Part shown: piece by piece, positions 1 to 64,000 of the stretch
How the letters are laid out: each line of letters opens with the position of its first letter
How positions within the stretch are numbered: position 1 is the stretch's first letter
Source of the DNA: Chloroflexota bacterium
GTDB lineage: Bacteria; Chloroflexota; Dehalococcoidia; Tepidiformales; Tepidiformaceae
Length of the DNA stretch: 64,000 nucleotides
NCBI GenBank assembly: GCA_016234445.1
Contig: JACRBT010000017.1
Coordinates: forward strand, 186,001 to 250,000
Direction of reading: 5' to 3'
Notes under the pieces: generated by a model
What the model was told of the DNA's origin: nothing
The model's input: only the letters and a program-made list of their open reading frames with translations
Database searches by the model: none
Translations under genes and position numbers: made by a program

Positions 1-2
1 TC

Positions 3-581
3 GAGGCGGTCGACCGCTTCGACCACGACCTCGGCCCTTCCTTCGCCGGCTATGCGCTTCACCGCATCCGCGGCGCCATGCTCGACGCCGCTCGCTCCTT
101 CGACCCGCTGCCCCGCTCGGTCCGCCACAAGGTGAAGGAGATCGGCTCGGCGAGGAACGCCCTGAGCCTCTCGCTTGGGCGCGAACCCCTCGACAGCGAA
201 GTCTGCGAGAGCACCGGCATCCCGCAGCGGGAATACCAGGAAACGATGACTGTCGTCTCCCGCATCGCCATCCCCCTGGAGTCGATCACCGGGGACCACG
301 ACGCCGGCGAAGGCCAGTCCGAGGGGCTCATCCTCGCGGACCCGGCGGACGCCGACTTCACGGAGGAGATCGAGCACCGGGAGCTCATCGACGACCTTGG
401 CCTCGCCATCAGCCGGCTCCCCGAGCGCGAGAAGCTGGTGGTTGCGCTCTACTTCAAGGAACGGCTGACGCTCGACCAGATCGCCTCGGTCCTCGAGATT
501 TCCGCCAGCAGGGTTGCCCAGCTCAAGGGGCGGGCGATCGAACGGCTCCGCGTCGCGCTCGGCCGCCAGTGGGCGGCGTAA
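3..581 (+). CDS. RNA polymerase sigma factor, FliA/WhiG type (5' truncated by window)
   Basis: An alternative sigma factor that directs RNA polymerase to a dedicated promoter class. The reading frame is open to the left edge, and the first residues (AVDRFDHDLG...FAGYALHRIRGAMLD) are sigma region 2, so the true start lies outside the window and the internal ATG at 78 is not the start. The PRSVR segment leads into region 3. The C-terminal part (LTLDQIASVLEISASRVAQL) is the region 4 helix-turn-helix that reads the -35 box. The RIRGAM and PRSVR signatures are those of the sigma-28/WhiG group. It sits next to c-di-GMP and two-component genes. No flagellar gene is visible, so the regulon is unknown. 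Confidence 0.9.
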   Translation, partial: EAVDRFDHDLGPSFAGYALHRIRGAMLDAARSFDPLPRSVRHKVKEIGSARNALSLSLGREPLDSEVCESTGIPQREYQETMTVVSRIAIPLESITGDHDAGEGQSEGLILADPADADFTEEIEHRELIDDLGLAISRLPEREKLVVALYFKERLTLDQIASVLEISASRVAQLKGRAIERLRVALGRQWAA

Positions 582-600
582 GGCCCGGGCGGGAGCGTCG

Positions 601-1347
601 TCAGGCGGCTTCGAGCGCGGCGAAAGGCTCGCTGCGTTCGACACGGCGCGGCGCGGGCCGCGAAGGGCCCGCCGCGATTGCCGCCATCAGGTCGTCCGGG
701 TCGGTGGTTTCGCTGTTGTAGCGTTCGGTCCCGACGACAACCTGGACTGGTTCCCCGCCCGCTATCGCGGTGACGAACGCGGGGACGCGCCGGACGAATT
801 GCGAGCTCTCGTCGAATGAGCAGTCCAGGAGGAGGACGGCGAACCGGCCCGAACCAAGGTAGGCGGCGAGGTCGTCGCCCCTGGTGATGCGGCGGAGCGT
901 CTTCGAGAACTCGGTCACGGCGTTGGAGCCCAGGTGGTCGCCATGGCGGTCGCGGATCTCTTCCAGGTTGGAAAGCCAGACACCGACGACGACGGAGGGA
1001 GTGCCGGAACGCCGGGTCACGTCCCGCGAATGCTTGAGGTCGGCGAGGAACGTCGTGCTGTCGGCAAAGCCGCGGATCTCGGTCATATACCGGGTGGTGT
1101 AGAGGAAGCTGATGCTCGCGCGGAGGCCGCGGTCGTGGGCGCGCTTGAGGGCGCCGGCCTGGAGATGGGTGACGAGGAAGAGGGCGAGCAGGACCCCAAG
1201 GGTGACGTAGGTGACCGTCGAGCCGTCGCGCCAGGCGGCGAGGGACAGGGAGGTGATGGCGACGAACCAGAGCGCGAGGCTTGCTGGGCCGAACAGGCGG
1301 CTCCGGCGGTCGACGGCGTGGGTGGTCCTGGCAAGAAAGGTTCGCAA
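601..1347 (-). CDS. Membrane protein with degenerate GGDEF domain
   Basis: About 248 residues from a TTG start at 1347, chosen because a GAGGAG ribosome site lies 7 nt upstream; the open frame continues to 1614 but that part looks non-coding. Two hydrophobic segments at roughly residues 18-38 and 45-63 form a short membrane anchor. The C-terminal half has the GGDEF fold pattern (FLADLKHSRDVTRRSG, a central LAAYLGSGRFAVLLLD), but the signature loop is YLGSGRF instead of GGDEF. It is therefore unlikely to make c-di-GMP and may sense or scaffold. It converges tail to tail with the sigma factor gene. Confidence 0.7.
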   Translation of the reverse strand: MRTFLARTTHAVDRRSRLFGPASLALWFVAITSLSLAAWRDGSTVTYVTLGVLLALFLVTHLQAGALKRAHDRGLRASISFLYTTRYMTEIRGFADSTTFLADLKHSRDVTRRSGTPSVVVGVWLSNLEEIRDRHGDHLGSNAVTEFSKTLRRITRGDDLAAYLGSGRFAVLLLDCSFDESSQFVRRVPAFVTAIAGGEPVQVVVGTERYNSETTDPDDLMAAIAAGPSRPAPRRVERSEPFAALEAA

Positions 1348-1597
1348 AGCTTGGCTCCTCGGCGGATGGCTCGCCTGTTGGAGAAGCTCGGCCGGCCGTT
1401 CGTGGTTTGGGTAGCGCCGGCGTGGTGTCTGCGTGGCGGGACGGTTGAAAGCTGGCAAGCGGACTCTTCCCCCCGGGAGTGAGGGGTTTTCCCCCGGGGG
1501 CGTCGCGGAACTCTCCCCGTCGCGGGCGGCCGCGCCAAGGCCGAGCATGCAGGTGTCAGCGCGGTGGACGCCGCGGAACAACCAGGAGGACACGGCC

Positions 1598-1816
1598 ATG
1601 ATGATGAAGTGCACCCGCTGCGGGATCGCCTATAGCCACACGCGCAGCACCTCGGCGCTTGTGCTCACGTACTGCGGGATGCTTTGCGAAGTGTCCGACC
1701 TCGGCTATTCGATGGCCGCCTTCGAAAAGGCGCCGATCGTCGAGCTCCGCCGGGCCATCCGCCGTCGCCAGGAACGCGAAGAAGTCATCGGGCTTGCTGC
1801 ACGGATGGCCGCCTGA
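1598..1816 (+). CDS. Small cysteine-containing protein, unknown
   Basis: 72 residues. The start is the first of three tandem Met codons, 9 nt after AGGAGG. The N-terminus has a CTRCG knuckle and a second pair in YCGMLCE, a possible four-cysteine zinc site. The C-terminal half is a charged helix (ELRRAIRRRQEREEV). No family recognised. It ends 19 nt before the convergent response regulator. Confidence 0.6.
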   Translation: MMMKCTRCGIAYSHTRSTSALVLTYCGMLCEVSDLGYSMAAFEKAPIVELRRAIRRRQEREEVIGLAARMAA

Positions 1817-1835
1817 GATGCCCGCCAATAGCTGG

Positions 1836-2564
1836 TTAGCCAGCCCCCGTGTGGGCGAAAGACTCCGTCTGCTCCAGCTGAACCAGTTCCGCCTTCAGGG
1901 CGAAGCGCAGCAGGTCGGTCCGGTTTTTCGCCCCCACTTTGGCCATCAGGCGCGCCTTGTGGCCCTCGACAGTCTTGGGGCTGATCACAAGCCGTTCGGC
2001 AATCGACCTTCCGGTGTGGCCTTCCGCCAGCAGCTGGAGCACTTCCAGTTCCCGCGCCGTCAGCCGGTCTAGCGCCGATCGCTGGTCGGGGCGCTTTGCT
2101 TCGTAGATGAGTTCCGAAAGGTCGATCTGTTCGGCGAGGTCGCTGGAGAAGTAGGTATTGCCCCGGCTCACCAGCGTGATCGCCATCACCAGCTCCTCGA
2201 TGTCGGAACGCTTGATGAGGTAGCCGGAGGCGCCGGCGCGCAACGAGAGCCGCACCTGCTCGGGATCGCCGAAGGCGGAAAGCATGATGACCCGGGTGGA
2301 CGGCGAGACCCGCTTGATCTGGCGCGTGGCTTCGATCCCGTTCAGTTCGGGCATGGCAATGTCCATGACCACGATGTCCGGGCGGAGCTTTTCGGCAAGC
2401 GCAACCGCCTGGCGGCCGTCGTCGCACTCCCCGACTATTGTGACCTCGGGCCGGCTGTCGAGAAGGATCCGGAGCGACTGGCGGACAACGCGGTGGTCGT
2501 CGGCCAGGATTGTCCGGACGACTCGCGCCTGGGAACCGGCTGTAGAACCCTGTGCTGATGACAT
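1836..2564 (-). CDS. NarL/FixJ-family response regulator
   Basis: A DNA-binding response regulator of 242 residues. The receiver domain starts at VRTILADDH with the phosphoryl-acceptor Asp in IVVMDIAMPELNG. A LuxR-type helix-turn-helix follows (LTARELEVLQLLAEG, then ISPKTVEGHKARLMAK). I place the start at the ATG at 2564, which has GGGAG 8 nt upstream; the frame extends further but looks like leader. It is divergent from the hybrid kinase at 2919, with a perfect palindrome in the shared region. That kinase is its likely neighbour partner, although the kinase carries its own receiver. Confidence 0.88.
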   Translation of the reverse strand: MSSAQGSTAGSQARVVRTILADDHRVVRQSLRILLDSRPEVTIVGECDDGRQAVALAEKLRPDIVVMDIAMPELNGIEATRQIKRVSPSTRVIMLSAFGDPEQVRLSLRAGASGYLIKRSDIEELVMAITLVSRGNTYFSSDLAEQIDLSELIYEAKRPDQRSALDRLTARELEVLQLLAEGHTGRSIAERLVISPKTVEGHKARLMAKVGAKNRTDLLRFALKAELVQLEQTESFAHTGAG

Positions 2565-2648
2565 CGAAAACACTCCCGCTCGACCGTGAGCAGCGCCCGG
2601 TTGCTCCCGGGGCATGGCGCCCCGCGGGGATCCGAGGGTACCGCTCGG

Positions 2649-2674
2649 CTCTCGCGAAACTCTCGCGAGAGTTT
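2649..2674. promoter_or_regulatory. Candidate operator: 18-bp perfect palindrome
   Basis: AAACTCTCGCGAGAGTTT at 2657-2674 is a perfect palindrome, and its core CTCTCGCGA is also repeated just upstream at 2649-2657. It lies between the divergent response regulator and the leader ORF/hybrid kinase, next to the only AT-rich patch in the intergenic region (about 2682-2713). A dimeric regulator, perhaps the adjacent NarL-type protein, could bind here; this is inference. Confidence 0.5.
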
Positions 2675-2844
2675 GGAGAACCAATACTACTTCCAAATAC
2701 GACGATAACGATAGTGGCCAACAGGGTGCGTCTGCGGTGGTGTATTATGCTGGGGAAAGGCGCGCGGGGGCGGCGCGCTACCCGGGCGCGAGGCCGCGCG
2801 CGGATGGGCCTCTGACACATCCTGTCCCTTCGAGGGAGGTAGAG

Positions 2845-2922
2845 ATGACGGCTGAAGCTGGACGCCCCGGATCATCAACCCCGGCTATTCCACGGGCCGC
2901 CCGGGCGGGCGCCGTTTCATGA
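2845..2922 (+). CDS. 25-codon upstream ORF overlapping the hybrid kinase start
   Basis: The ATG at 2845 follows a strong GGGAGGT ribosome site, and the frame runs 25 codons to a TGA that overlaps the kinase ATG as ATGA at 2919-2922. The kinase start has no good ribosome site of its own, so the small ORF may couple its translation. The peptide is rich in Ala, Pro and Arg and resembles no known protein. Confidence 0.5.
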   Translation: MTAEAGRPGSSTPAIPRAARAGAVS

Positions 2923-5900
2923 GCCGGGCCGTGAACACCCTCGAACGTCGAGTCTGGCTTGGGTTCGGAGTTGTCGTTTTTGTCGCGATCCTCATCGGCG
3001 CGCTGGTCTGGCAGACAACCTCGCGGCTGAACCGCAGCCAGGACGGCGTCGCAAATACCTATCAAACACTCAGCGCACTTGACGCGACGCTTTCCGCGCT
3101 GCAGGACGTTGAGACCGGCCAACGCGGCTACGTCGTCACCGGCGACCGGGCCTTTCTCGAACCCCACGACTCGGGCATCGAGCGTGTGGCGGCGAGTCTC
3201 GCGGTCCTCAAGACACTCCTTGCCGGGGACCCGGGGGAGGAAGGGCAGCTCGCGCGGCTTGAGGGTTTGGCCGCCGAGAAGATCGCCTTTGCACGCGAGG
3301 CAGTCGCTGTCCGGGACCAGGCTGGCCGCGCGGCAGCGGAAATCCTGATCGCCGGGGGGCGCGGCGAGGCCGTGATGGACGACGTGCGGGCGGTCATCGC
3401 CAGCTTGAAGCAGGGCGAGACCGAGGAGCTGCAACGCGACACCCGTGCTTCTGACGCCGACACCCGCAACAGCAACCTCCTCACGGGCGGGATCGCGGTG
3501 CTCGCCCTCCTGCTCTTCGCCGCGCTCCTCTTCGCGGTCACGAGGGCACTGGGCAGCCAGCGTCGCGCCGCGGAAGCCGACGCCCGCTTCGGCGCGATCG
3601 TCGGGGCGTCGACGGACGCAATCATGAGCCTCGACCTTGACGGGAACATCCAGAGCTGGAACGACGGCGCCACCCGGATCTTCGGGTACACCGCCGCCGA
3701 GGCGATCGACAAGCACGTCTCCATCCTCGCGCCAGCCGACGGCCGGGCCGCCCAGGCGGACACCGTCCGGTCCGTCCGCGAGGGAGGCCGGCTAACCAAC
3801 AGGGAGGCCGTGCGGGTGGCCAAGGACGGCACCCCGCTCGACGTGTCGCTCTCCGTCTTCCTCCTCCACGACGCGGAGGGCAAGGCCATCGGCATGGCCA
3901 GCATGGTCCGCGATATCAGCGAAACGAAGCGCGCCGAGCGCGCCCTCCAGGAGTCCCAGCAGCGTTTCGCGGCCGTCTTCGACCAGAGCCCGGCGGGGAT
4001 CAGCATCACCCGCCTCTCGGATGGACTGATCGCCGACGTGAACCAGCGTCTCCTCGACCTTCTCGGATTCTCGCGGGAGGAGGTCATTGGCCACAGCACC
4101 CTGGACCTGGGGATCTGGGTGAACGCCGAGGCCCGGGCAGAGTTGGCCCGGCAGGTCGTCGAAGAGGGCCGTCCCCGCGACGCGGAGCTTCAATGGCGCG
4201 CCCGGGACGGCAACATCGTCGACAGCATCAGCTCGTGGGCGCTGCTGGAGCTCGGGGAAGAGCGGTTCCTCGTGAGCCTGATCACCGACATCACGGACCG
4301 CAAGCGCGCCGAGCGCGCCCTCAGCGAGTCGCAGGCGCGTTTCGCCGCGGTCTTCGAAGCGAGCCCGATGGCCATCACCATCACCGACCTCGACACGGGC
4401 GCCATTGTCGACGTGAACACGGCCTGGTCGGAGTTGACGGGGTTCTCTCGCGAGGAAGCGGTTGGCCGGACCAGCGGCGACCTTGGCCTCGTCGTCGAGG
4501 CCGCGGCCCGGGGCGAAGTCTACGATCGCGCCCGCCAGGGGCTTGAAGTCCATGGCGCCGACATGAGGATACGGGCCAGGGCGGGTGAACTCCGCGACGT
4601 CGTCGTCTCTTCCCGCCCGCTGGAGATCGAAGGCCGCACCAGGCTCCTCTCGCTGGTCGACGACGTGACCGAGCAGCGGCGGCTGGAACGAGACCTGGAC
4701 CGCCTCTTCAGCACTTCGCGGGACTTCATCTGCATCGCCGGCACCGATGGCTATTTCAAGCGGCTCAACCCCAGCTTTGAACGGGTGCTTGGTTACAGCG
4801 AGGCGGAACTTCTCTCCCGTCCGATCGTGGAATTCGTCCATCCTGAAGACGCCACTCCAACGGGGCGAATCATCGCGGACCAGGCCGGCGGCCAGCAGGT
4901 CTCGGGGTTCACGAACCGGTACCGCGGCAGGGATGGGACCTACCACTGGCTGGAGTGGAACTCCGTGCCGGATCGTGACTCCGGCCTCATCTACGCCGTT
5001 GCCCGGGACATCACTGCCCAAAGGGAGTTGGAAGACGCCCTCCGCGCCGGGGAAGAACGCTTCCGCTCGGTCATCGAGACTGCGACCGACGCGATCATCA
5101 TCACCGACCGGCGCGGAGTCATTGAAGTCTTCAACCCCGCCGCCGAGCAGACGTTCGGCTACGCCGCTGCCGAAGTCGTGGGCGAAAACGTGAAGGTCCT
5201 CATCCCCTCGCCCGACCGTGAAGCGCATGATGGCTACATCGCGGACTACCTCGCGCGGGGCACGAGCGACCTCCTCAGCATCCGCCGGGAGATGGTCGGC
5301 GAGCGCAAGGACGGCTCGATCTTTCCCCACGAACTGACGGTCAACCCCATGCAACTCGCGGGAGACTTGAAATTCACCGCCATCATCCGCGACATCGCCG
5401 ACCGGCGGCGGATGGAAAACGAACTCAGGCAGAGCAAGGATGCCGCCGAAGAAGCCAACCGCGCCAAGAGCCAGTTCCTCTCCCGGATGAGCCACGAACT
5501 CCGGACCCCGCTGAACGTCGTCCTCGGGTTCGCCCAGGTCCTCCAGCTCGACCCGCTCGACGAGCCCCAGACCGAGGCCGTGGACCACATCCTCAAAGCC
5601 GGCCGCCACCTCCTCGAACTGATCGACGAAGTCCTCGACATCTCCCGGATCGAAGCCGGGCGCCTCTCGCTGTCGATCGAGCCGGTCCACGCCGGGCAGC
5701 TGCTTACCGACACGCTCGCGCTGATTCGCCCGCTCGCCGACCAGCGCCAGATAACGATCCAGGCCGAGGACGCCGCCTGCCACGACTACATCCTCGCCGA
5801 CCGTCAGCGCCTGAAGCAGGTCCTGCTCAACCTCCTCTCCAACGCCATCAAGTACAACCGCATCGGCGGCCGGGTCCAGGTGACCTGCCCCCCCGTGGAG

Positions 5901-6581
5901 GCGGGCCTTCGCCTCATGGTCACGGACACCGGTCCGGGGCTTCCGCCCGACAAGCTGCAACGCCTGTTCAACCCGTTCGACCGGCTGGGCGCGGAAGTGA
6001 CGGGCGTCGAGGGCACCGGCCTCGGCCTGGCCCTCTCGAAGCACCTCGTCGAGGCGATGGGCGGCACGATTGGCGTCGAGAGTACCCCGGGCATCGGCAG
6101 CAGCTTCTGGGTCGAACTGCCCCTGGCCGAGGCACCCGCCGCGCTCCCTGGGCCGGAGCCCACGGCCGAACCCGGCGGCGCCGTGACGAGTCCGAAAATT
6201 GAGCGCCACACGATCCTCTATATCGAGGACAACCTGTCGAATCTTCATCTCATGGAACGCATACTCACCCACCGCCATGGCTTTCGCCTTGTGGCGGCGA
6301 TGCAGGGCAGCCTCGGGCTCGACCTTGCCCGCGAACACCACCCGGACCTGATCCTCCTGGACCTCCACCTCCCGGACATGCCGGGAGAAGTCGTCCTGCG
6401 GGAACTGCAGTTGAACCCGGCGACCAGCGACATCCCGGTCGTCATCCTCAGCGCCGACGCCTCGCGGGGCCAGGTTGCGCGCCTGCTCGACGCCGGCGCC
6501 CGGGCCTACCTCACGAAGCCGTTCGACGTCGCCGAATTCCTCTCCGTGACCGACTCCATCCTCCAGGGTCCGGCGGAGTGA
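2919..6581 (+). CDS. Hybrid sensor histidine kinase (CHASE3, multiple PAS, HisKA, HATPase, REC)
   Basis: A 1220-residue membrane sensor. TM1 is at about 13-33, a CHASE3-type extracytoplasmic helical region at about 40-175 (ETGQRGYVVTGD), and TM2 at about 187-208. Five PAS domains then follow from about 220 to 825, each closing with a DITxRxxxE-like boundary. The HisKA phosphoacceptor is in SRMSHELRTPLN (His about 858), and the HATPase has DTGPGLPP and GTGLGLALSK. The C-terminal receiver begins at about 1096 with its Asp near 1147 (LILLDLHLPD). Its stop overlaps the GTG of the HD-GYP gene, so the kinase, HD-GYP protein and probably the cyclase form one unit linking a signal to c-di-GMP turnover. 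Confidence 0.93.
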   Translation: MSRAVNTLERRVWLGFGVVVFVAILIGALVWQTTSRLNRSQDGVANTYQTLSALDATLSALQDVETGQRGYVVTGDRAFLEPHDSGIERVAASLAVLKTLLAGDPGEEGQLARLEGLAAEKIAFAREAVAVRDQAGRAAAEILIAGGRGEAVMDDVRAVIASLKQGETEELQRDTRASDADTRNSNLLTGGIAVLALLLFAALLFAVTRALGSQRRAAEADARFGAIVGASTDAIMSLDLDGNIQSWNDGATRIFGYTAAEAIDKHVSILAPADGRAAQADTVRSVREGGRLTNREAVRVAKDGTPLDVSLSVFLLHDAEGKAIGMASMVRDISETKRAERALQESQQRFAAVFDQSPAGISITRLSDGLIADVNQRLLDLLGFSREEVIGHSTLDLGIWVNAEARAELARQVVEEGRPRDAELQWRARDGNIVDSISSWALLELGEERFLVSLITDITDRKRAERALSESQARFAAVFEASPMAITITDLDTGAIVDVNTAWSELTGFSREEAVGRTSGDLGLVVEAAARGEVYDRARQGLEVHGADMRIRARAGELRDVVVSSRPLEIEGRTRLLSLVDDVTEQRRLERDLDRLFSTSRDFICIAGTDGYFKRLNPSFERVLGYSEAELLSRPIVEFVHPEDATPTGRIIADQAGGQQVSGFTNRYRGRDGTYHWLEWNSVPDRDSGLIYAVARDITAQRELEDALRAGEERFRSVIETATDAIIITDRRGVIEVFNPAAEQTFGYAAAEVVGENVKVLIPSPDREAHDGYIADYLARGTSDLLSIRREMVGERKDGSIFPHELTVNPMQLAGDLKFTAIIRDIADRRRMENELRQSKDAAEEANRAKSQFLSRMSHELRTPLNVVLGFAQVLQLDPLDEPQTEAVDHILKAGRHLLELIDEVLDISRIEAGRLSLSIEPVHAGQLLTDTLALIRPLADQRQITIQAEDAACHDYILADRQRLKQVLLNLLSNAIKYNRIGGRVQVTCPPVEAGLRLMVTDTGPGLPPDKLQRLFNPFDRLGAEVTGVEGTGLGLALSKHLVEAMGGTIGVESTPGIGSSFWVELPLAEAPAALPGPEPTAEPGGAVTSPKIERHTILYIEDNLSNLHLMERILTHRHGFRLVAAMQGSLGLDLAREHHPDLILLDLHLPDMPGEVVLRELQLNPATSDIPVVILSADASRGQVARLLDAGARAYLTKPFDVAEFLSVTDSILQGPAE

Positions 6582-7624
6582 ACCAGATGCTGGAAGCGCC
6601 GATCCTGATCGTCGACGACCGCGAGGAGAACGTGGCCCTGCTCCGTTCGATCCTCGAACACGCGGGCCACACGAGCCTCCACACGACGACCGACTCGAGC
6701 CGGGCGGTCGAGCTCTTCGAGCAGGTCCACCCCGAGCTGGTCCTCCTCGACCTCCACATGCCCGAGCCGGACGGGTTCGCGATCCTTCGCCAGCTCGAAG
6801 CGCTCACCGGTCCGGATGACTACCTCCCGGTCTTTGTCATCACCGCGGAACTCGACGAACACGCGAGGCAGGAGGCGTTGTCGCTCGGCGCGAAGGATTT
6901 CATCACGAAGCCGGTGAACGCCACCGAAATGGTGCTTCGGATGCGGAACCTCCTCCATGCCCGCCTTCTCCACACCCGCGAACGCCAGATGAACGAGACC
7001 CTCGAACGGAAAGTCGCCGAGCGCACGCGAGAGCTCGAGGAGGCGCAGTTCGAGATCCTCGACCGGCTCGCCCTCGTCGGCGACTTCCGCGACGACGCCA
7101 CCGGCCAGCACGCGCGGCGAGTTGCGACCTCGGCGATGCTCGTCGCCCGGTCGATTGGCCTCCCGGCGGGGCAGGCCAACCTCTACCGCTGGGCGGCGGG
7201 GCTCCATGACATCGGCAAGATCGCGATCCCGGACTCCATTCTCCTGAAGCCCGGCCCGCTCACCGTCGACGAGTTCGAAGAAGTGAAGATGCACACGCAG
7301 ATCGGCGCCCAGGTGCTTTCCGGCAGCCGCTTCCCAATCCTCGAACTTGCCCGGCTGATCGCCTTCACCCACCACGAACGCTGGGATGGGCGTGGCTACA
7401 TGGGCATGGCGGGGGAGGACATCCCCCTCCCGGGACGCATCGTCGCGGTCTGCGACGTCTTCGACGCGCTTGTCCACGAACGGCCCTACAAGCATGCGTG
7501 GCGCGTGGAAGACGCCCTCGCCGAGATCGATCGCCAGCGCGGCAAGATGTTCGAACCCCGGGTCGCAGACGCCTTCCTCGCGCTGCCCCGCGCCGTCCAT
7601 TGCACGGTCCGGCGCGCTGCATGA
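6578..7624 (+). CDS. Response regulator with HD-GYP c-di-GMP phosphodiesterase domain
   Basis: 348 residues. The GTG start at 6578 overlaps the kinase stop (GTGA). The receiver (IVDDREENVALL) has its phosphoryl Asp at 58 (LLDLHMPEPDG). A short coiled coil follows (LERKVAERTRELEEAQ). The HD-GYP domain carries the HD pair at 210-211 (LHDIGK) and HHERWDGRGY; the GYP triplet reads GYM. The family hydrolyses c-di-GMP. Translational coupling to the hybrid kinase suggests it is the kinase output, opposed by the cyclase 92 nt downstream. Confidence 0.92.
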   Translation: MNQMLEAPILIVDDREENVALLRSILEHAGHTSLHTTTDSSRAVELFEQVHPELVLLDLHMPEPDGFAILRQLEALTGPDDYLPVFVITAELDEHARQEALSLGAKDFITKPVNATEMVLRMRNLLHARLLHTRERQMNETLERKVAERTRELEEAQFEILDRLALVGDFRDDATGQHARRVATSAMLVARSIGLPAGQANLYRWAAGLHDIGKIAIPDSILLKPGPLTVDEFEEVKMHTQIGAQVLSGSRFPILELARLIAFTHHERWDGRGYMGMAGEDIPLPGRIVAVCDVFDALVHERPYKHAWRVEDALAEIDRQRGKMFEPRVADAFLALPRAVHCTVRRAA

Positions 7625-7715
7625 ACCTGCCCCCCATTTCCTCGCCGCGAAAGCGGTCTTGCCACTTCAACTCCACCGGCGGTCGCCGAGTGTCAATACC
7701 AGGAGAGCGACAGGC

Positions 7716-8462
7716 ATGACCACATGCGCCCCCGGACAATGGGAGCAGACCGAGCAGCCGACGCTGGGGCGTTGGCTCGTGGTCGCCCGGTTCGTCGGGA
7801 CCTCCGTGTGGTGCCTCGGGCTCGCCGCGCTGATCGCCGAACAGGCGACCGGCAGTCGCTCCTGGCACATCGCCACCTTCGCCATCTACCTGGCCATCCT
7901 TCCCCTTGCCGCCGCGCTTTCGACGATCCTGCGCCGGCGGCAGCAAGATCTCGACCTCCGATGGGCCCACCATCTCCACGAACTGGCGATGCGTGACGAC
8001 CTCACGGGGCTCTTCAACCGCCGCTACTTCAACGCTGAGCTGGACCGGCTCGCGGCAGAGTGTGCACGGGCGGGGATGCCACTGAGCCTGGCCTTCGTCG
8101 ACCTCAACGACTTCAAGGCGATCAACGACGCTCACGGCCACGAAGCCGGGGACGCCGCGCTCCAGGGCGTGGCCCACTGCCTGGTCGATCTCGTCGGGGA
8201 CAACGGCATCGTCGCCCGCACCGGCGGGGACGAATTCGGCGTGCTCCTCCCGGGGATGTCGGAAGCGGCCGCCCAGGTCCTCTTCGGCCCCGCCTGCAAG
8301 ACGCTGCCGGTAGCGGTTGCCGGGAAGTCGTTCGGGATCGACGGGACGGTCGGGATCGCCACGCTCGACGTGACCGCCGGCGTGCGGCAGTTGCTCCGCC
8401 GGGCCGACGATCATCTCTACGAAATGAAGCGGGCCCGCGCCCGGGGCGACCGCGCCGCCTGA
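7716..8462 (+). CDS. Diguanylate cyclase (GGDEF), membrane-anchored
   Basis: 248 residues from the ATG at 7716, which has GGAG 10-13 nt upstream. Two hydrophobic segments at about 20-42 and 48-68 are followed by a GGDEF domain starting at DDLTGLFNRRYF. The intact signature GGDEF is at 170-174, consistent with synthesis of c-di-GMP from two GTP. The Arg of a canonical RxxD inhibitory site is absent (the region reads LVGD), so product inhibition at that site is unlikely. It follows the HD-GYP gene in the same direction. Confidence 0.9.
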   Translation: MTTCAPGQWEQTEQPTLGRWLVVARFVGTSVWCLGLAALIAEQATGSRSWHIATFAIYLAILPLAAALSTILRRRQQDLDLRWAHHLHELAMRDDLTGLFNRRYFNAELDRLAAECARAGMPLSLAFVDLNDFKAINDAHGHEAGDAALQGVAHCLVDLVGDNGIVARTGGDEFGVLLPGMSEAAAQVLFGPACKTLPVAVAGKSFGIDGTVGIATLDVTAGVRQLLRRADDHLYEMKRARARGDRAA

Positions 8463-8511
8463 CCGCGAGCGCAACCTGAAGCCCAGCGGGGCCCGGGTGT
8501 GACGCCGCCCC

Positions 8512-9771
8512 CTAGTAGATCGTGTCCATCGAGGCGAGCCAGGGCGTCAGCTGGCCGACCATGATCATCTCGTTCGTGGCGTGGTAGATGGGGCCGAGGC
8601 GCGCGTCGCGGTAGAGCTTCTCCATCGGGAAGTCGCGCATGTACCCGTAGCCGCCGAAGAGCTGCATCGCTTTGTCCGTGACGTCGACGGCCACGTCGGA
8701 GCAGTAGACCTTGGCCATGCCGTTGTGTGCCGTGCCCCCGGCCTTCTGGTCATTTTGCCAGGCGGCGCGAAGCATGAGCAGCCGGGCGGTGAGCACCTTG
8801 ATCGCCATGTCGCAGATCGCCAGCTGCACCGCCTGGTGGAAAACGATGCGGGCGCCGCCCTTGTAGCGGATGCGAGAGTAGGCGAGCGCCTCTTCGTAGG
8901 CGCGGCGCGAGATGCCGTTGAAGACCGCGGCCACCTCGACATCGCCGCCGCGGACGCGGGGACGGGTCATGTAGTCCTTGAGTTCGTCGGCCTTGGGGAC
9001 GCGGCAGTTTTCGAAAATGACTTCGGCGTTCTGCATCAGGCGCTGGCCCATCTTGTCTTCGATGTGCCCGTAGGAGACGCCCGGGGCGTCGGCGGGGATG
9101 AGGAAGAGGCCCATCCCCATGTCCGGGCTGTCGGCGCCCTTGCGTGCGGAGGTGAGCAAGAGCTTGCTCCGGCCGGCCGAGGTGATGAACCGCTTCGTCC
9201 CATTGATGACCCAGTCGTCACCGTCGTCGATGGCGACGGTCGTCATCTCCCGCTGCTGGGCCGGGGGCACGACCTGCCGCATCGCCCACTCCTGCGGCAG
9301 GATCGGGCCGTTGTTCACCCTCCCTGCGGCGAAGTCGCGCGGGTTGAGGTCGCCGGCGACGCCGTGCTCGGTCCAGGGAAGGCTCATGAAGAAGCGCTCC
9401 TCGGGGTCCTCGGCGCAGGCCCGAAACCACTTCTCTTTCTGTTCCTCCGAGCCGTGGTCGTCGAGGGTGAGGAGCTGCATGTCGTGGACGAAGTAGGTGC
9501 TGCCGACGCCGCCATCGGCCCAGGAGAGCTCTTCGACGACCAGGCAGGTCTCTACCTCGCCGAGCCCGAGCCCGCCGTAGCGCGCCGGGATGAGGGTCTT
9601 GTTGAAGCCGAGGCGATTGCCCTTTTCGTAGATGTCCCAGGGGAATATCGCTGCAGGGTCGGCCATCCGGTCGAGTTCCTGTGCCCGCGGTTTCACCTCG
9701 CGCTCGGCGAACTCGTGGGCGAGCGCCCGGATGGCTTCCTGTTCGTTGGAAAGACTGAAGTCGATGACCAC
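8512..9771 (-). CDS. Acyl-CoA dehydrogenase family protein
   Basis: 419 residues from the GTG at 9771, which has GAGGTG 7 nt upstream; longer starts are possible. An FAD-dependent flavoenzyme of acyl-CoA alpha,beta-oxidation, normally passing electrons to ETF. Recognisable are the N-terminal helical domain (FSLSNEQEAIRALAHEFAE), the mid beta-domain (WVINGTKRFITSA) and the C-terminal FGGYGYMRDFPMEKLYRDAR segment. Two oddities: the middle carries a long insertion (LNPRDF...MRQVVPP), and the usual catalytic IYEGT reads IYHAT, so the base Glu is missing there. It is divergent from the CoA-transferase/etf operon. Confidence 0.85.
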   Translation of the reverse strand: MVIDFSLSNEQEAIRALAHEFAEREVKPRAQELDRMADPAAIFPWDIYEKGNRLGFNKTLIPARYGGLGLGEVETCLVVEELSWADGGVGSTYFVHDMQLLTLDDHGSEEQKEKWFRACAEDPEERFFMSLPWTEHGVAGDLNPRDFAAGRVNNGPILPQEWAMRQVVPPAQQREMTTVAIDDGDDWVINGTKRFITSAGRSKLLLTSARKGADSPDMGMGLFLIPADAPGVSYGHIEDKMGQRLMQNAEVIFENCRVPKADELKDYMTRPRVRGGDVEVAAVFNGISRRAYEEALAYSRIRYKGGARIVFHQAVQLAICDMAIKVLTARLLMLRAAWQNDQKAGGTAHNGMAKVYCSDVAVDVTDKAMQLFGGYGYMRDFPMEKLYRDARLGPIYHATNEMIMVGQLTPWLASMDTIY

Positions 9772-9902
9772 GGTGTTCACCTCGAGGCTGGACCCGGAGC
9801 GGATGGAAGACCCGGCTGCGGCAGCGGGGGGCATGGCGCCGCCGCAAGCCGCGCGATGCCTGCCCGCGCCGGCATTACACGCAGCGTGGCGCCGGAGCGG
9901 TT

Positions 9903-9916
9903 ATGACCCGGATCAT
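9903..9916. promoter_or_regulatory. Possible operator between divergent acyl-CoA genes
   Basis: ATGACCCGGATCAT is a 14-bp palindrome with one mismatched pair, about 130 nt upstream of the dehydrogenase and 220 nt upstream of the CoA-transferase. The rest of the 366-bp intergenic region (9772-10137) shows no further clear feature. A TetR- or GntR-type site is possible but unproven. Confidence 0.25.
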
Positions 9917-10137
9917 GTATCCCGGCCGTGCCCGATGCGATGAATAGCCGGCGGCTGGCCCCGCCGTGTCCTCAGGACAGCCGGGCGGGCATGCGGGCGG
10001 CTGTCGCTCGGCGCCGACCACATCCTCAGACGGGAGGACTCCCTCTAGCGGAATCCCGTCTCCAGACCGCAAGATTCGGCGGGACCGGCGCGCCGGACCC
10101 ACGCCGCGCGGGCGCCCGCGATGAGGAAGGAGTGACC

Positions 10138-11415
10138 ATGGCACTGCCCCTGGAAGGCATTTCCGTTCTCGATCTCTCCCAGGGAGAGTTCGGCCCCTAC
10201 TGCGCGATGATGCTCGCCGACATGGGCGCGGACGTCATCAAGGTCGAGAAGCCGGACATTGGCGAGGGTTGGCGCTACGGCGGGATCAACGCCGTCTCCC
10301 CGGGCCTCTCGAACATGTTCCTCGCCATCAACAGGGGCAAACGGAGCCTTGCGATCGACGTTCGGACGGATGAAGGGCGCGACGTCCTCTACCGCCTCGT
10401 CCGCGAATCCGATGTCGTCCTCCACAACATGCGGCCCGGGGTGATGGAGCGCCTCGGCTACGGTTACGAGAAGCTGAAGGAACTCAACCCGCGGATCATC
10501 ATGTGCTCCGAGAGCGCGTACGGTGAGACCGGGCCTCACGCCCAGCGCGCGGGGCAGGACCTGCTGACGCAGGCGTTCAGCGGCATCATCGCCCTGCAGG
10601 GGCATGAGGATGGGCCGCCCCAGGCCGTGGGGACGCCGATCGCCGATGGCGTGGGCGCCATCACCGCGGCCTGGGGCATCATGGTCGCTCTCTTCGTGCG
10701 CGAACGGACCGGCGTTGGCCAGGAAATCACGACGAATCTATTCGACGCGCTCCTCGCGCTTTCGCCGATGGACTTCTGCGACTACCTCATGTCGGGGAAG
10801 CGCTACAAGGGCGGGCGGGGGTGGTATCCGCAGATGCCCTATGGCCCGTGGCAGGCGAAGGACCGCGCTATCGTGGTCAACCTCCAGGGCGACGTGGCCT
10901 GGCCGGCGTTCTGCCGGATCACCGGCACGGAAGCGCTCCAGGACGACCCCCGGTTTGCGACCAACCTCGATCGCCTGGCACACCGGCGCGAGCTTGAAGC
11001 CCTGCTCGACCCCGTCTTTGCGAGCAAGACGGCCGCCGAGTGGCAGGCGGCCTTCGAAGCCGAAAGCCTCCGCTGCGACCCCGTCAACGACTACGCCGAC
11101 ATTGAGGCAGACCCCCAGACGGCCATCAACCAGATGATCGTCGAACAGGAACACCCTGCCTATGGCAAGCTGCGCACGGTGGGCATGGCGATCAAACTGA
11201 AGGCGACGCCCGGGCAGCCGGGTGGCCCCCGTTCGCTCGCCGCTCCCACCCTCGGCGAACACACGCGAGAGATCCTGGAGGACCTCGGGTACGACGACGG
11301 CGAAATCGCCGACTTCGAACGGCGCCAGGTCATCAACACGAGGGGGCCGGTGAACATCGAGGCCGCGATGGCGGCGCTGCGCGACCAACGCGCCGCGGCG
11401 CCCCGGAAACTGTAG
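10138..11415 (+). CDS. Class III (CaiB/BaiF-type) CoA-transferase
   Basis: 425 residues from the ATG at 10138, preceded by GAGGAAGGAG. Class III enzymes move CoA between carboxylic acids through an aspartyl intermediate. The N-terminal LDLSQGEFGPYCAMMLADMG and VIKVEKP motifs are typical, and the catalytic Asp is residue 141 in GQDLLTQAFSG. It starts a co-directional run with the CoA ligase, the flavin oxidoreductase and etfBA, so it probably activates or recycles the acid substrate of that pathway. The substrate cannot be read from sequence. Confidence 0.9.
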   Translation: MALPLEGISVLDLSQGEFGPYCAMMLADMGADVIKVEKPDIGEGWRYGGINAVSPGLSNMFLAINRGKRSLAIDVRTDEGRDVLYRLVRESDVVLHNMRPGVMERLGYGYEKLKELNPRIIMCSESAYGETGPHAQRAGQDLLTQAFSGIIALQGHEDGPPQAVGTPIADGVGAITAAWGIMVALFVRERTGVGQEITTNLFDALLALSPMDFCDYLMSGKRYKGGRGWYPQMPYGPWQAKDRAIVVNLQGDVAWPAFCRITGTEALQDDPRFATNLDRLAHRRELEALLDPVFASKTAAEWQAAFEAESLRCDPVNDYADIEADPQTAINQMIVEQEHPAYGKLRTVGMAIKLKATPGQPGGPRSLAAPTLGEHTREILEDLGYDDGEIADFERRQVINTRGPVNIEAAMAALRDQRAAAPRKL

Positions 11416-11476
11416 GCCGTGACGACTCGGGGAGGCGCGCCCGCCCGGGGCGAACGAAGCATGGAGGGACGGACCC

Positions 11477-12940
11477 ATGGAAAAACTGCCTGACGTTGCC
11501 GCGCTTGCGAAACAACTCTCCTCCGGCGCCCCGGGAGCGGAGAGTACCGCCCCCGCCTGGCTGTCCGACCCCGACCGGCCCTACTGGAACATGGACGCCG
11601 AACTCAAGCTCGAGGAGTTCACGACGGCCCGCGGGCAGGAGCGCGCCTGGGCTCGCCTGAGGCGCTCAATCCGGGATGTCTACGACGTCTCGCCCTATTG
11701 GCGCGCGCGCCTCGACGAGGCCGGGGTGGTGCCGGAATCGATCAAGACGCCCGAAGACTACGCCCGCCGTGTCCCGCTCTTCGACAAGGAGACCCACCGC
11801 CAGAGCCAGGAAGATTCGCTCGCCGCCAACGGCCATGCCCTCGGGATGCACCTTCGGGTGCCGCTGGAAGAGCTCCGTCTCATCTGCGCCACGTCCGGCA
11901 CGTCGGGCAACCCGACCTATTACGCCTATGACGCGAATGGGCTGATGGGTTCGAACGAAGTCTATGCCCGCGCGCTGTGGCGGACCGGCGTGCGCCCCGG
12001 GATGCGCGTCCTCCACGGGTTCGCGCTTTCGATGTTCGCCGCCGGGGTGCCCGTGATCGAAGCCCTGAACTACATGGGCGCCTGCACTATCCCCGTGGGC
12101 GCAGAGGCGGGCACCGAGCGGCTCCTCCTCCAGGCGAGCCTGCTCAAGCCCGACGTCCTCACCTGCACCCCGTCCTATGCGGAATACCTCATCGAGAAGG
12201 CGCCGGCAGTCACCGGTAAGGAGATCGGGGCGTTCGGGTTCAAGATCCTGATCGTCGGCGGGGAGCCCGGCGGTTCCATCCCGGAGGTCAGGCAGAAGCT
12301 GGCGGACGCCTTTGGGGCGAAGATCTACGACATGCAGGGCCCGGCGATGTCCTGCGACGCCAACGAAGGATTCCACATGTCGTCGATGGGCGGCTCGTGG
12401 CTCGAAATGCTGGACCCCGAGACCAAGGAACTCCGCAAGATCGAACACGGGGCGACCGGCGAATGGGTGACCACGTCGCTTTCCGCCGCCCGGGGGGTCG
12501 CGCCGGTACTTCGGATGGCCGTGGGCGACCTCTACCAGGTCTTCACGGAACCGTGCGCCTGCGGCAAGACGGGCTGGCGCTACCGGATCGTCGGCCGCGT
12601 TGACGACATGCTCAAAGTGAAGGGCGTGATGGTCTATCCGGCGGCGATCGCGAAGGTCGTGCAGGGCTTCTATCCACGGCTGAGCGGGTTCTACCGGATC
12701 GTGCTGGACGAACCCCCTCCACGCGTGGTCCCGCCGCTCAAACTCAAGATCGAGCTCGGCGCGCCGTATGCCGCGGAGCCGGGCGCCGCCGTCCTCGACG
12801 CGCTCGCGCAGGAGGTGGAGGACAAGATGCACAACGCCCTCAAGATCCGGCCCCAGATCGAATGGCTGGCTCCCGGCAGCCTGGACCGCTCCCTGCACAA
12901 GACGCAGGTTTTCGAACGCACTTACCTGGGGCAATCCTGA
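11477..12940 (+). CDS. Phenylacetate-CoA ligase-like (PaaK family) acyl-CoA synthetase
   Basis: 487 residues, ATG with GGAGGG upstream. An ATP/AMP-forming ligase of the PaaK group. The P-loop-like motif is CATSGTSGNPT, followed by MQGPAMSCDANEG in the adenylate-binding region and VGRVDDMLKVKGVMVYP at the start of the C-terminal domain. A cysteine-containing EPCACGKTGWR segment also matches this group. It lies between the CoA-transferase and the flavin oxidoreductase, consistent with substrate activation. An aromatic or cyclic acid is plausible but unproven. Confidence 0.88.
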   Translation: MEKLPDVAALAKQLSSGAPGAESTAPAWLSDPDRPYWNMDAELKLEEFTTARGQERAWARLRRSIRDVYDVSPYWRARLDEAGVVPESIKTPEDYARRVPLFDKETHRQSQEDSLAANGHALGMHLRVPLEELRLICATSGTSGNPTYYAYDANGLMGSNEVYARALWRTGVRPGMRVLHGFALSMFAAGVPVIEALNYMGACTIPVGAEAGTERLLLQASLLKPDVLTCTPSYAEYLIEKAPAVTGKEIGAFGFKILIVGGEPGGSIPEVRQKLADAFGAKIYDMQGPAMSCDANEGFHMSSMGGSWLEMLDPETKELRKIEHGATGEWVTTSLSAARGVAPVLRMAVGDLYQVFTEPCACGKTGWRYRIVGRVDDMLKVKGVMVYPAAIAKVVQGFYPRLSGFYRIVLDEPPPRVVPPLKLKIELGAPYAAEPGAAVLDALAQEVEDKMHNALKIRPQIEWLAPGSLDRSLHKTQVFERTYLGQS

Positions 12941-12994
12941 GCCCGGATCAGAAGCCGCGAGGGCGGGCCTAAAGCGACCGAAAGGACTGGCGCC

Positions 12995-15082
12995 ATGACT
13001 GAATTGCTCTTCCAGCCGCTGACCGTGATGGGGATGGAGTTCAAGAACCGGATCCTCCACGAGCCCACGACGATGAACATGTCCGACCCCAACGGCCACG
13101 TGACCGACCGCATCGTCGGCGTCTACGAATCACTGGCCCGGGGGGGCTACTCAGCCGTCACCGTCGGCGCCACCTGCGTCCGCCGCGACGGCCTTATCAA
13201 CGAGCGCATGCTTGGCATCTACGACGACACCTACGTCATCGGCCTGCGCGACCTCGTCGAGGTGATCCACAACAACGACACGCTGGCCGGCATCCAGCTC
13301 TTTTACGGCGGCCTCATCCCCGGTCTCGCTGCGACGACTCCGCTGCCGCCGGGAGAGGGCTGGATCCCGGGCACGCTGTCCTGGGGCGCGAGCGACCGCG
13401 CGATCATCGGGAACCCGAAACCGGGCGTCATTTCCACCGAAGGGTACGAGGAGCTGGTGGAGGCTTACGGCCAGGGCGCCCGCCGCGCCCGCGAGGCCGG
13501 CTTCGACTTTGTGGGCTTCCACTTCTGCCACGGTTCGCTCCCCCACACGAACCTCTCGCTGCTTTCGAACGTCGGCCGGACCGACAAGTACGCCGACCGC
13601 TTCCTGTTCGTCGAAGAGATCATCCAGCGCACTCAGCAGCTTTGCGGGAGGGACTTCCCGATCATGCCGCGGATCTGCTGCGACGAGAACCTCCAGGGCG
13701 GCTTCGACATCGAGTACTTCGCGGAGAACTACGCCCCCCGACTCCACCGTCTCGGCGTCGCGGTCATCGACTGCACCTTCGGCTCCATGATCCGGGCACA
13801 GAGCCGGCGGGCGGACATCGGCTCGGGCGAGTTCATCGGCGGGGGGTTCTACACGCCGAACGGGGTGAACATCGGGAACATCCAGAAGACGAAGGCGCTC
13901 TTGCGGGCGAGAGGCATCGACACGCCGCTCATCGGCTCCTGCAACCTGGGCACGCCCGCGCAGGTCCGCCAGATGGTCGAGGAGGGCGGCGCCGAATTCG
14001 CGGGGGTCTGCCGCTTCTCGCTCGACGACCCCGCCTTCCCCCGCAAGATGCTCGAAGGCAGGGAGCGCGAGATCCGCAAGTCGACCCGCACCGGCGCATC
14101 GCTGCTCCACGGCAACATCTTCGGCAAGGGTTACGCCGGCTCCCCCCAGAACCCTGAGTTCGGGCACGAACGCGAGTACCGGATCGTCCCAACCCGGAGC
14201 CCGAAGAAGGTCGTCATCGTGGGTGGCGGCAGCGGCGGGATGGAGTACGCGTCCGTAGCGAAGCAGGTCGGCCACAACGTGGTGGTGTTCGAGAAGTCCG
14301 GGCGGCTCGGCGGCGTGATGGACTGGTGCGGCAACTACCCGCATCTCCCGAACGTCGAGTCCATCCGCTACCAGCCCGAGTACCACACCGCCCAGATGGA
14401 GATCCTCGGGGTCGACTGCCGCCTGAACACCGAGGCGACCCCCGAACTCATCCTCGCCGAGAAACCGGACGTCGTCGTGATAGCGACGGGCGCCCGGGCG
14501 AAACTCCCGGCGGTCCCGGGGCTCGAAGAGGGCCGGCGGAGCGGGTTTGTCCTCACGATCGACGAGGTGATGGCGCGCGAGAACGCGGCCGATCCGGGCG
14601 AGGCCCCCGTCGTCTGGGGGGTGGCCGAAGGGATCGAGCTGGCCCTCGAATTCGCCCGGCAGGGCCGTAAGGTGCGGCTGATCGACTCCAACCCGACGCT
14701 TTCGCTGGCGCCCTACCTGCTGTCGCGGGCGGGTCACGTGCTTCGCTGGCTGGCGGAAGCCGGGGTTGCGATCGAGACCGGCGTTGCGGTTCACACCATT
14801 CGCCCGGGGTGCCTCGCCGTTCGCCGGGCCAGCGATCCGCGCTCCGCCGAAGCTCTGAGCGCCACCACGGGGCAGGAAGTGACGGCCGGGATGACGGACG
14901 CGCTGGAGGAGATCGCCTGCGACCACCTGGTGCTCTGCCTCGGCCGCGAGCCGGTGAACGAACTCAAGCGCCTCCTTGCGGGGAAGGTCCCGGAGATTCA
15001 CGTCCTCGGCGACGCGAAGGCGCCGCGCTCTTACGGCAACGCCATCCACGAGGCCGCCTACCTGGCGCGGCAGGTCCCTTGA
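12995..15082 (+). CDS. Old Yellow Enzyme/FAD oxidoreductase, 2,4-dienoyl-CoA reductase-like
   Basis: 695 residues. The N-terminal TIM-barrel FMN domain (to about 350) starts with LFQPLTVMGMEFKNRIL. A pyridine-nucleotide/FAD domain begins near 405 (VVIVGGGSGGMEYASVAKQ). Family members such as FadH, BaiCD and BaiH reduce enoyl- or dienoyl-CoA with NAD(P)H. Unlike those, the linker after GVCRFSLDDPAFPRKM has no cysteine cluster for the usual [4Fe-4S] centre between the FMN and FAD domains. Its last codons overlap the TTG start of etfB, so ETF may be its electron partner. Confidence 0.88.
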   Translation: MTELLFQPLTVMGMEFKNRILHEPTTMNMSDPNGHVTDRIVGVYESLARGGYSAVTVGATCVRRDGLINERMLGIYDDTYVIGLRDLVEVIHNNDTLAGIQLFYGGLIPGLAATTPLPPGEGWIPGTLSWGASDRAIIGNPKPGVISTEGYEELVEAYGQGARRAREAGFDFVGFHFCHGSLPHTNLSLLSNVGRTDKYADRFLFVEEIIQRTQQLCGRDFPIMPRICCDENLQGGFDIEYFAENYAPRLHRLGVAVIDCTFGSMIRAQSRRADIGSGEFIGGGFYTPNGVNIGNIQKTKALLRARGIDTPLIGSCNLGTPAQVRQMVEEGGAEFAGVCRFSLDDPAFPRKMLEGREREIRKSTRTGASLLHGNIFGKGYAGSPQNPEFGHEREYRIVPTRSPKKVVIVGGGSGGMEYASVAKQVGHNVVVFEKSGRLGGVMDWCGNYPHLPNVESIRYQPEYHTAQMEILGVDCRLNTEATPELILAEKPDVVVIATGARAKLPAVPGLEEGRRSGFVLTIDEVMARENAADPGEAPVVWGVAEGIELALEFARQGRKVRLIDSNPTLSLAPYLLSRAGHVLRWLAEAGVAIETGVAVHTIRPGCLAVRRASDPRSAEALSATTGQEVTAGMTDALEEIACDHLVLCLGREPVNELKRLLAGKVPEIHVLGDAKAPRSYGNAIHEAAYLARQVP

Positions 15083-15888
15083 ACGGGGCCCCGCGCCCGT
15101 TGCGCATCGCGGTCTGCATCAAGCAGATCCCGGACCCGCAGGCGCCGGCCGGGTCGTTCTACGTGGACGAAGCCGTCAACGAACCGCGCTGGTCGCCCCC
15201 CGCCGCCCAGGTCATCAGCACCTTCGACGCGCATGCCATCGAGGCGGCGGCCCGGCTCAGGGAAGAGCACGGCGGTGAGGTCATCGTGCTGTCGCTCGGA
15301 CCACCTGGGGTCGAGGTCGCGCTGCGCCGGGCGCTGGCCGCGGGCGCTGACGAAGCTGTCCGTATCGACGAGGCTGCCGCGCGCGACGGCGACCGGCTGG
15401 CCGTGGCGGCGGCGCTCGCGGCGGCGCTCCGGAAGCTCGGCGGCGTCGACATCGTCCTTTGTGGCCGCATCGCCGCCGACTGGGACATGGGCCACGTCCC
15501 GGGCATGCTGGCCGAGTTCCTCGACACCGCCATCGTCCTCCCCGTGAAGGCGATCCGGCTGGAAAACAACGGGCTCGTGGTCGAACGGATTACCGACGAC
15601 GGCTACGAAGTCGTCGCCGCCGAAACCCCCTGCCTCCTCGGCGTCAGCAACGAACTGAACGAACCGCGATACCCGACGATGCGCGCCGTCCTCGACGCCC
15701 AGCGCAAGCCTGTCAGCGTGTGGACGCCGGCAGAGCTGGGCGTTGAGCCGGGCACGGCGCGGCCTGTCCGCCTCCAGCGCCTCTCGGTCCTGGACCTGAG
15801 CCGCGCCTGTGAACTCGTGGAGGGCGCAACCCCGGAAGACAGCGGCTCGCTCCTCGCCGAGCTCCTCCACGAAGAGGCACTGGTGTGA
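15079..15888 (+). CDS. etfB: Electron transfer flavoprotein, beta subunit
   Basis: 269 residues if started at the TTG at 15079, which overlaps the stop of the oxidoreductase (TTGA); a second TTG at 15100 is the alternative. The sequence has the ETF-beta hallmarks IAVCIKQIPDP, AADWDMGHVPGMLAEFLD and a late YPTMRAV segment. ETF shuttles single electrons from acyl-CoA dehydrogenases. It is followed by etfA 21 nt later, completing the heterodimer. Confidence 0.92.
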   Translation: MNGAPRPLRIAVCIKQIPDPQAPAGSFYVDEAVNEPRWSPPAAQVISTFDAHAIEAAARLREEHGGEVIVLSLGPPGVEVALRRALAAGADEAVRIDEAAARDGDRLAVAAALAAALRKLGGVDIVLCGRIAADWDMGHVPGMLAEFLDTAIVLPVKAIRLENNGLVVERITDDGYEVVAAETPCLLGVSNELNEPRYPTMRAVLDAQRKPVSVWTPAELGVEPGTARPVRLQRLSVLDLSRACELVEGATPEDSGSLLAELLHEEALV

Positions 15889-15909
15889 CGCGAGAGGGCC
15901 GGTGGCGGC

Positions 15910-16914
15910 ATGAGTGAGCCGGGGAGCGTCGTCGCCGTCCTTGATCCTGGCGGCCCTGGCTCCGGGGCCAATCCGGGACTCGTTTCTGTCGCCCGCCAAC
16001 TCGCGGATGGGCTTGGCGCCCGGGCTGCCTGCGTCCTCGCCGGGCCGCCCGACCGCGGAGCTGCCGCCTCTGCCGTCGCGCTGGGGGCCGACGACGTGTT
16101 CACCGCAGTCGCTCCCTGGCTCGACGCGCGGCAGCCGGACGCCTGGGTTGCCGCCCTGGCCGAGACCTGCCGGGAGCTGGAATCGCGCGTCCTCCTCCTT
16201 TCCCACAACACGCTCGGCCGCGAGGTGGCGCCGAGACTGGCCGCCCGCCTGGGGGCAGGGCTCGTCTCCGATTGCGTGTCGATCCACGCCGGCGGTGACG
16301 GACTGATCGCGGTTCGCCCCTGCTTCAGCGGCAAGGCATTGTCGACCTGGGTGGCCGGCGGGCCGGGTCTCACCATCGCAACCCTCCGCCGCCAGGCTGT
16401 CCCGCCGGGCGCATCGCCGGCACGCGGCGAAGGCGTGGTCACCGTCCTCCGCCTCGATGACCGCGGTCCGGGCCGGACCAGGGTCATCGAGCGGGTCGTC
16501 CCGCCGCCGGGGCAGGTTCACCTTGAAGACGCGGGCGTGGTGGTAAGCGTTGGCCGGGGAATCGGCACCCGGGAGGCGCTCCAGGAGTACATCGTCGATG
16601 GGCTCGCCGCGGTTCTCGGCGCCCCCGTCGGGGGCTCGCGCGGGGCGGTGGACCTCGGGATCATCCCGCCCGACCTCCAGATCGGGCTCACCGGCCGCGT
16701 CGTGAGCCCGAAGCTTTACATCGCCGTCGGGCTCTCAGGCTCCCCTCAGCACATGGCCGGTTGTTCCGGCGCACAGACGATCGTGGCCGTGAACACCGAC
16801 CCCCAGGCGCCGATCTTCGGGTTCGCCCAGTACGGCGTCGTCGGTGACTACCGGAAGGTCATCCCCTCGCTGACTTCGCGGCTGCGGCAGGTCCTGGCGG
16901 CGCCCGCGGGCTAG
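15910..16914 (+). CDS. etfA: Electron transfer flavoprotein, alpha subunit
   Basis: 334 residues. The C-terminal FAD-binding domain is clear: VVSVGRGIGTREAL, PVGGSRGAVDLGIIPPDLQIG, SPKLYIAVGLSGSPQHMAG and the closing DPQAPIFGFAQYGVVGDY. It partners the adjacent etfB and ends the acyl-CoA cluster. The expected electron donors are the dehydrogenase at 8512-9771 and possibly the Old Yellow Enzyme-like protein. Confidence 0.95.
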   Translation: MSEPGSVVAVLDPGGPGSGANPGLVSVARQLADGLGARAACVLAGPPDRGAAASAVALGADDVFTAVAPWLDARQPDAWVAALAETCRELESRVLLLSHNTLGREVAPRLAARLGAGLVSDCVSIHAGGDGLIAVRPCFSGKALSTWVAGGPGLTIATLRRQAVPPGASPARGEGVVTVLRLDDRGPGRTRVIERVVPPPGQVHLEDAGVVVSVGRGIGTREALQEYIVDGLAAVLGAPVGGSRGAVDLGIIPPDLQIGLTGRVVSPKLYIAVGLSGSPQHMAGCSGAQTIVAVNTDPQAPIFGFAQYGVVGDYRKVIPSLTSRLRQVLAAPAG

Positions 16915-16970
16915 CGATGGCGCCCGTTACACCGTCGTCCCCGATGCCTGCCTTCTCCGCCATCATTCGG

Positions 16971-16999
16971 TTGCGCTTATATAAGCCCGGTGTTATTCT
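16971..16999 (+). promoter_or_regulatory. Promoter with embedded 12-bp palindromic operator for the ArsR gene
   Basis: TTGCGC at 16971-16976 and TATTCT at 16994-16999 are separated by 17 nt. The perfect palindrome GCTTATATAAGC at 16975-16986 overlaps the -35 box and spacer. The -10 box ends 7 nt before the ATG at 17007, so the mRNA would begin at or next to the start codon. The ArsR-type product is the obvious candidate repressor. Confidence 0.6.
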
Positions 17000-17006
17000 A
17001 CGCCGG

Positions 17007-17339
17007 ATGGATGTCTTCGAAGCCGTCGCTGAGCCGACCCGGCGCGCAGTCCTGGAGCTGCTGGCCGGGCGCGAGCGTTCCGCGGGGGAGCTCGTCGCCG
17101 CGTTCCCCGCGCTTACGCAGCCGGCCGTGTCCCGCCACCTCCGCATCCTCCGGGAGTCGCAGCTGGTGGACGTGCGCGGCGACGGGACGCGGCGCCTCTA
17201 TTCGCTGAGGCCGGCTACGCTGGCTGAACTCGACCGCTGGCTCGACCGGTACCGGCGGTTCTGGTCGGCGCGGCTGGACGAGCTCGAAGGTCACCTGGAC
17301 GCGAAGGCTAGCCGCGAACGCGTGGGGGAGGTGACGTGA
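17007..17339 (+). CDS. ArsR-family transcriptional repressor
   Basis: 110 residues. A winged helix-turn-helix protein (AEPTRRAVLELLAGRERSAGEL, then LTQPAVSRHLRILRESQLVD). No ArsR-type cysteine metal motif is seen, so this is the metal-independent subgroup usually paired with an SRPBCC protein. The start is set by the promoter 7 nt upstream and by homology (MDVFEAVAEPTRR). Its stop overlaps the GTG start of the SRPBCC gene. Confidence 0.9.
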   Translation: MDVFEAVAEPTRRAVLELLAGRERSAGELVAAFPALTQPAVSRHLRILRESQLVDVRGDGTRRLYSLRPATLAELDRWLDRYRRFWSARLDELEGHLDAKASRERVGEVT

Positions 17340-17848
17340 CTTCGGCCGATGGAACGCTTGTGGTTGCCGGCGAGATCGCCCTGATCGGGTTCGAACGCCG
17401 GCTTGGCCACCCGGTCGAGGCTGTCTGGGCGGCGTTGACCGACCCTGAGGAGCGCGCGGCCTGGTTGGGCCCGGGCACCCTGGAACCCCGCGAGGGAGGC
17501 CAGGTTGCCATCCGCACGGGGCCGGGAGACCGTCCCGAGCGGCAGCGGCTGATGTCGGGCCGGGTCCTCGCGTGCGACCCGCCCCGCGTGCTCGAACATG
17601 AATGGATCCAGCCCGGACTCGACACCTCGGTCGTGCGATACGAGCTTGAGGCCGATGCTGGTGGGACCATTCTCAGGCTGACGCATCGAAGGAGCGTGAC
17701 GCCCACTGCGACCGGCGGCCGGGCCGGCTGGCACGCTTACCTCGATCGTCTCGCCGCGCATCTCGACGGGCTGCCGGTGCCGGCATGGGCGGAGCGGCGC
17801 GCGGAAGTCCAGGACGCCTACGGAGAGGCCCCGCTACCCGGGGCATAG
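17336..17848 (+). CDS. SRPBCC (AHSA1-like) domain protein
   Basis: 170 residues. The GTG start overlaps the ArsR stop (GTGA). A START-like hydrophobic-cavity fold is indicated by FERRLGHPVEAVWAALTDPEERAAWLGPG and the later LEHEWIQPG. ArsR-SRPBCC pairs are a recurrent two-gene unit of unclear ligand. The binding target is unknown. Confidence 0.85.
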   Translation: MTSADGTLVVAGEIALIGFERRLGHPVEAVWAALTDPEERAAWLGPGTLEPREGGQVAIRTGPGDRPERQRLMSGRVLACDPPRVLEHEWIQPGLDTSVVRYELEADAGGTILRLTHRRSVTPTATGGRAGWHAYLDRLAAHLDGLPVPAWAERRAEVQDAYGEAPLPGA

Positions 17849-17863
17849 GAAAGGAAGAAAAGC

Positions 17864-18247
17864 ATGAATGCCAACACTGTGTCTGTCCGTTACATGGTCG
17901 ACGACGTAGCCGCCGCGATCGCCTTCTACACCGGGCACCTGGGGTTCACCATCGAGTCGAACTTCCCGCCGGCGTTCGGCTCGGTGGAGCGTGGGAACCT
18001 GCGCTTGCTGCTGGCAGGCCCTCAGAGCTCGGCCGGCCGCCCCATGCCCGATGGCGCCGTCCCGGGCCCGGGTGGCTGGAACCGTATCCACCTCATCGTT
18101 CCCGATGTCGCCGGGGAGGTCGCGCGGCTGAAGAGCGAAGGGTGCAAGTTCCGCAACGAGATCCTGACAGGGCCGGGCGGTTCGCAGGTCCTGCTGCTCG
18201 ACCCGGCAGGCAACGTGATCGAGTTGTTTCAGCCTGCCCAGGCGTAG
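17864..18247 (+). CDS. VOC-family (glyoxalase/bleomycin-resistance fold) protein
   Basis: 127 residues with AAGGAAG upstream. A single vicinal-oxygen-chelate domain: VRYMVDDVAAAIAFYTGHLGF at the first beta-alpha-beta unit and LLDPAGNVIELFQP at the end, where the metal-binding Glu is expected. It follows the ArsR-SRPBCC pair by 15 nt and is likely co-transcribed. Substrate unknown; a detoxification or repair role is inferred only from context. Confidence 0.85.
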   Translation: MNANTVSVRYMVDDVAAAIAFYTGHLGFTIESNFPPAFGSVERGNLRLLLAGPQSSAGRPMPDGAVPGPGGWNRIHLIVPDVAGEVARLKSEGCKFRNEILTGPGGSQVLLLDPAGNVIELFQPAQA

Positions 18248-18270
18248 GCCCCGGCGAGCTTCGCGGGGTT

Positions 18271-18341
18271 CACGGCAATGGGCGGTTCCGTGCCCGCAGG
18301 CACGCAAGAACAGGGCGCCCGGTCCGTCCGCGGCGGTCCAC
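18271..18341. repeat. Dispersed intergenic repeat, copy A
   Basis: About 71 bp matching 21882-21955 at roughly 85 percent identity. It contains a small hairpin (GTGCC-CGCA-GGCAC) that stays paired in the other copy. This copy lies just upstream of the sulfurtransferase gene. Confidence 0.6.
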
Positions 18342-18362
18342 GATAGAAAGACGAGGGAACCG

Positions 18363-19202
18363 ATGCCCACACCTGTCTCCCAGCGCGCCTATGCGCGGCC
18401 CGAACTCCTTGCGGAAACTGGCTGGCTCGCGGATCGGATGGCGGACCCGCACATCCGTGTCGTGGATGCACGAAGCGAAGGAGAGTACACGGCGGGGCAC
18501 ATCGCTGGCGCCGTTCACATGGATGGCTTCGGAAGCAGCATTCCGCGCGACGAGAGGGGCGACATGGGGTCGCCAGCGGAATTTGCCAGCCTCGCCGGCG
18601 GGCTGGGGATCGGCAACGACACGACGGTCATCGTCTACGACACGCCGAGCCAGCGTATGGGCATGGTGGCGTGGGCGTTCCTCTACTACGGGCATGCAGA
18701 TGTGCGGGTGCTGGACGGGGGCCTGGCGAAGTGGCTGGCGGAAGGCCGGGCGATCGAGACGCGGCGCCCCGGGTGGCCGGCGGTGACCTACGAGGCGAAG
18801 CCGACGGAAGCGGTTTACTGCTCACTCGAACAAGCGAAGGCCAGTGCCGGGCGCGATGACTTCGTGTTCTGGGACACCCGCTCGACGGACGAGTATGCCG
18901 GGAACGCCGCGGGCTTCGGCTCGGTCCCTCGCCTGGGGCGCATCCCGGGCGCCGCCCACCTGGAGTGGACGGAGTTGCTCGACGGGGAAAGCCGGACGCT
19001 GAAGCCGGCGGCGGAGCTGCGCCAACTGTTGGAGGCACGGGGCATCACGCCGGACAAGCAGATCGCCAGCTACTGCAATGGCGGCGCCCGGGGAGCGCTG
19101 GGCGGGTTCGTCCTGCAGATACTCGGTTACGATCGGGGTCAGGCGTACGCCGGCTCCTTCCAGCAGTGGTCGAACCAGCCGGACACGGTGGTGGAGCGCT
19201 AG
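18363..19202 (+). CDS. Thiosulfate/3-mercaptopyruvate sulfurtransferase (two rhodanese domains)
   Basis: 279 residues. The N-terminal inactive rhodanese domain has VVDARSEGEYTAGHIAGAVH. The C-terminal domain has VFWDTRSTDEYAGN, and the catalytic Cys lies in SYCNGGARGALGG. The loop differs from the common CGSGVTA or CRSGVRA types, so donor preference is uncertain. The family transfers sulfane sulfur to cyanide or thiols. The last bases of the gene are part of a 31-bp repeat found again at 20017-20047. Confidence 0.88.
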   Translation: MPTPVSQRAYARPELLAETGWLADRMADPHIRVVDARSEGEYTAGHIAGAVHMDGFGSSIPRDERGDMGSPAEFASLAGGLGIGNDTTVIVYDTPSQRMGMVAWAFLYYGHADVRVLDGGLAKWLAEGRAIETRRPGWPAVTYEAKPTEAVYCSLEQAKASAGRDDFVFWDTRSTDEYAGNAAGFGSVPRLGRIPGAAHLEWTELLDGESRTLKPAAELRQLLEARGITPDKQIASYCNGGARGALGGFVLQILGYDRGQAYAGSFQQWSNQPDTVVER

Positions 19203-19208
19203 GCTCGC
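19178..19208 (+). repeat. 31-bp direct repeat, copy 1
   Basis: A perfect 31-bp match to 20017-20047. It covers the final codons and stop of the sulfurtransferase gene. The two copies bracket the histidine phosphatase gene with a period of 839 bp. Confidence 0.8.
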
Positions 19209-19457
19209 GGCCCGGGATGGAGCCGTCGGCGGTAGCGAGGACTGGCCGGCGCGCCCCGCCTGTTGATAGCGCCGTTGAACCGCCTGTGCGTACTCCGTTG
19301 CTGCCTGCTCTGACATCCTGCCTCCTCTCCCTGTCCGGTAACAGGGTTATGAGGCACCCACCATCCCTTCGGTAACATCTTCTTTGAGGCAGATCGCCCG
19401 CTGAACCTCCCTGGCGGACTTGTGTAGACTCCGAACATCAGGGCTGCGAGGGGCACG

Positions 19458-19985
19458 ATGAAGACTGCCGTCGTTCTGCGGCATGCCGAGCGCCGGGATC
19501 GTTCAAACAACTGGTCCCACCTCTCGGAGGCGGGAATCGAGCAGGCGCGTAAGGCCGGGAGCCGCTTCGAGCGTTTCGACCTCGTCGTGGCGAGCCCGCT
19601 GCCCAGGGCTGTTGAGACCGCAGTCGCCATGGGTTTCGCCGTCAGCCAGACTCATCTTGGCATCCAGGACATCGGCGAACGAATCCTGCAGCACGTGCAT
19701 TGGAGCGATGGGTTCGCGGCGTGGGCCACCGCCTACCGATCCGCCCCGCTCGTCAAGTCCTACGTCGACTACGTTGGGTCGCTTCTTTCCGGCTGGCTCG
19801 ACGAGGTCCCTGAAGGCGGCTCGCTGCTCGTGGTCACTCACGGGGGAATCGTCGAGGCTATGGCCGTCGGGCTCGGTCCGGAGTCAGACTTCAACCAGCT
19901 CGGTCCGGCGGCAGGCTACGCGGAGGGGTTCGTTGCGGCGGACCAACCAGGTGGCGCATACAGCTTGCCGGCTGTCCGGCTCTGA
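19458..19985 (+). CDS. Histidine phosphatase (phosphoglycerate mutase-like) family protein
   Basis: 175 residues with GAGGGG upstream. The phosphohistidine signature is VLRHAER near the N-terminus instead of LxRHGE, and the second active-site His is in LLVVTHGGIVEAM. The family removes phosphate from small molecules or proteins; the substrate cannot be told. It lies wholly inside the interval bounded by the 31-bp repeats, which suggests acquisition as a cassette. Confidence 0.82.
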   Translation: MKTAVVLRHAERRDRSNNWSHLSEAGIEQARKAGSRFERFDLVVASPLPRAVETAVAMGFAVSQTHLGIQDIGERILQHVHWSDGFAAWATAYRSAPLVKSYVDYVGSLLSGWLDEVPEGGSLLVVTHGGIVEAMAVGLGPESDFNQLGPAAGYAEGFVAADQPGGAYSLPAVRL

Positions 19986-20016
19986 CTGTCGCCCGCAAGT
20001 CCAACTGTTTTGCGCG

Positions 20017-20047
20017 GCCGGACACGGTGGTGGAGCGCTAGGCTCGC
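20017..20047 (+). repeat. 31-bp direct repeat, copy 2
   Basis: Identical to 19178-19208. The stop codon of the convergent DUF1801 gene (bases 20038-20040) falls inside it, so that gene borrows its terminus from duplicated sulfurtransferase sequence. Confidence 0.8.
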
Positions 20048-20460
20048 TTCGCTCGTCCTGACCTTGCCTTTCCGCTGGAGGTATTGAGGGCGACGGCGGC
20101 ACGGATGAGCGCCTGGAACGCGTCCGCATCGACCTCCTCCCCTTCATGGATGTCAATCGCGCGCCGTGCGTTGCCGTCGAGGCTTGCGTTGAAGAGCCTG
20201 GCCGGGTCTTCCAGCGAAGCCCCCTTGTGGAAGGTCAGCTTCACGACCGACTTGTACGACTCCCCCGTGCAGATGATCCCGTCGTGGGCCCATACGGGGG
20301 TGCCCATCCACTTCCACTCCTCCACGACGTCCGGGTCTGCCTCTTTGATGAGCTGGCGCATCCGGCTCAGGGTCTCCCCGCGCCAGTCCCCGAGCTCGGC
20401 GATCCTCTTATCAATCAGCTCCGATGTCGACTGTCCGGCGGTCGAATCCGACGATTTCAT
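20038..20460 (-). CDS. DUF1801 domain protein
   Basis: 140 residues. The DUF1801 pattern is clear (IKEADPDVVEEWKWMGTPVW, VVKLTFHKGASLEDP, AIDIHEGEEVD). The family is small, cytoplasmic and of unknown biochemical function. The C-terminal tail (SGKARSGRAKRA) is basic and ends in the 31-bp repeat, so the native C-terminus may have been replaced. Confidence 0.82.
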   Translation of the reverse strand: MKSSDSTAGQSTSELIDKRIAELGDWRGETLSRMRQLIKEADPDVVEEWKWMGTPVWAHDGIICTGESYKSVVKLTFHKGASLEDPARLFNASLDGNARRAIDIHEGEEVDADAFQALIRAAVALNTSSGKARSGRAKRA

Positions 20461-20755
20461 GTTCTCCCGATTGTAGCGTGATCACGACCCGCCCTCCCGC
20501 GGTTCGTGGGCGCCTGTTCTTGGAGCCACGTCGCTCCCAATCGCGGATGTGCAGGCGGGGTCATCCCGATGCCTTCCCGTCCGCAAGTGACCTCCCGGTT
20601 CAGGTCGACGACGCGACGGAAAAGGGGTTGAGCGCACGATGTGGTTGGCTCCGGTAGTGAGCCAGACCGATGGTCGCCAAAAGTGGGATCCTGTGGCCAT
20701 GTCCCTCCAGACCGACCGCGACTACCGTGAAGGTATTGCTCGTATGGAGGTTGTT

Positions 20756-21415
20756 ATGAGACGTCGTTTCATCGTTGCCGCACTTCCGTTTGCGCTGCTT
20801 GCGTTCGCCACAACTGTCACCTTCGCAAGCATCCCCGATTCGGACGGTACCATCCGGGCCTGCTATGCGAAGTCTGGCGGAGCACTGCGGGTCATCGACT
20901 CGAGCGTGAGCTCCTGCAAGTCAAGCGAGAAGGTACTTGAGTGGAACCAATCCGGACCAGCCGGACCAGCTGGAAACGCAGGGCCAGCCGGACCGACGGG
21001 CCCCCAGGGCCCAGCCGGTCTGACCGCCGCCTACGATGTCCCAGCGAACGGGGACCACGACGAGTTGACGGCAAGCGAATACCCTGGGCAGACGCTGAAT
21101 TCGATCGAGTTGCCACCGGGGAACTGGGCAGTATTTGGACGCGTAATGATCAGCAGCGATCTTGGTCTTACCGAATACTACGCTGCGTGCTACCTGAAGT
21201 CTCCGTCGGATTCCGGATACTACGACTCGGGCTACATCCTCGAGTCGGTCTCGACTGCGGGCCTTCAGCGAGCGTCCCAAACGATTTCTATGATGGCACT
21301 CGTCGCCTTGCCCGACGGCGGAACGGTAGTGCTGAGCTGCGTTGATAACCCAGTTCAGACGACGTTCTGGTCGAACGCGAAGATCATGGCCGTCCAGGTC
21401 TCGACCATCAATTAG
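20756..21415 (+). CDS. Secreted protein with collagen-like Gly-X-Y segment
   Basis: 219 residues from the ATG at 20756, with GGAGG upstream. A signal peptide is present (RRRFIVAALPFALLAFATTVTFA). A cysteine-bearing module with ACYAKSGGALRVID and a second cysteine follows, then a short collagen-like run of about eight Gly-Pro-Ala-type triplets. The C-terminal domain of about 130 residues resembles the beta-rich heads of collagen-like surface proteins. A cell-surface structural or adhesive role is likely. Codon use is less GC-rich than that of its neighbours, hinting at transfer. Confidence 0.75.
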   Translation: MRRRFIVAALPFALLAFATTVTFASIPDSDGTIRACYAKSGGALRVIDSSVSSCKSSEKVLEWNQSGPAGPAGNAGPAGPTGPQGPAGLTAAYDVPANGDHDELTASEYPGQTLNSIELPPGNWAVFGRVMISSDLGLTEYYAACYLKSPSDSGYYDSGYILESVSTAGLQRASQTISMMALVALPDGGTVVLSCVDNPVQTTFWSNAKIMAVQVSTIN

Positions 21416-21450
21416 CGGCTCAACCAGCCCGAGCGGGCGCCGCCCACATT

Positions 21451-21484
21451 GAACTCGGGGCTCCCGGAACGGGACCCCGAGTTC
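21451..21484. terminator. Strong hairpin downstream of collagen-like gene
   Basis: GAACTCGGGG pairs with CCCCGAGTTC, and inside it TCCCG pairs with CGGGA around a GAA loop, leaving one bulged base. It lies 35 bp after the stop codon. There is no U-tract, so it may be a Rho-independent-like barrier, an RNA-stabilising end, or part of a decayed element. Confidence 0.45.
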
Positions 21485-21881
21485 ACCTGCCTGACGGACG
21501 GTCCGGTCACGGTCGGCGAACCAAGAAGCCGCACGAGCGGGTGCGAACACCATGTGCTTGCGGAACACCAGGCGCACCTCGCCTTGGATACCGTGAAGAT
21601 ACCCACCAGGGGTATCCAACGAACGACGCCCCTTCCGGTCAAGAAGAGGGACGCGATTGGCCACGCTCTACCCGATGACCGGCTTCGGCGTCGACAAACT
21701 CACCGACGAGCTCGACCGGTACGCGACGTACGGCACCAATGATGGGGCTGGCATTACGTTAATTCGCTCGCCAGGCCGCCGCTCCTGAAGCGCACTCAGC
21801 CGAGAACGAGGATCATCCGAGGCTCGGCTGCAGGCGCCCCGTCGCGCTCCTGCACGCGATGTGGGCCGCCATGGCGGCGGG
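21485..21881. other. Intergenic stretch with no recognisable gene
   Basis: About 400 bp between the hairpin and repeat copy B. Short frames exist on both strands, including a 42-codon one at 21657-21785 with GAGGGA just upstream, but none resembles a known family. It may be decayed coding DNA. Confidence 0.4.
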
Positions 21882-21955
21882 ATACGGCAATGGGGGCGCT
21901 TCCGTGCCCGCGGGCATTCAAGCACAGGGCGCCCGGCCTGTCCGCGGCGGCCTGT
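21882..21955. repeat. Dispersed intergenic repeat, copy B
   Basis: About 74 bp, roughly 85 percent identical to 18271-18341. It lies 126 bp upstream of the heliorhodopsin gene. The central hairpin changes a G-C pair to G-U, so pairing is retained. Confidence 0.6.
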
Positions 21956-22081
21956 GTGCTGGCCCGTAGAAGGGCGAGTTCCACCGCACGGCCTTGCGCA
22001 CGTTGGGCACGTTGCTCACGATCAGTGCGTCGAGCTCGACCGCTGGGCGCGCGAAGCGCCAGGCACCAGCCAGGGAGACAC

Positions 22082-22852
22082 ATGACAATGGACGCTCGAC
22101 GGACTGACATCCGCTACCAGCGGATCCGCCTCTACAACGTTGCGATGGGAGCCTTGCACCTCGTGCAGGCGCTCGCCATCCTCGCGCTGAGCAACGACTT
22201 CGCCCTCCCGGTCCACGGAACGTTCATGGAAGGCCCGCCGGGCGAGGGGGCCGCGAAGATCCATCACCTGTTCGATTTGCGGATCGGGCCGGCCGTCGCC
22301 TCATTCCTCTTCATCTCGGCCGCGGCCCATACGATCCTTTCGCTCCCCGGCGTGTTCCCGTGGTACCGGAGAAACCTCGAACGGCAGCGAAATGACGCCC
22401 GCTGGATCGAGTATTCGGTGAGTGCATCGGTCATGATCGTCCTCATCGCCATGCTTACGGGCATCGGCGACGTGGCCGCGCTCGTCGCACTTTTCGGCGT
22501 CAACGCCTCGATGATCTTCTTCGGTCTGATGCAGGAACACGCGGAGCGGCCGGGCGAAGGGCGCCTGCTGCCGTTCTGGCTGGGCTGCATTGCCGGCGCC
22601 GTGCCCTGGATCGCCATCTCGATCTACATCGTGGCGCCTGGAGTCGATGCTTCGCCGCCGGCGTTCGTGTACGGCATTTTTGTCTCGCTGTTCGTCTTCT
22701 TCAATGTGTTCGCGCTTAACATGTGGCTCCAGTACCGCCGCATCGGCCCCTGGAGAGACTACCTTTTCGGCGAGTCCGTCTACATCCTGCTCAGCCTGGC
22801 GGCGAAGTCCGCCCTCGCCTGGCAGGTCTTCTTCCCGACTCTCATGGGCTGA
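22082..22852 (+). CDS. Heliorhodopsin
   Basis: 256 residues; the ATG at 22082 or the in-frame ATG at 22088 follows GGGAG. A seven-helix membrane protein of the heliorhodopsin family, which binds retinal with the N-terminus facing the cytoplasm and is not a pump. Helix 3 carries the counter-ion Glu110 in RWIEYSVSASVM, and helix 7 carries the Schiff-base Lys242 in LLSLAAKSALAWQ. Both positions agree with known members. The long A-B loop (HGTFMEGPPGEGAAKIHH) is also typical. No carotenoid cleavage or retinal synthesis gene is in the window. The function in this family is unsettled; signalling or enzyme regulation has been proposed. Confidence 0.93.
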   Translation: MTMDARRTDIRYQRIRLYNVAMGALHLVQALAILALSNDFALPVHGTFMEGPPGEGAAKIHHLFDLRIGPAVASFLFISAAAHTILSLPGVFPWYRRNLERQRNDARWIEYSVSASVMIVLIAMLTGIGDVAALVALFGVNASMIFFGLMQEHAERPGEGRLLPFWLGCIAGAVPWIAISIYIVAPGVDASPPAFVYGIFVSLFVFFNVFALNMWLQYRRIGPWRDYLFGESVYILLSLAAKSALAWQVFFPTLMG

Positions 22853-23021
22853 TTGCCAGGGGAGCTTCGCGGCGAACAAACGCGACTCTGTGACGGCGGC
22901 GCCGGATCGGGCCGAGATCACGGGCACGGACGATATCCATGGCCTCGGCCGCCAGCCGCTTGAACTCCTCGACCATCCCCGGGTGAAACTTGAATCGCGC
23001 GATTCCCTGCAGTTCGGTCAT
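22842..23021 (-). pseudogene. Truncated antibiotic-biosynthesis-monooxygenase-like gene
   Basis: The frame starts well: ATG at 23021 with GGAGG 8 nt upstream, and a first part (MTELQGIARFKFHPG, VEEFKRLAAEAMDIV) matching the N-terminal strand and helix of ABM-type small monooxygenases. After about 37 residues it changes to an arginine-rich tail (GPIRRRRHRVAFVRREAP) and ends at 59 residues, where the family has about 95-105. The stop overlaps the 3' end of the heliorhodopsin gene, as if the gene had been cut by insertion of the neighbour. Confidence 0.6.
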
Positions 23022-23075
23022 GGGTGGTCCTCCAGAGGTGGTGCGGCGCGCTCCGGCGCTGTGCAGCACGCCTCC

Positions 23076-24179
23076 TCACGAAGGTAGCTCCTCGCCGGTA
23101 AGAGTCTTGTACACCGCCATGTAGCGTTCAGATGTCGCGGTGACGACGGCAGGCGGGATAGCGGGGGGCGGATCCCCGTCCTTCCAGTTAGCCGCCATCC
23201 AGTCACGTACAGGTTGCTTGTCGAAGCTTGGCTGGGCGCCGCCTGCGTGGTAGCCATCAACCCGCCAGAACCGGCTGCTATCTGGGGTCAGAGCCTCGTC
23301 GATGAGGATGACCTCGTCATTCCAGATGCCAAATTCAAACTTTGTATCAGCGATGATGATGCCGCGTGCGAGAGCGACCGCATGCGCGTAGATCGCGAGC
23401 GTACGCGTTTTCACGATGTTCGCCGCATCGTCGCCGAGGATGCTCGCAAGTTCTTCGTAGGAGATGTTCTGGTCGTGTCCGACTGCTGCCTTCGTCGAAG
23501 GGGTGAAGATGGGCTCGGGTAGCCGCTCGGACTCCTGGAGGCCCGCAGGCAGTGGGACCCCGCAAATCGCCCCTGTGCGCTGGTAGTCCTTCCAGCCGGA
23601 ACCGGAGATGTAACCACGTGCAATGCACTCGGCGTTGAGACGCTGAGCCTTGCGCACCAGCATGGTGCGACCGAAGTATTTCGCATCCAACTTGAACGGC
23701 ACCAGCGACGCGTTCTCTTCAGTGATCAGCGCGATGAAATGGGTCGGAACGACTTCCTTGATGCGATCGAACCACCAGGCGGAGAGTCGCGTGAGCACCT
23801 CGCCTTTGCGTGGGATACCGGTCGGGAGGGTGACGTCAAGAGCCGAGATCCGGTCGGTGGCGACGATCAGGAGGTTATCGCCCAGGTCGAAGGTGTCTCG
23901 AACCTTGCCCCGCGCCAACCGATTGGGAAGGTCGGTCTCGAGAAGGATTTCAGCCATCGGTTCTCTCCTTGAGGCGAATTCGGCTGCTTCGTTGCGCGAG
24001 GTTACGCCGAGGCGCGAGATCACTTCGCTGACGTGCCACTTCGCCCCCGCCAGGCTGATGCCAAGCGCCCTGGCGATCTCCGGGTTTGTGCGGCCGGCAG
24101 CCACCAGGCGCAACACCTCCTGCTGCCGCGGCGTCAGCCTGCTGGATGCGTCGTCTTGGGGCTGTGCAGTCGCTCCCAT
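23076..24179 (-). CDS. purC: LuxR-type HTH domain fused to SAICAR synthetase (PurC)
   Basis: 367 residues in one open frame. Residues 1-72 form a complete LuxR-type DNA-binding domain (RLTPRQQEVLRLVAAGRTN, then SLAGAKWHVSEVISRLGV). From Met75 the sequence is a full-length phosphoribosylaminoimidazole-succinocarboxamide synthase (LARGKVRDTFDLGDNLLIV, ATDRISALDV, GYISGSGWKDYQ, FEFGIWNDEVILIDE), step 8 of IMP synthesis. Met75 (base 23957) has its own AAGGAGAG site 6 nt upstream, so a 293-residue PurC alone could also be made. The ATG at 24179 has a TATGTT -10 box 6 nt upstream, so the full fusion would come from a leaderless mRNA. No other pur gene is nearby. Confidence 0.85.
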   Translation of the reverse strand: MGATAQPQDDASSRLTPRQQEVLRLVAAGRTNPEIARALGISLAGAKWHVSEVISRLGVTSRNEAAEFASRREPMAEILLETDLPNRLARGKVRDTFDLGDNLLIVATDRISALDVTLPTGIPRKGEVLTRLSAWWFDRIKEVVPTHFIALITEENASLVPFKLDAKYFGRTMLVRKAQRLNAECIARGYISGSGWKDYQRTGAICGVPLPAGLQESERLPEPIFTPSTKAAVGHDQNISYEELASILGDDAANIVKTRTLAIYAHAVALARGIIIADTKFEFGIWNDEVILIDEALTPDSSRFWRVDGYHAGGAQPSFDKQPVRDWMAANWKDGDPPPAIPPAVVTATSERYMAVYKTLTGEELPS

Positions 24180-24185
24180 GCCAAA

Positions 24186-24214
24186 AACATAGCCGACTCC
24201 AAGTGGGCTGTCCC
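24186..24214 (-). promoter_or_regulatory. Promoter of the HTH-purC gene
   Basis: On the minus strand GGGACA (24214-24209) and TATGTT (24191-24186) are separated by 17 nt. The -10 box ends 6 nt before the ATG at 24179, predicting an almost leaderless transcript. Confidence 0.4.
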
Positions 24215-24450
24215 TAGGCTATCGCAACAATGACAGTACGTAGTGTGCCGCTCAGCGCGTTTTCCGTTGCCATCCGGATTTTGATGAGGCCCCGGACTCC
24301 GGGAGCGAACTGCGGCCGTCCGCGTGAGTAGCGCCGGCTCGTCCATGCCCAATACCGTTCCCAGGCATCTCGATGCCATCGAGTGACTGTCTGTGGGTGA
24401 ACGATGACGAGGACCGGGGTCGCCGGCTTCGCCGCGCTCGGGGACGGCAT
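24214..24450 (-). pseudogene. Decayed transposase/integrase fragment
   Basis: The frame reads VLVIVHPQTVTRWHRDAWER, then YWAWTSRRYSRGRPQ and IRMATENALSG. This matches the helix-turn-helix-to-catalytic-core linker of IS3/IS481-type transposases (VTRWHR, WxxxSRRRxGRP, RMxxENPLWG). Only about 60 residues remain, and the DDE catalytic core is absent. It fills most of the 370-bp gap between purC and dnaN and marks an old insertion. Confidence 0.6.
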
Positions 24451-24549
24451 GAGGCCGAGCCTCGCCGCTCAAGGATCCCGAGCGGCTGCCTCGCTGGCGG
24501 AACACCCGCAACCCACTGAGGCGTTAAGTGATAAGGCGCCTATGCGCAT

Positions 24550-25689
24550 TCACCATTGAACGAACATCGGCATGACGACGTGGACGTAGTCCTTCGGCTC
24601 GCCTTCTGCAACGACGGGGCGGAAGACGCCCTGGCTGCTGGGGCTCGTCATCTGGAGCTCGACTTCACCCGATAGCGCGTTCAGCACGTCCTGGAGGTAG
24701 CGGCTGTTGAAGGCGATCTTCGAGGCGTCGCCTTCGATCTTCGCGTCGATCTCGCCGTTGTTGTCGCCGATCTCGTCGGCGCGGGCGCTGATCGTGAGCT
24801 TGCCGGGCATGCCGTTCCCCGGGACGAGCTGCAGGCGGACGATGCCGCTGCCGTCGCGCGCGAAGATCGCGGCGATCCGCGTCTCCCGCTTGAACTCCTC
24901 CACGCTCACCGTCGCCTTCGTGTTGTAGTCCGCCGGGATGAGCTGGTTGTAGTTCGGGAACGTCCCCTGGATGAGCTGGGCCACCAGTTCCGTGTCGCCC
25001 ACCGAGAACAGGACCTGCGTCCGCTGGGGATTGAGCCGCATCTCGACCGGCTCGCTGCTTTCGCCCACGAGACGCGCGACTTCGCGCAGTGCCCGGGCCG
25101 GGACGATCACTTCCACCGCGTCTGAAGGCGCGGCAGGCAGGGTGATGTCCGAAACCGCCAGCCGGAAGCCGTCGGCCGAGGCGAAGGTGAGCCGGGCGCC
25201 GTCCGCTTTCACGTGGACGCCGGTGAGCACCGGGCGCGAGTCGTCCGAGGCGGCGGCGAATTCGACCCGCTCGATCGTCTTTCGCAGGGCCTTCGGGTCG
25301 AGGATGAGGCTGACGCCTTCGCTGAAGGAATGGATGCGCGGGAAGTCCTCCGCGTCCATGGTGTGGATGCTTGACTCGTTGCGCGCGCATTCAAGCTTCA
25401 GCTGGCGGCCGCGCTCCGGGATCTCAAGGCTCACCGTTGCCGGGGGCAGCGACGAAACGAAGTCGCCGATGAGCCGCGACGGCACGGTCGTCGCGCCGTC
25501 TTCGTCGATCTTCGCCCCGACCCAAGTGCTGATCGAGATGTCGAGGTCGGTCGCGGCCAGCTTGAGCCGGCCCTTGTCGGTCATCAGCAGCACGTTCGCC
25601 GTGATGGGGAGCGTCGATCGCGTCGCGACGGCGCGGCCGACGATCGAGAGGCCGCGCTGCAGGTTTTCCTGGAGCACCTGGACTTTCAC
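24550..25689 (-). CDS. dnaN: DNA polymerase III beta subunit (sliding clamp)
   Basis: 379 residues, GTG start at 25689. The protein forms the ring that tethers the replicative polymerase to DNA. The N-terminus (MKVQVLQENLQRGLSIVGRAV, then STLPITANVLL) and C-terminus (RPVVAEGEPKDYVHVVMPMF) are typical, and three clamp domains of about 125 residues fit the length. It lies near recF but in opposite orientation with an enoyl-CoA hydratase between them, unlike the usual dnaA-dnaN-recF order. dnaA is not in the window. Confidence 0.96.
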   Translation of the reverse strand: MKVQVLQENLQRGLSIVGRAVATRSTLPITANVLLMTDKGRLKLAATDLDISISTWVGAKIDEDGATTVPSRLIGDFVSSLPPATVSLEIPERGRQLKLECARNESSIHTMDAEDFPRIHSFSEGVSLILDPKALRKTIERVEFAAASDDSRPVLTGVHVKADGARLTFASADGFRLAVSDITLPAAPSDAVEVIVPARALREVARLVGESSEPVEMRLNPQRTQVLFSVGDTELVAQLIQGTFPNYNQLIPADYNTKATVSVEEFKRETRIAAIFARDGSGIVRLQLVPGNGMPGKLTISARADEIGDNNGEIDAKIEGDASKIAFNSRYLQDVLNALSGEVELQMTSPSSQGVFRPVVAEGEPKDYVHVVMPMFVQW

Positions 25690-25691
25690 GT

Positions 25692-25770
25692 GTTCACCCG
25701 CCTAAGCCATTCGACGGATTATAGGGGCCGAAGTTGTCGCGGGACAAGGCGACCGCGTAGGCGGGTGAAC
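25692..25770. repeat. 13-bp inverted repeat flanking the dnaN promoter
   Basis: GTTCACCCGCCTA at 25692-25704 and its exact reverse complement at 25758-25770 enclose the dnaN promoter. The arm next to dnaN contains its GGCGGGTG ribosome-site-like sequence. In read-through RNA from the upstream gene the arms could pair and hide the start; RNA begun at the inner promoter would lack the distal arm. Confidence 0.6.
25718..25747 (-). promoter_or_regulatory. dnaN promoter
   Basis: On the minus strand TTGTCC and a perfect TATAAT are 18 nt apart. The predicted start is near 25711, giving a leader of about 22 nt before the GTG. Confidence 0.6.
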
Positions 25771-25785
25771 AATTGCTTTCGGTTC

Positions 25786-26625
25786 TCAGTCTCCCCGGGC
25801 GACCTCGCCGCTGAGCTCGGCCACCCGCAGCTCGCCTGCGCGAGTCTGCCCGCCGAGGTCCATGAAGCGCTGCATGTTGTCGTGCGCCTCCTGGGTCCGG
25901 AGCACTTCCTGGAACAGGTAAGCCTCTTCCAGCATCCCCGGCACGGGGTCCGGTTCGGCGAAGCCCGCCGCCGCCTTTCCGTTGCGGACCGCGAGCGGCG
26001 GGAACGACGCGATCCGCCGTGCCAGCCCGTCGACGTAGGCGTCGAGCTCGGCGGCGGTGGCGAAGGCCCGGTTCAGCCAGCCCCAGCGCTCGGCCGTCGC
26101 CGCGTCCAAGTCCACGCCGCCGAGGATGATCTCGAGCGCCCGGCCGCGTCCCATCATCCGCGGGAGCCGCTGCGTCCCCGTGCCGCCGGGAAGGATGCCG
26201 ATCGGCACCTCCATCTGGTTCATCACCGTCTTCCCCAGCAGCCCGAAGCGCATGTCGCACGACGAGGAGAGTTCCGAACCGCCGCCGCCGACCCGCCCGG
26301 CGATCTTGCAGATCGTCGCCTTCGGCATGTTGCGAAACGTTTGGCACATCTCGTGGAACGCGTTCAGCGTCTCGCTTCGTTCGATTGGCTGGCCGATCGG
26401 CGAACGAAGCAGCACTTCCACGTCGAAGTGGGCGATGAAGAAGTCGGGGTCGGCGCTCTGGAGCACCACCGCGAGGACGCTGTCGTCGGCCGCCACTTCC
26501 GCCGCGAAGCCCATCAGCTCCTGGTAGAGCGGCAGCGTCATCACGTTGACGGGCGGGTTGTCGATGGTCGCCCAGAGGGCCGCGCCCTCCCGGGTGACGT
26601 GCAGGAGCTTGTAGTCGTAGGCCAT
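25786..26625 (-). CDS. Enoyl-CoA hydratase/isomerase (crotonase) family protein
   Basis: 279 residues, with GAGAGAGGAAAG upstream of the ATG. Crotonase-fold enzymes act on acyl-CoA thioesters. The oxyanion-hole loop is DFFIAHFDVEVL, where His replaces the usual Gly of the CAGAD-type motif. Both hydratase glutamates appear retained (GGGGSELSSSCDMRF and QMEVPIGILPGGTGTQRLPR). It interrupts the dnaN-recF neighbourhood, which is unusual for a metabolic gene. Confidence 0.85.
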   Translation of the reverse strand: MAYDYKLLHVTREGAALWATIDNPPVNVMTLPLYQELMGFAAEVAADDSVLAVVLQSADPDFFIAHFDVEVLLRSPIGQPIERSETLNAFHEMCQTFRNMPKATICKIAGRVGGGGSELSSSCDMRFGLLGKTVMNQMEVPIGILPGGTGTQRLPRMMGRGRALEIILGGVDLDAATAERWGWLNRAFATAAELDAYVDGLARRIASFPPLAVRNGKAAAGFAEPDPVPGMLEEAYLFQEVLRTQEAHDNMQRFMDLGGQTRAGELRVAELSGEVARGD

Positions 26626-26714
26626 CGCTTTCCTCTCTCTGGGTGCAATCCTGACCGGGCTCCGCCGGTCCGAAGGCGGGCCCGGGAAGAAATTACCACA
26701 TCAACGAAAAAACT

Positions 26715-26745
26715 TTGCCCCGCGCTAAAGAAAAGGGTTTATAAT
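26715..26745 (+). promoter_or_regulatory. recF promoter
   Basis: TTGCCC at 26715-26720 and TATAAT at 26740-26745 are separated by 19 nt. The GTG start lies 11 nt beyond the -10 box, so the leader is only a few bases. Confidence 0.5.
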
Positions 26746-26756
26746 CTCTACTTGCC

Positions 26757-27926
26757 GTGTTCATCTTCTCTCTGCAGATGGCGAACTACCGCAATTATGC
26801 GCGGGTCGGGCTCAAGCTCGACCGTGGCCTGAACCTGTTCGTCGGCGACAACGCCCAGGGCAAGAGCAACCTCCTCGAAGCCATCTACCTCCTCTCTACG
26901 ATGCGTTCGAGCCGGGCAAGCACCGACGCCGACCTCGTCCGCCGCGACATCCTGAACTCGGAGTTCCCGGTCGCCCGCCTCGCCTGCGAAGTCGACCGCT
27001 CTGCCGGAAACCTCCAGCTCGAAGTCGCCGTCGTCGGCCGCACCACGGACCCCAGCCACCGCGCCGGGAAGCGCGTCCGCGTCAACGGCGTCGCCAAGCG
27101 CGCTTCCGAAGCCGTCGGGCAACTGGCCGCCGTGCTCTTCACCACGCTCGACATCGAAATCGTGGCCGGCCCGCCGCTCCTTCGCCGCCGCTATCTCGAC
27201 ATGATGATCTCGCAGGTCGACCGCGGCTATCTCCGGGCCATGCAGCGCTACGCGAAGGTCCTGCCCCAGCGCAACAGCCTCCTCAAGCGCATCCAGAACC
27301 GCGAAGCCTCGGCGACCGAGCTGAACTTCTGGGACCAGGAACTCGCCCACGCCGGCGGCATCATCATGCAGGCGCGCGCCGACGCCCTCGGCCATCTCGT
27401 CCCCCAGGCCGCCTTCCAGATGGAGCGCCTCAGCGACGGCATGGAGACCATCGAAATCACCTACAAGCCCGCAATCGGCCACCTCGACGACCTCGATTGC
27501 CCGATCGACGACACAGAGTGGACGGCGAGGATGCTCAAGGCGCTCACCACCCTTCGCAGCCGCGAAATTGGCGCCGGGGCCACCCTCGTCGGCCCTCACC
27601 GCGACGACATCCTCGTCGAGATCGACGGCATGCCGGCCGACTCGTTTGCCTCTCGCGCCCAGCAGCGCACCGCGGCGCTTTCGATGCGCCTTGCCGAAGC
27701 CAGCTACCTCCGCAAGGCCCTGGGCGACGACCCCGTCGTCCTCCTCGACGACGTCCTCAGCGAACTCGACGCCCGCCGCCGCCGGGGAGTGCTCGAATTC
27801 TTCGACAGCTTCCAGCAGACCATCGTCACCACGGCCGAACCCGACCGCGTCCGCGAAGTCATGACGCGCGCTTCCGGCCGCTTTGTCGTCGTCGCAGGCA
27901 CCATCACCCGCTTCGAAGGGGAGTAA
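26757..27926 (+). CDS. recF: DNA replication and repair protein RecF
   Basis: 389 residues from GTG. An SMC-like ATPase that helps load RecA at gaps. Walker A is GDNAQGKSNLLEAIY, the ABC-type signature region reads SRAQQRTAALSMRLAE, and Walker B is PVVLLDDVLSELD. Length matches the family. Its 3' end runs into the PrsW-type gene. Confidence 0.95.
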   Translation: MFIFSLQMANYRNYARVGLKLDRGLNLFVGDNAQGKSNLLEAIYLLSTMRSSRASTDADLVRRDILNSEFPVARLACEVDRSAGNLQLEVAVVGRTTDPSHRAGKRVRVNGVAKRASEAVGQLAAVLFTTLDIEIVAGPPLLRRRYLDMMISQVDRGYLRAMQRYAKVLPQRNSLLKRIQNREASATELNFWDQELAHAGGIIMQARADALGHLVPQAAFQMERLSDGMETIEITYKPAIGHLDDLDCPIDDTEWTARMLKALTTLRSREIGAGATLVGPHRDDILVEIDGMPADSFASRAQQRTAALSMRLAEASYLRKALGDDPVVLLDDVLSELDARRRRGVLEFFDSFQQTIVTTAEPDRVREVMTRASGRFVVVAGTITRFEGE

Positions 27927-27951
27927 TCCCATCGGCCGTCGCCGCAGTACC

Positions 27952-29145
27952 GTGGCCGGGTTCGCGGTCGTCGTTGGCGCCGTCGCCTTCCTCAACGGGC
28001 TGGCGGCCCTCCTCCTCCTCGTCGACCTCTCGGACGACCCCCAGCGCAAGCTCTTTGACGTCAACGTGGCCCTCGGCACGGCGATCGTCACCCTCAGCCT
28101 CGGCGGTCTGCTCGTTTACCAGGCGGCATCCGCGCTCGGCGGGGTGGGCTCCACGGCGATGACGCACCGGGTCCCCTGGGCGCTGCTCGCCGCCTTCCCG
28201 GTGCTCATCGCCGTCGGCCAGTTCCAGGTCGACCATCCCGAGCGCCTGCCATGGCTGTTCCCGGTGGTCAACGTCGCCATCGTCAGCATCCCCTCGGTGC
28301 TGGTGGCGGCGGTGGTGGCGCGGCGTTACGCCCGCTTCAACCGGTTCGCCTGGCCGGTCAGCTGGCGCGAATGGCTGACCGGCTTCATCTACGGCGCGAT
28401 CGGGGCGACCACCGTCGCCGCCATCCTCAACACGATCTACTTCATCGCCCTCGGCGCCATCCTCATCGACACGGTCGGCGAAGGTGACGCCTTTCATCTC
28501 GTCGACAACCTCCCCACCCTGCCCCGTGGTTGGGGGCTCTTCTACGACATCTCCGTGCTCTCCGTGTTCGCCCCCCTGAACGAAGAGTGGTGGAAGGGCT
28601 TCATCGTCGCCCTCTTCTTCTTCCGCAAAGGCTCGGCCGGGCGATGCTTCCTCTGGGGCACGCTCGCCGGCGCGGGGTTCAACCTCCTCGAAACCTTCCA
28701 GAACAGCCTCAGCCTCGTCCACCCGGAAGTCGTGAGCGAGCAGACGCTCGGCAGCCGCTGGTGGCTCTTCGCCCTCGCGCGGGCCGGCACGGGGGTCATG
28801 CACCCGCTCGCGACCGGTCTCGCCGCGCTCGGCATCTTCGGGCTGCTGCGAAGGAAGCCCCGCTACCTTCTCGGCTACCCGGCGGGCGTCCTCCTCCACG
28901 GGACCTGGAACTTCATGGTCTACGTCAACGCCGGCGACGCCTTCTTCAGCCAGGCCGGCCCCGACTCCCGTGCCCTCGACATCCTCAGCGTCACTGCCCT
29001 CGCCGCCATCTTCCTGATGTCCGTCACGCTGCTCTGGGAACTCCCCCGCCGCATCCTTGATGGCGTCCCGGCGCCGCTCTACCGCCTGATCGGCATGGTC
29101 CCGGCGGGCGACGGCGCCCGGGAGCCCAATCCCTCACTCTTCTGA
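27952..29145 (+). CDS. PrsW-family intramembrane metalloprotease-like protein
   Basis: 397 residues from the GTG at 27952, with about nine hydrophobic segments. The PrsW motifs are present: NEEWWKGF (EExxK), a His in GTGVMHPLATGLAALG and another in LLHGTWNF. Relatives cleave anti-sigma factors or other membrane substrates. The start is unsure: a good GGGGAG site at 27918-27923 points to ATC at 27931 in the same frame, which would add a basic N-terminus (IGRRRST); GTG 27952 and TTG 27883 are the conventional options. Confidence 0.85.
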   Translation: MAGFAVVVGAVAFLNGLAALLLLVDLSDDPQRKLFDVNVALGTAIVTLSLGGLLVYQAASALGGVGSTAMTHRVPWALLAAFPVLIAVGQFQVDHPERLPWLFPVVNVAIVSIPSVLVAAVVARRYARFNRFAWPVSWREWLTGFIYGAIGATTVAAILNTIYFIALGAILIDTVGEGDAFHLVDNLPTLPRGWGLFYDISVLSVFAPLNEEWWKGFIVALFFFRKGSAGRCFLWGTLAGAGFNLLETFQNSLSLVHPEVVSEQTLGSRWWLFALARAGTGVMHPLATGLAALGIFGLLRRKPRYLLGYPAGVLLHGTWNFMVYVNAGDAFFSQAGPDSRALDILSVTALAAIFLMSVTLLWELPRRILDGVPAPLYRLIGMVPAGDGAREPNPSLF

Positions 29146-29202
29146 CTTCTTTACCTTTGGCGCGGCACCCGGCGCCCGGTCGTGGCCATATCTCCTTCGA
29201 AC

Positions 29203-29220
29203 GGGGCGGCGAACCGCCCC
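29203..29220 (+). other. GC-rich hairpin before a small gene
   Basis: GGGGCGG-CGAA-CCGCCCC forms a perfect 7-bp stem ending 3 nt before the GGAGG of the next gene. It may end the upstream transcript or shape the 5' end of the downstream one. Confidence 0.4.
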
Positions 29221-29236
29221 ATCGGAGGCCCCGGCC

Positions 29237-29560
29237 ATGCGCAGCACCCCCACTTCCCCGCATCGCGGATTCGTCATCGAAACCACCGGCCTGCCCAGCG
29301 GCTTTCTCGGGTCGCTCGAACGGCGCGGCCTCGCAGGGCTCACCGCGGAGACGGTCGACGGGTTCTACATCGAGCCGCGCACGAATCTCGGCGCGATCAT
29401 TGCCGCCGCGGAAGCCGCCGGGATAACGGTCGAGGCCTTCCGGGCTGCCGGGACGACGGCCAGCTGGCACGCCGGCGCGCGGCCATCCGCCGGCACCGCC
29501 GAACGGCTCCGGAACCGGCGCTCAGCGACCTGGCTGCCAACCTACCCGCCCGCCTGCTGA
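29237..29560 (+). CDS. Hypothetical protein
   Basis: 107 residues with GGAGG 10 nt upstream of the ATG. The sequence has GFVIETTGLPSGFLGSLERR and an alanine-rich middle. No signal peptide, membrane segment or known domain is recognised. It sits between the PrsW-type gene and the convergent cNMP-binding gene. Confidence 0.55.
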   Translation: MRSTPTSPHRGFVIETTGLPSGFLGSLERRGLAGLTAETVDGFYIEPRTNLGAIIAAAEAAGITVEAFRAAGTTASWHAGARPSAGTAERLRNRRSATWLPTYPPAC

Positions 29561-29577
29561 ATCACCGGGGACCGGGA

Positions 29578-30009
29578 TCAGTCGTGCGCGAGGCGCTCGT
29601 CGAGTTCGCGCACCCGGCGGCTCATGAGCGTCAGCAGTTCCATCGCGAGGTCAGGGTTCGCGCGCACCTCCGCGGCGAAGTCCCAGCGGGAAAGCGCAAG
29701 GCACTTCGTGGGGACGCTCGCGCGGACGGTGGCGCTTCGCCGGTGGCTATCCAGCAACGCCATCTCGCCGAAGAAGTCGCCGGCCTTGAGCGTCCCAAGG
29801 GCCTTCTCGGGGTCACCGGCGACGACGGCGACTTCGCCTTCCGTGATCATGAAGAAGCCCACGCCCTCTTCGCCTTCCTTCACCACGGCCTCACCGGGCT
29901 TGAAGGTCCGTTCGCGGACAACCTTCGAAAGCCGTTCGAGGCTCTTGTGGGGAACATCCCTGAAGAGGGGGACGCGGGAGAGTGTGGAAATCAGGGGATT
30001 GTCGGCCAT
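29578..30009 (-). CDS. Cyclic-nucleotide-binding domain protein without HTH
   Basis: 143 residues, essentially one cNMP-binding beta-barrel: LFRDVPHKSLERLSKVV at the start, GEEGVGFFMITEGEV, and the phosphate-binding cassette around GDFFGEMALLDSHRRSATVRA, whose Glu and Arg would contact the cyclic nucleotide. It has no helix-turn-helix, so it is not a classical CRP; it may act as a stand-alone sensor or partner protein. It is divergent from amtB. Confidence 0.88.
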   Translation of the reverse strand: MADNPLISTLSRVPLFRDVPHKSLERLSKVVRERTFKPGEAVVKEGEEGVGFFMITEGEVAVVAGDPEKALGTLKAGDFFGEMALLDSHRRSATVRASVPTKCLALSRWDFAAEVRANPDLAMELLTLMSRRVRELDERLAHD

Positions 30010-30158
30010 TGTCGTGCTCCTGGCGGTGTCGTGCGCAATCGAAGTAGGCGGATTCTAGGCGCGTCCCTCACCGGTTACAAGCGTTCGTTCGCCGGGACGG
30101 CTGAAACGCGCCTCCCGCGACCAGCCGGCCGCACTCCGGCGCCCCCGGCAGGGCCCCC

Positions 30159-30234
30159 GAAACACCTTCGTAATCTGAAGGAAACTGGCCCGAAACATGG
30201 CCGAAACTGCCCGGAAACCCCCGGCCCCTAGCCT
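30159..30234 (+). promoter_or_regulatory. GlnR-box-like array and -10 box of amtB (first copy)
   Basis: Six pentamers start at 30159, 30170, 30181, 30192, 30203 and 30214, exactly 11 bp apart: GAAAC, GTAAT, then GAAAC four times, each followed by six variable bases. This is the geometry of actinobacterial GlnR boxes (gTnAc-n6-GaAAc). A TAGCCT -10 box (30229-30234) follows the last pentamer after 10 nt, the same spacing as at the second amtB. Confidence 0.7.
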
Positions 30235-30296
30235 TCGTCTCAAGGCCCGGCGGCGTTGCCACCGGTCGCTACTTCATAGGTTTTGGAGGGGGACCC

Positions 30297-31658
30297 ATGG
30301 AAATCGATACCGGGAACACGGCGTGGATGCTCGCAGCCTCCGCGCTTGTGCTCTTCATGACACCGGGGCTCGGCTTTTTCTACGCCGGCCTCACGCGCAG
30401 CAAGAACGTCCTTGCGACGATCATGCAGTCGTTCATCACCACCGGCGTCGTCGCCATCATCTGGGTGACCGTCGGCTATTCGCTCGCCTTCGGCCCCGAC
30501 CAGGGCCTCGGCCTCATCGGTAACTTCGATTACGTCGGCCTCAAAGACGTTGGCGTCGACCCGATTTCGACCGGGATCCCGCACCTCCTCTTCATGGCCT
30601 TCCAGATGATGTTCGCCATCATCACCCCCGCCCTGATCACCGGCGCCTTCGCTGAGAGGGCCAAGTTTGGGCCGTTTCTCGTCTTCACCGCGCTCTGGGC
30701 GTTGCTCGTCTATGTGCCCGTCGCCCACTGGGTCTTCGCGACCGACGGCTGGCTGAGCGCCTTTGCTTCGAACCCTGACACGCCCGACATCGGACTGAAC
30801 TCCCTGGACTTCGCGGGCGGCCTTGCCATCCACGTGAACGCCGGGATCGCGGCCCTTGCTGCGGTCTTTGTCTTCGGCAAGCGCAAAGGCTACGGCTCGG
30901 TCCCCATGGAGCCCCACGACATCACGATGGTCGTCCTGGGCGCCGCCATCCTCTGGTTCGGCTGGTTCGGCTTCAACGCCGGCAGCGCCCTCGGGGCCAG
31001 CGGCCAGGCTGTCTACGCCTTCGTCAACACCAACGTTGCCGCCGCAGTTGCCGGCCTGACCTGGACCATCCTGTCCTGGGCCATCCAGGGCAAGCCAAGC
31101 GTCGTTGGGGCCGCCGCGGGCGCCGTGGCCGGCCTCGTCGCCGTCACGCCTGCCTCCGGCTACGTCGAACCGATGGAAGCACTCGCAATCGGTGTCGGCG
31201 CCGGTGCCTTCTGCTACTTCGCCGTCCGCCTCCGCGCCAGGATCGGCCTCGACGATTCCCTCGACGTGGTTGGCGTCCATGGGGTCGGCGGGATGTGGGG
31301 TGCGCTCGCGACGGGCCTCTTCGCCAACGCCGCCGTCAGCGGGATCCCCTTCGCCGACGGTCTCATCCACGGCAACCCCCAGCAGCTCTGGGACCAGTCC
31401 GTCGGCATCGTCGCCGTCGGGGCATACTCCTTCATCGTCACCTTCGTCATCCTCAAGGTGCTCGACCTCACGGTTGGCATCCGGGTCACCGAAGACGACG
31501 AAGAGCTCGGCCTCGACGTCACCCAGCACGGCGAACGCGCGTACAACTCCGACGAAGCCGGTGTGGCCCTGCTGCCCGGGGCAGTGATGCCCGCGGCCCC
31601 GGCCATGTACAGTGCCACGACACTGCCGCACCCCGCGGCCAAAGGAGGCCACGCGTGA
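30297..31658 (+). CDS. amtB: Ammonium transporter AmtB (first copy)
   Basis: 453 residues, ATG after GGAGGG. An eleven-helix ammonium channel. Motifs include LFMTPGLGFFYAGLTRSKN, GAFAERAKFG, the first pore His in LAIHVNAG and the second in DVVGVHGVGGMWG. The cytoplasmic tail is longer than in E. coli and ends NLP-like without a clear motif. Its stop overlaps the glnK start, a classical amtB-PII pair in reversed order. Control by the upstream GlnR-like array is inferred. Confidence 0.95.
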   Translation: MEIDTGNTAWMLAASALVLFMTPGLGFFYAGLTRSKNVLATIMQSFITTGVVAIIWVTVGYSLAFGPDQGLGLIGNFDYVGLKDVGVDPISTGIPHLLFMAFQMMFAIITPALITGAFAERAKFGPFLVFTALWALLVYVPVAHWVFATDGWLSAFASNPDTPDIGLNSLDFAGGLAIHVNAGIAALAAVFVFGKRKGYGSVPMEPHDITMVVLGAAILWFGWFGFNAGSALGASGQAVYAFVNTNVAAAVAGLTWTILSWAIQGKPSVVGAAAGAVAGLVAVTPASGYVEPMEALAIGVGAGAFCYFAVRLRARIGLDDSLDVVGVHGVGGMWGALATGLFANAAVSGIPFADGLIHGNPQQLWDQSVGIVAVGAYSFIVTFVILKVLDLTVGIRVTEDDEELGLDVTQHGERAYNSDEAGVALLPGAVMPAAPAMYSATTLPHPAAKGGHA

Positions 31659-31996
31659 AGAAGATTGAAGCCATCATCCGGCCGGAGAAACTCAACGACG
31701 TGAAGCAGGCGCTCGACGACCTCGGGCTCCACGGGATGAACTTCACCCAGGTGACGGGCCGCGGCTCCCAGCGTGGCATCGTCCACCAGGGCCGCGGCGG
31801 CGAAACGGTCACCGTCGACATGCTCCCCAAGGTGAAGATGGAGGTCGTCGTCGCCGATATCGCCGTCGAACGGGCGATCGACGCCATCATCCGCGCCGCC
31901 CGCACCGGCAACATCGGCGACGGCAAGATCTTTGTCCTCCCGGTGGACGAAGCGGTCCGCGTCCGCACCGGCGAACGGGGTGACGTCGCGGTCTAG
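31655..31996 (+). CDS. glnK: PII nitrogen regulatory protein (GlnB/GlnK)
   Basis: 113 residues; the GTG overlaps the amtB stop and AAAGGAGG lies upstream. PII trimers sense ATP/ADP and 2-oxoglutarate and block AmtB by T-loop insertion. The core is normal (KKIEAIIRPEKLNDVKQAL, VDMLPKVKMEVVV, RTGNIGDGKIFVLPV). The T-loop is not: where E. coli has the modified Tyr51 this protein has Thr, and Tyr46 is Gly, with one extra residue (SQRGIVHQGRGGETVTV). Uridylylation or adenylylation at Tyr51 is therefore impossible. Confidence 0.93.
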   Translation: MKKIEAIIRPEKLNDVKQALDDLGLHGMNFTQVTGRGSQRGIVHQGRGGETVTVDMLPKVKMEVVVADIAVERAIDAIIRAARTGNIGDGKIFVLPVDEAVRVRTGERGDVAV

Positions 31997-32067
31997 GCAG
32001 CGATGTCATCGGCCCTCTCCTCCTGGCCCCGCCCTCTCGCAGGGGGCGGGGCCAGCCCTGTGCCGGC

Positions 32068-32121
32068 GAAATCTGTTCGTAACAAACTCGAAATCTGCCC
32101 GAAACCAACCGACCGTAGCTT
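32068..32121 (+). promoter_or_regulatory. GlnR-box-like array and -10 box of the second amtB
   Basis: GAAAT (32068), GTAAC (32079), GAAAT (32090) and GAAAC (32101) are 11 bp apart with six-base spacers. TAGCTT (32116-32121) follows after 10 nt. The arrangement and the -10 distance match the first amtB, though the surrounding bases differ. Confidence 0.7.
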
Positions 32122-32132
32122 TTCCCCCGTGC

Positions 32133-32160
32133 AGGCAGGCCTTTTCGGGCCCGCCTGCCT
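32133..32160 (+). terminator. Hairpin between glnK and second amtB
   Basis: AGGCAGGC pairs with GCCTGCCT and a T-run follows (TTTTG). For RNA reading through from glnK it would act as a terminator. For RNA started at the amtB promoter (near 32128) it would be a 5'-terminal stem-loop. Confidence 0.55.
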
Positions 32161-32177
32161 TTTGTTGGGGGAGGCAA

Positions 32178-33539
32178 ATGGAGATCGACACGGGGAACAC
32201 GGCCTGGATGCTCATCGCCTCGGGCCTCGTCTTGTTGATGACGCCGGGGCTCGGCCTCTTCTACGGCGGGCTCACCCGCAGCAAGAACGTCCTCGGGACG
32301 ATCATGCAGTCCTTCATCTCCATCGGGGTCGTCGCCCTCCTCTGGATAACGGTCGGCTACTCGCTCGCCTTCGGCCCCGACTGGCACGGCCTCATCGGCA
32401 ACTTCGACTGGGTCGGCCTCAAGGATGTCGGCGGCGCCCCCGGCGGCCCCAACGGCGCCATCTACGGCGTGGGGGTCCCCCACGTCCTCTTCATGGCCTT
32501 CCAGATGATGTTCGCGATCATCACACCGGCCCTCATCACCGGCGCCTTCGCCGAGCGGGCGAAGTTCGGCCCCTTCCTCGTCTTCACGATCCTCTGGTCG
32601 CTCTTCGTCTACGTCCCGATCGCCCACTGGGTCTTCGCCTACGACGGCTGGCTGAGCGCCTTTTCCACCGACGCCGCCCGCCCCGACCGGGGCCTCAACG
32701 CGCTCGACTTCGCGGGGGGCATCGCCATCCACGTCAGCGCGGGCACCGCCGCGCTCGCTTCCGTCTTCGTCTTCGGCCGCCGGAAGGGCTACGGCTCCCT
32801 CCCCATGGAGCCCCACGACGTGCCGATGGTTGTCCTCGGCACGGCCCTCCTCTGGTTCGGCTGGTTCGGGTTCAACGCCGGTTCCGCGGGGGGCGCCACC
32901 AGCCAGGCCGCCTACGCCTTCGTCAACACAAATACCTCCGGGGCCGCGGCCGCCGTGGTCTGGACGATCCTCAGCTGGCGGTTCAACGGCAAGCCCAGCG
33001 TGCTCGGCTGCACGGCCGGGGCCGTGGCCGGGCTTGCCGCCGTCACCCCCGCCTCCGGCTTCATCGAACCGATGGAAGCGATGGTCATCGGCCTCGTCAG
33101 CGGCGCCCTCTGCTTCTTCGCCGTCCGCTGGCGGGCGCGCATCCACCTCGACGACTCCCTCGACGTTGTCGGGGTCCACGGCGTCGGCGGGATCTGGGGC
33201 TCGGTCGCTTGCGGGCTCTTCGCCACCTCCGCCGTGAGCGGCATCCCCTACGCGAACGGCCTCTTCCACGGTCATGCCCAGCAGGTGTGGGACCAGTCGG
33301 TGGCCATCCTCGTCGTCGGACTCTTCTCCTTCGGGATGACCTTTGCCATCCTCAAGGCGCTCGACTTGCTCGTCGGCATCCGGGTTTCGGAAGAGGAAGA
33401 AGAACTCGGCCTGGACATCACCCAGCACGGTGAACGCGCCTACACCGCCGACGAAGGCGGGGTCGCCGTCCTCCCTTCGCCCATCCTCCCGGCGCCCCCG
33501 GTGACCTATATCCCTATGGCCCGCAAGAGTGAAGCGTGA
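32178..33539 (+). CDS. amtB: Ammonium transporter AmtB (second copy)
   Basis: 453 residues, ATG with GGGGAGG upstream. It is very similar to the product at 30297 (TRSKNVLGTIMQSFISIG, PMEPHDVPMVVLGTALLWFG), so the pair is a tandem duplication. The pore histidines are kept (IHVSAGTAALASV, DVVGVHGVGGIWG). The main differences are in the external loop after DVGGAPGGPNG and the C-terminal tail. No second PII gene follows; glnA is 127 bp downstream. Confidence 0.95.
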   Translation: MEIDTGNTAWMLIASGLVLLMTPGLGLFYGGLTRSKNVLGTIMQSFISIGVVALLWITVGYSLAFGPDWHGLIGNFDWVGLKDVGGAPGGPNGAIYGVGVPHVLFMAFQMMFAIITPALITGAFAERAKFGPFLVFTILWSLFVYVPIAHWVFAYDGWLSAFSTDAARPDRGLNALDFAGGIAIHVSAGTAALASVFVFGRRKGYGSLPMEPHDVPMVVLGTALLWFGWFGFNAGSAGGATSQAAYAFVNTNTSGAAAAVVWTILSWRFNGKPSVLGCTAGAVAGLAAVTPASGFIEPMEAMVIGLVSGALCFFAVRWRARIHLDDSLDVVGVHGVGGIWGSVACGLFATSAVSGIPYANGLFHGHAQQVWDQSVAILVVGLFSFGMTFAILKALDLLVGIRVSEEEEELGLDITQHGERAYTADEGGVAVLPSPILPAPPVTYIPMARKSEA

Positions 33540-33666
33540 CCGAAATCACCTGCTCCCGGCGATCGAAACATGAACTTCATCGGATCCGGCCGCTTTAGGG
33601 GATGGCCGGAACCGTGAAACGAATCACAATGAAGGTACCCCGCAACCTTCCCCCCAGGAGACTCCC

Positions 33667-35112
33667 GTGACCCCTGAAGAGATCAAGAGCTTTTGCGCCG
33701 CGAACAACATCCGCTTCGTCGATGTGAAGTTCGTCGACCTGTTCGGGCTGTGGCAGCACATCACCCGCCCCATCCACGAACTCAACGACTGGTCGACCTT
33801 CGAACGCTCCCCCTGGCGCGCCGGCTACGGCTTCGACGGTTCCAGCATCCGCGGCTTCCAGAAGATCGAGGAGTCCGACATGCTCCTCGTGCCGGACCCC
33901 GACTCCGCGATGATTGACCCCTTCATCCAGTCCCCCACGCTCTCGGTCATCGCCAACGTTGAGGACCCGGTGACCCGCGCCCGCTATTCCCGCGACCCGC
34001 GCTACGTGGCGGAAAAGGCCGAGGCCTACGTCAAGTCCAGCGGCGTCGGCGACACCGTCTACATCGGCCCGGAACTCGAGTTCTTCATCTTCGACGAGGT
34101 CCGCTTCGGGGGCGACCAGCACTCTGCCTTCTACAGCGTCGACTCGGACGAAGGCATCTGGAACAGCGGCGCCGACGCCACGCTCCGTGGCGACCTGAAC
34201 CAGGGCTACCGCCCGCGCTACAAGGAGGGCTACTTCCCGGTCAGCCCTCACGACACCCAGACCGACATCCGCAACGAGATGGTCGAGGTCATGGAAGCCT
34301 GCGGGATCCAGATCGAGCTCCACCACCACGAAGTCGCGACGGCCGGCCAGGGCGAAATCGACATGCGCTTCGACACCCTGAAGAAGATGGGCGACAAGTC
34401 GATGCTCTACAAGTACATCGTCAAGAACGTCGCCAAGCGCCACGGCAAGGTCGCCACCTTCATGCCCAAGCCGCTCTACCAGGACAACGGCTCCGGCATG
34501 CACACCCACCTCAGCATCTGGCGGGACGGCCAGAACCTCTTCGCCGGGAACGAATACGCCGGCATCAGCAAGATGTGCAAGCACTACATCGCCGGGCTGA
34601 TCCGCCACGGTAAGGCTCTCATGGCCATCGCCGCCCCGACGACGAACAGCTACAAGCGTCTCGTCCCCGGTTACGAAGCGCCCGTGAACCTGGTCTACAG
34701 CGCCCGGAACCGTTCGGCCGCCTGCCGCATCCCGCTGGTCAGCCCGGACCCCCGCCAGAAGCGCGTCGAGTTCCGCCCGCCCGACCCGGCCAGCAACCCC
34801 TACCTCACCTTCGCCGCCATCTTCATGGCCGGCATGGACGGCATCCTCAACGAATGGGACCCGGGCGAGCCGCTCGACCGCACCAACCTCTTCGAACTGA
34901 GCCCGGAGGAGCTGGAGAACATCCCGACCGTCGCCCAGTCCCTCGAAGGGTCGCTCCAGGCCCTCGAAGCGGACCACGACTTCCTCCTCAAGGGCGGCGT
35001 GTTCACCCCGGACCTGATCCAGACGTGGCTTGAGTGGAAGTACGAGAACGACGTCGACCCGGTCCGGATGCGCCCGCATCCCCACGAGTTCCACCTCTAC
35101 TTCGACGCCTGA
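33667..35112 (+). CDS. glnA: Glutamine synthetase, type I
   Basis: 481 residues from GTG with AGGAG 7-11 nt upstream. It makes glutamine from glutamate, ammonia and ATP as a dodecamer. Motifs: GYGFDGSSIRGF, ELEFFIFDEV, the ATP region KPLYQDNGSGMHTHLS and the glutamate loop VPGYEAPVNLVYSARNRSA. The adenylylation loop reads NLFELSPEEL: Phe409 replaces the Tyr that GlnE modifies, so control by adenylylation is excluded. I find no 11-bp GlnR-like array before it, only a lone GAAAC at 33616. Confidence 0.96.
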   Translation: MTPEEIKSFCAANNIRFVDVKFVDLFGLWQHITRPIHELNDWSTFERSPWRAGYGFDGSSIRGFQKIEESDMLLVPDPDSAMIDPFIQSPTLSVIANVEDPVTRARYSRDPRYVAEKAEAYVKSSGVGDTVYIGPELEFFIFDEVRFGGDQHSAFYSVDSDEGIWNSGADATLRGDLNQGYRPRYKEGYFPVSPHDTQTDIRNEMVEVMEACGIQIELHHHEVATAGQGEIDMRFDTLKKMGDKSMLYKYIVKNVAKRHGKVATFMPKPLYQDNGSGMHTHLSIWRDGQNLFAGNEYAGISKMCKHYIAGLIRHGKALMAIAAPTTNSYKRLVPGYEAPVNLVYSARNRSAACRIPLVSPDPRQKRVEFRPPDPASNPYLTFAAIFMAGMDGILNEWDPGEPLDRTNLFELSPEELENIPTVAQSLEGSLQALEADHDFLLKGGVFTPDLIQTWLEWKYENDVDPVRMRPHPHEFHLYFDA

Positions 35113-35137
35113 ACCCGGGCGCCGGGCAGCAACAACC

Positions 35138-35169
35138 AAAGAGGGGTGGCCAGTTGGCCACCCCTCTTT
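35138..35169. terminator. Bidirectional terminator after glnA
   Basis: A perfect 15-bp stem (AAAGAGGGGTGGCCA with its complement) around a 2-nt GT loop, flanked by A-runs and T-runs so that it can serve glnA and the convergent membrane-protein gene. Confidence 0.85.
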
Positions 35170-35188
35170 CGTTTTCCCTGGTGCGGAG

Positions 35189-35572
35189 CTACTGCCGGGC
35201 GGAGGCCCTCAGCCGCCCGTAGGCGCCCGCCAGCAGCAGCACCGCCAGGAACCCGAAGACGAATACGTCCGTTTCCTTGCCCCCGAGGCTGTCGTCCCGG
35301 AAGTGCGCGATGGCATGGAAGACAGACCCCGCGCCCGCGCCCCCGAGCGCCGCGAGCAATGCGTCGTTGCGCCGCCAGAGTGCCAGCGCGAGGGTCACCC
35401 CGATGCCGAGCTGGAACGCCCCGATGTCGTGGATGAAGTGGACGTTGTAGGGCTCGAACGTCGCCAGCTCGTCGTAAAACGACCGCGGCCAGAAGAACGG
35501 CCAGAGCCCGAAGACCAGGAACGCGGCCGCCCCCAGCCCCGCGACGACGATGACCAGGCGCTCTTGCGACAT
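35189..35572 (-). CDS. Small integral membrane protein, unknown
   Basis: 127 residues, ATG with GAGGAG upstream. About four hydrophobic helices. A conserved-looking loop FYDELATFEPYNVHFIHDIG follows the first helix, and an AIAHFRDD motif comes later. It resembles small DUF-type membrane proteins of unknown function. It is followed, with respect to genome order, by a 29-codon membrane peptide gene. Confidence 0.65.
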   Translation of the reverse strand: MSQERLVIVVAGLGAAAFLVFGLWPFFWPRSFYDELATFEPYNVHFIHDIGAFQLGIGVTLALALWRRNDALLAALGGAGAGSVFHAIAHFRDDSLGGKETDVFVFGFLAVLLLAGAYGRLRASARQ

Positions 35573-35635
35573 GCCGGAACTCCTCCCAGTTCTTGCACTG
35601 TGATGCCGGGCCGTGAGGCGTCGGCCGTACCGGTC

Positions 35636-35725
35636 CTAGAAGGGCCAGGGCCCGAAGGCGAGGACCGCGACGTAGGCCAGGACCGCTGTCCCGGCGATCG
35701 CGGCGATCGTGACGGTTCGTGCCAT
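35636..35725 (-). CDS. 29-residue single-helix membrane peptide
   Basis: ATG at 35725 with AAGGAGAC 5 nt upstream, then MARTVTIAAIAGTAVLAYV and VLAFGPWPF. One predicted transmembrane helix with a basic N-terminus. It lies between two membrane-protein genes in the same direction and is probably co-transcribed. Function unknown. Confidence 0.55.
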   Translation of the reverse strand: MARTVTIAAIAGTAVLAYVAVLAFGPWPF

Positions 35726-35745
35726 GGAAGTCTCCTTCTGCGCGC

Positions 35746-36714
35746 TCATGCCGTTTCCGCCGCCAGCGCGTGCCGTGGCACCGCCGGCCCACGGTAGCCC
35801 AGCAGGAGACTCACGCCGGCGACGAGGAGCCAGAGCAGCAGTGCCACGAGCGCACCGCCAAGGAGTCCCCAGGCGGCGCCGTCGGCCGCGCCCATGTCAG
35901 CGATCACGCTCGCCGCCAGGAGGACGGCGCTGAGAACCGCGACCCAGCGCAGCCAGGACGGAACAAGTGCGTGGCGGGCGGCCGCGAACGCCAGCAGGTA
36001 GACGCCCGTCGCGAGGAGCACCAGGGCGCTCTCGGCGAGCCGGTCCATCCCCACGGCAAGCGTCCGCGAGGTGATCAGGGCGTTGTCTCCGCCCCGCCCG
36101 GCAAGGTATTCGGTGGCCATTTCGGAGACCATCGCGTACACCGCCGAAGCCACCAGTGTCAGCACCCCGGCCGTGGCCAGGGCGAACGCGGCGAACGTCG
36201 CGAGGTTCCGCGAGCGGCCCCGCAGCGCCAGGGAGAACCCGGCGCCGGCCCCGACAAGGGCAACGCCGCAGAGCACCTGGAAGGCGATGGTCAGGTTGCG
36301 CTGCCACTCGGGGTTGTCGCCAAGCCGGCTCAGTTCGTTACCCCAGCCTTCGCGGCCCGTGTCGTAGCCGTTGATGCTGGTCGCGATCGGAATAAGGATG
36401 ACGAGCGACAACAGGAGCAGTCCCGTCATCCGCTCGAACGGGATCTTGATGTCCATTTGCGGTCCCTCCAAGTGGAATCGCCAGAGTAGGTCGGCGGGCA
36501 TCCCCCGCACCATGCGCCCCAGGATCTCGATGCCGACCATGCTTGCCGCCGTGCCCCCGGCGAAGCGGTCGGACTCGTGTTCCCAGAGGTCTGATTCGAG
36601 CTCCTGGGCGCGGCGTTCGCGGACGCCCGCAGGGAGCCCCACGGTGTAGAGACGCAACCATGCCCGGGCGATGTCGCTGGCGACCGTCCCCCGCGTGGGT
36701 GAGATGGCGGTCAT
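35746..36714 (-). CDS. Multi-pass membrane protein paired with a PadR regulator
   Basis: 322 residues. The N-terminus is a soluble helical part (WLRLYTVGLPAGVRERRAQELESDLWEHE) typical of proteins encoded next to PadR regulators. About eight hydrophobic helices follow from residue 92. The start overlaps the PadR stop as ATGA. Substrate or role unknown; a membrane-stress or export function is usual guesswork for such pairs. Confidence 0.75.
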   Translation of the reverse strand: MTAISPTRGTVASDIARAWLRLYTVGLPAGVRERRAQELESDLWEHESDRFAGGTAASMVGIEILGRMVRGMPADLLWRFHLEGPQMDIKIPFERMTGLLLLSLVILIPIATSINGYDTGREGWGNELSRLGDNPEWQRNLTIAFQVLCGVALVGAGAGFSLALRGRSRNLATFAAFALATAGVLTLVASAVYAMVSEMATEYLAGRGGDNALITSRTLAVGMDRLAESALVLLATGVYLLAFAAARHALVPSWLRWVAVLSAVLLAASVIADMGAADGAAWGLLGGALVALLLWLLVAGVSLLLGYRGPAVPRHALAAETA

Positions 36715-37070
36715 AGTGCGGCCGCCCCGGGGTTCTGCCGGGGCAGCGCCGCCGTGGGTGGGCGGGCGGCGGCCTGGGCGGCAGCGACGCCGACGGCAGT
36801 GAGCGTGTACAGCCGCCGCCGGGGCCGGCGTTCCGAAGAAGCAATTTCCGGGTCCTCCAGCCGGCTCTCCAGCAGCTTTCGCTGTTCGAGCCGCTCGAGG
36901 GCGCGGTAGAGCGTGCCGTGGGCCGTCAGGCGGCGAGCCTCCTCTTGCTCGCCGATCTGCTTGGCGACCGCATAGCCGTGGAATTCGTCCTCGCCACGCC
37001 GGCGGAGGTTGAGCCCCGCGCCGAGGATGGCGAGCTCGATGGGCAGGAGCGAATCGGGCTTGCGTCTCAC
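36711..37070 (-). CDS. PadR-family transcriptional regulator
   Basis: 119 residues from the GTG at 37070. A winged helix-turn-helix of the PadR type: ELAILGAGLNLRRRGEDEFHGYAVAKQI, then LTAHGTLYRALERLEQRKLLES and RPRRRLYTLTAVG. A short Pro/Ala tail follows. The start is set by a promoter whose -10 box ends 7 nt upstream. It is translationally coupled to the membrane protein and probably represses the pair. Confidence 0.87.
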   Translation of the reverse strand: MRRKPDSLLPIELAILGAGLNLRRRGEDEFHGYAVAKQIGEQEEARRLTAHGTLYRALERLEQRKLLESRLEDPEIASSERRPRRRLYTLTAVGVAAAQAAARPPTAALPRQNPGAAAL

Positions 37071-37077
37071 GCGGCAA

Positions 37078-37105
37078 AGAATAAGCAGATATCTGCGCTT
37101 GTCAA
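37078..37105 (-). promoter_or_regulatory. PadR promoter with embedded palindromic operator
   Basis: On the minus strand a perfect TTGACA (37105-37100) and TATTCT (37083-37078) are 16 nt apart. The spacer is filled by the perfect palindrome GCAGATATCTGC (37085-37096). A near-copy half-site (GATACCTGC) lies upstream of the -35 box. The -10 box is 7 nt from the GTG, so the mRNA is probably leaderless. Confidence 0.65.
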
Positions 37106-37154
37106 TAGGCAGGTATCGGTTGGCCCCAGCCAGCACGGCGCGGCGGGTGTTCCC

Positions 37155-37214
37155 TTCGCCGCGAGATGGCGGGACGCGGGGAGAACCACTCCTTCACAGT
37201 CGTGGCACGGCGAA
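37155..37214. repeat. 60-bp palindrome-ended intergenic element, copy 1
   Basis: Bounded by TTCGCCG and its complement CGGCGAA. The interior contains CCACTCCTTCACAGTCG. It is nearly identical to 37241-37299, and its right half recurs at 48907-48935. Confidence 0.65.
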
Positions 37215-37240
37215 CCGCGGGAGGCGGGCGTCTGTTCCCA

Positions 37241-37299
37241 TTCGCCGCGAGGTGGCGGGACGCGGGGAGACCACTCCTTCACAGTCGTGGCACGGCGAA
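37241..37299. repeat. 60-bp palindrome-ended intergenic element, copy 2
   Basis: 59 bp with the same TTCGCCG/CGGCGAA ends and the same core as the copy 86 bp to the left. Small non-coding, terminal-inverted-repeat structure suggests a REP- or MITE-like element. Confidence 0.65.
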
Positions 37300-37313
37300 C
37301 CGGGGGCGGCCGG

Positions 37314-37478
37314 ACATAATCACCCGGCAGTTAGCCCGAACGTAGTCACCCGGCAGTTAGCCCGGACGTAGTCACCCGGCAGTTAGCCCGGCGTTTTCTC
37401 CCGGCAGTCACCCGGACATAGTCACGCGGCAGTTAGGCCCGGACGTTTTCTCCCGGCAGTTACACGACAGTCAGCCGG
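37314..37478. repeat. Tandem array of about 26-bp units upstream of groES
   Basis: Six diverged units. The first three are 26 bp and nearly identical (ACGTAGTCACCCGGCAGTTA plus GCCCGG); the later ones alternate with a version in which the left part becomes CGTTTTCTC. The array ends 2 bp before the CIRCE element. No spacers are present, so it is not CRISPR. Confidence 0.75.
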
Positions 37479-37480
37479 AC

Positions 37481-37506
37481 TAGCACTCTGCTTGGGAGAG
37501 TGCTAA
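37481..37506. promoter_or_regulatory. CIRCE operator (HrcA site)
   Basis: TAGCACTC-N9-GAGTGCTA, followed by A, matches the CIRCE consensus TTAGCACTC-N9-GAGTGCTAA in all but the outermost base. It lies 49 nt upstream of groES and implies heat-shock repression by HrcA, which is not encoded in the window. Confidence 0.95.
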
Positions 37507-37554
37507 CATCCCCTTCGCTACATCAATCGCACTCCCCAGGAGGCTCCCACTCTC

Positions 37555-37902
37555 ATGGCCACTGCCAAGGCTGCACCCAAGCCCGCGTCCAAGCCCGCCG
37601 CGAAGGCGAAGACCAGTCTCATCCCCCTCGCCGACCGCGTCGTCATCACCCCCCTCAAGCAGGAAGAGATGACCGCCAGCGGCCTCGTCATCCCCGACAC
37701 CGCCAAGGAAAAGCCCCAGCAGGGCGAAGTCGTCGCCGTCGGCCCCGGCCGCCTCGACGACAACGGCAAGCGCATCGCCCTCGACGTCGCCGTCGGCGAT
37801 CGCATCCTCTATGCCAAGTACACCGGCACCGAAGTCAAGCTCGACAAAGAGGACTACATCGTCCTCAACGAGAAGGACATCCTCGCCAAGCTCGTCGTCT
37901 AA
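37555..37902 (+). CDS. groES: Co-chaperonin GroES
   Basis: 115 residues, about 18 longer than usual because of an Ala/Lys/Pro-rich N-terminal extension ([18 protein letters not shown]) before the canonical [17 protein letters not shown]. The mobile loop follows as [19 protein letters not shown], and GEVVAVGPG plus [11 protein letters not shown] are typical. It caps the GroEL cavity. It is transcribed with groEL from the CIRCE-controlled region. Confidence 0.96.
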
Positions 37903-39621
<1,719 letters not shown>

Positions 39622-39660
39622 GCTACCGCCAGCCCGCCGGCACCATCAGCAGCCCCCTCG

Positions 39661-39693
39661 AAGCCCCCGCCCGGTCCGCCGGCGCGGGGGCTT
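39661..39693 (+). terminator. Terminator after groEL
   Basis: AAGCCCCCGC pairs exactly with GCGGGGGCTT, 13-nt loop, followed by a T-rich TTCTTCG. Confidence 0.8.
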
Positions 39694-39714
39694 TCTTCGT
39701 CCGGGCACGGACCG

Positions 39715-41802
39715 CTATCGGGCGACCAGGGGTATCACTACCCGATTTCGAAGCTGCGGCGGTTCGACGAATCGCCAACGATTGTTGGCCATCGAGTACA
39801 CAGGCAGGTCCGTCTGAAAACGACCATCACCGTAACCGCCGAACGACCAGAGTTCCTGGCGATTCGAATCCAGGCCGACGGAGTGGAGGTATCGGACGGA
39901 TGGCAATAATCCTCCGGGCTTCAGCTCCGTCCAGGTGTTCGTCTGGGGACGCCACTCCCAAAGTTCGTTCAACAGATGCGGTGTATCCAAGTCGTTCGAC
40001 TCGACAACTTCCCCGCCGAACAAGAGAAGTCGTCCGCCGACGGGGTCCCATACGACGTCCAATTTGGCGCGGAGACTTGGTTGGGCAGAAGTCTGAGGAA
40101 TGACAGTCCAGTGGTTGGCCGTCGGATCATAGGCCCAGATTTCCTTGTACAGGATCTTCGCGAAGCGTTCGTCCTGACTCCAACCCCCATAGACGAGAAA
40201 GCGGTGCGTGCTCGAGTCCCACGCTCCCGCCGGATACCCGCGTGCGGACGGTTCGGGGCCAGCGGTGACGATCTTGGTCCAGGAGTCTGAGTCAGCTGAA
40301 TAGATCCAGGCATCACCCCACCGGCCCGCAGGGCCGCCCACCCCACCAAAGATGAACAGCCTCCGCGTCGCCGGGTCCCACGCCATTGCGAATTCCATCC
40401 TGCCGGGCGGGAAGGGCCCCGGCCCCGGGAAGGCCAGTCGTTGCCATGTCCCCGTGTCCGTTGAGAAGCGCCAGAGATCCTCGCCCGCCCCGGGCCCCGT
40501 CCCACCGAACATATACATATCTCTTCCGCCCGGGTCCCATACAGCCTGGTGCGCGACTCGAGGCGGCGGAACGACGCCGTCAACTTGCAGTGTCGTGAAG
40601 GAGCCATTGGCCGTCGACAGCCGAACGACCTCGTTTGTCGGACTCGAACCCGAACAACCTCCGAAGAGGAGGAAGCTACCGTCAGATTCGTCGAACACCG
40701 CGCTTCCGCCCTCACGGATGTACGTTCGGCTGGAGTTGGGACCGAGGCCTCGCCGTTTCCACTCCCGGGAGATCGTGCTGTAGGCCCACAGGTCATTCTT
40801 CACGAAGCACTCGCCGATGCCGCCGAAGACCAACAATTGGCTGTGGAGCGGATCCCAGGCGGCGCTCACGCGGTTGGTGTTGGGCGGCGCCACCGTCGGT
40901 TGCGCCCTCGATATCCATGCGTTGTCGTGAGTACTGTAGGCGTGAACCTCGTTTGACCAGCCAGTCTTCGTGGCCAGCCCGCCGAAGACGAGCATTTCGT
41001 GGTGCAGGTCGTCCCAAGCAGCAGCGTGGCGGAGCCGTCCGTCCGGTTCGTCGCCCGTGGGGTCCATCAGCTGCCAGGAGTTACTGCCTGGAGTGTAAGA
41101 CCAGAGCTCAGAGAGGTTCGGCGTGCCTGGTACAAATGCCCATCCGCCGTAGACCAACATCTGCTGTTGATCCGCATCCCAGACTGCGGTGTGGCTTTGC
41201 CGTGGTCCGGGTTTCACCCCGGGAGGATCGAGTTTCGTCCACGTCTTCTGCTTTGGGTCATACGCCCAGAGGTCGCCGAGGACATCCGAAGCCTCGCCGT
41301 TGGCCCCGCCGAACACCAGCATTCTCTGGCTTTCCGAGTCCCAGACAGCGCTATGGTTGGCTCGCGCCGGTGGAGCTAGGCCCTGAGGGATTTGTTGAGT
41401 CCACTGGTTGCCGGAGGGCGAATATGCCCAGAGCTCGTTCGTCAGGCCGTCGGGGAATGCTCGCACACCGCCGAACACGAGCATTTGCGCTGCTTGGGGA
41501 TCCCAAACCGCCGAGTGCTGACTCCGAGGCCCCGGGATAGGCCCGGACGGGCTGAGTTGCGCCCAGTGGTCCGTGTCCGGCCACCAGGACCAAAGATCAT
41601 TCCACTTGGCACCATCGTCTCCCCCGAAAAGCAGCATGCGGCTTCCGGTCGAATCCCACGTTGCGGAATAGTAGAAACGCGCACCCGGGGACGTTGCTGC
41701 CTGGGAGGCTGAAGGCGGCGGGGCGGCAATCCCCGGTCTGCCGGCGAGTGTCGCAAGCGCGAGAGCAACGGATGAGAGTATCAGGACCTTCCAGGTCGCC
41801 AC
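39715..41802 (-). CDS. Secreted Kelch-repeat protein
   Basis: 695 residues from the GTG at 41802, which sits 7 nt after a -10 box. A signal peptide (WKVLILSSVALALATLAGRPGIAA) is followed by about ten Kelch blades of the form HSAVWD...MLVFGG...NELWAYSP, predicting one or more beta-propellers. Such domains mediate protein or glycan contacts outside the cell. The C-terminus is RNRVVIPLVAR, close to the PLV-type tail found on many exported Chloroflexota proteins. AT content is higher than in its neighbours. Confidence 0.82.
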   Translation of the reverse strand: MATWKVLILSSVALALATLAGRPGIAAPPPSASQAATSPGARFYYSATWDSTGSRMLLFGGDDGAKWNDLWSWWPDTDHWAQLSPSGPIPGPRSQHSAVWDPQAAQMLVFGGVRAFPDGLTNELWAYSPSGNQWTQQIPQGLAPPARANHSAVWDSESQRMLVFGGANGEASDVLGDLWAYDPKQKTWTKLDPPGVKPGPRQSHTAVWDADQQQMLVYGGWAFVPGTPNLSELWSYTPGSNSWQLMDPTGDEPDGRLRHAAAWDDLHHEMLVFGGLATKTGWSNEVHAYSTHDNAWISRAQPTVAPPNTNRVSAAWDPLHSQLLVFGGIGECFVKNDLWAYSTISREWKRRGLGPNSSRTYIREGGSAVFDESDGSFLLFGGCSGSSPTNEVVRLSTANGSFTTLQVDGVVPPPRVAHQAVWDPGGRDMYMFGGTGPGAGEDLWRFSTDTGTWQRLAFPGPGPFPPGRMEFAMAWDPATRRLFIFGGVGGPAGRWGDAWIYSADSDSWTKIVTAGPEPSARGYPAGAWDSSTHRFLVYGGWSQDERFAKILYKEIWAYDPTANHWTVIPQTSAQPSLRAKLDVVWDPVGGRLLLFGGEVVESNDLDTPHLLNELWEWRPQTNTWTELKPGGLLPSVRYLHSVGLDSNRQELWSFGGYGDGRFQTDLPVYSMANNRWRFVEPPQLRNRVVIPLVAR

Positions 41803-41809
41803 GGCGCGG

Positions 41810-41838
41810 ACGTTACAGACTGGGCACCACGGACGCAA
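41810..41838 (-). promoter_or_regulatory. Promoter of the Kelch-repeat gene
   Basis: On the minus strand TTGCGT (41838-41833) and TAACGT (41815-41810) are 17 nt apart, and the -10 box ends 7 nt before the GTG. Confidence 0.4.
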
Positions 41839-41874
41839 ACAAGCGGCGCGGCTACCGGACGGCGCCCCCGCCCC

Positions 41875-42246
41875 CTACCCCCAGGCCGCGTTCCCTGCCG
41901 CCGAATTCCACGTCTCCACGATCTTCCCACCCGCCACCCGGAAGATCTCGACTCCCGTGGCCACTTTCGCTTCGCCGCTCGCCGGGTCGGTGAACCGCAT
42001 CGTCCAGCGCGCCGCTACCCTGTCGCCGTCCACCACCAGGTCCTCGTTCGTGAAGTGAATGTCCGGGAACCGCGCCCGCGCCCCCGTGATCCGTTCGAGG
42101 TTGTGCGCGAGGGTCATCAGCTCGAACTTCCCCGGGTCGTGGCGGGGGCACGGGTCCGCGACGAGCTCCGGCACGAGGTCGATGCGCCCCTTGTTCCAGA
42201 CCTCCTCCGTCCAGCGGATGACCACTTCGCGCGGCGTCGGGTTCAT
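41875..42246 (-). CDS. SnoaL-like/NTF2-fold polyketide-cyclase-type protein
   Basis: 123 residues. The cone-shaped alpha+beta barrel pattern is recognisable: VVIRWTEEVWNKGRIDLVPELVADP at the start, FPDIHFTNEDLVVDGDRVAARWTM in the sheet, and GVEIFRVAGGKIVETWN near the end. The family includes ester cyclases and many small-molecule-binding proteins; no specific substrate can be assigned. It starts 3 nt after the stop of the response regulator gene on the same strand, so the three genes on this strand probably share a transcript. Confidence 0.82.
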   Translation of the reverse strand: MNPTPREVVIRWTEEVWNKGRIDLVPELVADPCPRHDPGKFELMTLAHNLERITGARARFPDIHFTNEDLVVDGDRVAARWTMRFTDPASGEAKVATGVEIFRVAGGKIVETWNSAAGNAAWG

Positions 42247-42249
42247 CTC

Positions 42250-42912
42250 CTACTCCGGCGGGTGCTGGGCGGCGCGGCGGATAGCGAAGGCCGCGGCCTC
42301 GACCCGGCGGGTGAGCCCGAGCTTGCCGAGGATGTCGCTGACGTGGTGCTTCACCGTCTTTTCCGAAAGGAACAGGTGCTCGCCGATCTCCCGGTTGGTC
42401 ATCCCGTCGGCGATCAGTTCGAGGATCTTCAGTTCCCGGTCGCTCAACTGCTGGGCGATGCGGTCCTCTTCGCTGATGACCGAACCCTTCCGGATCTGTT
42501 CGATGACCGCCGCCGAGCTCGCGGCGTCGAGCGTCTTCCCACCGCGCCCGACGATCCGCATCGCTTCCAGCAGTTCCGACGTCTGGACGTCCTTCATCAT
42601 GAACCCGCTGGCGCCGGCGACGATCGCGGCCATCACGGCCTTCTCGTCGGCGTAGGAAGTCAGCATCAGGAAGTGCGTCGCTGGCAGCGATGACCGCACT
42701 TCCCGGCAGGCTTCGATCCCGCTGAGCCGGGGCATCCGGACGTCGGAGACCACCAGTTCGGGCTTCAGCCGCAGCGCTTCCTTGACCAGTTCCAGCCCGT
42801 CGCGCGCTTCGCCGACCACGCTGAACTCTTCGTGCCCTCTGAGGACGGACTTCAGGCCCGACCGCACGAGGTCATGGTCGTCGGCGAGCAGGACGTGGAT
42901 TGTCTCAGTCAT
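42250..42912 (-). CDS. NarL/FixJ-family response regulator
   Basis: 220 residues from the ATG at 42912, which has GGAGG 5 nt upstream. Receiver domain (VLLADDHDLVRSGLKSVL) with Asp in LVVSDVRMPRLSG; LuxR-type HTH (LSDRELKILELIADGMTN, LSEKTVKHHVSDILGKLG). It overlaps the end of the kinase gene by 8 nt, so the two proteins are made together and form a cognate pair. Confidence 0.92.
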   Translation of the reverse strand: MTETIHVLLADDHDLVRSGLKSVLRGHEEFSVVGEARDGLELVKEALRLKPELVVSDVRMPRLSGIEACREVRSSLPATHFLMLTSYADEKAVMAAIVAGASGFMMKDVQTSELLEAMRIVGRGGKTLDAASSAAVIEQIRKGSVISEEDRIAQQLSDRELKILELIADGMTNREIGEHLFLSEKTVKHHVSDILGKLGLTRRVEAAAFAIRRAAQHPPE

Positions 42913-44065
42913 CAAGCCTCCGCGGGATTGCGACCCGAACCGTGGTGCCCATCCCCGGGATTCCCAGGATGGACATGAAGCCGCCGAGCCGATCGGCGCG
43001 TGTTCGCATGGTAATCGTCCCCAGCCCCGTCCGCGCGTTCGCCGCGTCGAAGCCGACGCCGTTGTCCTGGACGGTCAGGGCCGTCTCCTCCATCGTCTGG
43101 CGGACGTCGATGGCGATCTTCGATGGCAGCCCGTGCCTGACCGCGTTGCTCAGCGCCTCGCGGGCGATGTAGAGGAGGTCTTCCGATTCGCGCGCGCCCA
43201 GTTCTTGGAGCGCTGCCGCCGTGATGTTCACCACCGTGTCGATCCCGGATGGGACGAGCTGGCGGATGGCGAAGGCGATGTCGCGCGCGAGTTCGGGGTT
43301 GGTGGTCGGCGCCTCCGCTTCCAGCATCGTGATGTAGGCCCGGATGTCCCCGATGATCTGGTTGATCCGGACGACGCCGTCGAGGATGACTTCCCGGGCG
43401 GCCTCCGGCATGTCGGCCGTCGCGGCGATGGCGTCGCATTCCAGCCCGAGCGCATAGAGCGACTGGATGGTGCCGTCGTGGAGGTCGTGGGCGATCCGTT
43501 CGCGCTCCTGGAGGAGGAAGAGGCGGCCGTTCCGTTCCCGGGCCAGGGCCGCCGCGACACTGACCGCCGCCTGGAGCGCGAGGAACGCCGCCGCCACCTG
43601 GTCGATGTCGCTGAACGGTTCGCTGCCCACGTGGCGCGTCATGTAGAGCGAGCCGATAGTCCGTCCGCCGGCCCGCATCGGCACCCCCAGAAACGCCTCC
43701 ATGTCGGGGTGCCACTGGGGCCAACCCGTGAACCCGGGCGTCTCTTTCAGGTTGGCGAAGGCGATCGGGCGGTCGCAACGGGCGAGGTCGCCGAGGAGCC
43801 CTCTCCCTACCGGGGGGTTGCCCATTCGCCTGGCGGCATCCTCGCTGATGCCGGCGTAGACGAAGCGTTCGAGGCGGCCGTCGTCCCCGAAGGTGGAGAT
43901 CGCGGCAAAGTCGGCCTGCGTGAGTTCGCGCGCCCGGTGCGCCACCCGGCTGAGGATGAGACTGAGGTCGTCTTCCCCGGCAAGCAGTTCATTCGTAACT
44001 GCCATATCGGCCAGGACAGCCCTGACGAGAGAACCGGGCCCTCCGGCCGCTCCGGGGTGGCTCAT
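42905..44065 (-). CDS. GAF-domain sensor histidine kinase (NarX/DegS type)
   Basis: 386 residues from the ATG at 44065; a second ATG at 44074 overlaps the -10 box and is less likely. A GAF domain (LSRVAHRARELTQADFAAIST ends at about 190; GVPMRAGGRTIGSLYM) is followed by a HisKA_3 helix with the phosphoacceptor His in ERIAHDLHDGTIQ. The HATPase carries LLYIAREALSNAVRHG and DNGVGFD. There is no membrane segment, so it senses a cytosolic signal. It is co-expressed with the response regulator. Confidence 0.9.
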   Translation of the reverse strand: MSHPGAAGGPGSLVRAVLADMAVTNELLAGEDDLSLILSRVAHRARELTQADFAAISTFGDDGRLERFVYAGISEDAARRMGNPPVGRGLLGDLARCDRPIAFANLKETPGFTGWPQWHPDMEAFLGVPMRAGGRTIGSLYMTRHVGSEPFSDIDQVAAAFLALQAAVSVAAALARERNGRLFLLQERERIAHDLHDGTIQSLYALGLECDAIAATADMPEAAREVILDGVVRINQIIGDIRAYITMLEAEAPTTNPELARDIAFAIRQLVPSGIDTVVNITAAALQELGARESEDLLYIAREALSNAVRHGLPSKIAIDVRQTMEETALTVQDNGVGFDAANARTGLGTITMRTRADRLGGFMSILGIPGMGTTVRVAIPRRLDD

Positions 44066-44072
44066 ATCGAAC

Positions 44073-44078
44073 ATTCTA
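44073..44078 (-). promoter_or_regulatory. -10 box of the GAF kinase gene
   Basis: TAGAAT on the minus strand, ending 7 nt before the ATG at 44065. No clear -35 box is seen. Confidence 0.35.
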
Positions 44079-44167
44079 GCCGAAACCGCAAAACATGGAC
44101 GAATGGCCCCTGCTGCGGGGCCGATCGCCCGTCCCCGGGGGTGGTTGGCTGCCCGCAAACTTGGCCT

Positions 44168-44563
44168 ATGCCCACCAAGACCGTCTATGTCGCTACCGGC
44201 AATCCAGCGCTCCGGCGAGGCCTGTTGGCACAGTTCGAACAGCAGCGCGACCTCTTCTTCGTCCCCGAACCCTCGCGCAACGGGTTGGCCACCCACGGCG
44301 ACATCCTCATCTCCACCCCCATGGATTGCCCGGCCGAACGCTGCGCCCAACTGGCCGAGTCCGGCGTCCGCGTCATGATCCTCGCCCCCGTCCCCCGCGA
44401 CCGTGAACGGCAGCGGTATCGCCGGGCCGGAGCCGCCGCCTACCTGCCGATGTCTGTCGAACACGGCCACCTCCTCCAGGAAGTGCAGCGCGTGGCCGAG
44501 GCTAGCGGGACGCCCCGCCCGTTGCCGGGGTGGGCCCAGGAGCAGTCGTTGCCCCCGCCGTGA
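44168..44563 (+). CDS. Receiver-like protein lacking canonical acidic pocket
   Basis: 131 residues. The start (TVYVATGNPALRRGLLAQFEQQ) and the later RVMILAPVPRDRERQRYRRAGAAAYLPMSVE follow the beta-alpha layout of a receiver domain, including the K-loop position. However, the acidic pair after the first strand is missing and no phosphoryl Asp is evident (ILISTPMDCPAE). It may be an atypical, phosphorylation-independent receiver. It is divergent from the kinase and overlaps the convergent glycosidase-like gene by 62 nt. Confidence 0.55.
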   Translation: MPTKTVYVATGNPALRRGLLAQFEQQRDLFFVPEPSRNGLATHGDILISTPMDCPAERCAQLAESGVRVMILAPVPRDRERQRYRRAGAAAYLPMSVEHGHLLQEVQRVAEASGTPRPLPGWAQEQSLPPP

Positions 44564-45731
44564 TCGCGGCTCGCCCCATCTCCATCCAGCGCGCGTCCCC
44601 CTGCCGTTCCTTCGTGAACAGCCACCACTCGCTCCCCCAGAGATAGACGCGGCTCGCCCCCGACCGGCGGGCATAGTCCAGGCTCCGCCGGAACTTCCCC
44701 GTGTCCAGGTTTGGCGACGGCTTCGAAGGGGTGAACAGCCGGATGTCGCCTTCGGCCCACGGCTCCGCCTGCATCTCCGTTATCCAGAACGCGTCGCCGG
44801 CCGCCGCCGCCTCCCGCGCGTGAGCGGGGAAGTTCGGCGTGAGCGGCCCCATCTCCATGATCGGGAAGATGATCGCGCGCCCCGGGAAGGGGACGTTCCG
44901 GAACGGGTAGATGCTGACCGCCATCGCGTCGGCGTCTTCGACGATCCCCCGCCAGCGCGTGTCGTGGGCGAAGATCTGGGCATGCCCGATGGAGACGGGC
45001 CGGTTCAGGGGGTCGCTTTCGTGGATGGCCGCCACTTCCGCCTGGACCAGCTCCCGGCTGAGTGCCCAGCGGTCCGCCCGCGGCGAGGTCACATAAGGCT
45101 CGTTGTCCGCCCCCCACGAGTCGATCGCGGCCGAGCCGGCGACGTGGGCCACTGTTGCCCGGACCATCGCCAGGGCGCGCCGCCCGAGTTCGCTGTCCAG
45201 CTGGATGACCGCGCCCCAGGGCGGGCGGCCTTCTGCCAGTGCCCAGTTTGGGAGGTAGTACTCCGGGTGGCGCTGGCCCTTCAGCCCCACGGTCAGCAGC
45301 ACCGCCGCGCCACGGCGCTCCGCCTCCGCCAGCAGCGCATCGACAAGCGTAAAGTCGAAGCGGCCCTCGACCGGTTCGACCTGCGACCATTCGACCGAGA
45401 GCCGCACGTGGCGGGCGCCGGTTTCTTCGAGCAGCCGGCCGAAGGTGGTGGCGCACCACTCGGTCCGGTCGGGCCGGTTGTCGTCCAGGGGCAGGCCGCC
45501 AGGCTCTTCGAGGAGGAGGAACTCGGCGTAGTTGCAGCTGAAGTTGATCCCGAAGGCCGGGGTGCCGGGAGCCGCCTGCCGCGGCCAGTTCCGCTCGATC
45601 GAGAGGAAGACGACCAGGGCGACCAGGCCCCAGGCGACGACAGCCCCGGCGCCGAGGACCAGGAACGCCCGGGCGACACGCCGGAAAGATGGAGGGGTCG
45701 CCCGGGGGAGGGAACCGTCGTCGAGGGACAC
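44502..45731 (-). CDS. Membrane-anchored clan GH-A glycoside hydrolase-like protein
   Basis: 409 residues from GTG. One N-terminal transmembrane helix (about 20-46) is followed by an extracytoplasmic TIM-barrel: GINFSCNYAEF, HVRLSVEWSQVEPVEGRFDF, the acid/base motif in DSWGADNEPY and the likely nucleophile Glu in AFWITEMQAEPW. The two glutamates fit a retaining glycosidase related to GH42/GH5. Substrate unknown. The -10 box TACGCT lies 6 nt before the GTG. Confidence 0.75.
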   Translation of the reverse strand: MSLDDGSLPRATPPSFRRVARAFLVLGAGAVVAWGLVALVVFLSIERNWPRQAAPGTPAFGINFSCNYAEFLLLEEPGGLPLDDNRPDRTEWCATTFGRLLEETGARHVRLSVEWSQVEPVEGRFDFTLVDALLAEAERRGAAVLLTVGLKGQRHPEYYLPNWALAEGRPPWGAVIQLDSELGRRALAMVRATVAHVAGSAAIDSWGADNEPYVTSPRADRWALSRELVQAEVAAIHESDPLNRPVSIGHAQIFAHDTRWRGIVEDADAMAVSIYPFRNVPFPGRAIIFPIMEMGPLTPNFPAHAREAAAAGDAFWITEMQAEPWAEGDIRLFTPSKPSPNLDTGKFRRSLDYARRSGASRVYLWGSEWWLFTKERQGDARWMEMGRAAITAGATTAPGPTPATGGASR

Positions 45732-45791
45732 CCCCCGAGCGTACCAAGCCCGCCGCCTTCACCCCACGGGCAGGGCCACGAGGGCAGCCGC

Positions 45792-46586
45792 TCAATAGCG
45801 CCGGCCGACGGCGCCCGCCACCCTCCGCACCAGCGCCCGCGGCGACTTGCTGCTCACCGTCGCCAGGGCCTTGTTGTGGAGCCCCGGGATGCAGACGGCG
45901 CGCCCTCGCCGCAGCGCCGCCAGCGAGGCGTCGACTACCTGCTCCGGCGTCTGGAAGGCGCGCTCCGGGATCTGGCGCGTATTCACCCCCGCCCGGCCCT
46001 GGAATTCGGTGTGGGTGAAGCCCGGGCAAAGCGTTTGCACCGTCACCCCGCTCCCGCGCACCTCTTCGTGGACGGCCTCGGTGAAGCTGTTCACGAACGC
46101 TTTCGTCGCCGCGTAGGTCGCGTTGAACGGCCCCGGCTGGTAGGCGGCGACCGAGGAGACGTTGATGATCCCCCCGCGTTTCCGCGCCAGCATCCCCGGC
46201 AGCGCCGCCCGCGTCAGCCGCACGAGCGCGGTCACGTTGAGGGCGATCTCCTCCTCTTCGCGGTCCGCATCCAGCCCCGAGAGCGGCCCGAAGGTGCCGA
46301 AGCCGGCGTTGTTGACGAGCAGCGTGATGTCGTGCCCGGCGGCGCGCTCCTCCACCCGGCGAAGGTCTCCCGGCGCGCAGAGGTCGGCGACGAGCACCTC
46401 CGTCCGGGTGCCGTGGCCGGCCGCAAGTGTCCCCGCGAGCGCCTCCAGCCGGTCGCCCCGGCGCGCCACCGCCACCAGCCCGTAACCCTGCCGGGCGAGG
46501 CGGTCCGCGAAGGCAGCGCCGATGCCGGCGGAGGCCCCGGTGACCAGCGCCACCCCTCGATCCGAACCGTCTCCACGCGCTGCCAT
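45792..46586 (-). CDS. Short-chain dehydrogenase/reductase
   Basis: 264 residues, ATG with GAGGAGG upstream. Rossmann nucleotide motif VTGASAGIGAAFADRLA, NNAG motif in LLVNNAGFGTFG, catalytic Ser in INVSSVAAY and YxxxK in YAATKAFVNS. NADP preference is likely from the basic residues after the second strand (ARRGDR). The substrate is unknown. Confidence 0.9.
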   Translation of the reverse strand: MAARGDGSDRGVALVTGASAGIGAAFADRLARQGYGLVAVARRGDRLEALAGTLAAGHGTRTEVLVADLCAPGDLRRVEERAAGHDITLLVNNAGFGTFGPLSGLDADREEEEIALNVTALVRLTRAALPGMLARKRGGIINVSSVAAYQPGPFNATYAATKAFVNSFTEAVHEEVRGSGVTVQTLCPGFTHTEFQGRAGVNTRQIPERAFQTPEQVVDASLAALRRGRAVCIPGLHNKALATVSSKSPRALVRRVAGAVGRRY

Positions 46587-46670
46587 GACTGGCCTCCTCG
46601 CCCTGATGGGGCCTTTCCTACTCTAGCGGCAGGAACCCTCTCGCGGGGCCGGGATCTTGACGATAAACCG

Positions 46671-46699
46671 TTGACAGGCGGATCCGGCAGGCGTAGTTT
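46671..46699 (+). promoter_or_regulatory. Promoter of the SWIM-protein transcript
   Basis: A perfect TTGACA (46671-46676) and TAGTTT (46694-46699) are separated by 17 nt. The predicted RNA start near 46706 leaves a leader of about 89 nt before the SWIM gene. Confidence 0.6.
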
Positions 46700-46708
46700 C
46701 GAGTGGCT

Positions 46709-46741
46709 ATGGACGTGCTTCCTGGCAACCCGCATCGCTGA
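46709..46741 (+). CDS. Putative 10-codon leader peptide
   Basis: ATG at 46709, about 3 nt from the predicted RNA start, encodes MDVLPGNPHR and ends with TGA at 46739-46741. The stop overlaps the first base of the terminator hairpin that follows. The arrangement is that of a translation-controlled attenuator. Confidence 0.4.
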   Translation: MDVLPGNPHR

Positions 46742-46774
46742 CGGCGTCGCAGACCTGCGACGCCGTTTGTGTTT
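46741..46774 (+). terminator. Terminator/attenuator hairpin in the SWIM-gene leader
   Basis: A perfect 12-bp stem, ACGGCGTCGCAG with CTGCGACGCCGT around a 2-nt loop, followed by TTGTGTTT. It lies between the promoter and the SWIM gene, so it would cut the transcript unless disrupted. Confidence 0.65.
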
Positions 46775-46794
46775 CCAAGGAGGGCATCAAAGGC

Positions 46795-47049
46795 ATGCAG
46801 TCGAGCCTCATCGGTAAGGTTGAAAAGGCCAAGGTCTACGCGCGCGAACGCCATCGCATGCAGATCGACGGCCTCCACGTTTCCTTCCACGGGGAAAACA
46901 GCGACCACGAAGTCGCCATCCGCGATGGCCACTGGTCCTGCAACTGCGACTTCTTCGAGGCCTGGCAGGTGTGCAGCCACACCATGGCCCTCGAACGCGT
47001 GCTCGAAGGCATGGTGCCGCGCCAGGAGGCCGCCGCCCTGACCGTCTGA
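46795..47049 (+). CDS. SWIM zinc-finger domain protein
   Basis: 84 residues, with AAGGAGG 11 nt upstream of the ATG. The SWIM pattern is CxC...CxH: WSCNCDFFEAWQVCSHTMALERVL. It is preceded by a short beta region (VSFHGENSDHEVAIRDG). SWIM modules bind DNA or proteins; this stand-alone short form has no assigned role. It is expressed from the promoter at 46671 through a hairpin-containing leader. Confidence 0.85.
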   Translation: MQSSLIGKVEKAKVYARERHRMQIDGLHVSFHGENSDHEVAIRDGHWSCNCDFFEAWQVCSHTMALERVLEGMVPRQEAAALTV

Positions 47050-47114
47050 GGCGGGCCTCGCGACGCTGCCACCTCGGTCCCGGATGCCGGCGGGCCGGTG
47101 GCCGGGATGTGCCC

Positions 47115-47120
47115 TACAAT
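47115..47120 (+). promoter_or_regulatory. -10 box of cofD
   Basis: TACAAT ending 7 nt before the ATG at 47128, predicting a leaderless transcript. No convincing -35 box. Confidence 0.4.
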
Positions 47121-47127
47121 CGTCCGC

Positions 47128-48057
47128 ATGTACACGGTGTTCGCGGGCGGTGTCGGTGCGTCGCGCTTCCTCCAGGGCCTCGTCCAGGCGGTGGACCCGG
47201 CCGAGGTCACGGTCATCTCCAACACCGGCGACGACGTCGAGATGTTCGGCCTCCACGTTTCGCCCGACACCGACATCGTCCTCTACGCCCTCGCCGGAAT
47301 CGTCAACCCGGAGACCGGCTGGGGGATCGCGGGCGACACCTTCGCCGTCGTCGACGCCCTCCAGCGCTTCGGGTATGGCCGCTGGTTCAACCTCGGCGAC
47401 CGCGACCTCGCCATGGCCATCCATCGCACCCGCCTCGTCCACGAAGGCGTCCCCATGCACCGCATCGTCGCGGGACTGGCCGAAGCCTTCGACCTGCGGA
47501 CGAAGGTCCTCCCCATGTCGAATCAGCCGGTGCGGACCCAGATCGCCGGGCCGGATGGCGTCATCCCCTTCCAGGACTATATGGTCCGGCTCCGGACGGA
47601 GGTCGAGGTGCGCGAGGTGACCTTCGACGGAGTGGGAGCCGCGCACCCGGCGCCCGGCGTCATCGAAGCGATCACCGACGCCCGCGGGGTCATCCTCGCC
47701 CCCAGCAACCCGTTCGTCAGCATCGGCCCCATCCTCGCTGTCCCCGGCATCCGCGACGCCCTCGAAGGGACGAGCGCGGTTCGCGCCGCCATCAGCCCGA
47801 TCATCGCCGGGCAGGTCGTGAAAGGCCCCGCCGCGAAAATGCTCGCCACCCTCGGCCACGAGGTCTCCGCCGTCGGCGTGGCGAAGCTCTACCGCGGCCT
47901 AGTCGACCTCATGGTCATCGACGAACAGGACCGCGACCTTGCCCCCCAGGTCGAGGCGCTCGGCATGCGCTGCTTCGTCACCGACACGATGATGACCAGC
48001 CCCGAACGGAAGGCGGCGCTGGCCGCGGACGTCGTCGCCGCGATGGCGGTCGCCTGA
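47128..48057 (+). CDS. cofD: 2-phospho-L-lactate (phosphoenolpyruvate) transferase, F420 synthesis
   Basis: 309 residues from the ATG at 47128. CofD/FbiA joins the phospho-acid-GDP donor to the deazaflavin Fo. Signatures: FAGGVGASRFLQGL, VISNTGDDVEMFGLHVSPD, YALAGIVNPETGWGIAGDTF, GDRDLAMAIHRT and ILAPSNPFVSIGPILAVPG. It is followed after 1 nt by cofC, so the organism probably makes coenzyme F420. Confidence 0.95.
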   Translation: MYTVFAGGVGASRFLQGLVQAVDPAEVTVISNTGDDVEMFGLHVSPDTDIVLYALAGIVNPETGWGIAGDTFAVVDALQRFGYGRWFNLGDRDLAMAIHRTRLVHEGVPMHRIVAGLAEAFDLRTKVLPMSNQPVRTQIAGPDGVIPFQDYMVRLRTEVEVREVTFDGVGAAHPAPGVIEAITDARGVILAPSNPFVSIGPILAVPGIRDALEGTSAVRAAISPIIAGQVVKGPAAKMLATLGHEVSAVGVAKLYRGLVDLMVIDEQDRDLAPQVEALGMRCFVTDTMMTSPERKAALAADVVAAMAVA

Positions 48058-48058
48058 G

Positions 48059-48727
48059 GTGGCGGACCCGGCAAGCCCACCCATCCCGGTGCTCATCCCC
48101 GTCAACCGCCTCGACCGGGCGAAAGGCCGTCTCGCCGACTTCCTCGACGCCGGGGAGCGGGCGGAGCTGGCCCTCGCGACCCTCAAGACGGTCCTCACCG
48201 CCGTCCTCGACGCCCACCTTCGCCCGGTCGTCCTCACCGCGGACCCTTCCGTTGCCGGCGCGGTCGGGGCCACTGGCGAGGTGCTGCTCGAAGACCCCGC
48301 CCTCAGCGGCCTCAACGCCCAGCTGGAACGGGCGGTCACGGTCCTGGGCGGCGACGAACTCATGATCCTCCACGCTGACCTCCCCCTCGCGGCCGGCGCC
48401 GCCATCACCGCGGTCGTCGCGGCGGCCGCCGCCGGGCCTTCGGTCACCATCGTGCGCAGCGGCGACGGCGGGACGAACCTGATGCTCCTCCGGCCGCCCG
48501 GGCGCTTCCCCCTCGCCTACGGCCCTCACAGCGCCGCCGCCCATCGTGCCGGGGCTGCCCGCGCCCACATGGCCTTCCGCGAAGTCAGCGACCACACCCT
48601 CGCCCTGGACCTCGACACCCCCGACGACATCCGCACCCTCCTCGGCCTGAAGGAGGGCCGCACCAGCCGCGCCGGCCTGCTCCTCCTCGCAATCCACGCC
48701 CCCGCCCGGCTCGCCGCCCCCCGGTAG
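48059..48727 (+). CDS. cofC: 2-phospho-L-lactate/PEP guanylyltransferase, F420 synthesis
   Basis: 222 residues from GTG. It makes the GDP-linked donor used by CofD. Motifs: VLIPVNRLDRAKGRLADFL at the nucleotide-binding start, ELMILHADLPLA with the metal-binding Asp, and SGDGGTNLMLLRPPG followed by FPLAYGPHSAAAH. The C-terminus carries an extra arginine/alanine tail. The order cofD-cofC matches the actinobacterial and chloroflexal pairing. Confidence 0.92.
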   Translation: MADPASPPIPVLIPVNRLDRAKGRLADFLDAGERAELALATLKTVLTAVLDAHLRPVVLTADPSVAGAVGATGEVLLEDPALSGLNAQLERAVTVLGGDELMILHADLPLAAGAAITAVVAAAAAGPSVTIVRSGDGGTNLMLLRPPGRFPLAYGPHSAAAHRAGAARAHMAFREVSDHTLALDLDTPDDIRTLLGLKEGRTSRAGLLLLAIHAPARLAAPR

Positions 48728-48740
48728 CCGCGGCCGCGGT

Positions 48741-48786
48741 GAACGGCCGCCCGCGCCGCCATCCGTACCGCGACCGCCAGGGAGCG
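48741..48786 (+). repeat. 46-bp direct repeat, copy 1
   Basis: 46 bp starting GAACGGCCGCCCGCGCC, matching 48932-48977 with one mismatch (period 191 bp). It starts 14 bp after the cofC stop. Confidence 0.75.
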
Positions 48787-48906
48787 GCTCCGCGTGTCTA
48801 TGATCGTAGTAGCCGTGCCGCGCCCGTGAGGAAGCGGTTGGCCCGGACCCGCACGACATCTCGGCGACGGCCCCCGGTGGCCGGTAGACAGTTAGCACCC
48901 GGGGAA

Positions 48907-48977
48907 CCACTCCTTCACAGTCTGGCACGGCGAACGGCGGCCCGCGCCGCCATCCGTACCGCGACCGCCAGGGAGCG
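48907..48977 (+). repeat. Composite repeat: half of the 60-bp element plus 46-bp repeat copy 2
   Basis: 48907-48935 is the right half of the palindrome-ended element at 37155 and 37241, with one base lost. It runs directly into the second 46-bp copy (48932-48977). The rest of 48728-49021 shows no gene. Confidence 0.65.
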
Positions 48978-49021
48978 CCGCCGCCCCAGGCCCCACCTGG
49001 GCCCCGAGTTCGAGCGCATGC

Positions 49022-49049
49022 TTGACATCTACCGGCGTCGCTGTAGGGT
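49022..49049 (+). promoter_or_regulatory. Promoter of the lipoprotein gene
   Basis: A perfect TTGACA (49022-49027), 16 nt, TAGGGT (49044-49049). The ATG at 49057 lies 7 nt further, so the mRNA is probably leaderless. Confidence 0.6.
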
Positions 49050-49056
49050 CCAGCGG

Positions 49057-50082
49057 ATGCGAACCGCGCGATGGTGTCTCTCGGCGGCGGCGGTGTTCCT
49101 CACGCTCCAGCTCACGGCCGTCGCCTGCGGCGGTTCCCCCGCGGAATCACCGGGGCCCCAGCCCTTCGACGGTTCGGCCAGCCGATACGCCATCCTCGGC
49201 ACCGACACCGACACCGACACCAACAACATCTCCGTGCAAACCGTCAGCCGCGCCGACTTCCACCCCGGCAGCTCGTTCTATTCCGAGCCTGGCGCCGAGT
49301 GGACACTCACAGGCGAGTACCGCCTCCGCGACGAGGCGGCAGTGCGAACCACCCTCGGCGGCTGGGGCTTCGACAGTTACTTCCTGGAGACGCTGGGTTG
49401 GTCCGACCGGTTCGCCCGCGTCACCGCTTCCCTGTTCGATTCCGAAGCGGGGGCGCGTGAAGCCTTCGCCGCGCTCGCCGCATACCACCACCCCGCGTCC
49501 ATCCTGCCTCCGGCCCTGGAGTTCCCGGGCGACGAGTCCATCGCCTACGACCGCTTCTCCGAGAAGCCGGGCCAGGGCGCGTTTGGCGTCCTCTTCCGCC
49601 GCGGCAACCTCGTCGCTCGGGTCGAGCTCCTCGGCGCGCCCGCCGTGGCAACCCCCGAGGCCACCCTCGCGCTTGCCTTCATCGTCGATGCGAAAGCTGC
49701 GGGGACGCGCCCCGCCGTCGCCCCCACACCCGGCCGCCCACCCACACCCGTTGCCCCGCCGCGCTGGGCCGATCGCTCGGGCCGGCTGCCTCCAGCCGAC
49801 GAGCTCTCGGAGCGGCAAGGGCCCGAGCATTGCGACTGGGGGGCGGTGGTCTTTCTCCGCTACAGGAACGGGTCCTACGTCGCGGATCGCTTCGGCATCC
49901 TGGCCGACCCCGCGCTCGCCCCCTTCGATCCCGATGCCCGCCTCCCCCGCGACGCGAAGTTCACCGGCTATCGCAGCGGCAAACGCGAGCTCTGGACCGC
50001 CGCTTCCGACCCGGAGGCAGTCTTCATCAGCGCCGGCGGCAAGGTCGAACGCTGGCCTCGCACCGACGCGCTCTGCTTCTGA
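49057..50082 (+). CDS. Predicted lipoprotein, unknown function
   Basis: 341 residues. N-terminal signal with a lipobox (LTAVACGGSPAES) predicts lipidation of Cys24. A GTDTDTDTNN run follows. The body repeats a pattern seen in substrate-binding-like DUFs (DEAAVRTTLGGWGFDSYFLE, VTASLFDSEAGAREAFAAL), and a Pro-rich linker near 230-250 (PTPGRPPTPVAPP) separates a second domain with two cysteines. No family is recognised with confidence. Confidence 0.7.
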   Translation: MRTARWCLSAAAVFLTLQLTAVACGGSPAESPGPQPFDGSASRYAILGTDTDTDTNNISVQTVSRADFHPGSSFYSEPGAEWTLTGEYRLRDEAAVRTTLGGWGFDSYFLETLGWSDRFARVTASLFDSEAGAREAFAALAAYHHPASILPPALEFPGDESIAYDRFSEKPGQGAFGVLFRRGNLVARVELLGAPAVATPEATLALAFIVDAKAAGTRPAVAPTPGRPPTPVAPPRWADRSGRLPPADELSERQGPEHCDWGAVVFLRYRNGSYVADRFGILADPALAPFDPDARLPRDAKFTGYRSGKRELWTAASDPEAVFISAGGKVERWPRTDALCF

Positions 50083-50104
50083 CCGCGAGCCAGACAGCTG
50101 GCAG

Positions 50105-50132
50105 CTGACGATTTCGCCCGCGCGTGTAGACT
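50105..50132 (+). promoter_or_regulatory. Promoter of the epimerase-like gene
   Basis: CTGACG (50105-50110), 16 nt, TAGACT (50127-50132), ending 6 nt before the ATG at 50139. Confidence 0.4.
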
Positions 50133-50138
50133 GCCCGC

Positions 50139-51137
50139 ATGCGCATCCTCGTGCTTGGCGGGACGGTCTTCCTTGGGCGCCACGTCGTCGAAGCCGCACT
50201 CGCGCGCGGGCACGACCTGACGCTGTTCAACCGCGGCCAGTCGGCGCCGGGGCTCTTCCCCGGCGTCGAAGAGGTCCACGGCGACCGCGCCACCGACCTC
50301 GGGAAGCTCGCGGGCCGGTCCTGGGACGCGGTCATCGACACCTCCGGCTACCTGCCGCGCGTGGTCCGCGCCTCCGCCCGGGCGATGTCGGGGTCGACCG
50401 GGCACTACACGTTCATCTCGACGGTTTCCGTTTACAGGGCCCTCCGGGAGCCGGGGATGGACGAATCGGCGCCGCTGGCAGCGCTTGATGACCCCACCTC
50501 GGAGGACGTGCAGGCGAACTACGGCCCCCTGAAGGCGCTCTGCGAAGCCGAGGTGGAGGCGGCCCTGCCGGGGCGGTCGCTCATCCTCCGGCCGGGGCTG
50601 ATCGTGGGGCCGTGGGACCCGTCGGACCGTTTCAGCTACTGGCCGTGGCGGCTGGCGCGCGGCGGCGACGGCCTCGCCCCAGGACGGCCGGGACGGCAGG
50701 TGCAGGTCATCGACGCGCGCGACCTCGCGGCCTGGAACCTCGACCTGGTGGAACGCGGGGCGACCGGCACCTTCAACGCGACCGGCCCCGCCCGGGTGCT
50801 GACGATGGAGGCGATGCTTCGCGGCTGCGCGGAAGGCACGGGAAGCGGCGCCCGGTTCGTTTGGGCAGGCGACGAGTTCCTCATCAAGCGGAAGGTGGCC
50901 CCTTGGATGGGGCTCCCGCTCTGGCTGCCGGAGACCGACGTTGACAGTCGCGGGCTGCTGGCGGTGAGCGTCGACCGCGCCCTCGCCGCCGGGCTGCGCT
51001 TTCGGCCACTGGGGGAGACGGCCCGGGACACGCTGGCATGGCTGCGGACGCGGCCCCAGGGCCACCAGTGGAAGGCGGGGATCAGCGCCCAGCGCGAAGC
51101 CGAGTTGCTGGCCGAACTGGGATCGAGCCCACCCTGA
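50139..51137 (+). CDS. NAD-dependent epimerase/dehydratase family protein
   Basis: 332 residues. Extended-SDR Rossmann start MRILVLGGTVFLGRHVVEAALARG, with FNRGQ and DVIDTSGY-like segments (WDAVIDTSGYLPRVV). The catalytic YxxxK position reads YGPLKALCE, so Tyr and Lys are kept. The family includes sugar epimerases and chloroplast RNA-binding-type paralogues. Specific substrate not assignable. Confidence 0.87.
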   Translation: MRILVLGGTVFLGRHVVEAALARGHDLTLFNRGQSAPGLFPGVEEVHGDRATDLGKLAGRSWDAVIDTSGYLPRVVRASARAMSGSTGHYTFISTVSVYRALREPGMDESAPLAALDDPTSEDVQANYGPLKALCEAEVEAALPGRSLILRPGLIVGPWDPSDRFSYWPWRLARGGDGLAPGRPGRQVQVIDARDLAAWNLDLVERGATGTFNATGPARVLTMEAMLRGCAEGTGSGARFVWAGDEFLIKRKVAPWMGLPLWLPETDVDSRGLLAVSVDRALAAGLRFRPLGETARDTLAWLRTRPQGHQWKAGISAQREAELLAELGSSPP

Positions 51138-51194
51138 ACGAGCGTTCCTGAAGTGCGATGATGTGCCCGGAAGATACCGGCGGAGGTGTTTGCC

Positions 51195-51653
51195 ATGGCA
51201 CTGGAGTTCAAGATCGAACGGCGGGAAGCGCAGAAGGCGGCGGTCATCCGGATGAAGATGGCGCAGCCGGAAATCGGGGAGAAGATCGGGCCTCCCTTCG
51301 GCGAGGTCTTCGGATGGCTCGCGAAGAACGGACTGCCCCCGGCCGGGATGCCGTTCCTGCGCCTCATGACCCTCGGCGCCCAGGAGATGGACGTTGAGGT
51401 GGGCTGCCCGTTTGTGGGGGAGGCCACTGGCGAAGGACGGATCGAGGTAACCGAACTACCCGGCGGCGAAGTCGCCACCACCGTCGCCTCGGGGCCGTAC
51501 GATGAGCTTCCGCGGGCGCACATGGAGCTGGCCGCCTGGATCGCCCAACAGGGGAGGACGATCCGGGGCGCCCCCTGGGAGTCGTACCTGAACGACCCTA
51601 CCTCTGAACCAGACCCGGCGAAATGGCTGACCGAGATCTGTTACCCCTTGTAG
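51195..51653 (+). CDS. GyrI-like/AraC effector-binding-domain protein
   Basis: 152 residues from the ATG at 51195 (GGAGG 8 nt upstream). One SHS2-type small-molecule-binding module: FKIERREAQKAAVIRMKM at the start, DVEVGCPFVGEATGEG, GGEVATTVASGPYDELPRAHMEL and the closing WESYLNDPTSEPDPAKWLTEICYPL. Stand-alone GyrI-like domains bind hydrophobic or cationic ligands. No DNA-binding part is present. Confidence 0.82.
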   Translation: MALEFKIERREAQKAAVIRMKMAQPEIGEKIGPPFGEVFGWLAKNGLPPAGMPFLRLMTLGAQEMDVEVGCPFVGEATGEGRIEVTELPGGEVATTVASGPYDELPRAHMELAAWIAQQGRTIRGAPWESYLNDPTSEPDPAKWLTEICYPL

Positions 51654-51731
51654 GGCGACGGCCTCCCCGCCCGGGTAGAATTCGCGCCAGTGCCGCCCGG
51701 CTGTTCTGAACGCGGCGGTCGGGAGGACGCG

Positions 51732-52499
51732 ATGGCAAACGTACGCTTCGAAACACGCGGTCCGGTGGCGGTCGTCACCATCAACCGGCCGGAGGTCCGC
51801 AACGCCGTGGACGGACCCACCGCGAAGGAACTGGCGGCGGCTCCCCGTGACTTCGACGCCAACGACTCCCTCCTTGCGGCGGTGCTGACGGGTTCGGACC
51901 TCGCCTTCTGCGCGGGGGCGGACCTGAAAGCGGTCGCCGCGGCGCGGGGCAACCGCGTCGGCGAGACCGGCGAAGGCCCCCTCGGGGTGACGCGGATGCT
52001 GCTTTCGAAGCCGGTGATCGCCGCGGTCGAGGGGCACGCGGTGGCTGGCGGCCTCGAACTGGCGCTCTGGTGCGATCTCGGGGTGGCGGCGCGCGACGCG
52101 GTCTTTGGGGTCTACTGCCGCCGCTGGGGCGTGCCCCTGGTCGATGGCGGGACGATCCGGCTGCCCCGGCTGATTGGCCAGAGCCACGCCCTCGACATGA
52201 TCCTGACCGGGCGGGGCGTGGGCGGCGAGGAGGCCCTGCGCATGGGGCTGGCGAACCGGCTCGTGGAGCACGGGGAAGCGCTGGAGGCCGCGATCGAGCT
52301 GGCGGAGAGCCTGGCCCGGTTCCCCCAGCGCTGCCTGCGGTCGGACCGGCTGTCGTCGTACGAACAGTGGTCGTTGCCGCTCGAAGGCGCGCTCGTGAAC
52401 GAATACCGCCACGGCATCGGCACGATCAACTCGGGCGAGACCAGGGAAGGCGCCGCCCGCTTTGCCGCCGGCGAGGGCCGCCACGGGCGGTTCTCCTAA
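51732..52499 (+). CDS. Enoyl-CoA hydratase/isomerase family protein
   Basis: 255 residues from the ATG at 51732 (GGGAGGA upstream). Oxyanion-hole motif AFCAGADLKAVAAARG and second motif VAGGLELALWCDLGVAARD, which keeps the first catalytic Glu. The second Glu position reads YCRRWGVPLVDGGTIRLPR and lacks the acid, so it may be an isomerase or a non-hydratase crotonase. Confidence 0.87.
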   Translation: MANVRFETRGPVAVVTINRPEVRNAVDGPTAKELAAAPRDFDANDSLLAAVLTGSDLAFCAGADLKAVAAARGNRVGETGEGPLGVTRMLLSKPVIAAVEGHAVAGGLELALWCDLGVAARDAVFGVYCRRWGVPLVDGGTIRLPRLIGQSHALDMILTGRGVGGEEALRMGLANRLVEHGEALEAAIELAESLARFPQRCLRSDRLSSYEQWSLPLEGALVNEYRHGIGTINSGETREGAARFAAGEGRHGRFS

Positions 52500-52534
52500 G
52501 ACCCCGGGGCGTTCTTGCGCGAACCTCCGCGAAG

Positions 52535-52642
52535 TGTGAACCAGCTCATTGCGCGGCCGCTTCCCCGACGCGTAAACCTGAAGGGCACACGCGAGGATCG
52601 GGCATTTCCCGCCCGATCTGACGAAGTGTGATCTGGTTCATG
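52535..52642 (+). promoter_or_regulatory. Two CRP-like sites in a duplicated upstream region
   Basis: TGTGA-N6-TCATT at 52535-52550 and TGTGA-N6-TCATG at 52627-52642, 92 bp apart. Each lies in a longer imperfect repeat of about 45 bp (GAAGTGTGA ... CCGAC.CGTAA). The half-site matches the CRP consensus TGTGA-N6-TCACA. They precede the lone receiver gene. Confidence 0.5.
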
Positions 52643-52658
52643 GCAGGGCGAGCGCCGA

Positions 52659-52681
52659 CCCGTAACGATAGGGATTACGGG
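52659..52681. promoter_or_regulatory. Palindromic operator candidate upstream of the receiver gene
   Basis: CCCGTAA-N9-TTACGGG is a perfect 7-bp inverted repeat, located at the end of the second CRP-like unit and over the probable -10 region. Confidence 0.45.
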
Positions 52682-52737
52682 GACCGGGGTGGCTGCACCA
52701 CACCGGCGGCCGGACCTGGCAGTGCGAGGGGGAGCAC

Positions 52738-53139
52738 ATGGCTGTGAATCCCGGGACGGCCGGCGGGGGACTTGTCCTGGTTGTGGACGACGACGACATG
52801 GTGCGGCTGCTGGCAGGGCGGGCACTCGAACGCGGGGGCCTGACGCCCATCCTGGCCCGCAACGGCAGGGAGGCGCTGGACATCTACCGCGCCCAGGCCT
52901 GTGAGATCGCGCTCGTGCTGATGGACATGACCATGCCAGAAATGGACGGCGAGGAGACGTTCCGGGCGCTGCGCGCCATCGACCCGGGGGTGCGGGTCGT
53001 CGTTTCGAGCGGGTACAGCGAACAGGACACAACGGCCCGCTTTGCCGAGGCGTGCCCCGCGGGGTACATCCAGAAGCCCTACCGGATCGACGAACTCCTG
53101 GCGAAGGTGGACGCCGTGATGCGGTCAGCGCCGGCCTAG
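52738..53139 (+). CDS. Single-domain response regulator
   Basis: 133 residues, ATG with GGGGAG upstream. One receiver: LVVDDDDMVRLLAGRAL, phosphoryl Asp in LVLMDMTMPEMDGEE, Ser in VVVSSGYSEQD and the conserved Lys in GYIQKPYRIDEL. It has no output domain and is probably a diffusible switch. No partner kinase adjoins it. Confidence 0.92.
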   Translation: MAVNPGTAGGGLVLVVDDDDMVRLLAGRALERGGLTPILARNGREALDIYRAQACEIALVLMDMTMPEMDGEETFRALRAIDPGVRVVVSSGYSEQDTTARFAEACPAGYIQKPYRIDELLAKVDAVMRSAPA

Positions 53140-53195
53140 CCGCCAGGGCGCCCTGCCGGTCGGGTCGACGCCGATCGGGCACAGGTCCCCGGGGG

Positions 53196-53224
53196 ATGAC
53201 CGCGCGGGCGGGGCGCGGTATTGT
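53196..53224 (+). promoter_or_regulatory. Promoter of the third crotonase gene
   Basis: ATGACC (53196-53201), 17 nt, TATTGT (53219-53224), ending 6 nt before the ATG at 53231. Confidence 0.4.
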
Positions 53225-53230
53225 CGCGCC

Positions 53231-54073
53231 ATGCCTACCACCCTGCGGACTGCGACCGAGGACGGCGTGCGCATCATCACCCTTTCGCGCGCCCGGGAAT
53301 ACAACACGATCACGCCGGCGTTGCGCGACGACCTCGCCGAGGCGATCGACCTCGCCGACCGCGACCGCGAGGTCCACGTCATCCTCCTGAACGCGGAGGG
53401 GCCGGCCTTCTGCGCCGGCTACGGGCTCGACTGGGCGACGGTGCGGGCGCCACGGGAGGTTGCCGCGGACGCGCCCGTGTGGGATTCGGTCCAGGACATG
53501 GCGATGATGGGCCGCTACGTCGAGACCTACATGAAGCTCTGGTACGCGAAGAAGCCGACGATAGCCGCGGTCCAGGGCTGGTGCATCGGCGGGGGCACGG
53601 ACATGGTGCTCTGCGCCGACATGATCATCGCCGGCGGGTCGGCGAAGTTCGGCTACCCGCCCGCGCGCGTCTGGGGCACGCCGACGACGGCGATGTGGGT
53701 CTACCGCATGGGGCTGGAGAAGGCCAAGCGATACATGCTGACCGGCGACGAAATCCCGGCGGCGAAGGCGGCCGAGATCGGGCTCATCCTCGAGACCGTG
53801 GACGACGACGCCCTGCAGGGGCACGCCCTCGCCTTCGCCAAACGCATGGCGATGGTGCCCATCAACCAGCTGATCATGCTGAAGCTGCTCTGCAACCAGA
53901 CCGCCGAGAACATGGGCCTGGCGAGCAGCCGCCAGCTGGGGCTGCTCTTCGACGGCATTGCCCGGCACACCCAGGAGGGGCTGGACTTCGTCGAGCGCGC
54001 GAACGAAGTTGGCTTCCGCCAGGCCGTCCGTGACCGCGACGACCCCTTCGGCGACTACGGCAGCCGGCGGTAG
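53231..54073 (+). CDS. Enoyl-CoA hydratase/isomerase family protein
   Basis: 280 residues. Crotonase fold with AFCAGYGLDWATVRA and GWCIGGGTDMVLCADMIIA. The first catalytic Glu is replaced (GGGTDM) and the second region reads FGYPPARVWGTPTTAMW, so ordinary hydratase chemistry is doubtful. The long C-terminal helix (EGLDFVERANEVGFRQAVRD) is typical of this subgroup. Convergent with tsaD. Confidence 0.87.
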   Translation: MPTTLRTATEDGVRIITLSRAREYNTITPALRDDLAEAIDLADRDREVHVILLNAEGPAFCAGYGLDWATVRAPREVAADAPVWDSVQDMAMMGRYVETYMKLWYAKKPTIAAVQGWCIGGGTDMVLCADMIIAGGSAKFGYPPARVWGTPTTAMWVYRMGLEKAKRYMLTGDEIPAAKAAEIGLILETVDDDALQGHALAFAKRMAMVPINQLIMLKLLCNQTAENMGLASSRQLGLLFDGIARHTQEGLDFVERANEVGFRQAVRDRDDPFGDYGSRR

Positions 54074-54100
54074 GGGACCGTCCCGCAGCCGGCTGCTTCG

Positions 54101-55087
54101 CTACACCCGCGCCCAGTTGTTCGTCGTGAAGATGTCTTCGTCGAGGGGGCTGGTTTCGCCGAGGGCGAGGTGATAGTTCGCGGCGGCGCCGATCATCGCG
54201 GCGTTGTCGGTGCAGAACTTCGGCGGCGGGATGCGGACGGGGACGGGGCAGCGGCGGCGGAGCTCCTCCCGCAGGCGGCGGTTGGCCGCGACTCCCCCGG
54301 CGACGAGCACCTCCTTCGCGCCGAGTTCGCGCGCCAGCCGGCTGGTCTTCCCGGCGAGGACGTCGACGACGGCTTCCTGGAAGGCGAAAGCGATCTCGGA
54401 GACGCCGTATTGGCCGCGCTCGACGGTGTGGAGGGTCGCCGTCTTCAGGCCGCTGAAGCTGAAGTCGTAGGTCCCGTGCATCCAGGCGCGCGGGAGTTCG
54501 AAGGGCGCGGAAGCGGCCTGGTCGGCTTCGCGGGCGATGTGGGGGCCGCCGGGGAAGGGCAGGCCGAGCAGGCGCCCGGCCTTGTCGAAGGCTTCGCCGG
54601 CGGCGTCGTCGCGGGTGCCGCCAAGGCGCTCGTACTGGCCGTGCGCGCGCATGAAGACGAGGTCTGTGTGGCCGCCGGAGACGACCAGGCAGAGGGCGGG
54701 GAAGACCGGTTCCGGGCCTTCGACCAGCCAGTTGGCGTAGATGTGGCCCTCGAGGTGGTTCACGCCGAGGAAGGGGAGACCGGCCCCGTAGGCCAGCGCC
54801 TTGCCCGCGTTGTAGCCGACAAGCAGCGACCCGGCGAGCCCGGGGCCGCGGGTGGCCGCGATGGCGTCGATCTCGGCGAGGGTGCAGCCGGCGTCCGCGA
54901 GCGCCTGTTCGATGACAGGCCCGACGTTGCGGAGATGCTGGCGGCTGGCGACTTCCGGGACGACGCCGCCGTAGCGCGCGTGGAGGTCGACCTGGCTCGC
55001 GACGACGGAGGAACGGGGGACACGGCCATCGACGATGACGGCGGCGGCGGTTTCGTCGCAGGAGGATTCGATAGCGAGGACGTTCAC
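54101..55087 (-). CDS. tsaD: tRNA N6-adenosine threonylcarbamoyltransferase
   Basis: 328 residues from the GTG at 55087, 6 nt after a TACGCT -10 box. It transfers threonylcarbamoyl to A37 of ANN-reading tRNAs. Motifs: LAIESSCDETAAAVI, the metal-binding HxxxH of VNHLEGHIYANWL, LVVSGGHTDLV, AGEAFDKAGRLLGLPFPGGP and LVAGGVAANRRLREELRRR. tsaB and tsaE are not in the window. Confidence 0.96.
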   Translation of the reverse strand: MNVLAIESSCDETAAAVIVDGRVPRSSVVASQVDLHARYGGVVPEVASRQHLRNVGPVIEQALADAGCTLAEIDAIAATRGPGLAGSLLVGYNAGKALAYGAGLPFLGVNHLEGHIYANWLVEGPEPVFPALCLVVSGGHTDLVFMRAHGQYERLGGTRDDAAGEAFDKAGRLLGLPFPGGPHIAREADQAASAPFELPRAWMHGTYDFSFSGLKTATLHTVERGQYGVSEIAFAFQEAVVDVLAGKTSRLARELGAKEVLVAGGVAANRRLREELRRRCPVPVRIPPPKFCTDNAAMIGAAANYHLALGETSPLDEDIFTTNNWARV

Positions 55088-55184
55088 GATCTCAGCGTAG
55101 CAGGGGCCGCCGGGATGGGACGAGGGCGGGCCGGGAAACCACGCCGTGCGTGCAAACCGGGCCGAAAGCAGTCACCATGAGGCC

Positions 55185-55442
55185 ATGAAACGAGTGAACG
55201 TCTCCGAATTCAGGGCCCACCTGAGCCAGTATCTCGCGGAGGTACGCGGCGGCGAAACCGTGGTGGTCTGCGACCGGAAGACGCCGATTGCGAGGCTCAG
55301 CCCCTTCGAGGAAGAGCTGGACGATTTCGTCGCACGGCCGGCGCGAGGCCGTGTCAGCGACCTGGAGAAGATCAAGGGCGTGCCGCCGCGCGAGCCCGTG
55401 GATGTTGTCGCCATTCTCAGGGAGAGCCGGGACCAGCGTTAA
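55185..55442 (+). CDS. Phd/YefM-type antitoxin, orphan
   Basis: 85 residues. The DNA-binding N-terminus is typical (MKRVNVSEFRAHLSQYLAEV, GETVVVCDRKTPIARL). The C-terminal tail (RVSDLEKIKGVPPREPVDVV) would bind a VapC/PIN-type toxin, but no toxin gene follows; the next gene is the convergent M20 peptidase 13 bp away. Confidence 0.85.
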   Translation: MKRVNVSEFRAHLSQYLAEVRGGETVVVCDRKTPIARLSPFEEELDDFVARPARGRVSDLEKIKGVPPREPVDVVAILRESRDQR

Positions 55443-55455
55443 GCTTCGCGCCCGC

Positions 55456-56802
<1,347 letters not shown>

Positions 56803-56970
56803 CTACGGCGGGCGGCCCCCGCGGGCATCGCTCGGGCCAGCGACGGAAGGGCGCGGTAAAGTGCGGGCGAGGAAGCGCGCCCGGTTCTACCGGTTCTAAT
56901 TGGCATCCAATCTTCGGCGCCTAGCGTGAGGATGCGGCAGAAACGAACCCGGGCCGCAGAGGTAGACAGC

Positions 56971-57609
56971 ATGAGCCGGCAACCAGTCCCAGGGGCAAGG
57001 AACGCTGAACCATCGCGGCCGCGCGGTTGGCGCGATTGGCAGAAGGGGCGGCTCGGGAAGCGCGAGACCGGCCTCATCGGCCTGAGCGCGGCGGCGATCA
57101 TGTCGGTCTACGCGGTGGGCTACGCCAACACCTCGGCAACCGGAAACGACTTCGCGACCCTGCTCCCGGCGGACTCCCCCGCGGCCAGTTCCGGCGTCAC
57201 GCAGGCTGCCACGGGCCAGGCGGCGGTGGTGGCAACCCCGACGGCAGCCGCGCAGCGGAGCACCGCCGGCGCGCAACCGGCTGCGCCCACGCCGACAGCC
57301 GCGCCCGCGAGCGCCTCCGCGGGCACCCAGGCCGCGACCTACCGCGACGGCACCTACGTCGGCGCCGGCAACAGCCGCCACGGCGGAATCCAGGCGACCG
57401 TGGTGGTCAGCGGGGGCAAGATCACCTCCGCCGCGATCACCTCCTGCGGGACGCGCTACCCGTGCTCGAAGATCGCCTCTCTCCCGTCCCAGACCATCGC
57501 CCAGCAGGGGGTCCCGACGAACCACGTCTCAGGGTCGACCGACAGTTCGAACGCCTACAAGCAGGCCGTGGCGAACGCACTCTCCCAGGCGAAGGCGCAA
57601 CAGAGTTGA
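56971..57609 (+). CDS. FMN-binding domain protein, membrane-anchored
   Basis: 212 residues from the ATG at 56971. One transmembrane helix (about 32-51, TGLIGLSAAAIMSVYAVGYA), a long Ala/Thr/Pro linker, then an FMN-binding domain (YRDGTYVGAGNSRHGGIQA, VVSGGKITSAAITSC). The flavin attachment site is probably Thr190 in the motif SGSTDSS, which ApbE would flavinylate. It overlaps apbE by 4 nt (TTGA). Confidence 0.82.
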   Translation: MSRQPVPGARNAEPSRPRGWRDWQKGRLGKRETGLIGLSAAAIMSVYAVGYANTSATGNDFATLLPADSPAASSGVTQAATGQAAVVATPTAAAQRSTAGAQPAAPTPTAAPASASAGTQAATYRDGTYVGAGNSRHGGIQATVVVSGGKITSAAITSCGTRYPCSKIASLPSQTIAQQGVPTNHVSGSTDSSNAYKQAVANALSQAKAQQS

Positions 57610-58532
57610 CCACCGGGACGATCCCCGTGGCTGAGCCAGCCGTCGCGAGCGCGGTGTTCATGGACACCCTCGTGGCGATCGAGGTGGTGGACCCCGTTGC
57701 CGCCCCGGCGCGCGAAGCGGCGGTGGCCCGGGCCTACGGCTGGTTCCGGGAGGTCGAGCAGCGCTGCAGCCGCTTCGACCAAGGGAGCGAACTTTCGCGG
57801 CTTTCGGCGACGGTGGGCACCCCGGTCGAGGTGAGCCCCCTCCTCTTCCGCGTCCTCGAATTCGCGCTTGCCCTCGCGGCCGAAAGCGGCGGCGCCTTTG
57901 ACCCAACAGTTGGCGCCGCGATGGAGCGGCGGGGCTTCGACCAGCACTACACCACCGGTGCGCGGGTGCCGTCCCGTCGCGCGGACGCAGCCGCGAGCTA
58001 CCACGACGTCGTCCTCGACCCCCGGCGGCGGACGGCGACCTTGCTGCGGCCGCTCGTCCTGGACCTGGGGGCGGTCGCGAAGGGCTTCGCCATCGACCTC
58101 GCGGCGGAGGAACTGCGGCAGTTCGAGAACTACGCGATCAACGCCGGGGGCGACATCTTCGTCCGCGGGATGAGTGCCGAGGGCGGCCCCTGGCGGATCG
58201 GCATCCGCCACCCGCGCGAGCTGGAGACCCTCGTTGAGACGGTCGCGATCACCGGCGGCGCCGTCTGCACTTCTGGCGACTATGAGCGTCCCGGGACCGG
58301 GGGCGGGCACCACATCCTCCAGCCCGGGAGTGGTCACAGCGCCGGCGCCGCCGCCAGCGTGACGGTCGTCGCCCCCACGGCAATGGTCGCAGACGGGCTG
58401 GCGACGGCGGCCTTCGTGCTCGGCCCCGAAGCAGGGATCGCGCTCCTGGAGCGCCAGGGCGTAGGCGGACTGATCATCACCCCCGCGCTGGAGCGATTCG
58501 AGACGCGCGGGTTCGGGAGCTACCGGCCATGA
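57606..58532 (+). CDS. apbE: FAD:protein FMN transferase
   Basis: 308 residues from the TTG at 57606 (GTG at 57627 possible). ApbE attaches FMN to Thr or Ser of exported flavoproteins. Motifs: MDTLVAIEV, GGAFDPTVGA, LDLGAVAKGFAIDLAAEEL, YAINAGGDIFVRG and GGAVCTSGDYERP. No signal peptide or lipobox is seen, so it could act in the cytoplasm or be anchored otherwise. It is sandwiched between its likely substrate and an RnfD-like gene. Confidence 0.93.
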   Translation: MTTGTIPVAEPAVASAVFMDTLVAIEVVDPVAAPAREAAVARAYGWFREVEQRCSRFDQGSELSRLSATVGTPVEVSPLLFRVLEFALALAAESGGAFDPTVGAAMERRGFDQHYTTGARVPSRRADAAASYHDVVLDPRRRTATLLRPLVLDLGAVAKGFAIDLAAEELRQFENYAINAGGDIFVRGMSAEGGPWRIGIRHPRELETLVETVAITGGAVCTSGDYERPGTGGGHHILQPGSGHSAGAAASVTVVAPTAMVADGLATAAFVLGPEAGIALLERQGVGGLIITPALERFETRGFGSYRP

Positions 58533-59380
58533 CCGCCTACGCAATCCCTCAGACCGACTATGTACGGCTGGTGAAGCGCGTCCTCCGCACCCCGAAGGGC
58601 ATCCTCCTTCTCCTGCTTGCAGGCATTACGCTGGTGGCGATACCCGGGCAGGGAGCGTCGCAGGCGGTGCCCCACGTCCTCAGCGCGGTCGCGGCGGCGG
58701 CCGTGGCCGACGTGGTGGTTCAGCGGCTGGCGCGGAAGCTGTGGATATTCCCGCTCGGCGGGATCCTCACCGGGTTGATCATCGCCCTGGTCCTGGCCCC
58801 GCAGGAACCGTGGATTGTGCCGGCCGCGGCGTCGGTGTTGGCGATGGCAAGCAAGCAGCTCTTCCGGACGCGGCTGGCGAACGTCTTCAACCCGGCGGCC
58901 CTGGCCCTCGTCATTGCGACGGTCCTCTGGGACAGCGGCCAGAGCTGGTGGGGGGCGCTGCCCGACTTCGGCTGGGCGGCCGTCCCGGTTCTCCTCGTGG
59001 CGGGCGTGTTCATGGCCGACCGGATCAAGAAGATGCCGCTCGTCCTCGCCTTCCTCGGCCCCTACTTCGCCTGGTTCACGGTGACCAGCTTCCTCGGCCA
59101 GCCCGGGCAGGTGGCCGAGATCTTCCGGGCGCCCGACCTCCAGGCGGTGCTCTTCTTCGCCTTCTTCATGGTCGACGACCCCCCGACCTGCCCCGTGCGC
59201 TCCCGTGACCAGGTGGTCTTCGGCGTGATCGTCGCGGCGAGCTGCTACCTCATCTTCCAGGCCTTCGGGTGGGTCTACTTCCTCCCGGCCGGGCTCCTCG
59301 TGGGCAATGCTTGGGAAGGCTGGCGCAAGCGGTCGGTGGGCCGGCGGGTGCGAGTCGCGCTGCGGCCGGCGCTAGCCTAA
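58529..59380 (+). CDS. RnfD/NqrB-like membrane electron carrier
   Basis: 283 residues; the ATG overlaps the apbE stop (ATGA). About eight hydrophobic helices. RnfD/NqrB-type motifs: ASKQLFRTRLANVFNPAAL, GQSWWGALPDFG, and FFMVDDPPTCPVRSRDQVVFG. NqrB/RnfD carry FMN and move electrons across or along the membrane. With the FMN-binding protein and ApbE this gives a minimal flavin relay without the other Rnf or Nqr subunits. Confidence 0.85.
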   Translation: MTAYAIPQTDYVRLVKRVLRTPKGILLLLLAGITLVAIPGQGASQAVPHVLSAVAAAAVADVVVQRLARKLWIFPLGGILTGLIIALVLAPQEPWIVPAAASVLAMASKQLFRTRLANVFNPAALALVIATVLWDSGQSWWGALPDFGWAAVPVLLVAGVFMADRIKKMPLVLAFLGPYFAWFTVTSFLGQPGQVAEIFRAPDLQAVLFFAFFMVDDPPTCPVRSRDQVVFGVIVAASCYLIFQAFGWVYFLPAGLLVGNAWEGWRKRSVGRRVRVALRPALA

Positions 59381-59395
59381 GGCCCCCGCCCAGGA

Positions 59396-60688
59396 TCAGG
59401 CGCACATCCGGCGGACAATCTCGTACATGAGCTCGCAGCCCATGTTCAGGTTGTCGATCGTCAGGAACTCGTTGTTGCCATGGAACCCCGCGCGTTCGGG
59501 GCCCGAGAGGATGCAGGGGATGAACCCGTAGGCGGGGATCCCGCGGGCCCGCAGGAAGCGGTTGTCGGTGCCGCCGATGGTCATGCTCGGGACGACGATC
59601 GCGTCCTCCATCGCCTCCGTGACGACGGACTTGATGACCCGGAAGAGCTCCGTGTCCCAGTCGACGGAGACGGGCTCGCCTTCGTGAGGGTTGTAGAGTT
59701 CGACCGTGATCCGGGGGTCGTCGATCCGTTCGCGGACCTGGCGGAGCCAGTCTTCCTTCGACTGGCCGGGCAGGAGGCGGCAGTCGACCGCGGCCCAGCT
59801 CTTCGCGGGGACGACGTTCGCCTTGATCCCGCTCTGGAGCATCGTCACGTTGATGGTGTTGATGAACTGGGCGTGGAGTTCGGGCGTGCGGACGATCTGG
59901 GCCTCGATCTCGGCCTGGCTGGCGGGAAGGAGCCCGGCTTCGCTGAGGCTGGCGAGGTAGGCACGCGTGTCCGGCGTGTAGGTGAGGCCGCGGTCCCAGT
60001 CTTCGAGCTTGAGCAGGGCGCGCATCAGGTGGACGAGAGAGTTGTCCTTGTGGGGGCGGCTGCCGTGGCCGGGGGTGCCGACGGCCGTGAGCTGGATCCA
60101 GCCGATATCCTTCTCGTTGGTGGCCACGCCGAAAAGCTTGAGGTCCTTGCCGCCGAAGCGGTCGGTCCCGCCACCGCCTTCGCTCAGCTCGAACTCGACG
60201 TCGACTACGTCCGGGCGGTGCTTGCAGAGCCACTCCATGCCGAATTCGCTGCCGGCCTCTTCGTCGGGCACGGCGCAGAAGACGACGTCGCGCTTCAGGG
60301 GGACGTTGTTTCGTTTGAGGAGAAGGAAGGTGATGAGCTGCATGACGCCGCAGCCCTTCATGTCGACGGCGCCCCGGCCATAGACGCGGCCGTCCTTGAT
60401 GACACCCTCGAAGGCGGGCATGTCCCAGTACTGCGCCTCGACGGGGACGACGTCGGTGTGGTTGCAGAGCATCAGCGGCCGCTTCGAACCGTCGCCCTTC
60501 AGGGTCGCGACGAGGACCTCGCGGTTGGGCGCGGTCTCGATGTATTCGCAGGCGATGCCTTCGCGGGTGATGAGCTCACCGAGGAAGCGGGCGGCAGGCT
60601 TTTCGTTCCCGGGCGGGTTCGAGGTGTCGATCTGGAGGTAGCGGACGAAGATGTCGAGGGCTTCGGCGAAGAGCGGCTTCCAGTCCAT
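59396..60688 (-). CDS. M20-family metallopeptidase (copy 2)
   Basis: 430 residues. Zn ligands as in the family: [37 protein letters not shown], and a C-terminal His in [13 protein letters not shown]. Normal ATG start with the N-terminus [20 protein letters not shown]. It is very close to the copy at 55456-56772, including at the DNA level near the 3' ends, and lies in the same orientation on the other side of the flavin module. Amidohydrolase or dipeptidase activity is likely. Confidence 0.92.
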   Translation of the reverse strand: MDWKPLFAEALDIFVRYLQIDTSNPPGNEKPAARFLGELITREGIACEYIETAPNREVLVATLKGDGSKRPLMLCNHTDVVPVEAQYWDMPAFEGVIKDGRVYGRGAVDMKGCGVMQLITFLLLKRNNVPLKRDVVFCAVPDEEAGSEFGMEWLCKHRPDVVDVEFELSEGGGGTDRFGGKDLKLFGVATNEKDIGWIQLTAVGTPGHGSRPHKDNSLVHLMRALLKLEDWDRGLTYTPDTRAYLASLSEAGLLPASQAEIEAQIVRTPELHAQFINTINVTMLQSGIKANVVPAKSWAAVDCRLLPGQSKEDWLRQVRERIDDPRITVELYNPHEGEPVSVDWDTELFRVIKSVVTEAMEDAIVVPSMTIGGTDNRFLRARGIPAYGFIPCILSGPERAGFHGNNEFLTIDNLNMGCELMYEIVRRMCA

Positions 60689-60737
60689 GCGGTGGTGGTC
60701 CTGCGGGCGGTGGCCCGGAGCGAATACTACCGGACTG

Positions 60738-61694
60738 TCAGGCGGAGGGGACGTCCCAGGGGAGCGACTGGGCGGGTGGCGTGAGCAGCGGCTTCACGAT
60801 TCCATCGGCGACGACGGCGATGATGTCGAAGCCGGCGTAGAGGGTGGGGTCCATGCCGCGGAGGGCCCAGGTGAGCTTCTCTTCCTCCGCGTAGGTGGAG
60901 GCGCCGAGGACGACCAGGGCGTGGGCGGCCGCCGGAATGTCGCGGGCCGGAGCGGCCTCCTTAAGCAGCTTCCGGAGGTTCCGCCTCAGGGCGGCGGCCT
61001 GCTCGTCGTCGTCGCGCGCCGGCGTGCCGAGGACGCAGGAGCCGCCTTCTTCGAGGTCGTTCGCGCTCCAGGCGTCTTCGGACGCGATCGGGATGGAACC
61101 GTCGACTTCCGGCTGGCCGGCGGCGAGGACGATCCGGTCGGCGAGTTCGGTCCGCTCGTCGTCATCCGCGGGCAGCCGGTGCAGCTGGAGCGAGTTGAGC
61201 TGGAAGCTGCCCGCCACGCGGTTCGTGAACTGGGCCCAGTGGGGGGCCATGCCGCCGAGGGCGGTGACCACGGACCCCGTCGTGCTCGTGCGCCGGAGGT
61301 GGAGGGTGACGGGCCGCCGGACCTCCAGCCGCCCGTCTTCGAGGGACCGCGCCCCGGCTGCTGCTGCCAGCAGTTCCTCGACCCTCGGTTCGTCCACAGG
61401 GAGCGCCGCGTCACGCGGGACCCAGAGGGCGAGCGAGCGGCCGGCATCGTCGAGGCGCTGTTCGATCGCGGCGCGGGCGGCCTCCCAGTCGAGGCTGGCG
61501 TCGGGGGCGAGGGTGTTGACGATGGCGAAGGCGAGGTCCCAGCGGCGCCCCACCTGGACGGTCCCGCGGGCGACAGGGCCGCCCCACTCCCCGGAGCTGA
61601 GCTTCGTGCTGCGGGCGTAGTGGGCGCCGAACCAGCGCAGAAACAGCCGGAAACCGGCGTCCGCGGGGTCCGCTGGATAGCTGCGCCCGCTCAA
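60738..61694 (-). CDS. Hypothetical protein
   Basis: 318 residues, no signal or membrane segment. The start SGRSYPADPADAGFRLFLRWFGAHYA and the end LTWALRGMDPTLYAGFDII are distinctive but match no family I recognise. It lies 7 nt from the end of the bL25 gene on the same strand, so it may be co-transcribed with it. Confidence 0.65.
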   Translation of the reverse strand: MSGRSYPADPADAGFRLFLRWFGAHYARSTKLSSGEWGGPVARGTVQVGRRWDLAFAIVNTLAPDASLDWEAARAAIEQRLDDAGRSLALWVPRDAALPVDEPRVEELLAAAAGARSLEDGRLEVRRPVTLHLRRTSTTGSVVTALGGMAPHWAQFTNRVAGSFQLNSLQLHRLPADDDERTELADRIVLAAGQPEVDGSIPIASEDAWSANDLEEGGSCVLGTPARDDDEQAAALRRNLRKLLKEAAPARDIPAAAHALVVLGASTYAEEEKLTWALRGMDPTLYAGFDIIAVVADGIVKPLLTPPAQSLPWDVPSA

Positions 61695-61701
61695 GGGGGG
61701 C

Positions 61702-62295
61702 CTATTCGGCTTCTTCTTCGTCGACGAGGCGGATGCGCGGCGGCGTCACGGAAGCGACGACGATGGCGGGGTCGGTCAGGACCTGGACGCCCTCGGGCGC
61801 CTTGATATCGCTGACGCTGAGGTGGACGTCGAAACCCACCAGGAGGCCGGCGTCGACTTCCAGGTATTCCGGCAGGCTCAGCGGCAGGCAGGAGACGGAG
61901 ACGTGCTCGAGGCTCTGGAGGAGGGTGCCAGCTAGGTCGCGGACGGCCGGGGCTTCACCCACGACATGGAGGGCGACGTTCGCGTGGATGGGGCGGGCGA
62001 GGTCGACCTGGTAGAAGTCCACGTGCATCGGGTCGCCGGTGCCGCCGACGCGGGTGAGCCCGCGAAGGACGACAAAGCGGGGGCTCTTTTCGCCCTCGAT
62101 CTTCAGTTCGAACATGCTCCGGGCGCCGGCCGCGCGGACGATGCGCGTGAATTCGCGGCGGTCCATCTGGATGGCGGCGGATTCGAGTCCCTTGCCGTAG
62201 ACGTTGCCCGGGAGGACGCCTTCGCGCCGGAGCACCCGTACTTTCTTGCCGAGGACATTGCGAGGAGCGGCCTGGATGGTCGCGCGTTCAGCCAT
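61702..62295 (-). CDS. rplY: Large ribosomal subunit protein bL25 (Ctc form)
   Basis: 197 residues, ATG with GGAGG upstream. Two-domain CTC type: the 5S rRNA-binding N-domain (PRNVLGKKVRVLRREGVLPGNVYG) and a C-terminal beta domain (HVDFYQVDLARPI, PAIVVASVTPPR). It has the acidic tail (LVDEEEAE) usual for this form. Promoter at 62345-62372. Confidence 0.95.
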   Translation of the reverse strand: MAERATIQAAPRNVLGKKVRVLRREGVLPGNVYGKGLESAAIQMDRREFTRIVRAAGARSMFELKIEGEKSPRFVVLRGLTRVGGTGDPMHVDFYQVDLARPIHANVALHVVGEAPAVRDLAGTLLQSLEHVSVSCLPLSLPEYLEVDAGLLVGFDVHLSVSDIKAPEGVQVLTDPAIVVASVTPPRIRLVDEEEAE

Positions 62296-62344
62296 GGAAA
62301 AACACCCTCCGCGCGCACGCTCGTATACGTGGCGCAACGAATCT

Positions 62345-62372
62345 ACTGTACCGGCCCACGGCCCACGGTCAA
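62345..62372 (-). promoter_or_regulatory. rplY promoter
   Basis: On the minus strand TTGACC (62372-62367) and TACAGT (62350-62345) are 16 nt apart. Leader of about 43 nt before the ATG. Confidence 0.55.
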
Positions 62373-62390
62373 CGCGGGCGGGAGGCGCGA

Positions 62391-62416
62391 AAAAGGGACC
62401 ACGGATGGTGGCCCCT
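62391..62416 (-). terminator. Terminator after the ferredoxin gene
   Basis: Reading the minus strand, AGGGGCCAC pairs with GTGGTCCCT (one G-U pair) around CATCC and is followed by an unbroken T-tract. Confidence 0.75.
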
Positions 62417-62442
62417 CGTTCACCGCATGGGGGACGGGCGGA

Positions 62443-62730
62443 TTAGCCCTTGATCGCCGCGACCTGCTTGCGGACGGCGCCCTTGTCGCCGGAGTACCAT
62501 TCCGCGTTGATCTTCGTGAAGGCCTCCTGGTCCGAGGGCACGTCGTCTTCGGCGAAGATGGCGGTCACGGGGCAGGCAGGTTCGCAGGCGCCGCAGTCGA
62601 TGCACTCATCCGGGTTGATGTAGAGCATGCGGTCCTGGCCTTCGTCGAAGTGGATGCAGTCCACCGGGCAGACTTCGACACAGGCCTGGTCCTGGACATC
62701 GATGCAGGGCGTGGTAATGACGTACGTCAT
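62443..62730 (-). CDS. 7Fe-type ferredoxin
   Basis: 95 residues. The first cluster motif is C-x7-C-x3-C ([18 protein letters not shown]), which suits a [3Fe-4S] centre; the second is [13 protein letters not shown], a [4Fe-4S] site. The C-terminal helix ([15 protein letters not shown]) matches FdxA-type proteins. A general low-potential electron carrier. ATG with GAGGAG upstream and its own promoter and terminator. Confidence 0.93.
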
Positions 62731-62786
62731 GGGACTCCTCGTCGTGTAGGGGGTCAGCTACCGCCGGTAGCGGCCGCGCAACAGGG

Positions 62787-62815
62787 ATAGTACTACCGGG
62801 GCGAAAGTGTGTAAA
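62787..62815 (-). promoter_or_regulatory. Ferredoxin promoter
   Basis: On the minus strand TTTACA (62815-62810) and TACTAT (62792-62787) are 17 nt apart, about 56 nt before the ATG. Confidence 0.55.
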
Positions 62816-62833
62816 AGCGGCCCCGGGGGCGCC

Positions 62834-63493
62834 TTACCGGCTGGCGACCGGCGTCCCGGAGCGGAGGTCCACGGCGTGGTAGCGGCCCGCCTTCAGTTCC
62901 GCCACCAGTTCCTTCTCGTCGTGGATGTCTTTTTCGAAGTAGGTGGCGCACTTGCCGACGTCACTGATCGCGTGGGAGTCGGTGCCGGCAGTGCCGCCCA
63001 GCTTCATCATCTCGCAGAGCCGCCGGGAGAACTCGTTTTCCTTGTCGCTGCCGCGGCCGTTCAGTTCTTCGAGGGCTGCGACGTACTGGTAGGCGGGGTT
63101 GCGGCTGGCCTTGTCGAGGGCGGCCTGGTACTCCTCGTCGCTCCGGCTGAACCAGGGCATCTGGCGGCGGTAGGGGTGGGCGGCGACCATCGTCCCCTCG
63201 GCCTTTTCGACGTAGCTCGCCAGTTCGCGGACGCGGTGCATCCCGAAGACGTACTTGTCGATCCCGAAGACCAGCATGTGGCCGTCGTCCGTGCTGATTT
63301 CGACCCCGGCGAGGACGAGGAAGTTGTGCTTCGCCCGGAGTTCCTCGATCGACTTGTAGTCCCAGACGGTGTCGTGCTCGGTGAAAACGATGGCGTCGAG
63401 CCCGGCGGTCTTCGCCCGGACGATGAGGTCATCGGGGTTGAGGACGCTGTCGTGCGAACGGGGCCACGTGTGGGAATGGAGGTCAATCAGCAT
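62834..63493 (-). CDS. PHP-domain phosphoesterase-like protein
   Basis: 219 residues. PHP metal-site motifs: LIDLHSHTWPRSHDS (HxH), VFTEHDTVWD, GVEISTDDGHML, VAAHPYRRQ and GTDSHAISDVG. The fold is a three-metal phosphoesterase barrel as in histidinol phosphatase and YciV-like RNases. The substrate is not evident. It is divergent from the secreted-protein gene at 63724. Confidence 0.88.
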   Translation of the reverse strand: MLIDLHSHTWPRSHDSVLNPDDLIVRAKTAGLDAIVFTEHDTVWDYKSIEELRAKHNFLVLAGVEISTDDGHMLVFGIDKYVFGMHRVRELASYVEKAEGTMVAAHPYRRQMPWFSRSDEEYQAALDKASRNPAYQYVAALEELNGRGSDKENEFSRRLCEMMKLGGTAGTDSHAISDVGKCATYFEKDIHDEKELVAELKAGRYHAVDLRSGTPVASR

Positions 63494-63723
63494 GATGGCT
63501 TGGTCGCCTTACTATACGAGCGGCGGGGGCCGAGTGGCGAGCCGGGGGCGGCGATCCGGGGCATCGGCCGCGTCTTCGGACCCGCTCGCCCGCCACACGC
63601 TGTAAATTGACCGTAAACAGTTGGCGATATGGGCCGGCACCGGGCGTTTCTTCTTGCCTGCATGGGGGTGCCTGCCTACCCTCTTTGCAATGGGGAGCGC
63701 GACGGCCCCCGAGTGAGGCACGG

Positions 63724-64000
63724 ATGAACCGAACGAAACTGCTCGGCATGGGATTCGCGGCGGCGGCGATGGTCGCCCTTGCCGGCGCCGCTCTTGCCGG
63801 TCTCAGCACTCCTTTCGGCAACGCTTCGGCCGCGGGCGGGCCGCCGGCCATCGGCATGGTCGCCTATGGCGAAGCCCCCGGGGCGACCCCCGGCCAGAAG
63901 ATCTATGCGACGGTCACCGCCAACGGCGTGTCGACCACCTGCGGCCAGGGGCTCGTGGTGGACGACGGCGGCCCGAAGTATGTCGTCACCGTCGTCGCCG
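63724..64000 (+). CDS. Secreted protein, 3' truncated by window
   Basis: At least 92 residues, cut by the window edge. ATG with GAGTGAGG upstream. A signal peptide (LLGMGFAAAAMVALAGAALA) is followed by a mature part with PPAIGMVAYGEAPGATPGQK and an odd GVSTTCGQG stretch. Short conserved glycine and threonine patches could belong to an adhesin- or dockerin-associated domain, but too little is visible to assign a family. Confidence 0.7.
   Translation, partial: MNRTKLLGMGFAAAAMVALAGAALAGLSTPFGNASAAGGPPAIGMVAYGEAPGATPGQKIYATVTANGVSTTCGQGLVVDDGGPKYVVTVVA

Follow-up and report, generated by a model that had tools for sequence, protein, structure and literature searches.

An intact heliorhodopsin gene with a conserved retinal site in a Tepidiformaceae genome without matches to the searched retinal and carotenoid pathway families

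To our knowledge, heliorhodopsins (HeR) still lack a general function. Several described systems nevertheless offer terms of comparison. An SxxxK and an ESL motif are reported as heliorhodopsin marks (PMC9601134). In Actinobacteria bacterium IMCC26103, the glutamine synthetase (GS) gene is adjacent to that of AbHeR and in the same operon, and an interaction between HeR and GS has been published (PMC9529153). HeR neighbours have been sorted into groups that include glutamine synthetase, photolyase, MerR, SDR, DUF2177 and others (PMC11109279), and both DegV and Blh have been reported as HeR-linked (PMC9385722). The cultured SAR202 strain JH545 has two HeR genes, one gene away from photolyase, and its growth is inhibited by light (PMC10444878). 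As regards the pigment, heliorhodopsin is said to be used by microbes devoid of a retinal pathway and to combine rapidly with retinal that is added, with an opening in the TaHeR apoprotein through which added retinal is admitted, and retinal scavenging for heliorhodopsin has already been proposed in print (PMC9296517). Chloroflexi are named among the organisms having rhodopsin genes but not blh and diox1, and retinal is produced by a strain of Aurantimicrobium minutum that has carotenoid genes but neither blh nor diox1 (PMC7734400).

The HeR gene described here lies in a window of 64,000 nucleotides, the whole stretch of DNA that was analysed, from a genome of 3.54 Mb that is 97% complete. The features of the window to which we refer are the following.

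18272-18336 and 21884-21950, no strand: 65-67-nt repeat (87%), two copies in the genome
19178-19208 and 20017-20047, no strand: 31-nt perfect direct repeat, identical copies
20038-20460, minus strand: whole DUF1801 gene (Pfam match), 1.6 kb from HeR
20639-21415, plus strand: collagen-like protein gene upstream of HeR, weak match to PF01391 (18.9 bits, below the cut-off of 27.2)
21921-22079, minus strand: truncated gene immediately before HeR, an N-terminal fragment of DUF1801 (E 1e-3, 19.9 bits, below cut-off)
22082-22852, plus strand: HeR gene (PF18761, Glu110, Lys242)
23076-24179, minus strand: purC, preceded in frame by a LuxR-type HTH; purC has an ATG of its own at 23957
24550-25689, minus strand: dnaN, the anchor gene, which also neighbours HeR in genomes G060 and G152
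33667-35112, plus strand: GlnA (glutamine synthetase), last gene of a cluster (amt, glnK-like, amt, glnA) and outside the HeR unit

The HeR ORF is translated into 256 aa with no internal stop and matched PF18761 over the full model (positions 1-242 of 242; E 7.1e-102, 340.3 bits against a cut-off of 26.7), this being the one match to the family in a profile search of the contigs of the whole genome. The earlier note had called the gene a heliorhodopsin with Glu110 as counter-ion and Lys242 as Schiff-base residue, and the alignment agrees with this assignment: the numbering is as claimed and both residues are invariant in 111/111 aligned heliorhodopsins, 73 rows of which come from the same class. 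Ser238, forming with Lys242 the helix-7 SxxxK motif, is likewise found in each of the 111 rows. The helix-3 ESL motif with the Glu counter-ion is also present (E110 in 111/111 rows, S114 in 110/111, L121 as read from the window sequence), assuming, as we did, the letter spacing by which the three residues were placed. Among solved structures, phmmer retrieved HeR 48C12 (6su3, E 2e-79) and TaHeR (6is6, E 1e-63). The former (PDB 6su3, 6uh3) aligned over residues 13-255 and has the helix-3 RWxEYS and helix-7 SxxxK stretches in common with our protein, but its source is an actinobacterial fosmid; the latter is archaeal and identical at the key residues. Low dN/dS values were obtained, of about 0.08 against G077 (dS 1.69, near saturation) and of 0.14-0.18 against genus g3. 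By its sequence, the gene reads as a genuine, intact and ordinary member of an already known family. We infer an inverted topology (N-terminus cytoplasmic) and retinal binding in the cell, and a sensory role is suggested by analogy with what is known of the family.

Taken as a whole, the locus is probably best explained by a retinal-binding slow light sensor, encoded by a stand-alone gene, supplied with scavenged retinal, and exchanged and lost within the class. The product would be an inverted seven-helix membrane protein with retinal on Lys242 and Glu110 as counter-ion, would act as a slow light sensor and not as a pump, and would signal to a partner encoded elsewhere, not in the adjacent genes. 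The opsin would be loaded with environmental retinal in a cell having no detectable synthesis route; we infer both the retinal source and the signalling partner. The gene itself would be one of several lineages repeatedly exchanged and lost within the class, occupying, in the window lineage, a fluid segment on the downstream side of dnaN.

As for the supply of retinal, no match to PF15461 (BCD/Blh), PF03055 (RPE65), PF00494 (phytoene/squalene synthase), PF18916 (the family by which lycopene cyclase was searched) or PF00875 (photolyase) was found in the window genome; control genomes were positive for RPE65, PF00494, PF18916 and PF00875 and not for BCD, so the absence of BCD carries less weight. 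The same held for PF00494, PF03055 and PF15461 in the HeR-bearing genomes G077 (95% complete) and G107 (98%), and for PF00494 in the HeR-bearing G299, G309 and G338. Totals over the 393 genomes of the class were 0 for BCD above cut-off, 12 for RPE65 and 131 matches for PF00494, 129 of them above cut-off. Among the 76 HeR genomes, PF00494 occurs in 13 (in one of them, G052, below the family cut-off), RPE65 in 5, both in 3 and neither in 61; when only those of high quality are considered (n=56), 48 are without PF00494 and 53 without RPE65. PF00494 was thus found in 13/76 HeR genomes vs 118/317 others (p 7e-4) and, among high-quality genomes, in 8/56 with HeR vs 78/164 without (p 6e-6). Counted by genus, the figures were 10/50 with HeR vs 56/176 without (p 0.12), so we do not claim that HeR and phytoene synthase are negatively associated; shared ancestry could be the cause of the genome-level deficit. 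Type-1 rhodopsin was found in 0/38 genomes of the family, which shows little, the control genomes being negative too. In the part of the open literature on heliorhodopsin and retinal or carotenoid biosynthesis that was covered, no class-wide count of HeR against retinal genes was noticed.

Retinal scavenged from outside, from other cells, is the likeliest source, because an opsin deprived of its pigment is not expected to keep the lysine, yet the site is invariant and dN/dS is low. That the known genes are missing is no proof that retinal is not made: A. minutum makes it with neither blh nor diox1 (PMC7734400). In addition, the genome is about 3% incomplete. Synthesis of retinal in the cell itself, through a route as yet unknown and with no need of outside supply, is the first alternative to be weighed; A. 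minutum and the naming of Chloroflexi with rhodopsin genes but not blh/diox1 in the same source speak in its favour, but A. minutum keeps carotenoid genes, whereas in the window genome PF00494 and PF18916 are missing too, and PF00494 is missing in G077, G107, G299, G309 and G338, all of which makes this route unlikely.

The distribution of HeR is patchy: PF18761 matched 76 of the 393 genomes of the class, some as fragments only, and 12/38 of the family, with G173 holding nothing but a remnant. Two genomes of genus g8 share a HeR-bearing block (L085, L087), and in G173 (L088 8973-9050) a 26-residue C-terminal piece of HeR is left between the intact neighbours that flank the whole gene in L085/L087, a clear loss in place. 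Two broken HeR genes were also observed in the class (G115:C239:920-1662 and G389:C110:3762-4039), each split into two pieces, and one of the pieces has an internal TAG. It might be argued from this patchiness, from the loss in G173 and from the two broken genes that the window opsin is itself being lost, i.e. that it is still intact but without use, the pigment having disappeared from its lineage. We regard this as rather improbable, in view of dN/dS values of about 0.08-0.18 and of a retinal site invariant in 73/73 class rows, many of them from pathway-less genomes.

A scavenging sensor that is kept under selection and exchanged among relatives thus remains the preferred reading, and the position and phylogeny of the gene bear on the exchange. 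In G060, which belongs to another genus (g3), HeR is flanked by dnaN and a DUF1801 gene, as it is in the window, and in G152 it is near dnaN; G129 and G184 (genus g3) have dnaN and a downstream DUF1801 gene, which in G060 also lies downstream of dnaN, without HeR. Since the orientation of HeR relative to dnaN is inverted in the window, HeR may possibly have reached the dnaN spot independently in the window and in G060.

In the HeR tree, the window protein pairs with that of G077 (97/89), and the two join g3 and two family-f2 genomes in a clade of six Dehalococcoidia (99/94). AU tests were performed on a tree of 48 of the 111 rows, in which the bootstrap was not fully settled and which contains eight f1 rows, G288, G314 and G259 having been omitted and falling at other places of the larger tree. 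A clade of the window HeR with g8 was rejected (1e-53), and so was a single clade of the eight f1 rows (4e-5), and strictly vertical descent within the family is rejected with it; a clade of g1, g3 and g4 without f2 was not rejected (0.27). By contrast, the window GlnA is 86-89% like those of g8/g9 and 80-83% like those of g3/g4, and its DnaN is closest to g7/g8/g9 (77-79%), followed by g4 (76%) and g3 (71-72%); grouping the window with g3 and g4 was rejected for DnaN (0.007) and not for GlnA (0.31). Because the HeR tree conflicts with these affinities of GlnA and DnaN to g7/g8/g9, an older exchange of HeR within the class, with frequent loss, is likely.

The surroundings of the gene, i.e. repeats, a truncated gene and a collagen-like protein, had been taken in the earlier note as suggestive of transfer. 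All of them are present, the repeats being few and the collagen match weak. GC content at 20-24.5 kb (0.61-0.66) is the lowest of the window (mean 0.679, sd 0.027), and with the 31-nt repeat and the DUF1801 fragment it marks the segment carrying HeR as remodelled. The idea that HeR is surrounded by a dispersed repeat or by a mobile element was rejected, since the longer repeat has only two copies, no third being found in the genome at E<=0.001. An Rfam search of the window for RNA elements gave no match. Adjoining tandem repeats with 85-base and 26-base units were observed further along, at 37148-37480.

Repeats and remnants do not prove import, because G060 has a similar dnaN-HeR-DUF1801 setting and in G173 HeR has decayed in place. 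Transfer can thus be retained as far as the older exchange within the class is concerned, while the surrounding marks do not indicate a recent arrival, of which there is no sign in the window genome. Indeed, recent import from a remote source, for instance an actinobacterium, to which the low GC, the repeats and gene fragments and the 64-67% identity of the closest actinobacterial proteins might point, is highly improbable: the closest HeR proteins (82%, 80% and 78%) come from within the family and class, the clade of six Dehalococcoidia is supported, the setting in G060 is similar, and among the protein matches there was no donor more than 90% identical outside the class.

With regard to transcription units, the layout of HeR is isolated. 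The nearest upstream gene on the same strand, coding for the collagen-like protein, ends 666 bases away and the downstream neighbour, purC, is on the opposite strand, so HeR stands alone. In purC, a GerE domain (LuxR-type HTH, E 8e-14) is in frame with PurC with no stop between them, and AAGGAG precedes the PurC ATG at 23957; the arrangement at 23076-24179 is either a fusion or a chance run-on.

A glutamine synthetase had been indicated in the earlier note at about 11 kb downstream as a candidate partner. The gene is there, at 10.8 kb from HeR, but dnaN, recF and two amt genes separated by a glnK-like gene intervene, and the interval has genes on both strands. At 30297-35112 (plus strand) nitrogen genes are clustered: two ammonium transporter genes (amt, 73% identical to each other), the glnK-like gene between them (a name that is our reading of the ORF) and, last, glnA. 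AbHeR of IMCC26103 belongs to the same protein family and the window too has a GlnA in the wider region; there, however, HeR and GS are adjacent, in a host that carries crtEBIY and blh (PMC9529153), whereas here the two genes are 10.8 kb apart and such genes were not found. In the window, therefore, no GS gene is adjacent to HeR in an operon, the arrangement by which the GS group is defined. HeR and GlnA are about 321 kb apart in G060, 370 kb in G152 and 588 kb in G077, and no GlnA was found in the HeR flanks of the 119 other loci (120 searched with the window; most flanks were of 3-10 kb, which makes this a weak test at 11 kb). Their proximity in the window is best seen as chance, and the proposed partnership is not upheld. 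That the window HeR regulates GlnA as in IMCC26103 is very hard to credit, since, apart from the distance of 10.8 kb and the HeR-GS interaction on record (PMC9529153), the genes are neither adjacent nor in one unit, lie hundreds of kb apart in the three relatives and are not paired in any of the 119 other loci searched. More generally, distant neighbours such as glnA should not be read as HeR partners.

A stand-alone sensor signalling to a partner encoded elsewhere is still favoured for the window, and neighbours of HeR were also compared throughout the class. A light-stress-type neighbour (photolyase, MerR/B12, SDR or DUF2177) was found within about 5 kb at 24/73 class HeR loci, and none within about 5 kb of the window HeR. 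For some HeR neighbours in class loci we used the names SRPBCC-like and TIGR01777-like, which are our assumption; the SRPBCC-like neighbour had no Pfam match. With respect to JH545, the likeness is limited to the presence of HeR in Chloroflexota of the same broad group: two HeR copies near photolyase are described there (PMC10444878), whereas the window genome has one copy and photolyase was not found. In G190 (L095, L121), two HeR genes were observed, each one gene downstream of photolyase, matching the description of JH545 in that source.

A DegV gene lies within about 5 kb of HeR at 12/73 class loci, the window HeR being without it. In L114, L128, L130, L136, L141 and L142, the next gene after HeR, in the same orientation, is DegV, of a fatty-acid-binding family. 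The pairing was considered as a novelty and set aside, being already published (PMC9385722, citing Chazan 2022). A lipid carrier beside an opsin, in hosts without retinal genes, might have a bearing on retinal supply.

An intact retinal site and a low dN/dS in a genome without the searched retinal and carotenoid genes make the question of retinal supply a testable one. Tentatively, and with rather less than even confidence, we suggest that most HeR-bearing Dehalococcoidia, that of the window included, could be obligate retinal auxotrophs, in which the opsin would be kept under selection and would report light only near retinal makers. If this were true, HeR in auxotrophs would be a joint sensor of light and community.

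Follow-up and report, generated by a model that had tools for sequence, protein, structure and literature searches.

Repeated PurC fusions in Chloroflexota hint at an undescribed enzyme that may control its own gene

Can an enzyme of purine synthesis carry the DNA-binding domain that controls its own gene? The question is raised by a single open frame in the window, as we call the whole 64,000-nucleotide stretch of Chloroflexota DNA that was analysed here. The original prediction held that this frame joins a LuxR-type HTH domain to a complete PurC, that translation starts at the ATG at 24179, and that an internal start at Met75 could also release free PurC.

The fusion gene, its setting and its distribution

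The frame at 23076..24179 (minus strand) runs for 367 codons without a stop and places HTH and PurC in one polypeptide. Codons 1-74 form the HTH module (23958..24179, minus strand), in which Pfam identifies GerE (PF00196) at residues 14-69 (E 8e-14, 51.4 bits against a curated cut-off of 23.5) and residues 66-74 are a variable linker. In the monomer AF2 model this module has helices at 17-27, 32-39, 50-56 and 62-70, with a pLDDT of about 72. The PurC (SAICAR synthetase) domain follows as codons 75-367 (23076..23957, minus strand); residues 88-331 match Pfam SAICAR_synt (E 6e-66, above the curated cut-off), and against the NCBIfam equivalog PRK13961 this part scores 374.7 bits, above the cut-off of 251. 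The central claim, that a LuxR-type HTH and a complete PurC share a single frame, is therefore upheld. We can rule out a frameshift or assembly artefact because the same 367-codon frame recurs at an unrelated location in G022 (MAG JACPOQ01), the genome of a Chloroflexi bacterium from groundwater, with 92% identity over all 367 residues and zero indels. The HTH-PurC fusion is thus real.

The fusion is a second purC in the window genome. An ordinary PurC, 77% identical to the PurC part of the fusion, is also encoded in this genome on another contig, where its gene lies between purB plus a membrane-protein gene on one side and purS on the other. The fused gene stands alone, downstream of dnaN and near recF, deep in a 288-kb contig (the names purB, purS, dnaN and recF were assigned to these neighbours by reading translations). 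An ordinary PurC is encoded in G022 too, within a purB-purC-purS cluster. Immediately after the window fusion lies a short ORF (22842-23069, minus strand) without a Pfam match, which appears to be the truncated start of a protein, presumably a small monooxygenase-like one, and which is perhaps a scar of the insertion. A heliorhodopsin gene is found at 21890-22852 (plus strand; PF18761, E 1.5e-101); since the domain starts only at residue 79, translation probably begins later than listed.

We searched 38 genomes of the window's family, plus other Chloroflexota genomes, all of them metagenome-assembled (some confirmed, others probably). Conservation of the fusion in close relatives, which had also been proposed as a check, holds for one relative, G022, and fails for the family at large, the LuxR-PurC fusion being present in only 2 of the 38 family genomes. 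BLASTN revealed a block common to the window and G022 (23075..24437, minus strand) that extends from 24437 to the stop codon with 91% identity over 1367 columns and has unrelated flanks; no further gene was common to the two loci within 12.7 kb. In our tree the fused PurCs are mutual sisters, placed close to the ordinary PurC from the lineage to which the window belongs, and sisterhood of the G022 fusion and G022's own purC was rejected (AU p = 0.006). Since the flanks are unrelated and the tree places the G022 fusion apart from that genome's own purC, we reject vertical inheritance, and the comparison indicates that the fusion gene has moved horizontally. The block also contains a decayed piece of a transposase with an rve-like integrase core (24247..24414, minus strand). 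Its identity to an annotated integrase core protein is 49% (E 1e-7), Pfam gives no match for it, and it is found in the same place in G022, with stops. This decayed transposase is a plausible vehicle of the transfer. An origin from a virus or mobile element was rejected, because the viral contigs searched held no locus related to the fusion and the PurCs of phages and plasmids are only remotely related and show no HTH match. Other long matches, in G577 and G017 and at L052 and L053, proved to be ordinary PurCs whose frame merely reads through upstream sequence.

Origin of the HTH module and its promoter-like motif

The closest relatives of the fusion's HTH are the N-terminal HTHs of membrane LuxR proteins, with 71-87% identity; across the family the figure is 54-87%. 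In these relatives a hydrophobic segment, probably transmembrane, lies about 20-28 residues past the HTH and is followed by a large extracytoplasmic domain. The window fusion has neither of these and consists of the HTH, a nine-residue linker and PurC. Several members of this HTH-TM family occur in the window genome, and one relative has up to about 30 HTH matches. The loci of the expansion (L003, L005-L007, L061, L062, L076-L101 and L193-L215) are lineage-specific, and most loci of the family share a promoter motif at fixed spacing, with starts that are probably leaderless.

By reading the DNA ahead of HTH-family genes we derived the motif ATMGVSTAGKG. When followed by N30-34 and RTG it has 24 matches in six genomes. 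The spacer is 32 or 33 in 17 of them; 15 of the 17 start a LuxR-HTH gene, and the window fusion, with a spacer of 32, is among the 15. Its promoter/operator-like site, GCGATAGCCTAGGGACA (24209..24225, minus strand), lies 46 nt before the ATG and agrees with 17 HTH-family promoters in both sequence and spacing. The site is kept in G022 as ATAGCCTAAGGGAC, with one base inserted. The PWM score at the fusion ties for the top among 127,966 window positions. We discounted the other top site, at 39749, as a chance copy since it lies in a coding frame; it sits near the 3' end of a gene (39715-41838, minus strand) for a large secreted protein with putative kelch-like repeats, beside groEL. Among the matches in the six genomes, no purine gene was found behind the motif. 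Autoregulation would be the simplest reading of the motif, given that nearly all true matches precede HTH genes; alternatively, it may be a sigma-factor site.

The TATGTT box noted in the original prediction (24186..24191, minus strand) does end 6 nt short of ATG 24179. It is a -10-like box, the family promoters have boxes at a similar position, and its counterpart in G022 reads TACATT; it lies where the -10 box of a leaderless transcript would be expected. Because most family promoters have such a box just before the start codon, making leaderless transcripts probable, we take ATG 24179 to be the real start. Third-position GC also shifts at this ATG, from 0.59 upstream to 0.78 in the HTH in the same frame. 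With the family motif at its exact spacing, the claim that an in-frame and predicted DNA-binding HTH-PurC starts here has gained support.

We suggest, at a probability that we would place barely above even, that the fusion is a SAICAR synthetase which binds DNA and is autoregulated, comparable to the trigger enzymes BirA, PutA and NadR. The promoter/operator and HTH of a membrane-LuxR gene would have arrived as one module and been joined in frame to a copy of purC, so that PurC took the place of the membrane helix and sensor. Translation would begin at ATG 24179 on a probably leaderless mRNA, the HTH would recognise the TAGGGA motif in the promoter of its own gene, and the occupancy or oligomerisation of PurC (AIR/CAIR, ATP, Asp, SAICAR) would modulate that binding.

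Parallel MerR-PurC fusions

In-frame fusions of a MerR-type HTH to PurC are present in three genomes from another family of the class (G342, G315 and G142) and in two from another class of Chloroflexota (G594 and G656). Pfam detects both domains at each of the five loci: L183:8668-9945 (plus strand), L185:591-1853 (minus), L184:7642-8940 (plus), L190:7107-8312 (plus) and L191:5598-6857 (minus). These five fusions in other Chloroflexota are new here, and as N-terminal extensions were sought only in the top-listed long-frame PurC matches, their count is a minimum.

A single origin of the MerR-PurCs of G142, G315 and G342 was rejected, as their PurCs do not group together as a clade (AU p = 1.3e-5), and the sequences mark the MerR-PurC fusions as independent events. 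A congener of G142, G303, has purB-purC without MerR. Between G594 and G656 the MerR modules are 95% identical (dS 0.18) and the PurCs 58% identical, with the same junction; the pattern at L190 and L191 is as if a MerR module had been exchanged between purC genes. The MerR-PurC is the only PurC that we found in G142 (MAG completeness 92%) and G315 (76%). In both it comes after guaA, purD and purB, and in G142 purS then follows. For the G315/G342 pair, the MerR domain has a dN of 0.10 and a dS of 1.0 (dN/dS about 0.1), from which we infer that the HTH has been maintained while fused. Possible contamination of G342 (5%) means that its MerR-PurC could be a relative's, which leaves the dN/dS argument unaffected.

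Just upstream of all five fusions, dyads resembling CTTG(C/A)...TGACGC-N-GCGTCA lie between the -35 and -10 boxes. MerR operators are built in this way, and G315 also has such a dyad ahead of a MerR gene that lacks PurC. The MerR-PurCs and the window fusion would appear to share a theme, namely an autoregulated promoter-plus-HTH module placed ahead of purC.

Alternative readings and known systems

A self-controlling enzyme is one of several ways to read the window fusion. A new and differently regulated promoter may have been selected for the second PurC, with the HTH carried along as a passenger in a protein that is only an enzyme; we consider this unlikely, though deserving of real weight. 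Comparison of the window and G022 copies bears directly on it. PurC shows 26 synonymous changes at 216 sites and 20 non-synonymous changes at 663 sites (pS 0.120, pN 0.030, p = 2e-6), which is clear purifying selection, whereas the constraint on the HTH (codons 2-65) is weak and not significant alone (pN 0.043, pS 0.098, p = 0.16). The nine linker codons before Met75 vary freely (pN 0.29, pS 0.31), the Met75 site is still there, and the upstream motif and its spacing are kept, all of which would suit capture of a promoter. However, the HTH core has no stop or indel in either copy and is more conserved than the DNA upstream of ATG 24179, where four indels (of 18, 3, 3 and 1 nt) and 36 substitutions at 237 positions separate the copies, compared with 11 substitutions at 195 positions in codons 1-65 (p = 0.0017). 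A passenger would also be hard to reconcile with the strong constraint on the HTH in the parallel MerR-PurCs.

Less probable again, in our view, is that the PurC part is a non-catalytic ligand sensor (for AIR/CAIR, a nucleotide or SAICAR) in a pure regulator, synthesis being performed by the ordinary PurC that both genomes also possess. In its favour is a deletion of two residues (a YN or NY from YNY) near residue 263, which is present in both LuxR-PurCs and was found in 0 of 80 other aligned PurCs. In the AlphaFold model (PurC pLDDT about 97, range 92-98) it breaks a helix that adjoins the catalytic strand and is continuous, as residues 174-197, in the model of the ordinary PurC; the deletion may therefore mark a functional change, with altered activity. 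On the other side, the fusion retains 60 of the 61 columns that are constant in 77 ordinary PurCs, the missing one being a Tyr within the deletion for which an adjacent Tyr may substitute. By Foldseek, the PurC model matches yeast SAICAR synthase best among PDB entries, with a TM-score (by target length) of 0.88. Since the invariant residues are nearly all kept and the model is confident, but the helix is broken, we judge retention of SAICAR synthetase activity as likely, not certain. For G142 and G315, where no other PurC was found, the MerR-PurC has to be the enzyme.

The idea that the gene yields two products, the whole regulator when translated from 24179 and a free PurC when translated from Met75, is compatible with an autoregulated enzyme, and we think it very improbable. 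Met75 is indeed encoded by ATG 23957, with the ribosome site AAGGAGAG in front of it (23963..23970, minus strand), and the AAGGA of this site is retained in G022. The G022 site is nonetheless the weaker AAGGACGG, the nine residues before Met75 are unconstrained, and AAGGAGAG is probably a relic of the ribosome site of the captured purC, which would explain its presence; a free PurC is possible and finds no support in the comparison. An assembly chimera, contamination or recent junk is scarcely credible, for although the genomes are (probably all) metagenome-assembled and the G022 copy is 1.6 kb from a contig end, two genomes show the same junction with different flanks and 6% divergence under selection on PurC, and the window copy is deep within its contig, beside dnaN and recF.

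We return to the autoregulated, DNA-binding SAICAR synthetase. It is favoured by the motif spacing, by the shared frame in G022 with selection on PurC, and by the retained invariant columns, as well as by independent MerR-PurCs behind dyads, the low dN/dS of their MerR domain and their standing as sole PurC in G142 and G315. Weighing against it are the non-significant test on the HTH, the presence in 2 of 38 genomes, the helix-breaking deletion and the lack of purine genes behind the motif in the six genomes. We offer more tentatively, at somewhat less than even probability, the broader view that Chloroflexota have repeatedly made PurC the effector domain of autoregulated factors, such that a purine intermediate or PurC turnover would be read at promoters by a convergent and undescribed class of proteins. 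Our literature search agreed with the original prediction in finding no described HTH-PurC (subscription journals and bioRxiv preprints were mostly outside its reach). That prediction did not mention the status of the gene as a second purC, its horizontal transfer, the descent of HTH and promoter from membrane regulators, or the parallel MerR-PurCs.

The fusion can be compared with several known systems. It shares with the membrane LuxR family the N-terminal HTH and the same promoter motif and spacing, but has a soluble PurC in place of the transmembrane and outer domains. With PurC of the yeast and mycobacterial branch (1obg, 2cnq, 6yvq) it shares the full domain, the NCBIfam equivalog and the fold; unlike an ordinary PurC it has an N-terminal HTH, the two-residue deletion and a location outside the purine cluster. 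The MerR-PurCs resemble MerR-TipAS-type proteins, the MerR gene of G315 being 79% identical over the MerR part with the same operator; they carry PurC instead of the other C-terminal effector domain, which in the G315 gene we take to be TipAS.

Purine metabolism is also tied to transcription by the PurR proteins, in a manner similar to the role proposed for the fusion. As described in a recent review (PMC10912719), these respond to hypoxanthine/guanine, PRPP or ppGpp by means of unrelated domains, none of those treated there is joined to a pathway enzyme, and the passages searched mention no PurC with a DNA-binding domain. Known purine regulators use dedicated domains that sense end products or PRPP/ppGpp; if our reading is true, an enzyme equipped with its own operator-binding domain would link transcription directly to the flux through step 7. 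The reading predicts that the PurC fusion binds a short known DNA site in a ligand-dependent manner.

The nearest parallel is with the trigger enzymes, for which a definition and a list (BirA, PutA, NadR) are given in PMC8249747, citing Commichau and Stulke 2008. Like the fusion, these join a metabolic enzyme to a DNA-binding domain at the N-terminus of one polypeptide, and the fusion would probably regulate its own promoter as well, through its predicted DNA binding and putative ligand control. Unlike BirA, PutA and NadR, the enzyme here is PurC of de novo purine synthesis and the HTH is of LuxR or MerR type. Several independent fusions, each with its own operator, would provide a natural experiment on how trigger enzymes originate, by the route in which an enzyme gene acquires a promoter-plus-HTH module at its front and its product replaces the sensor.
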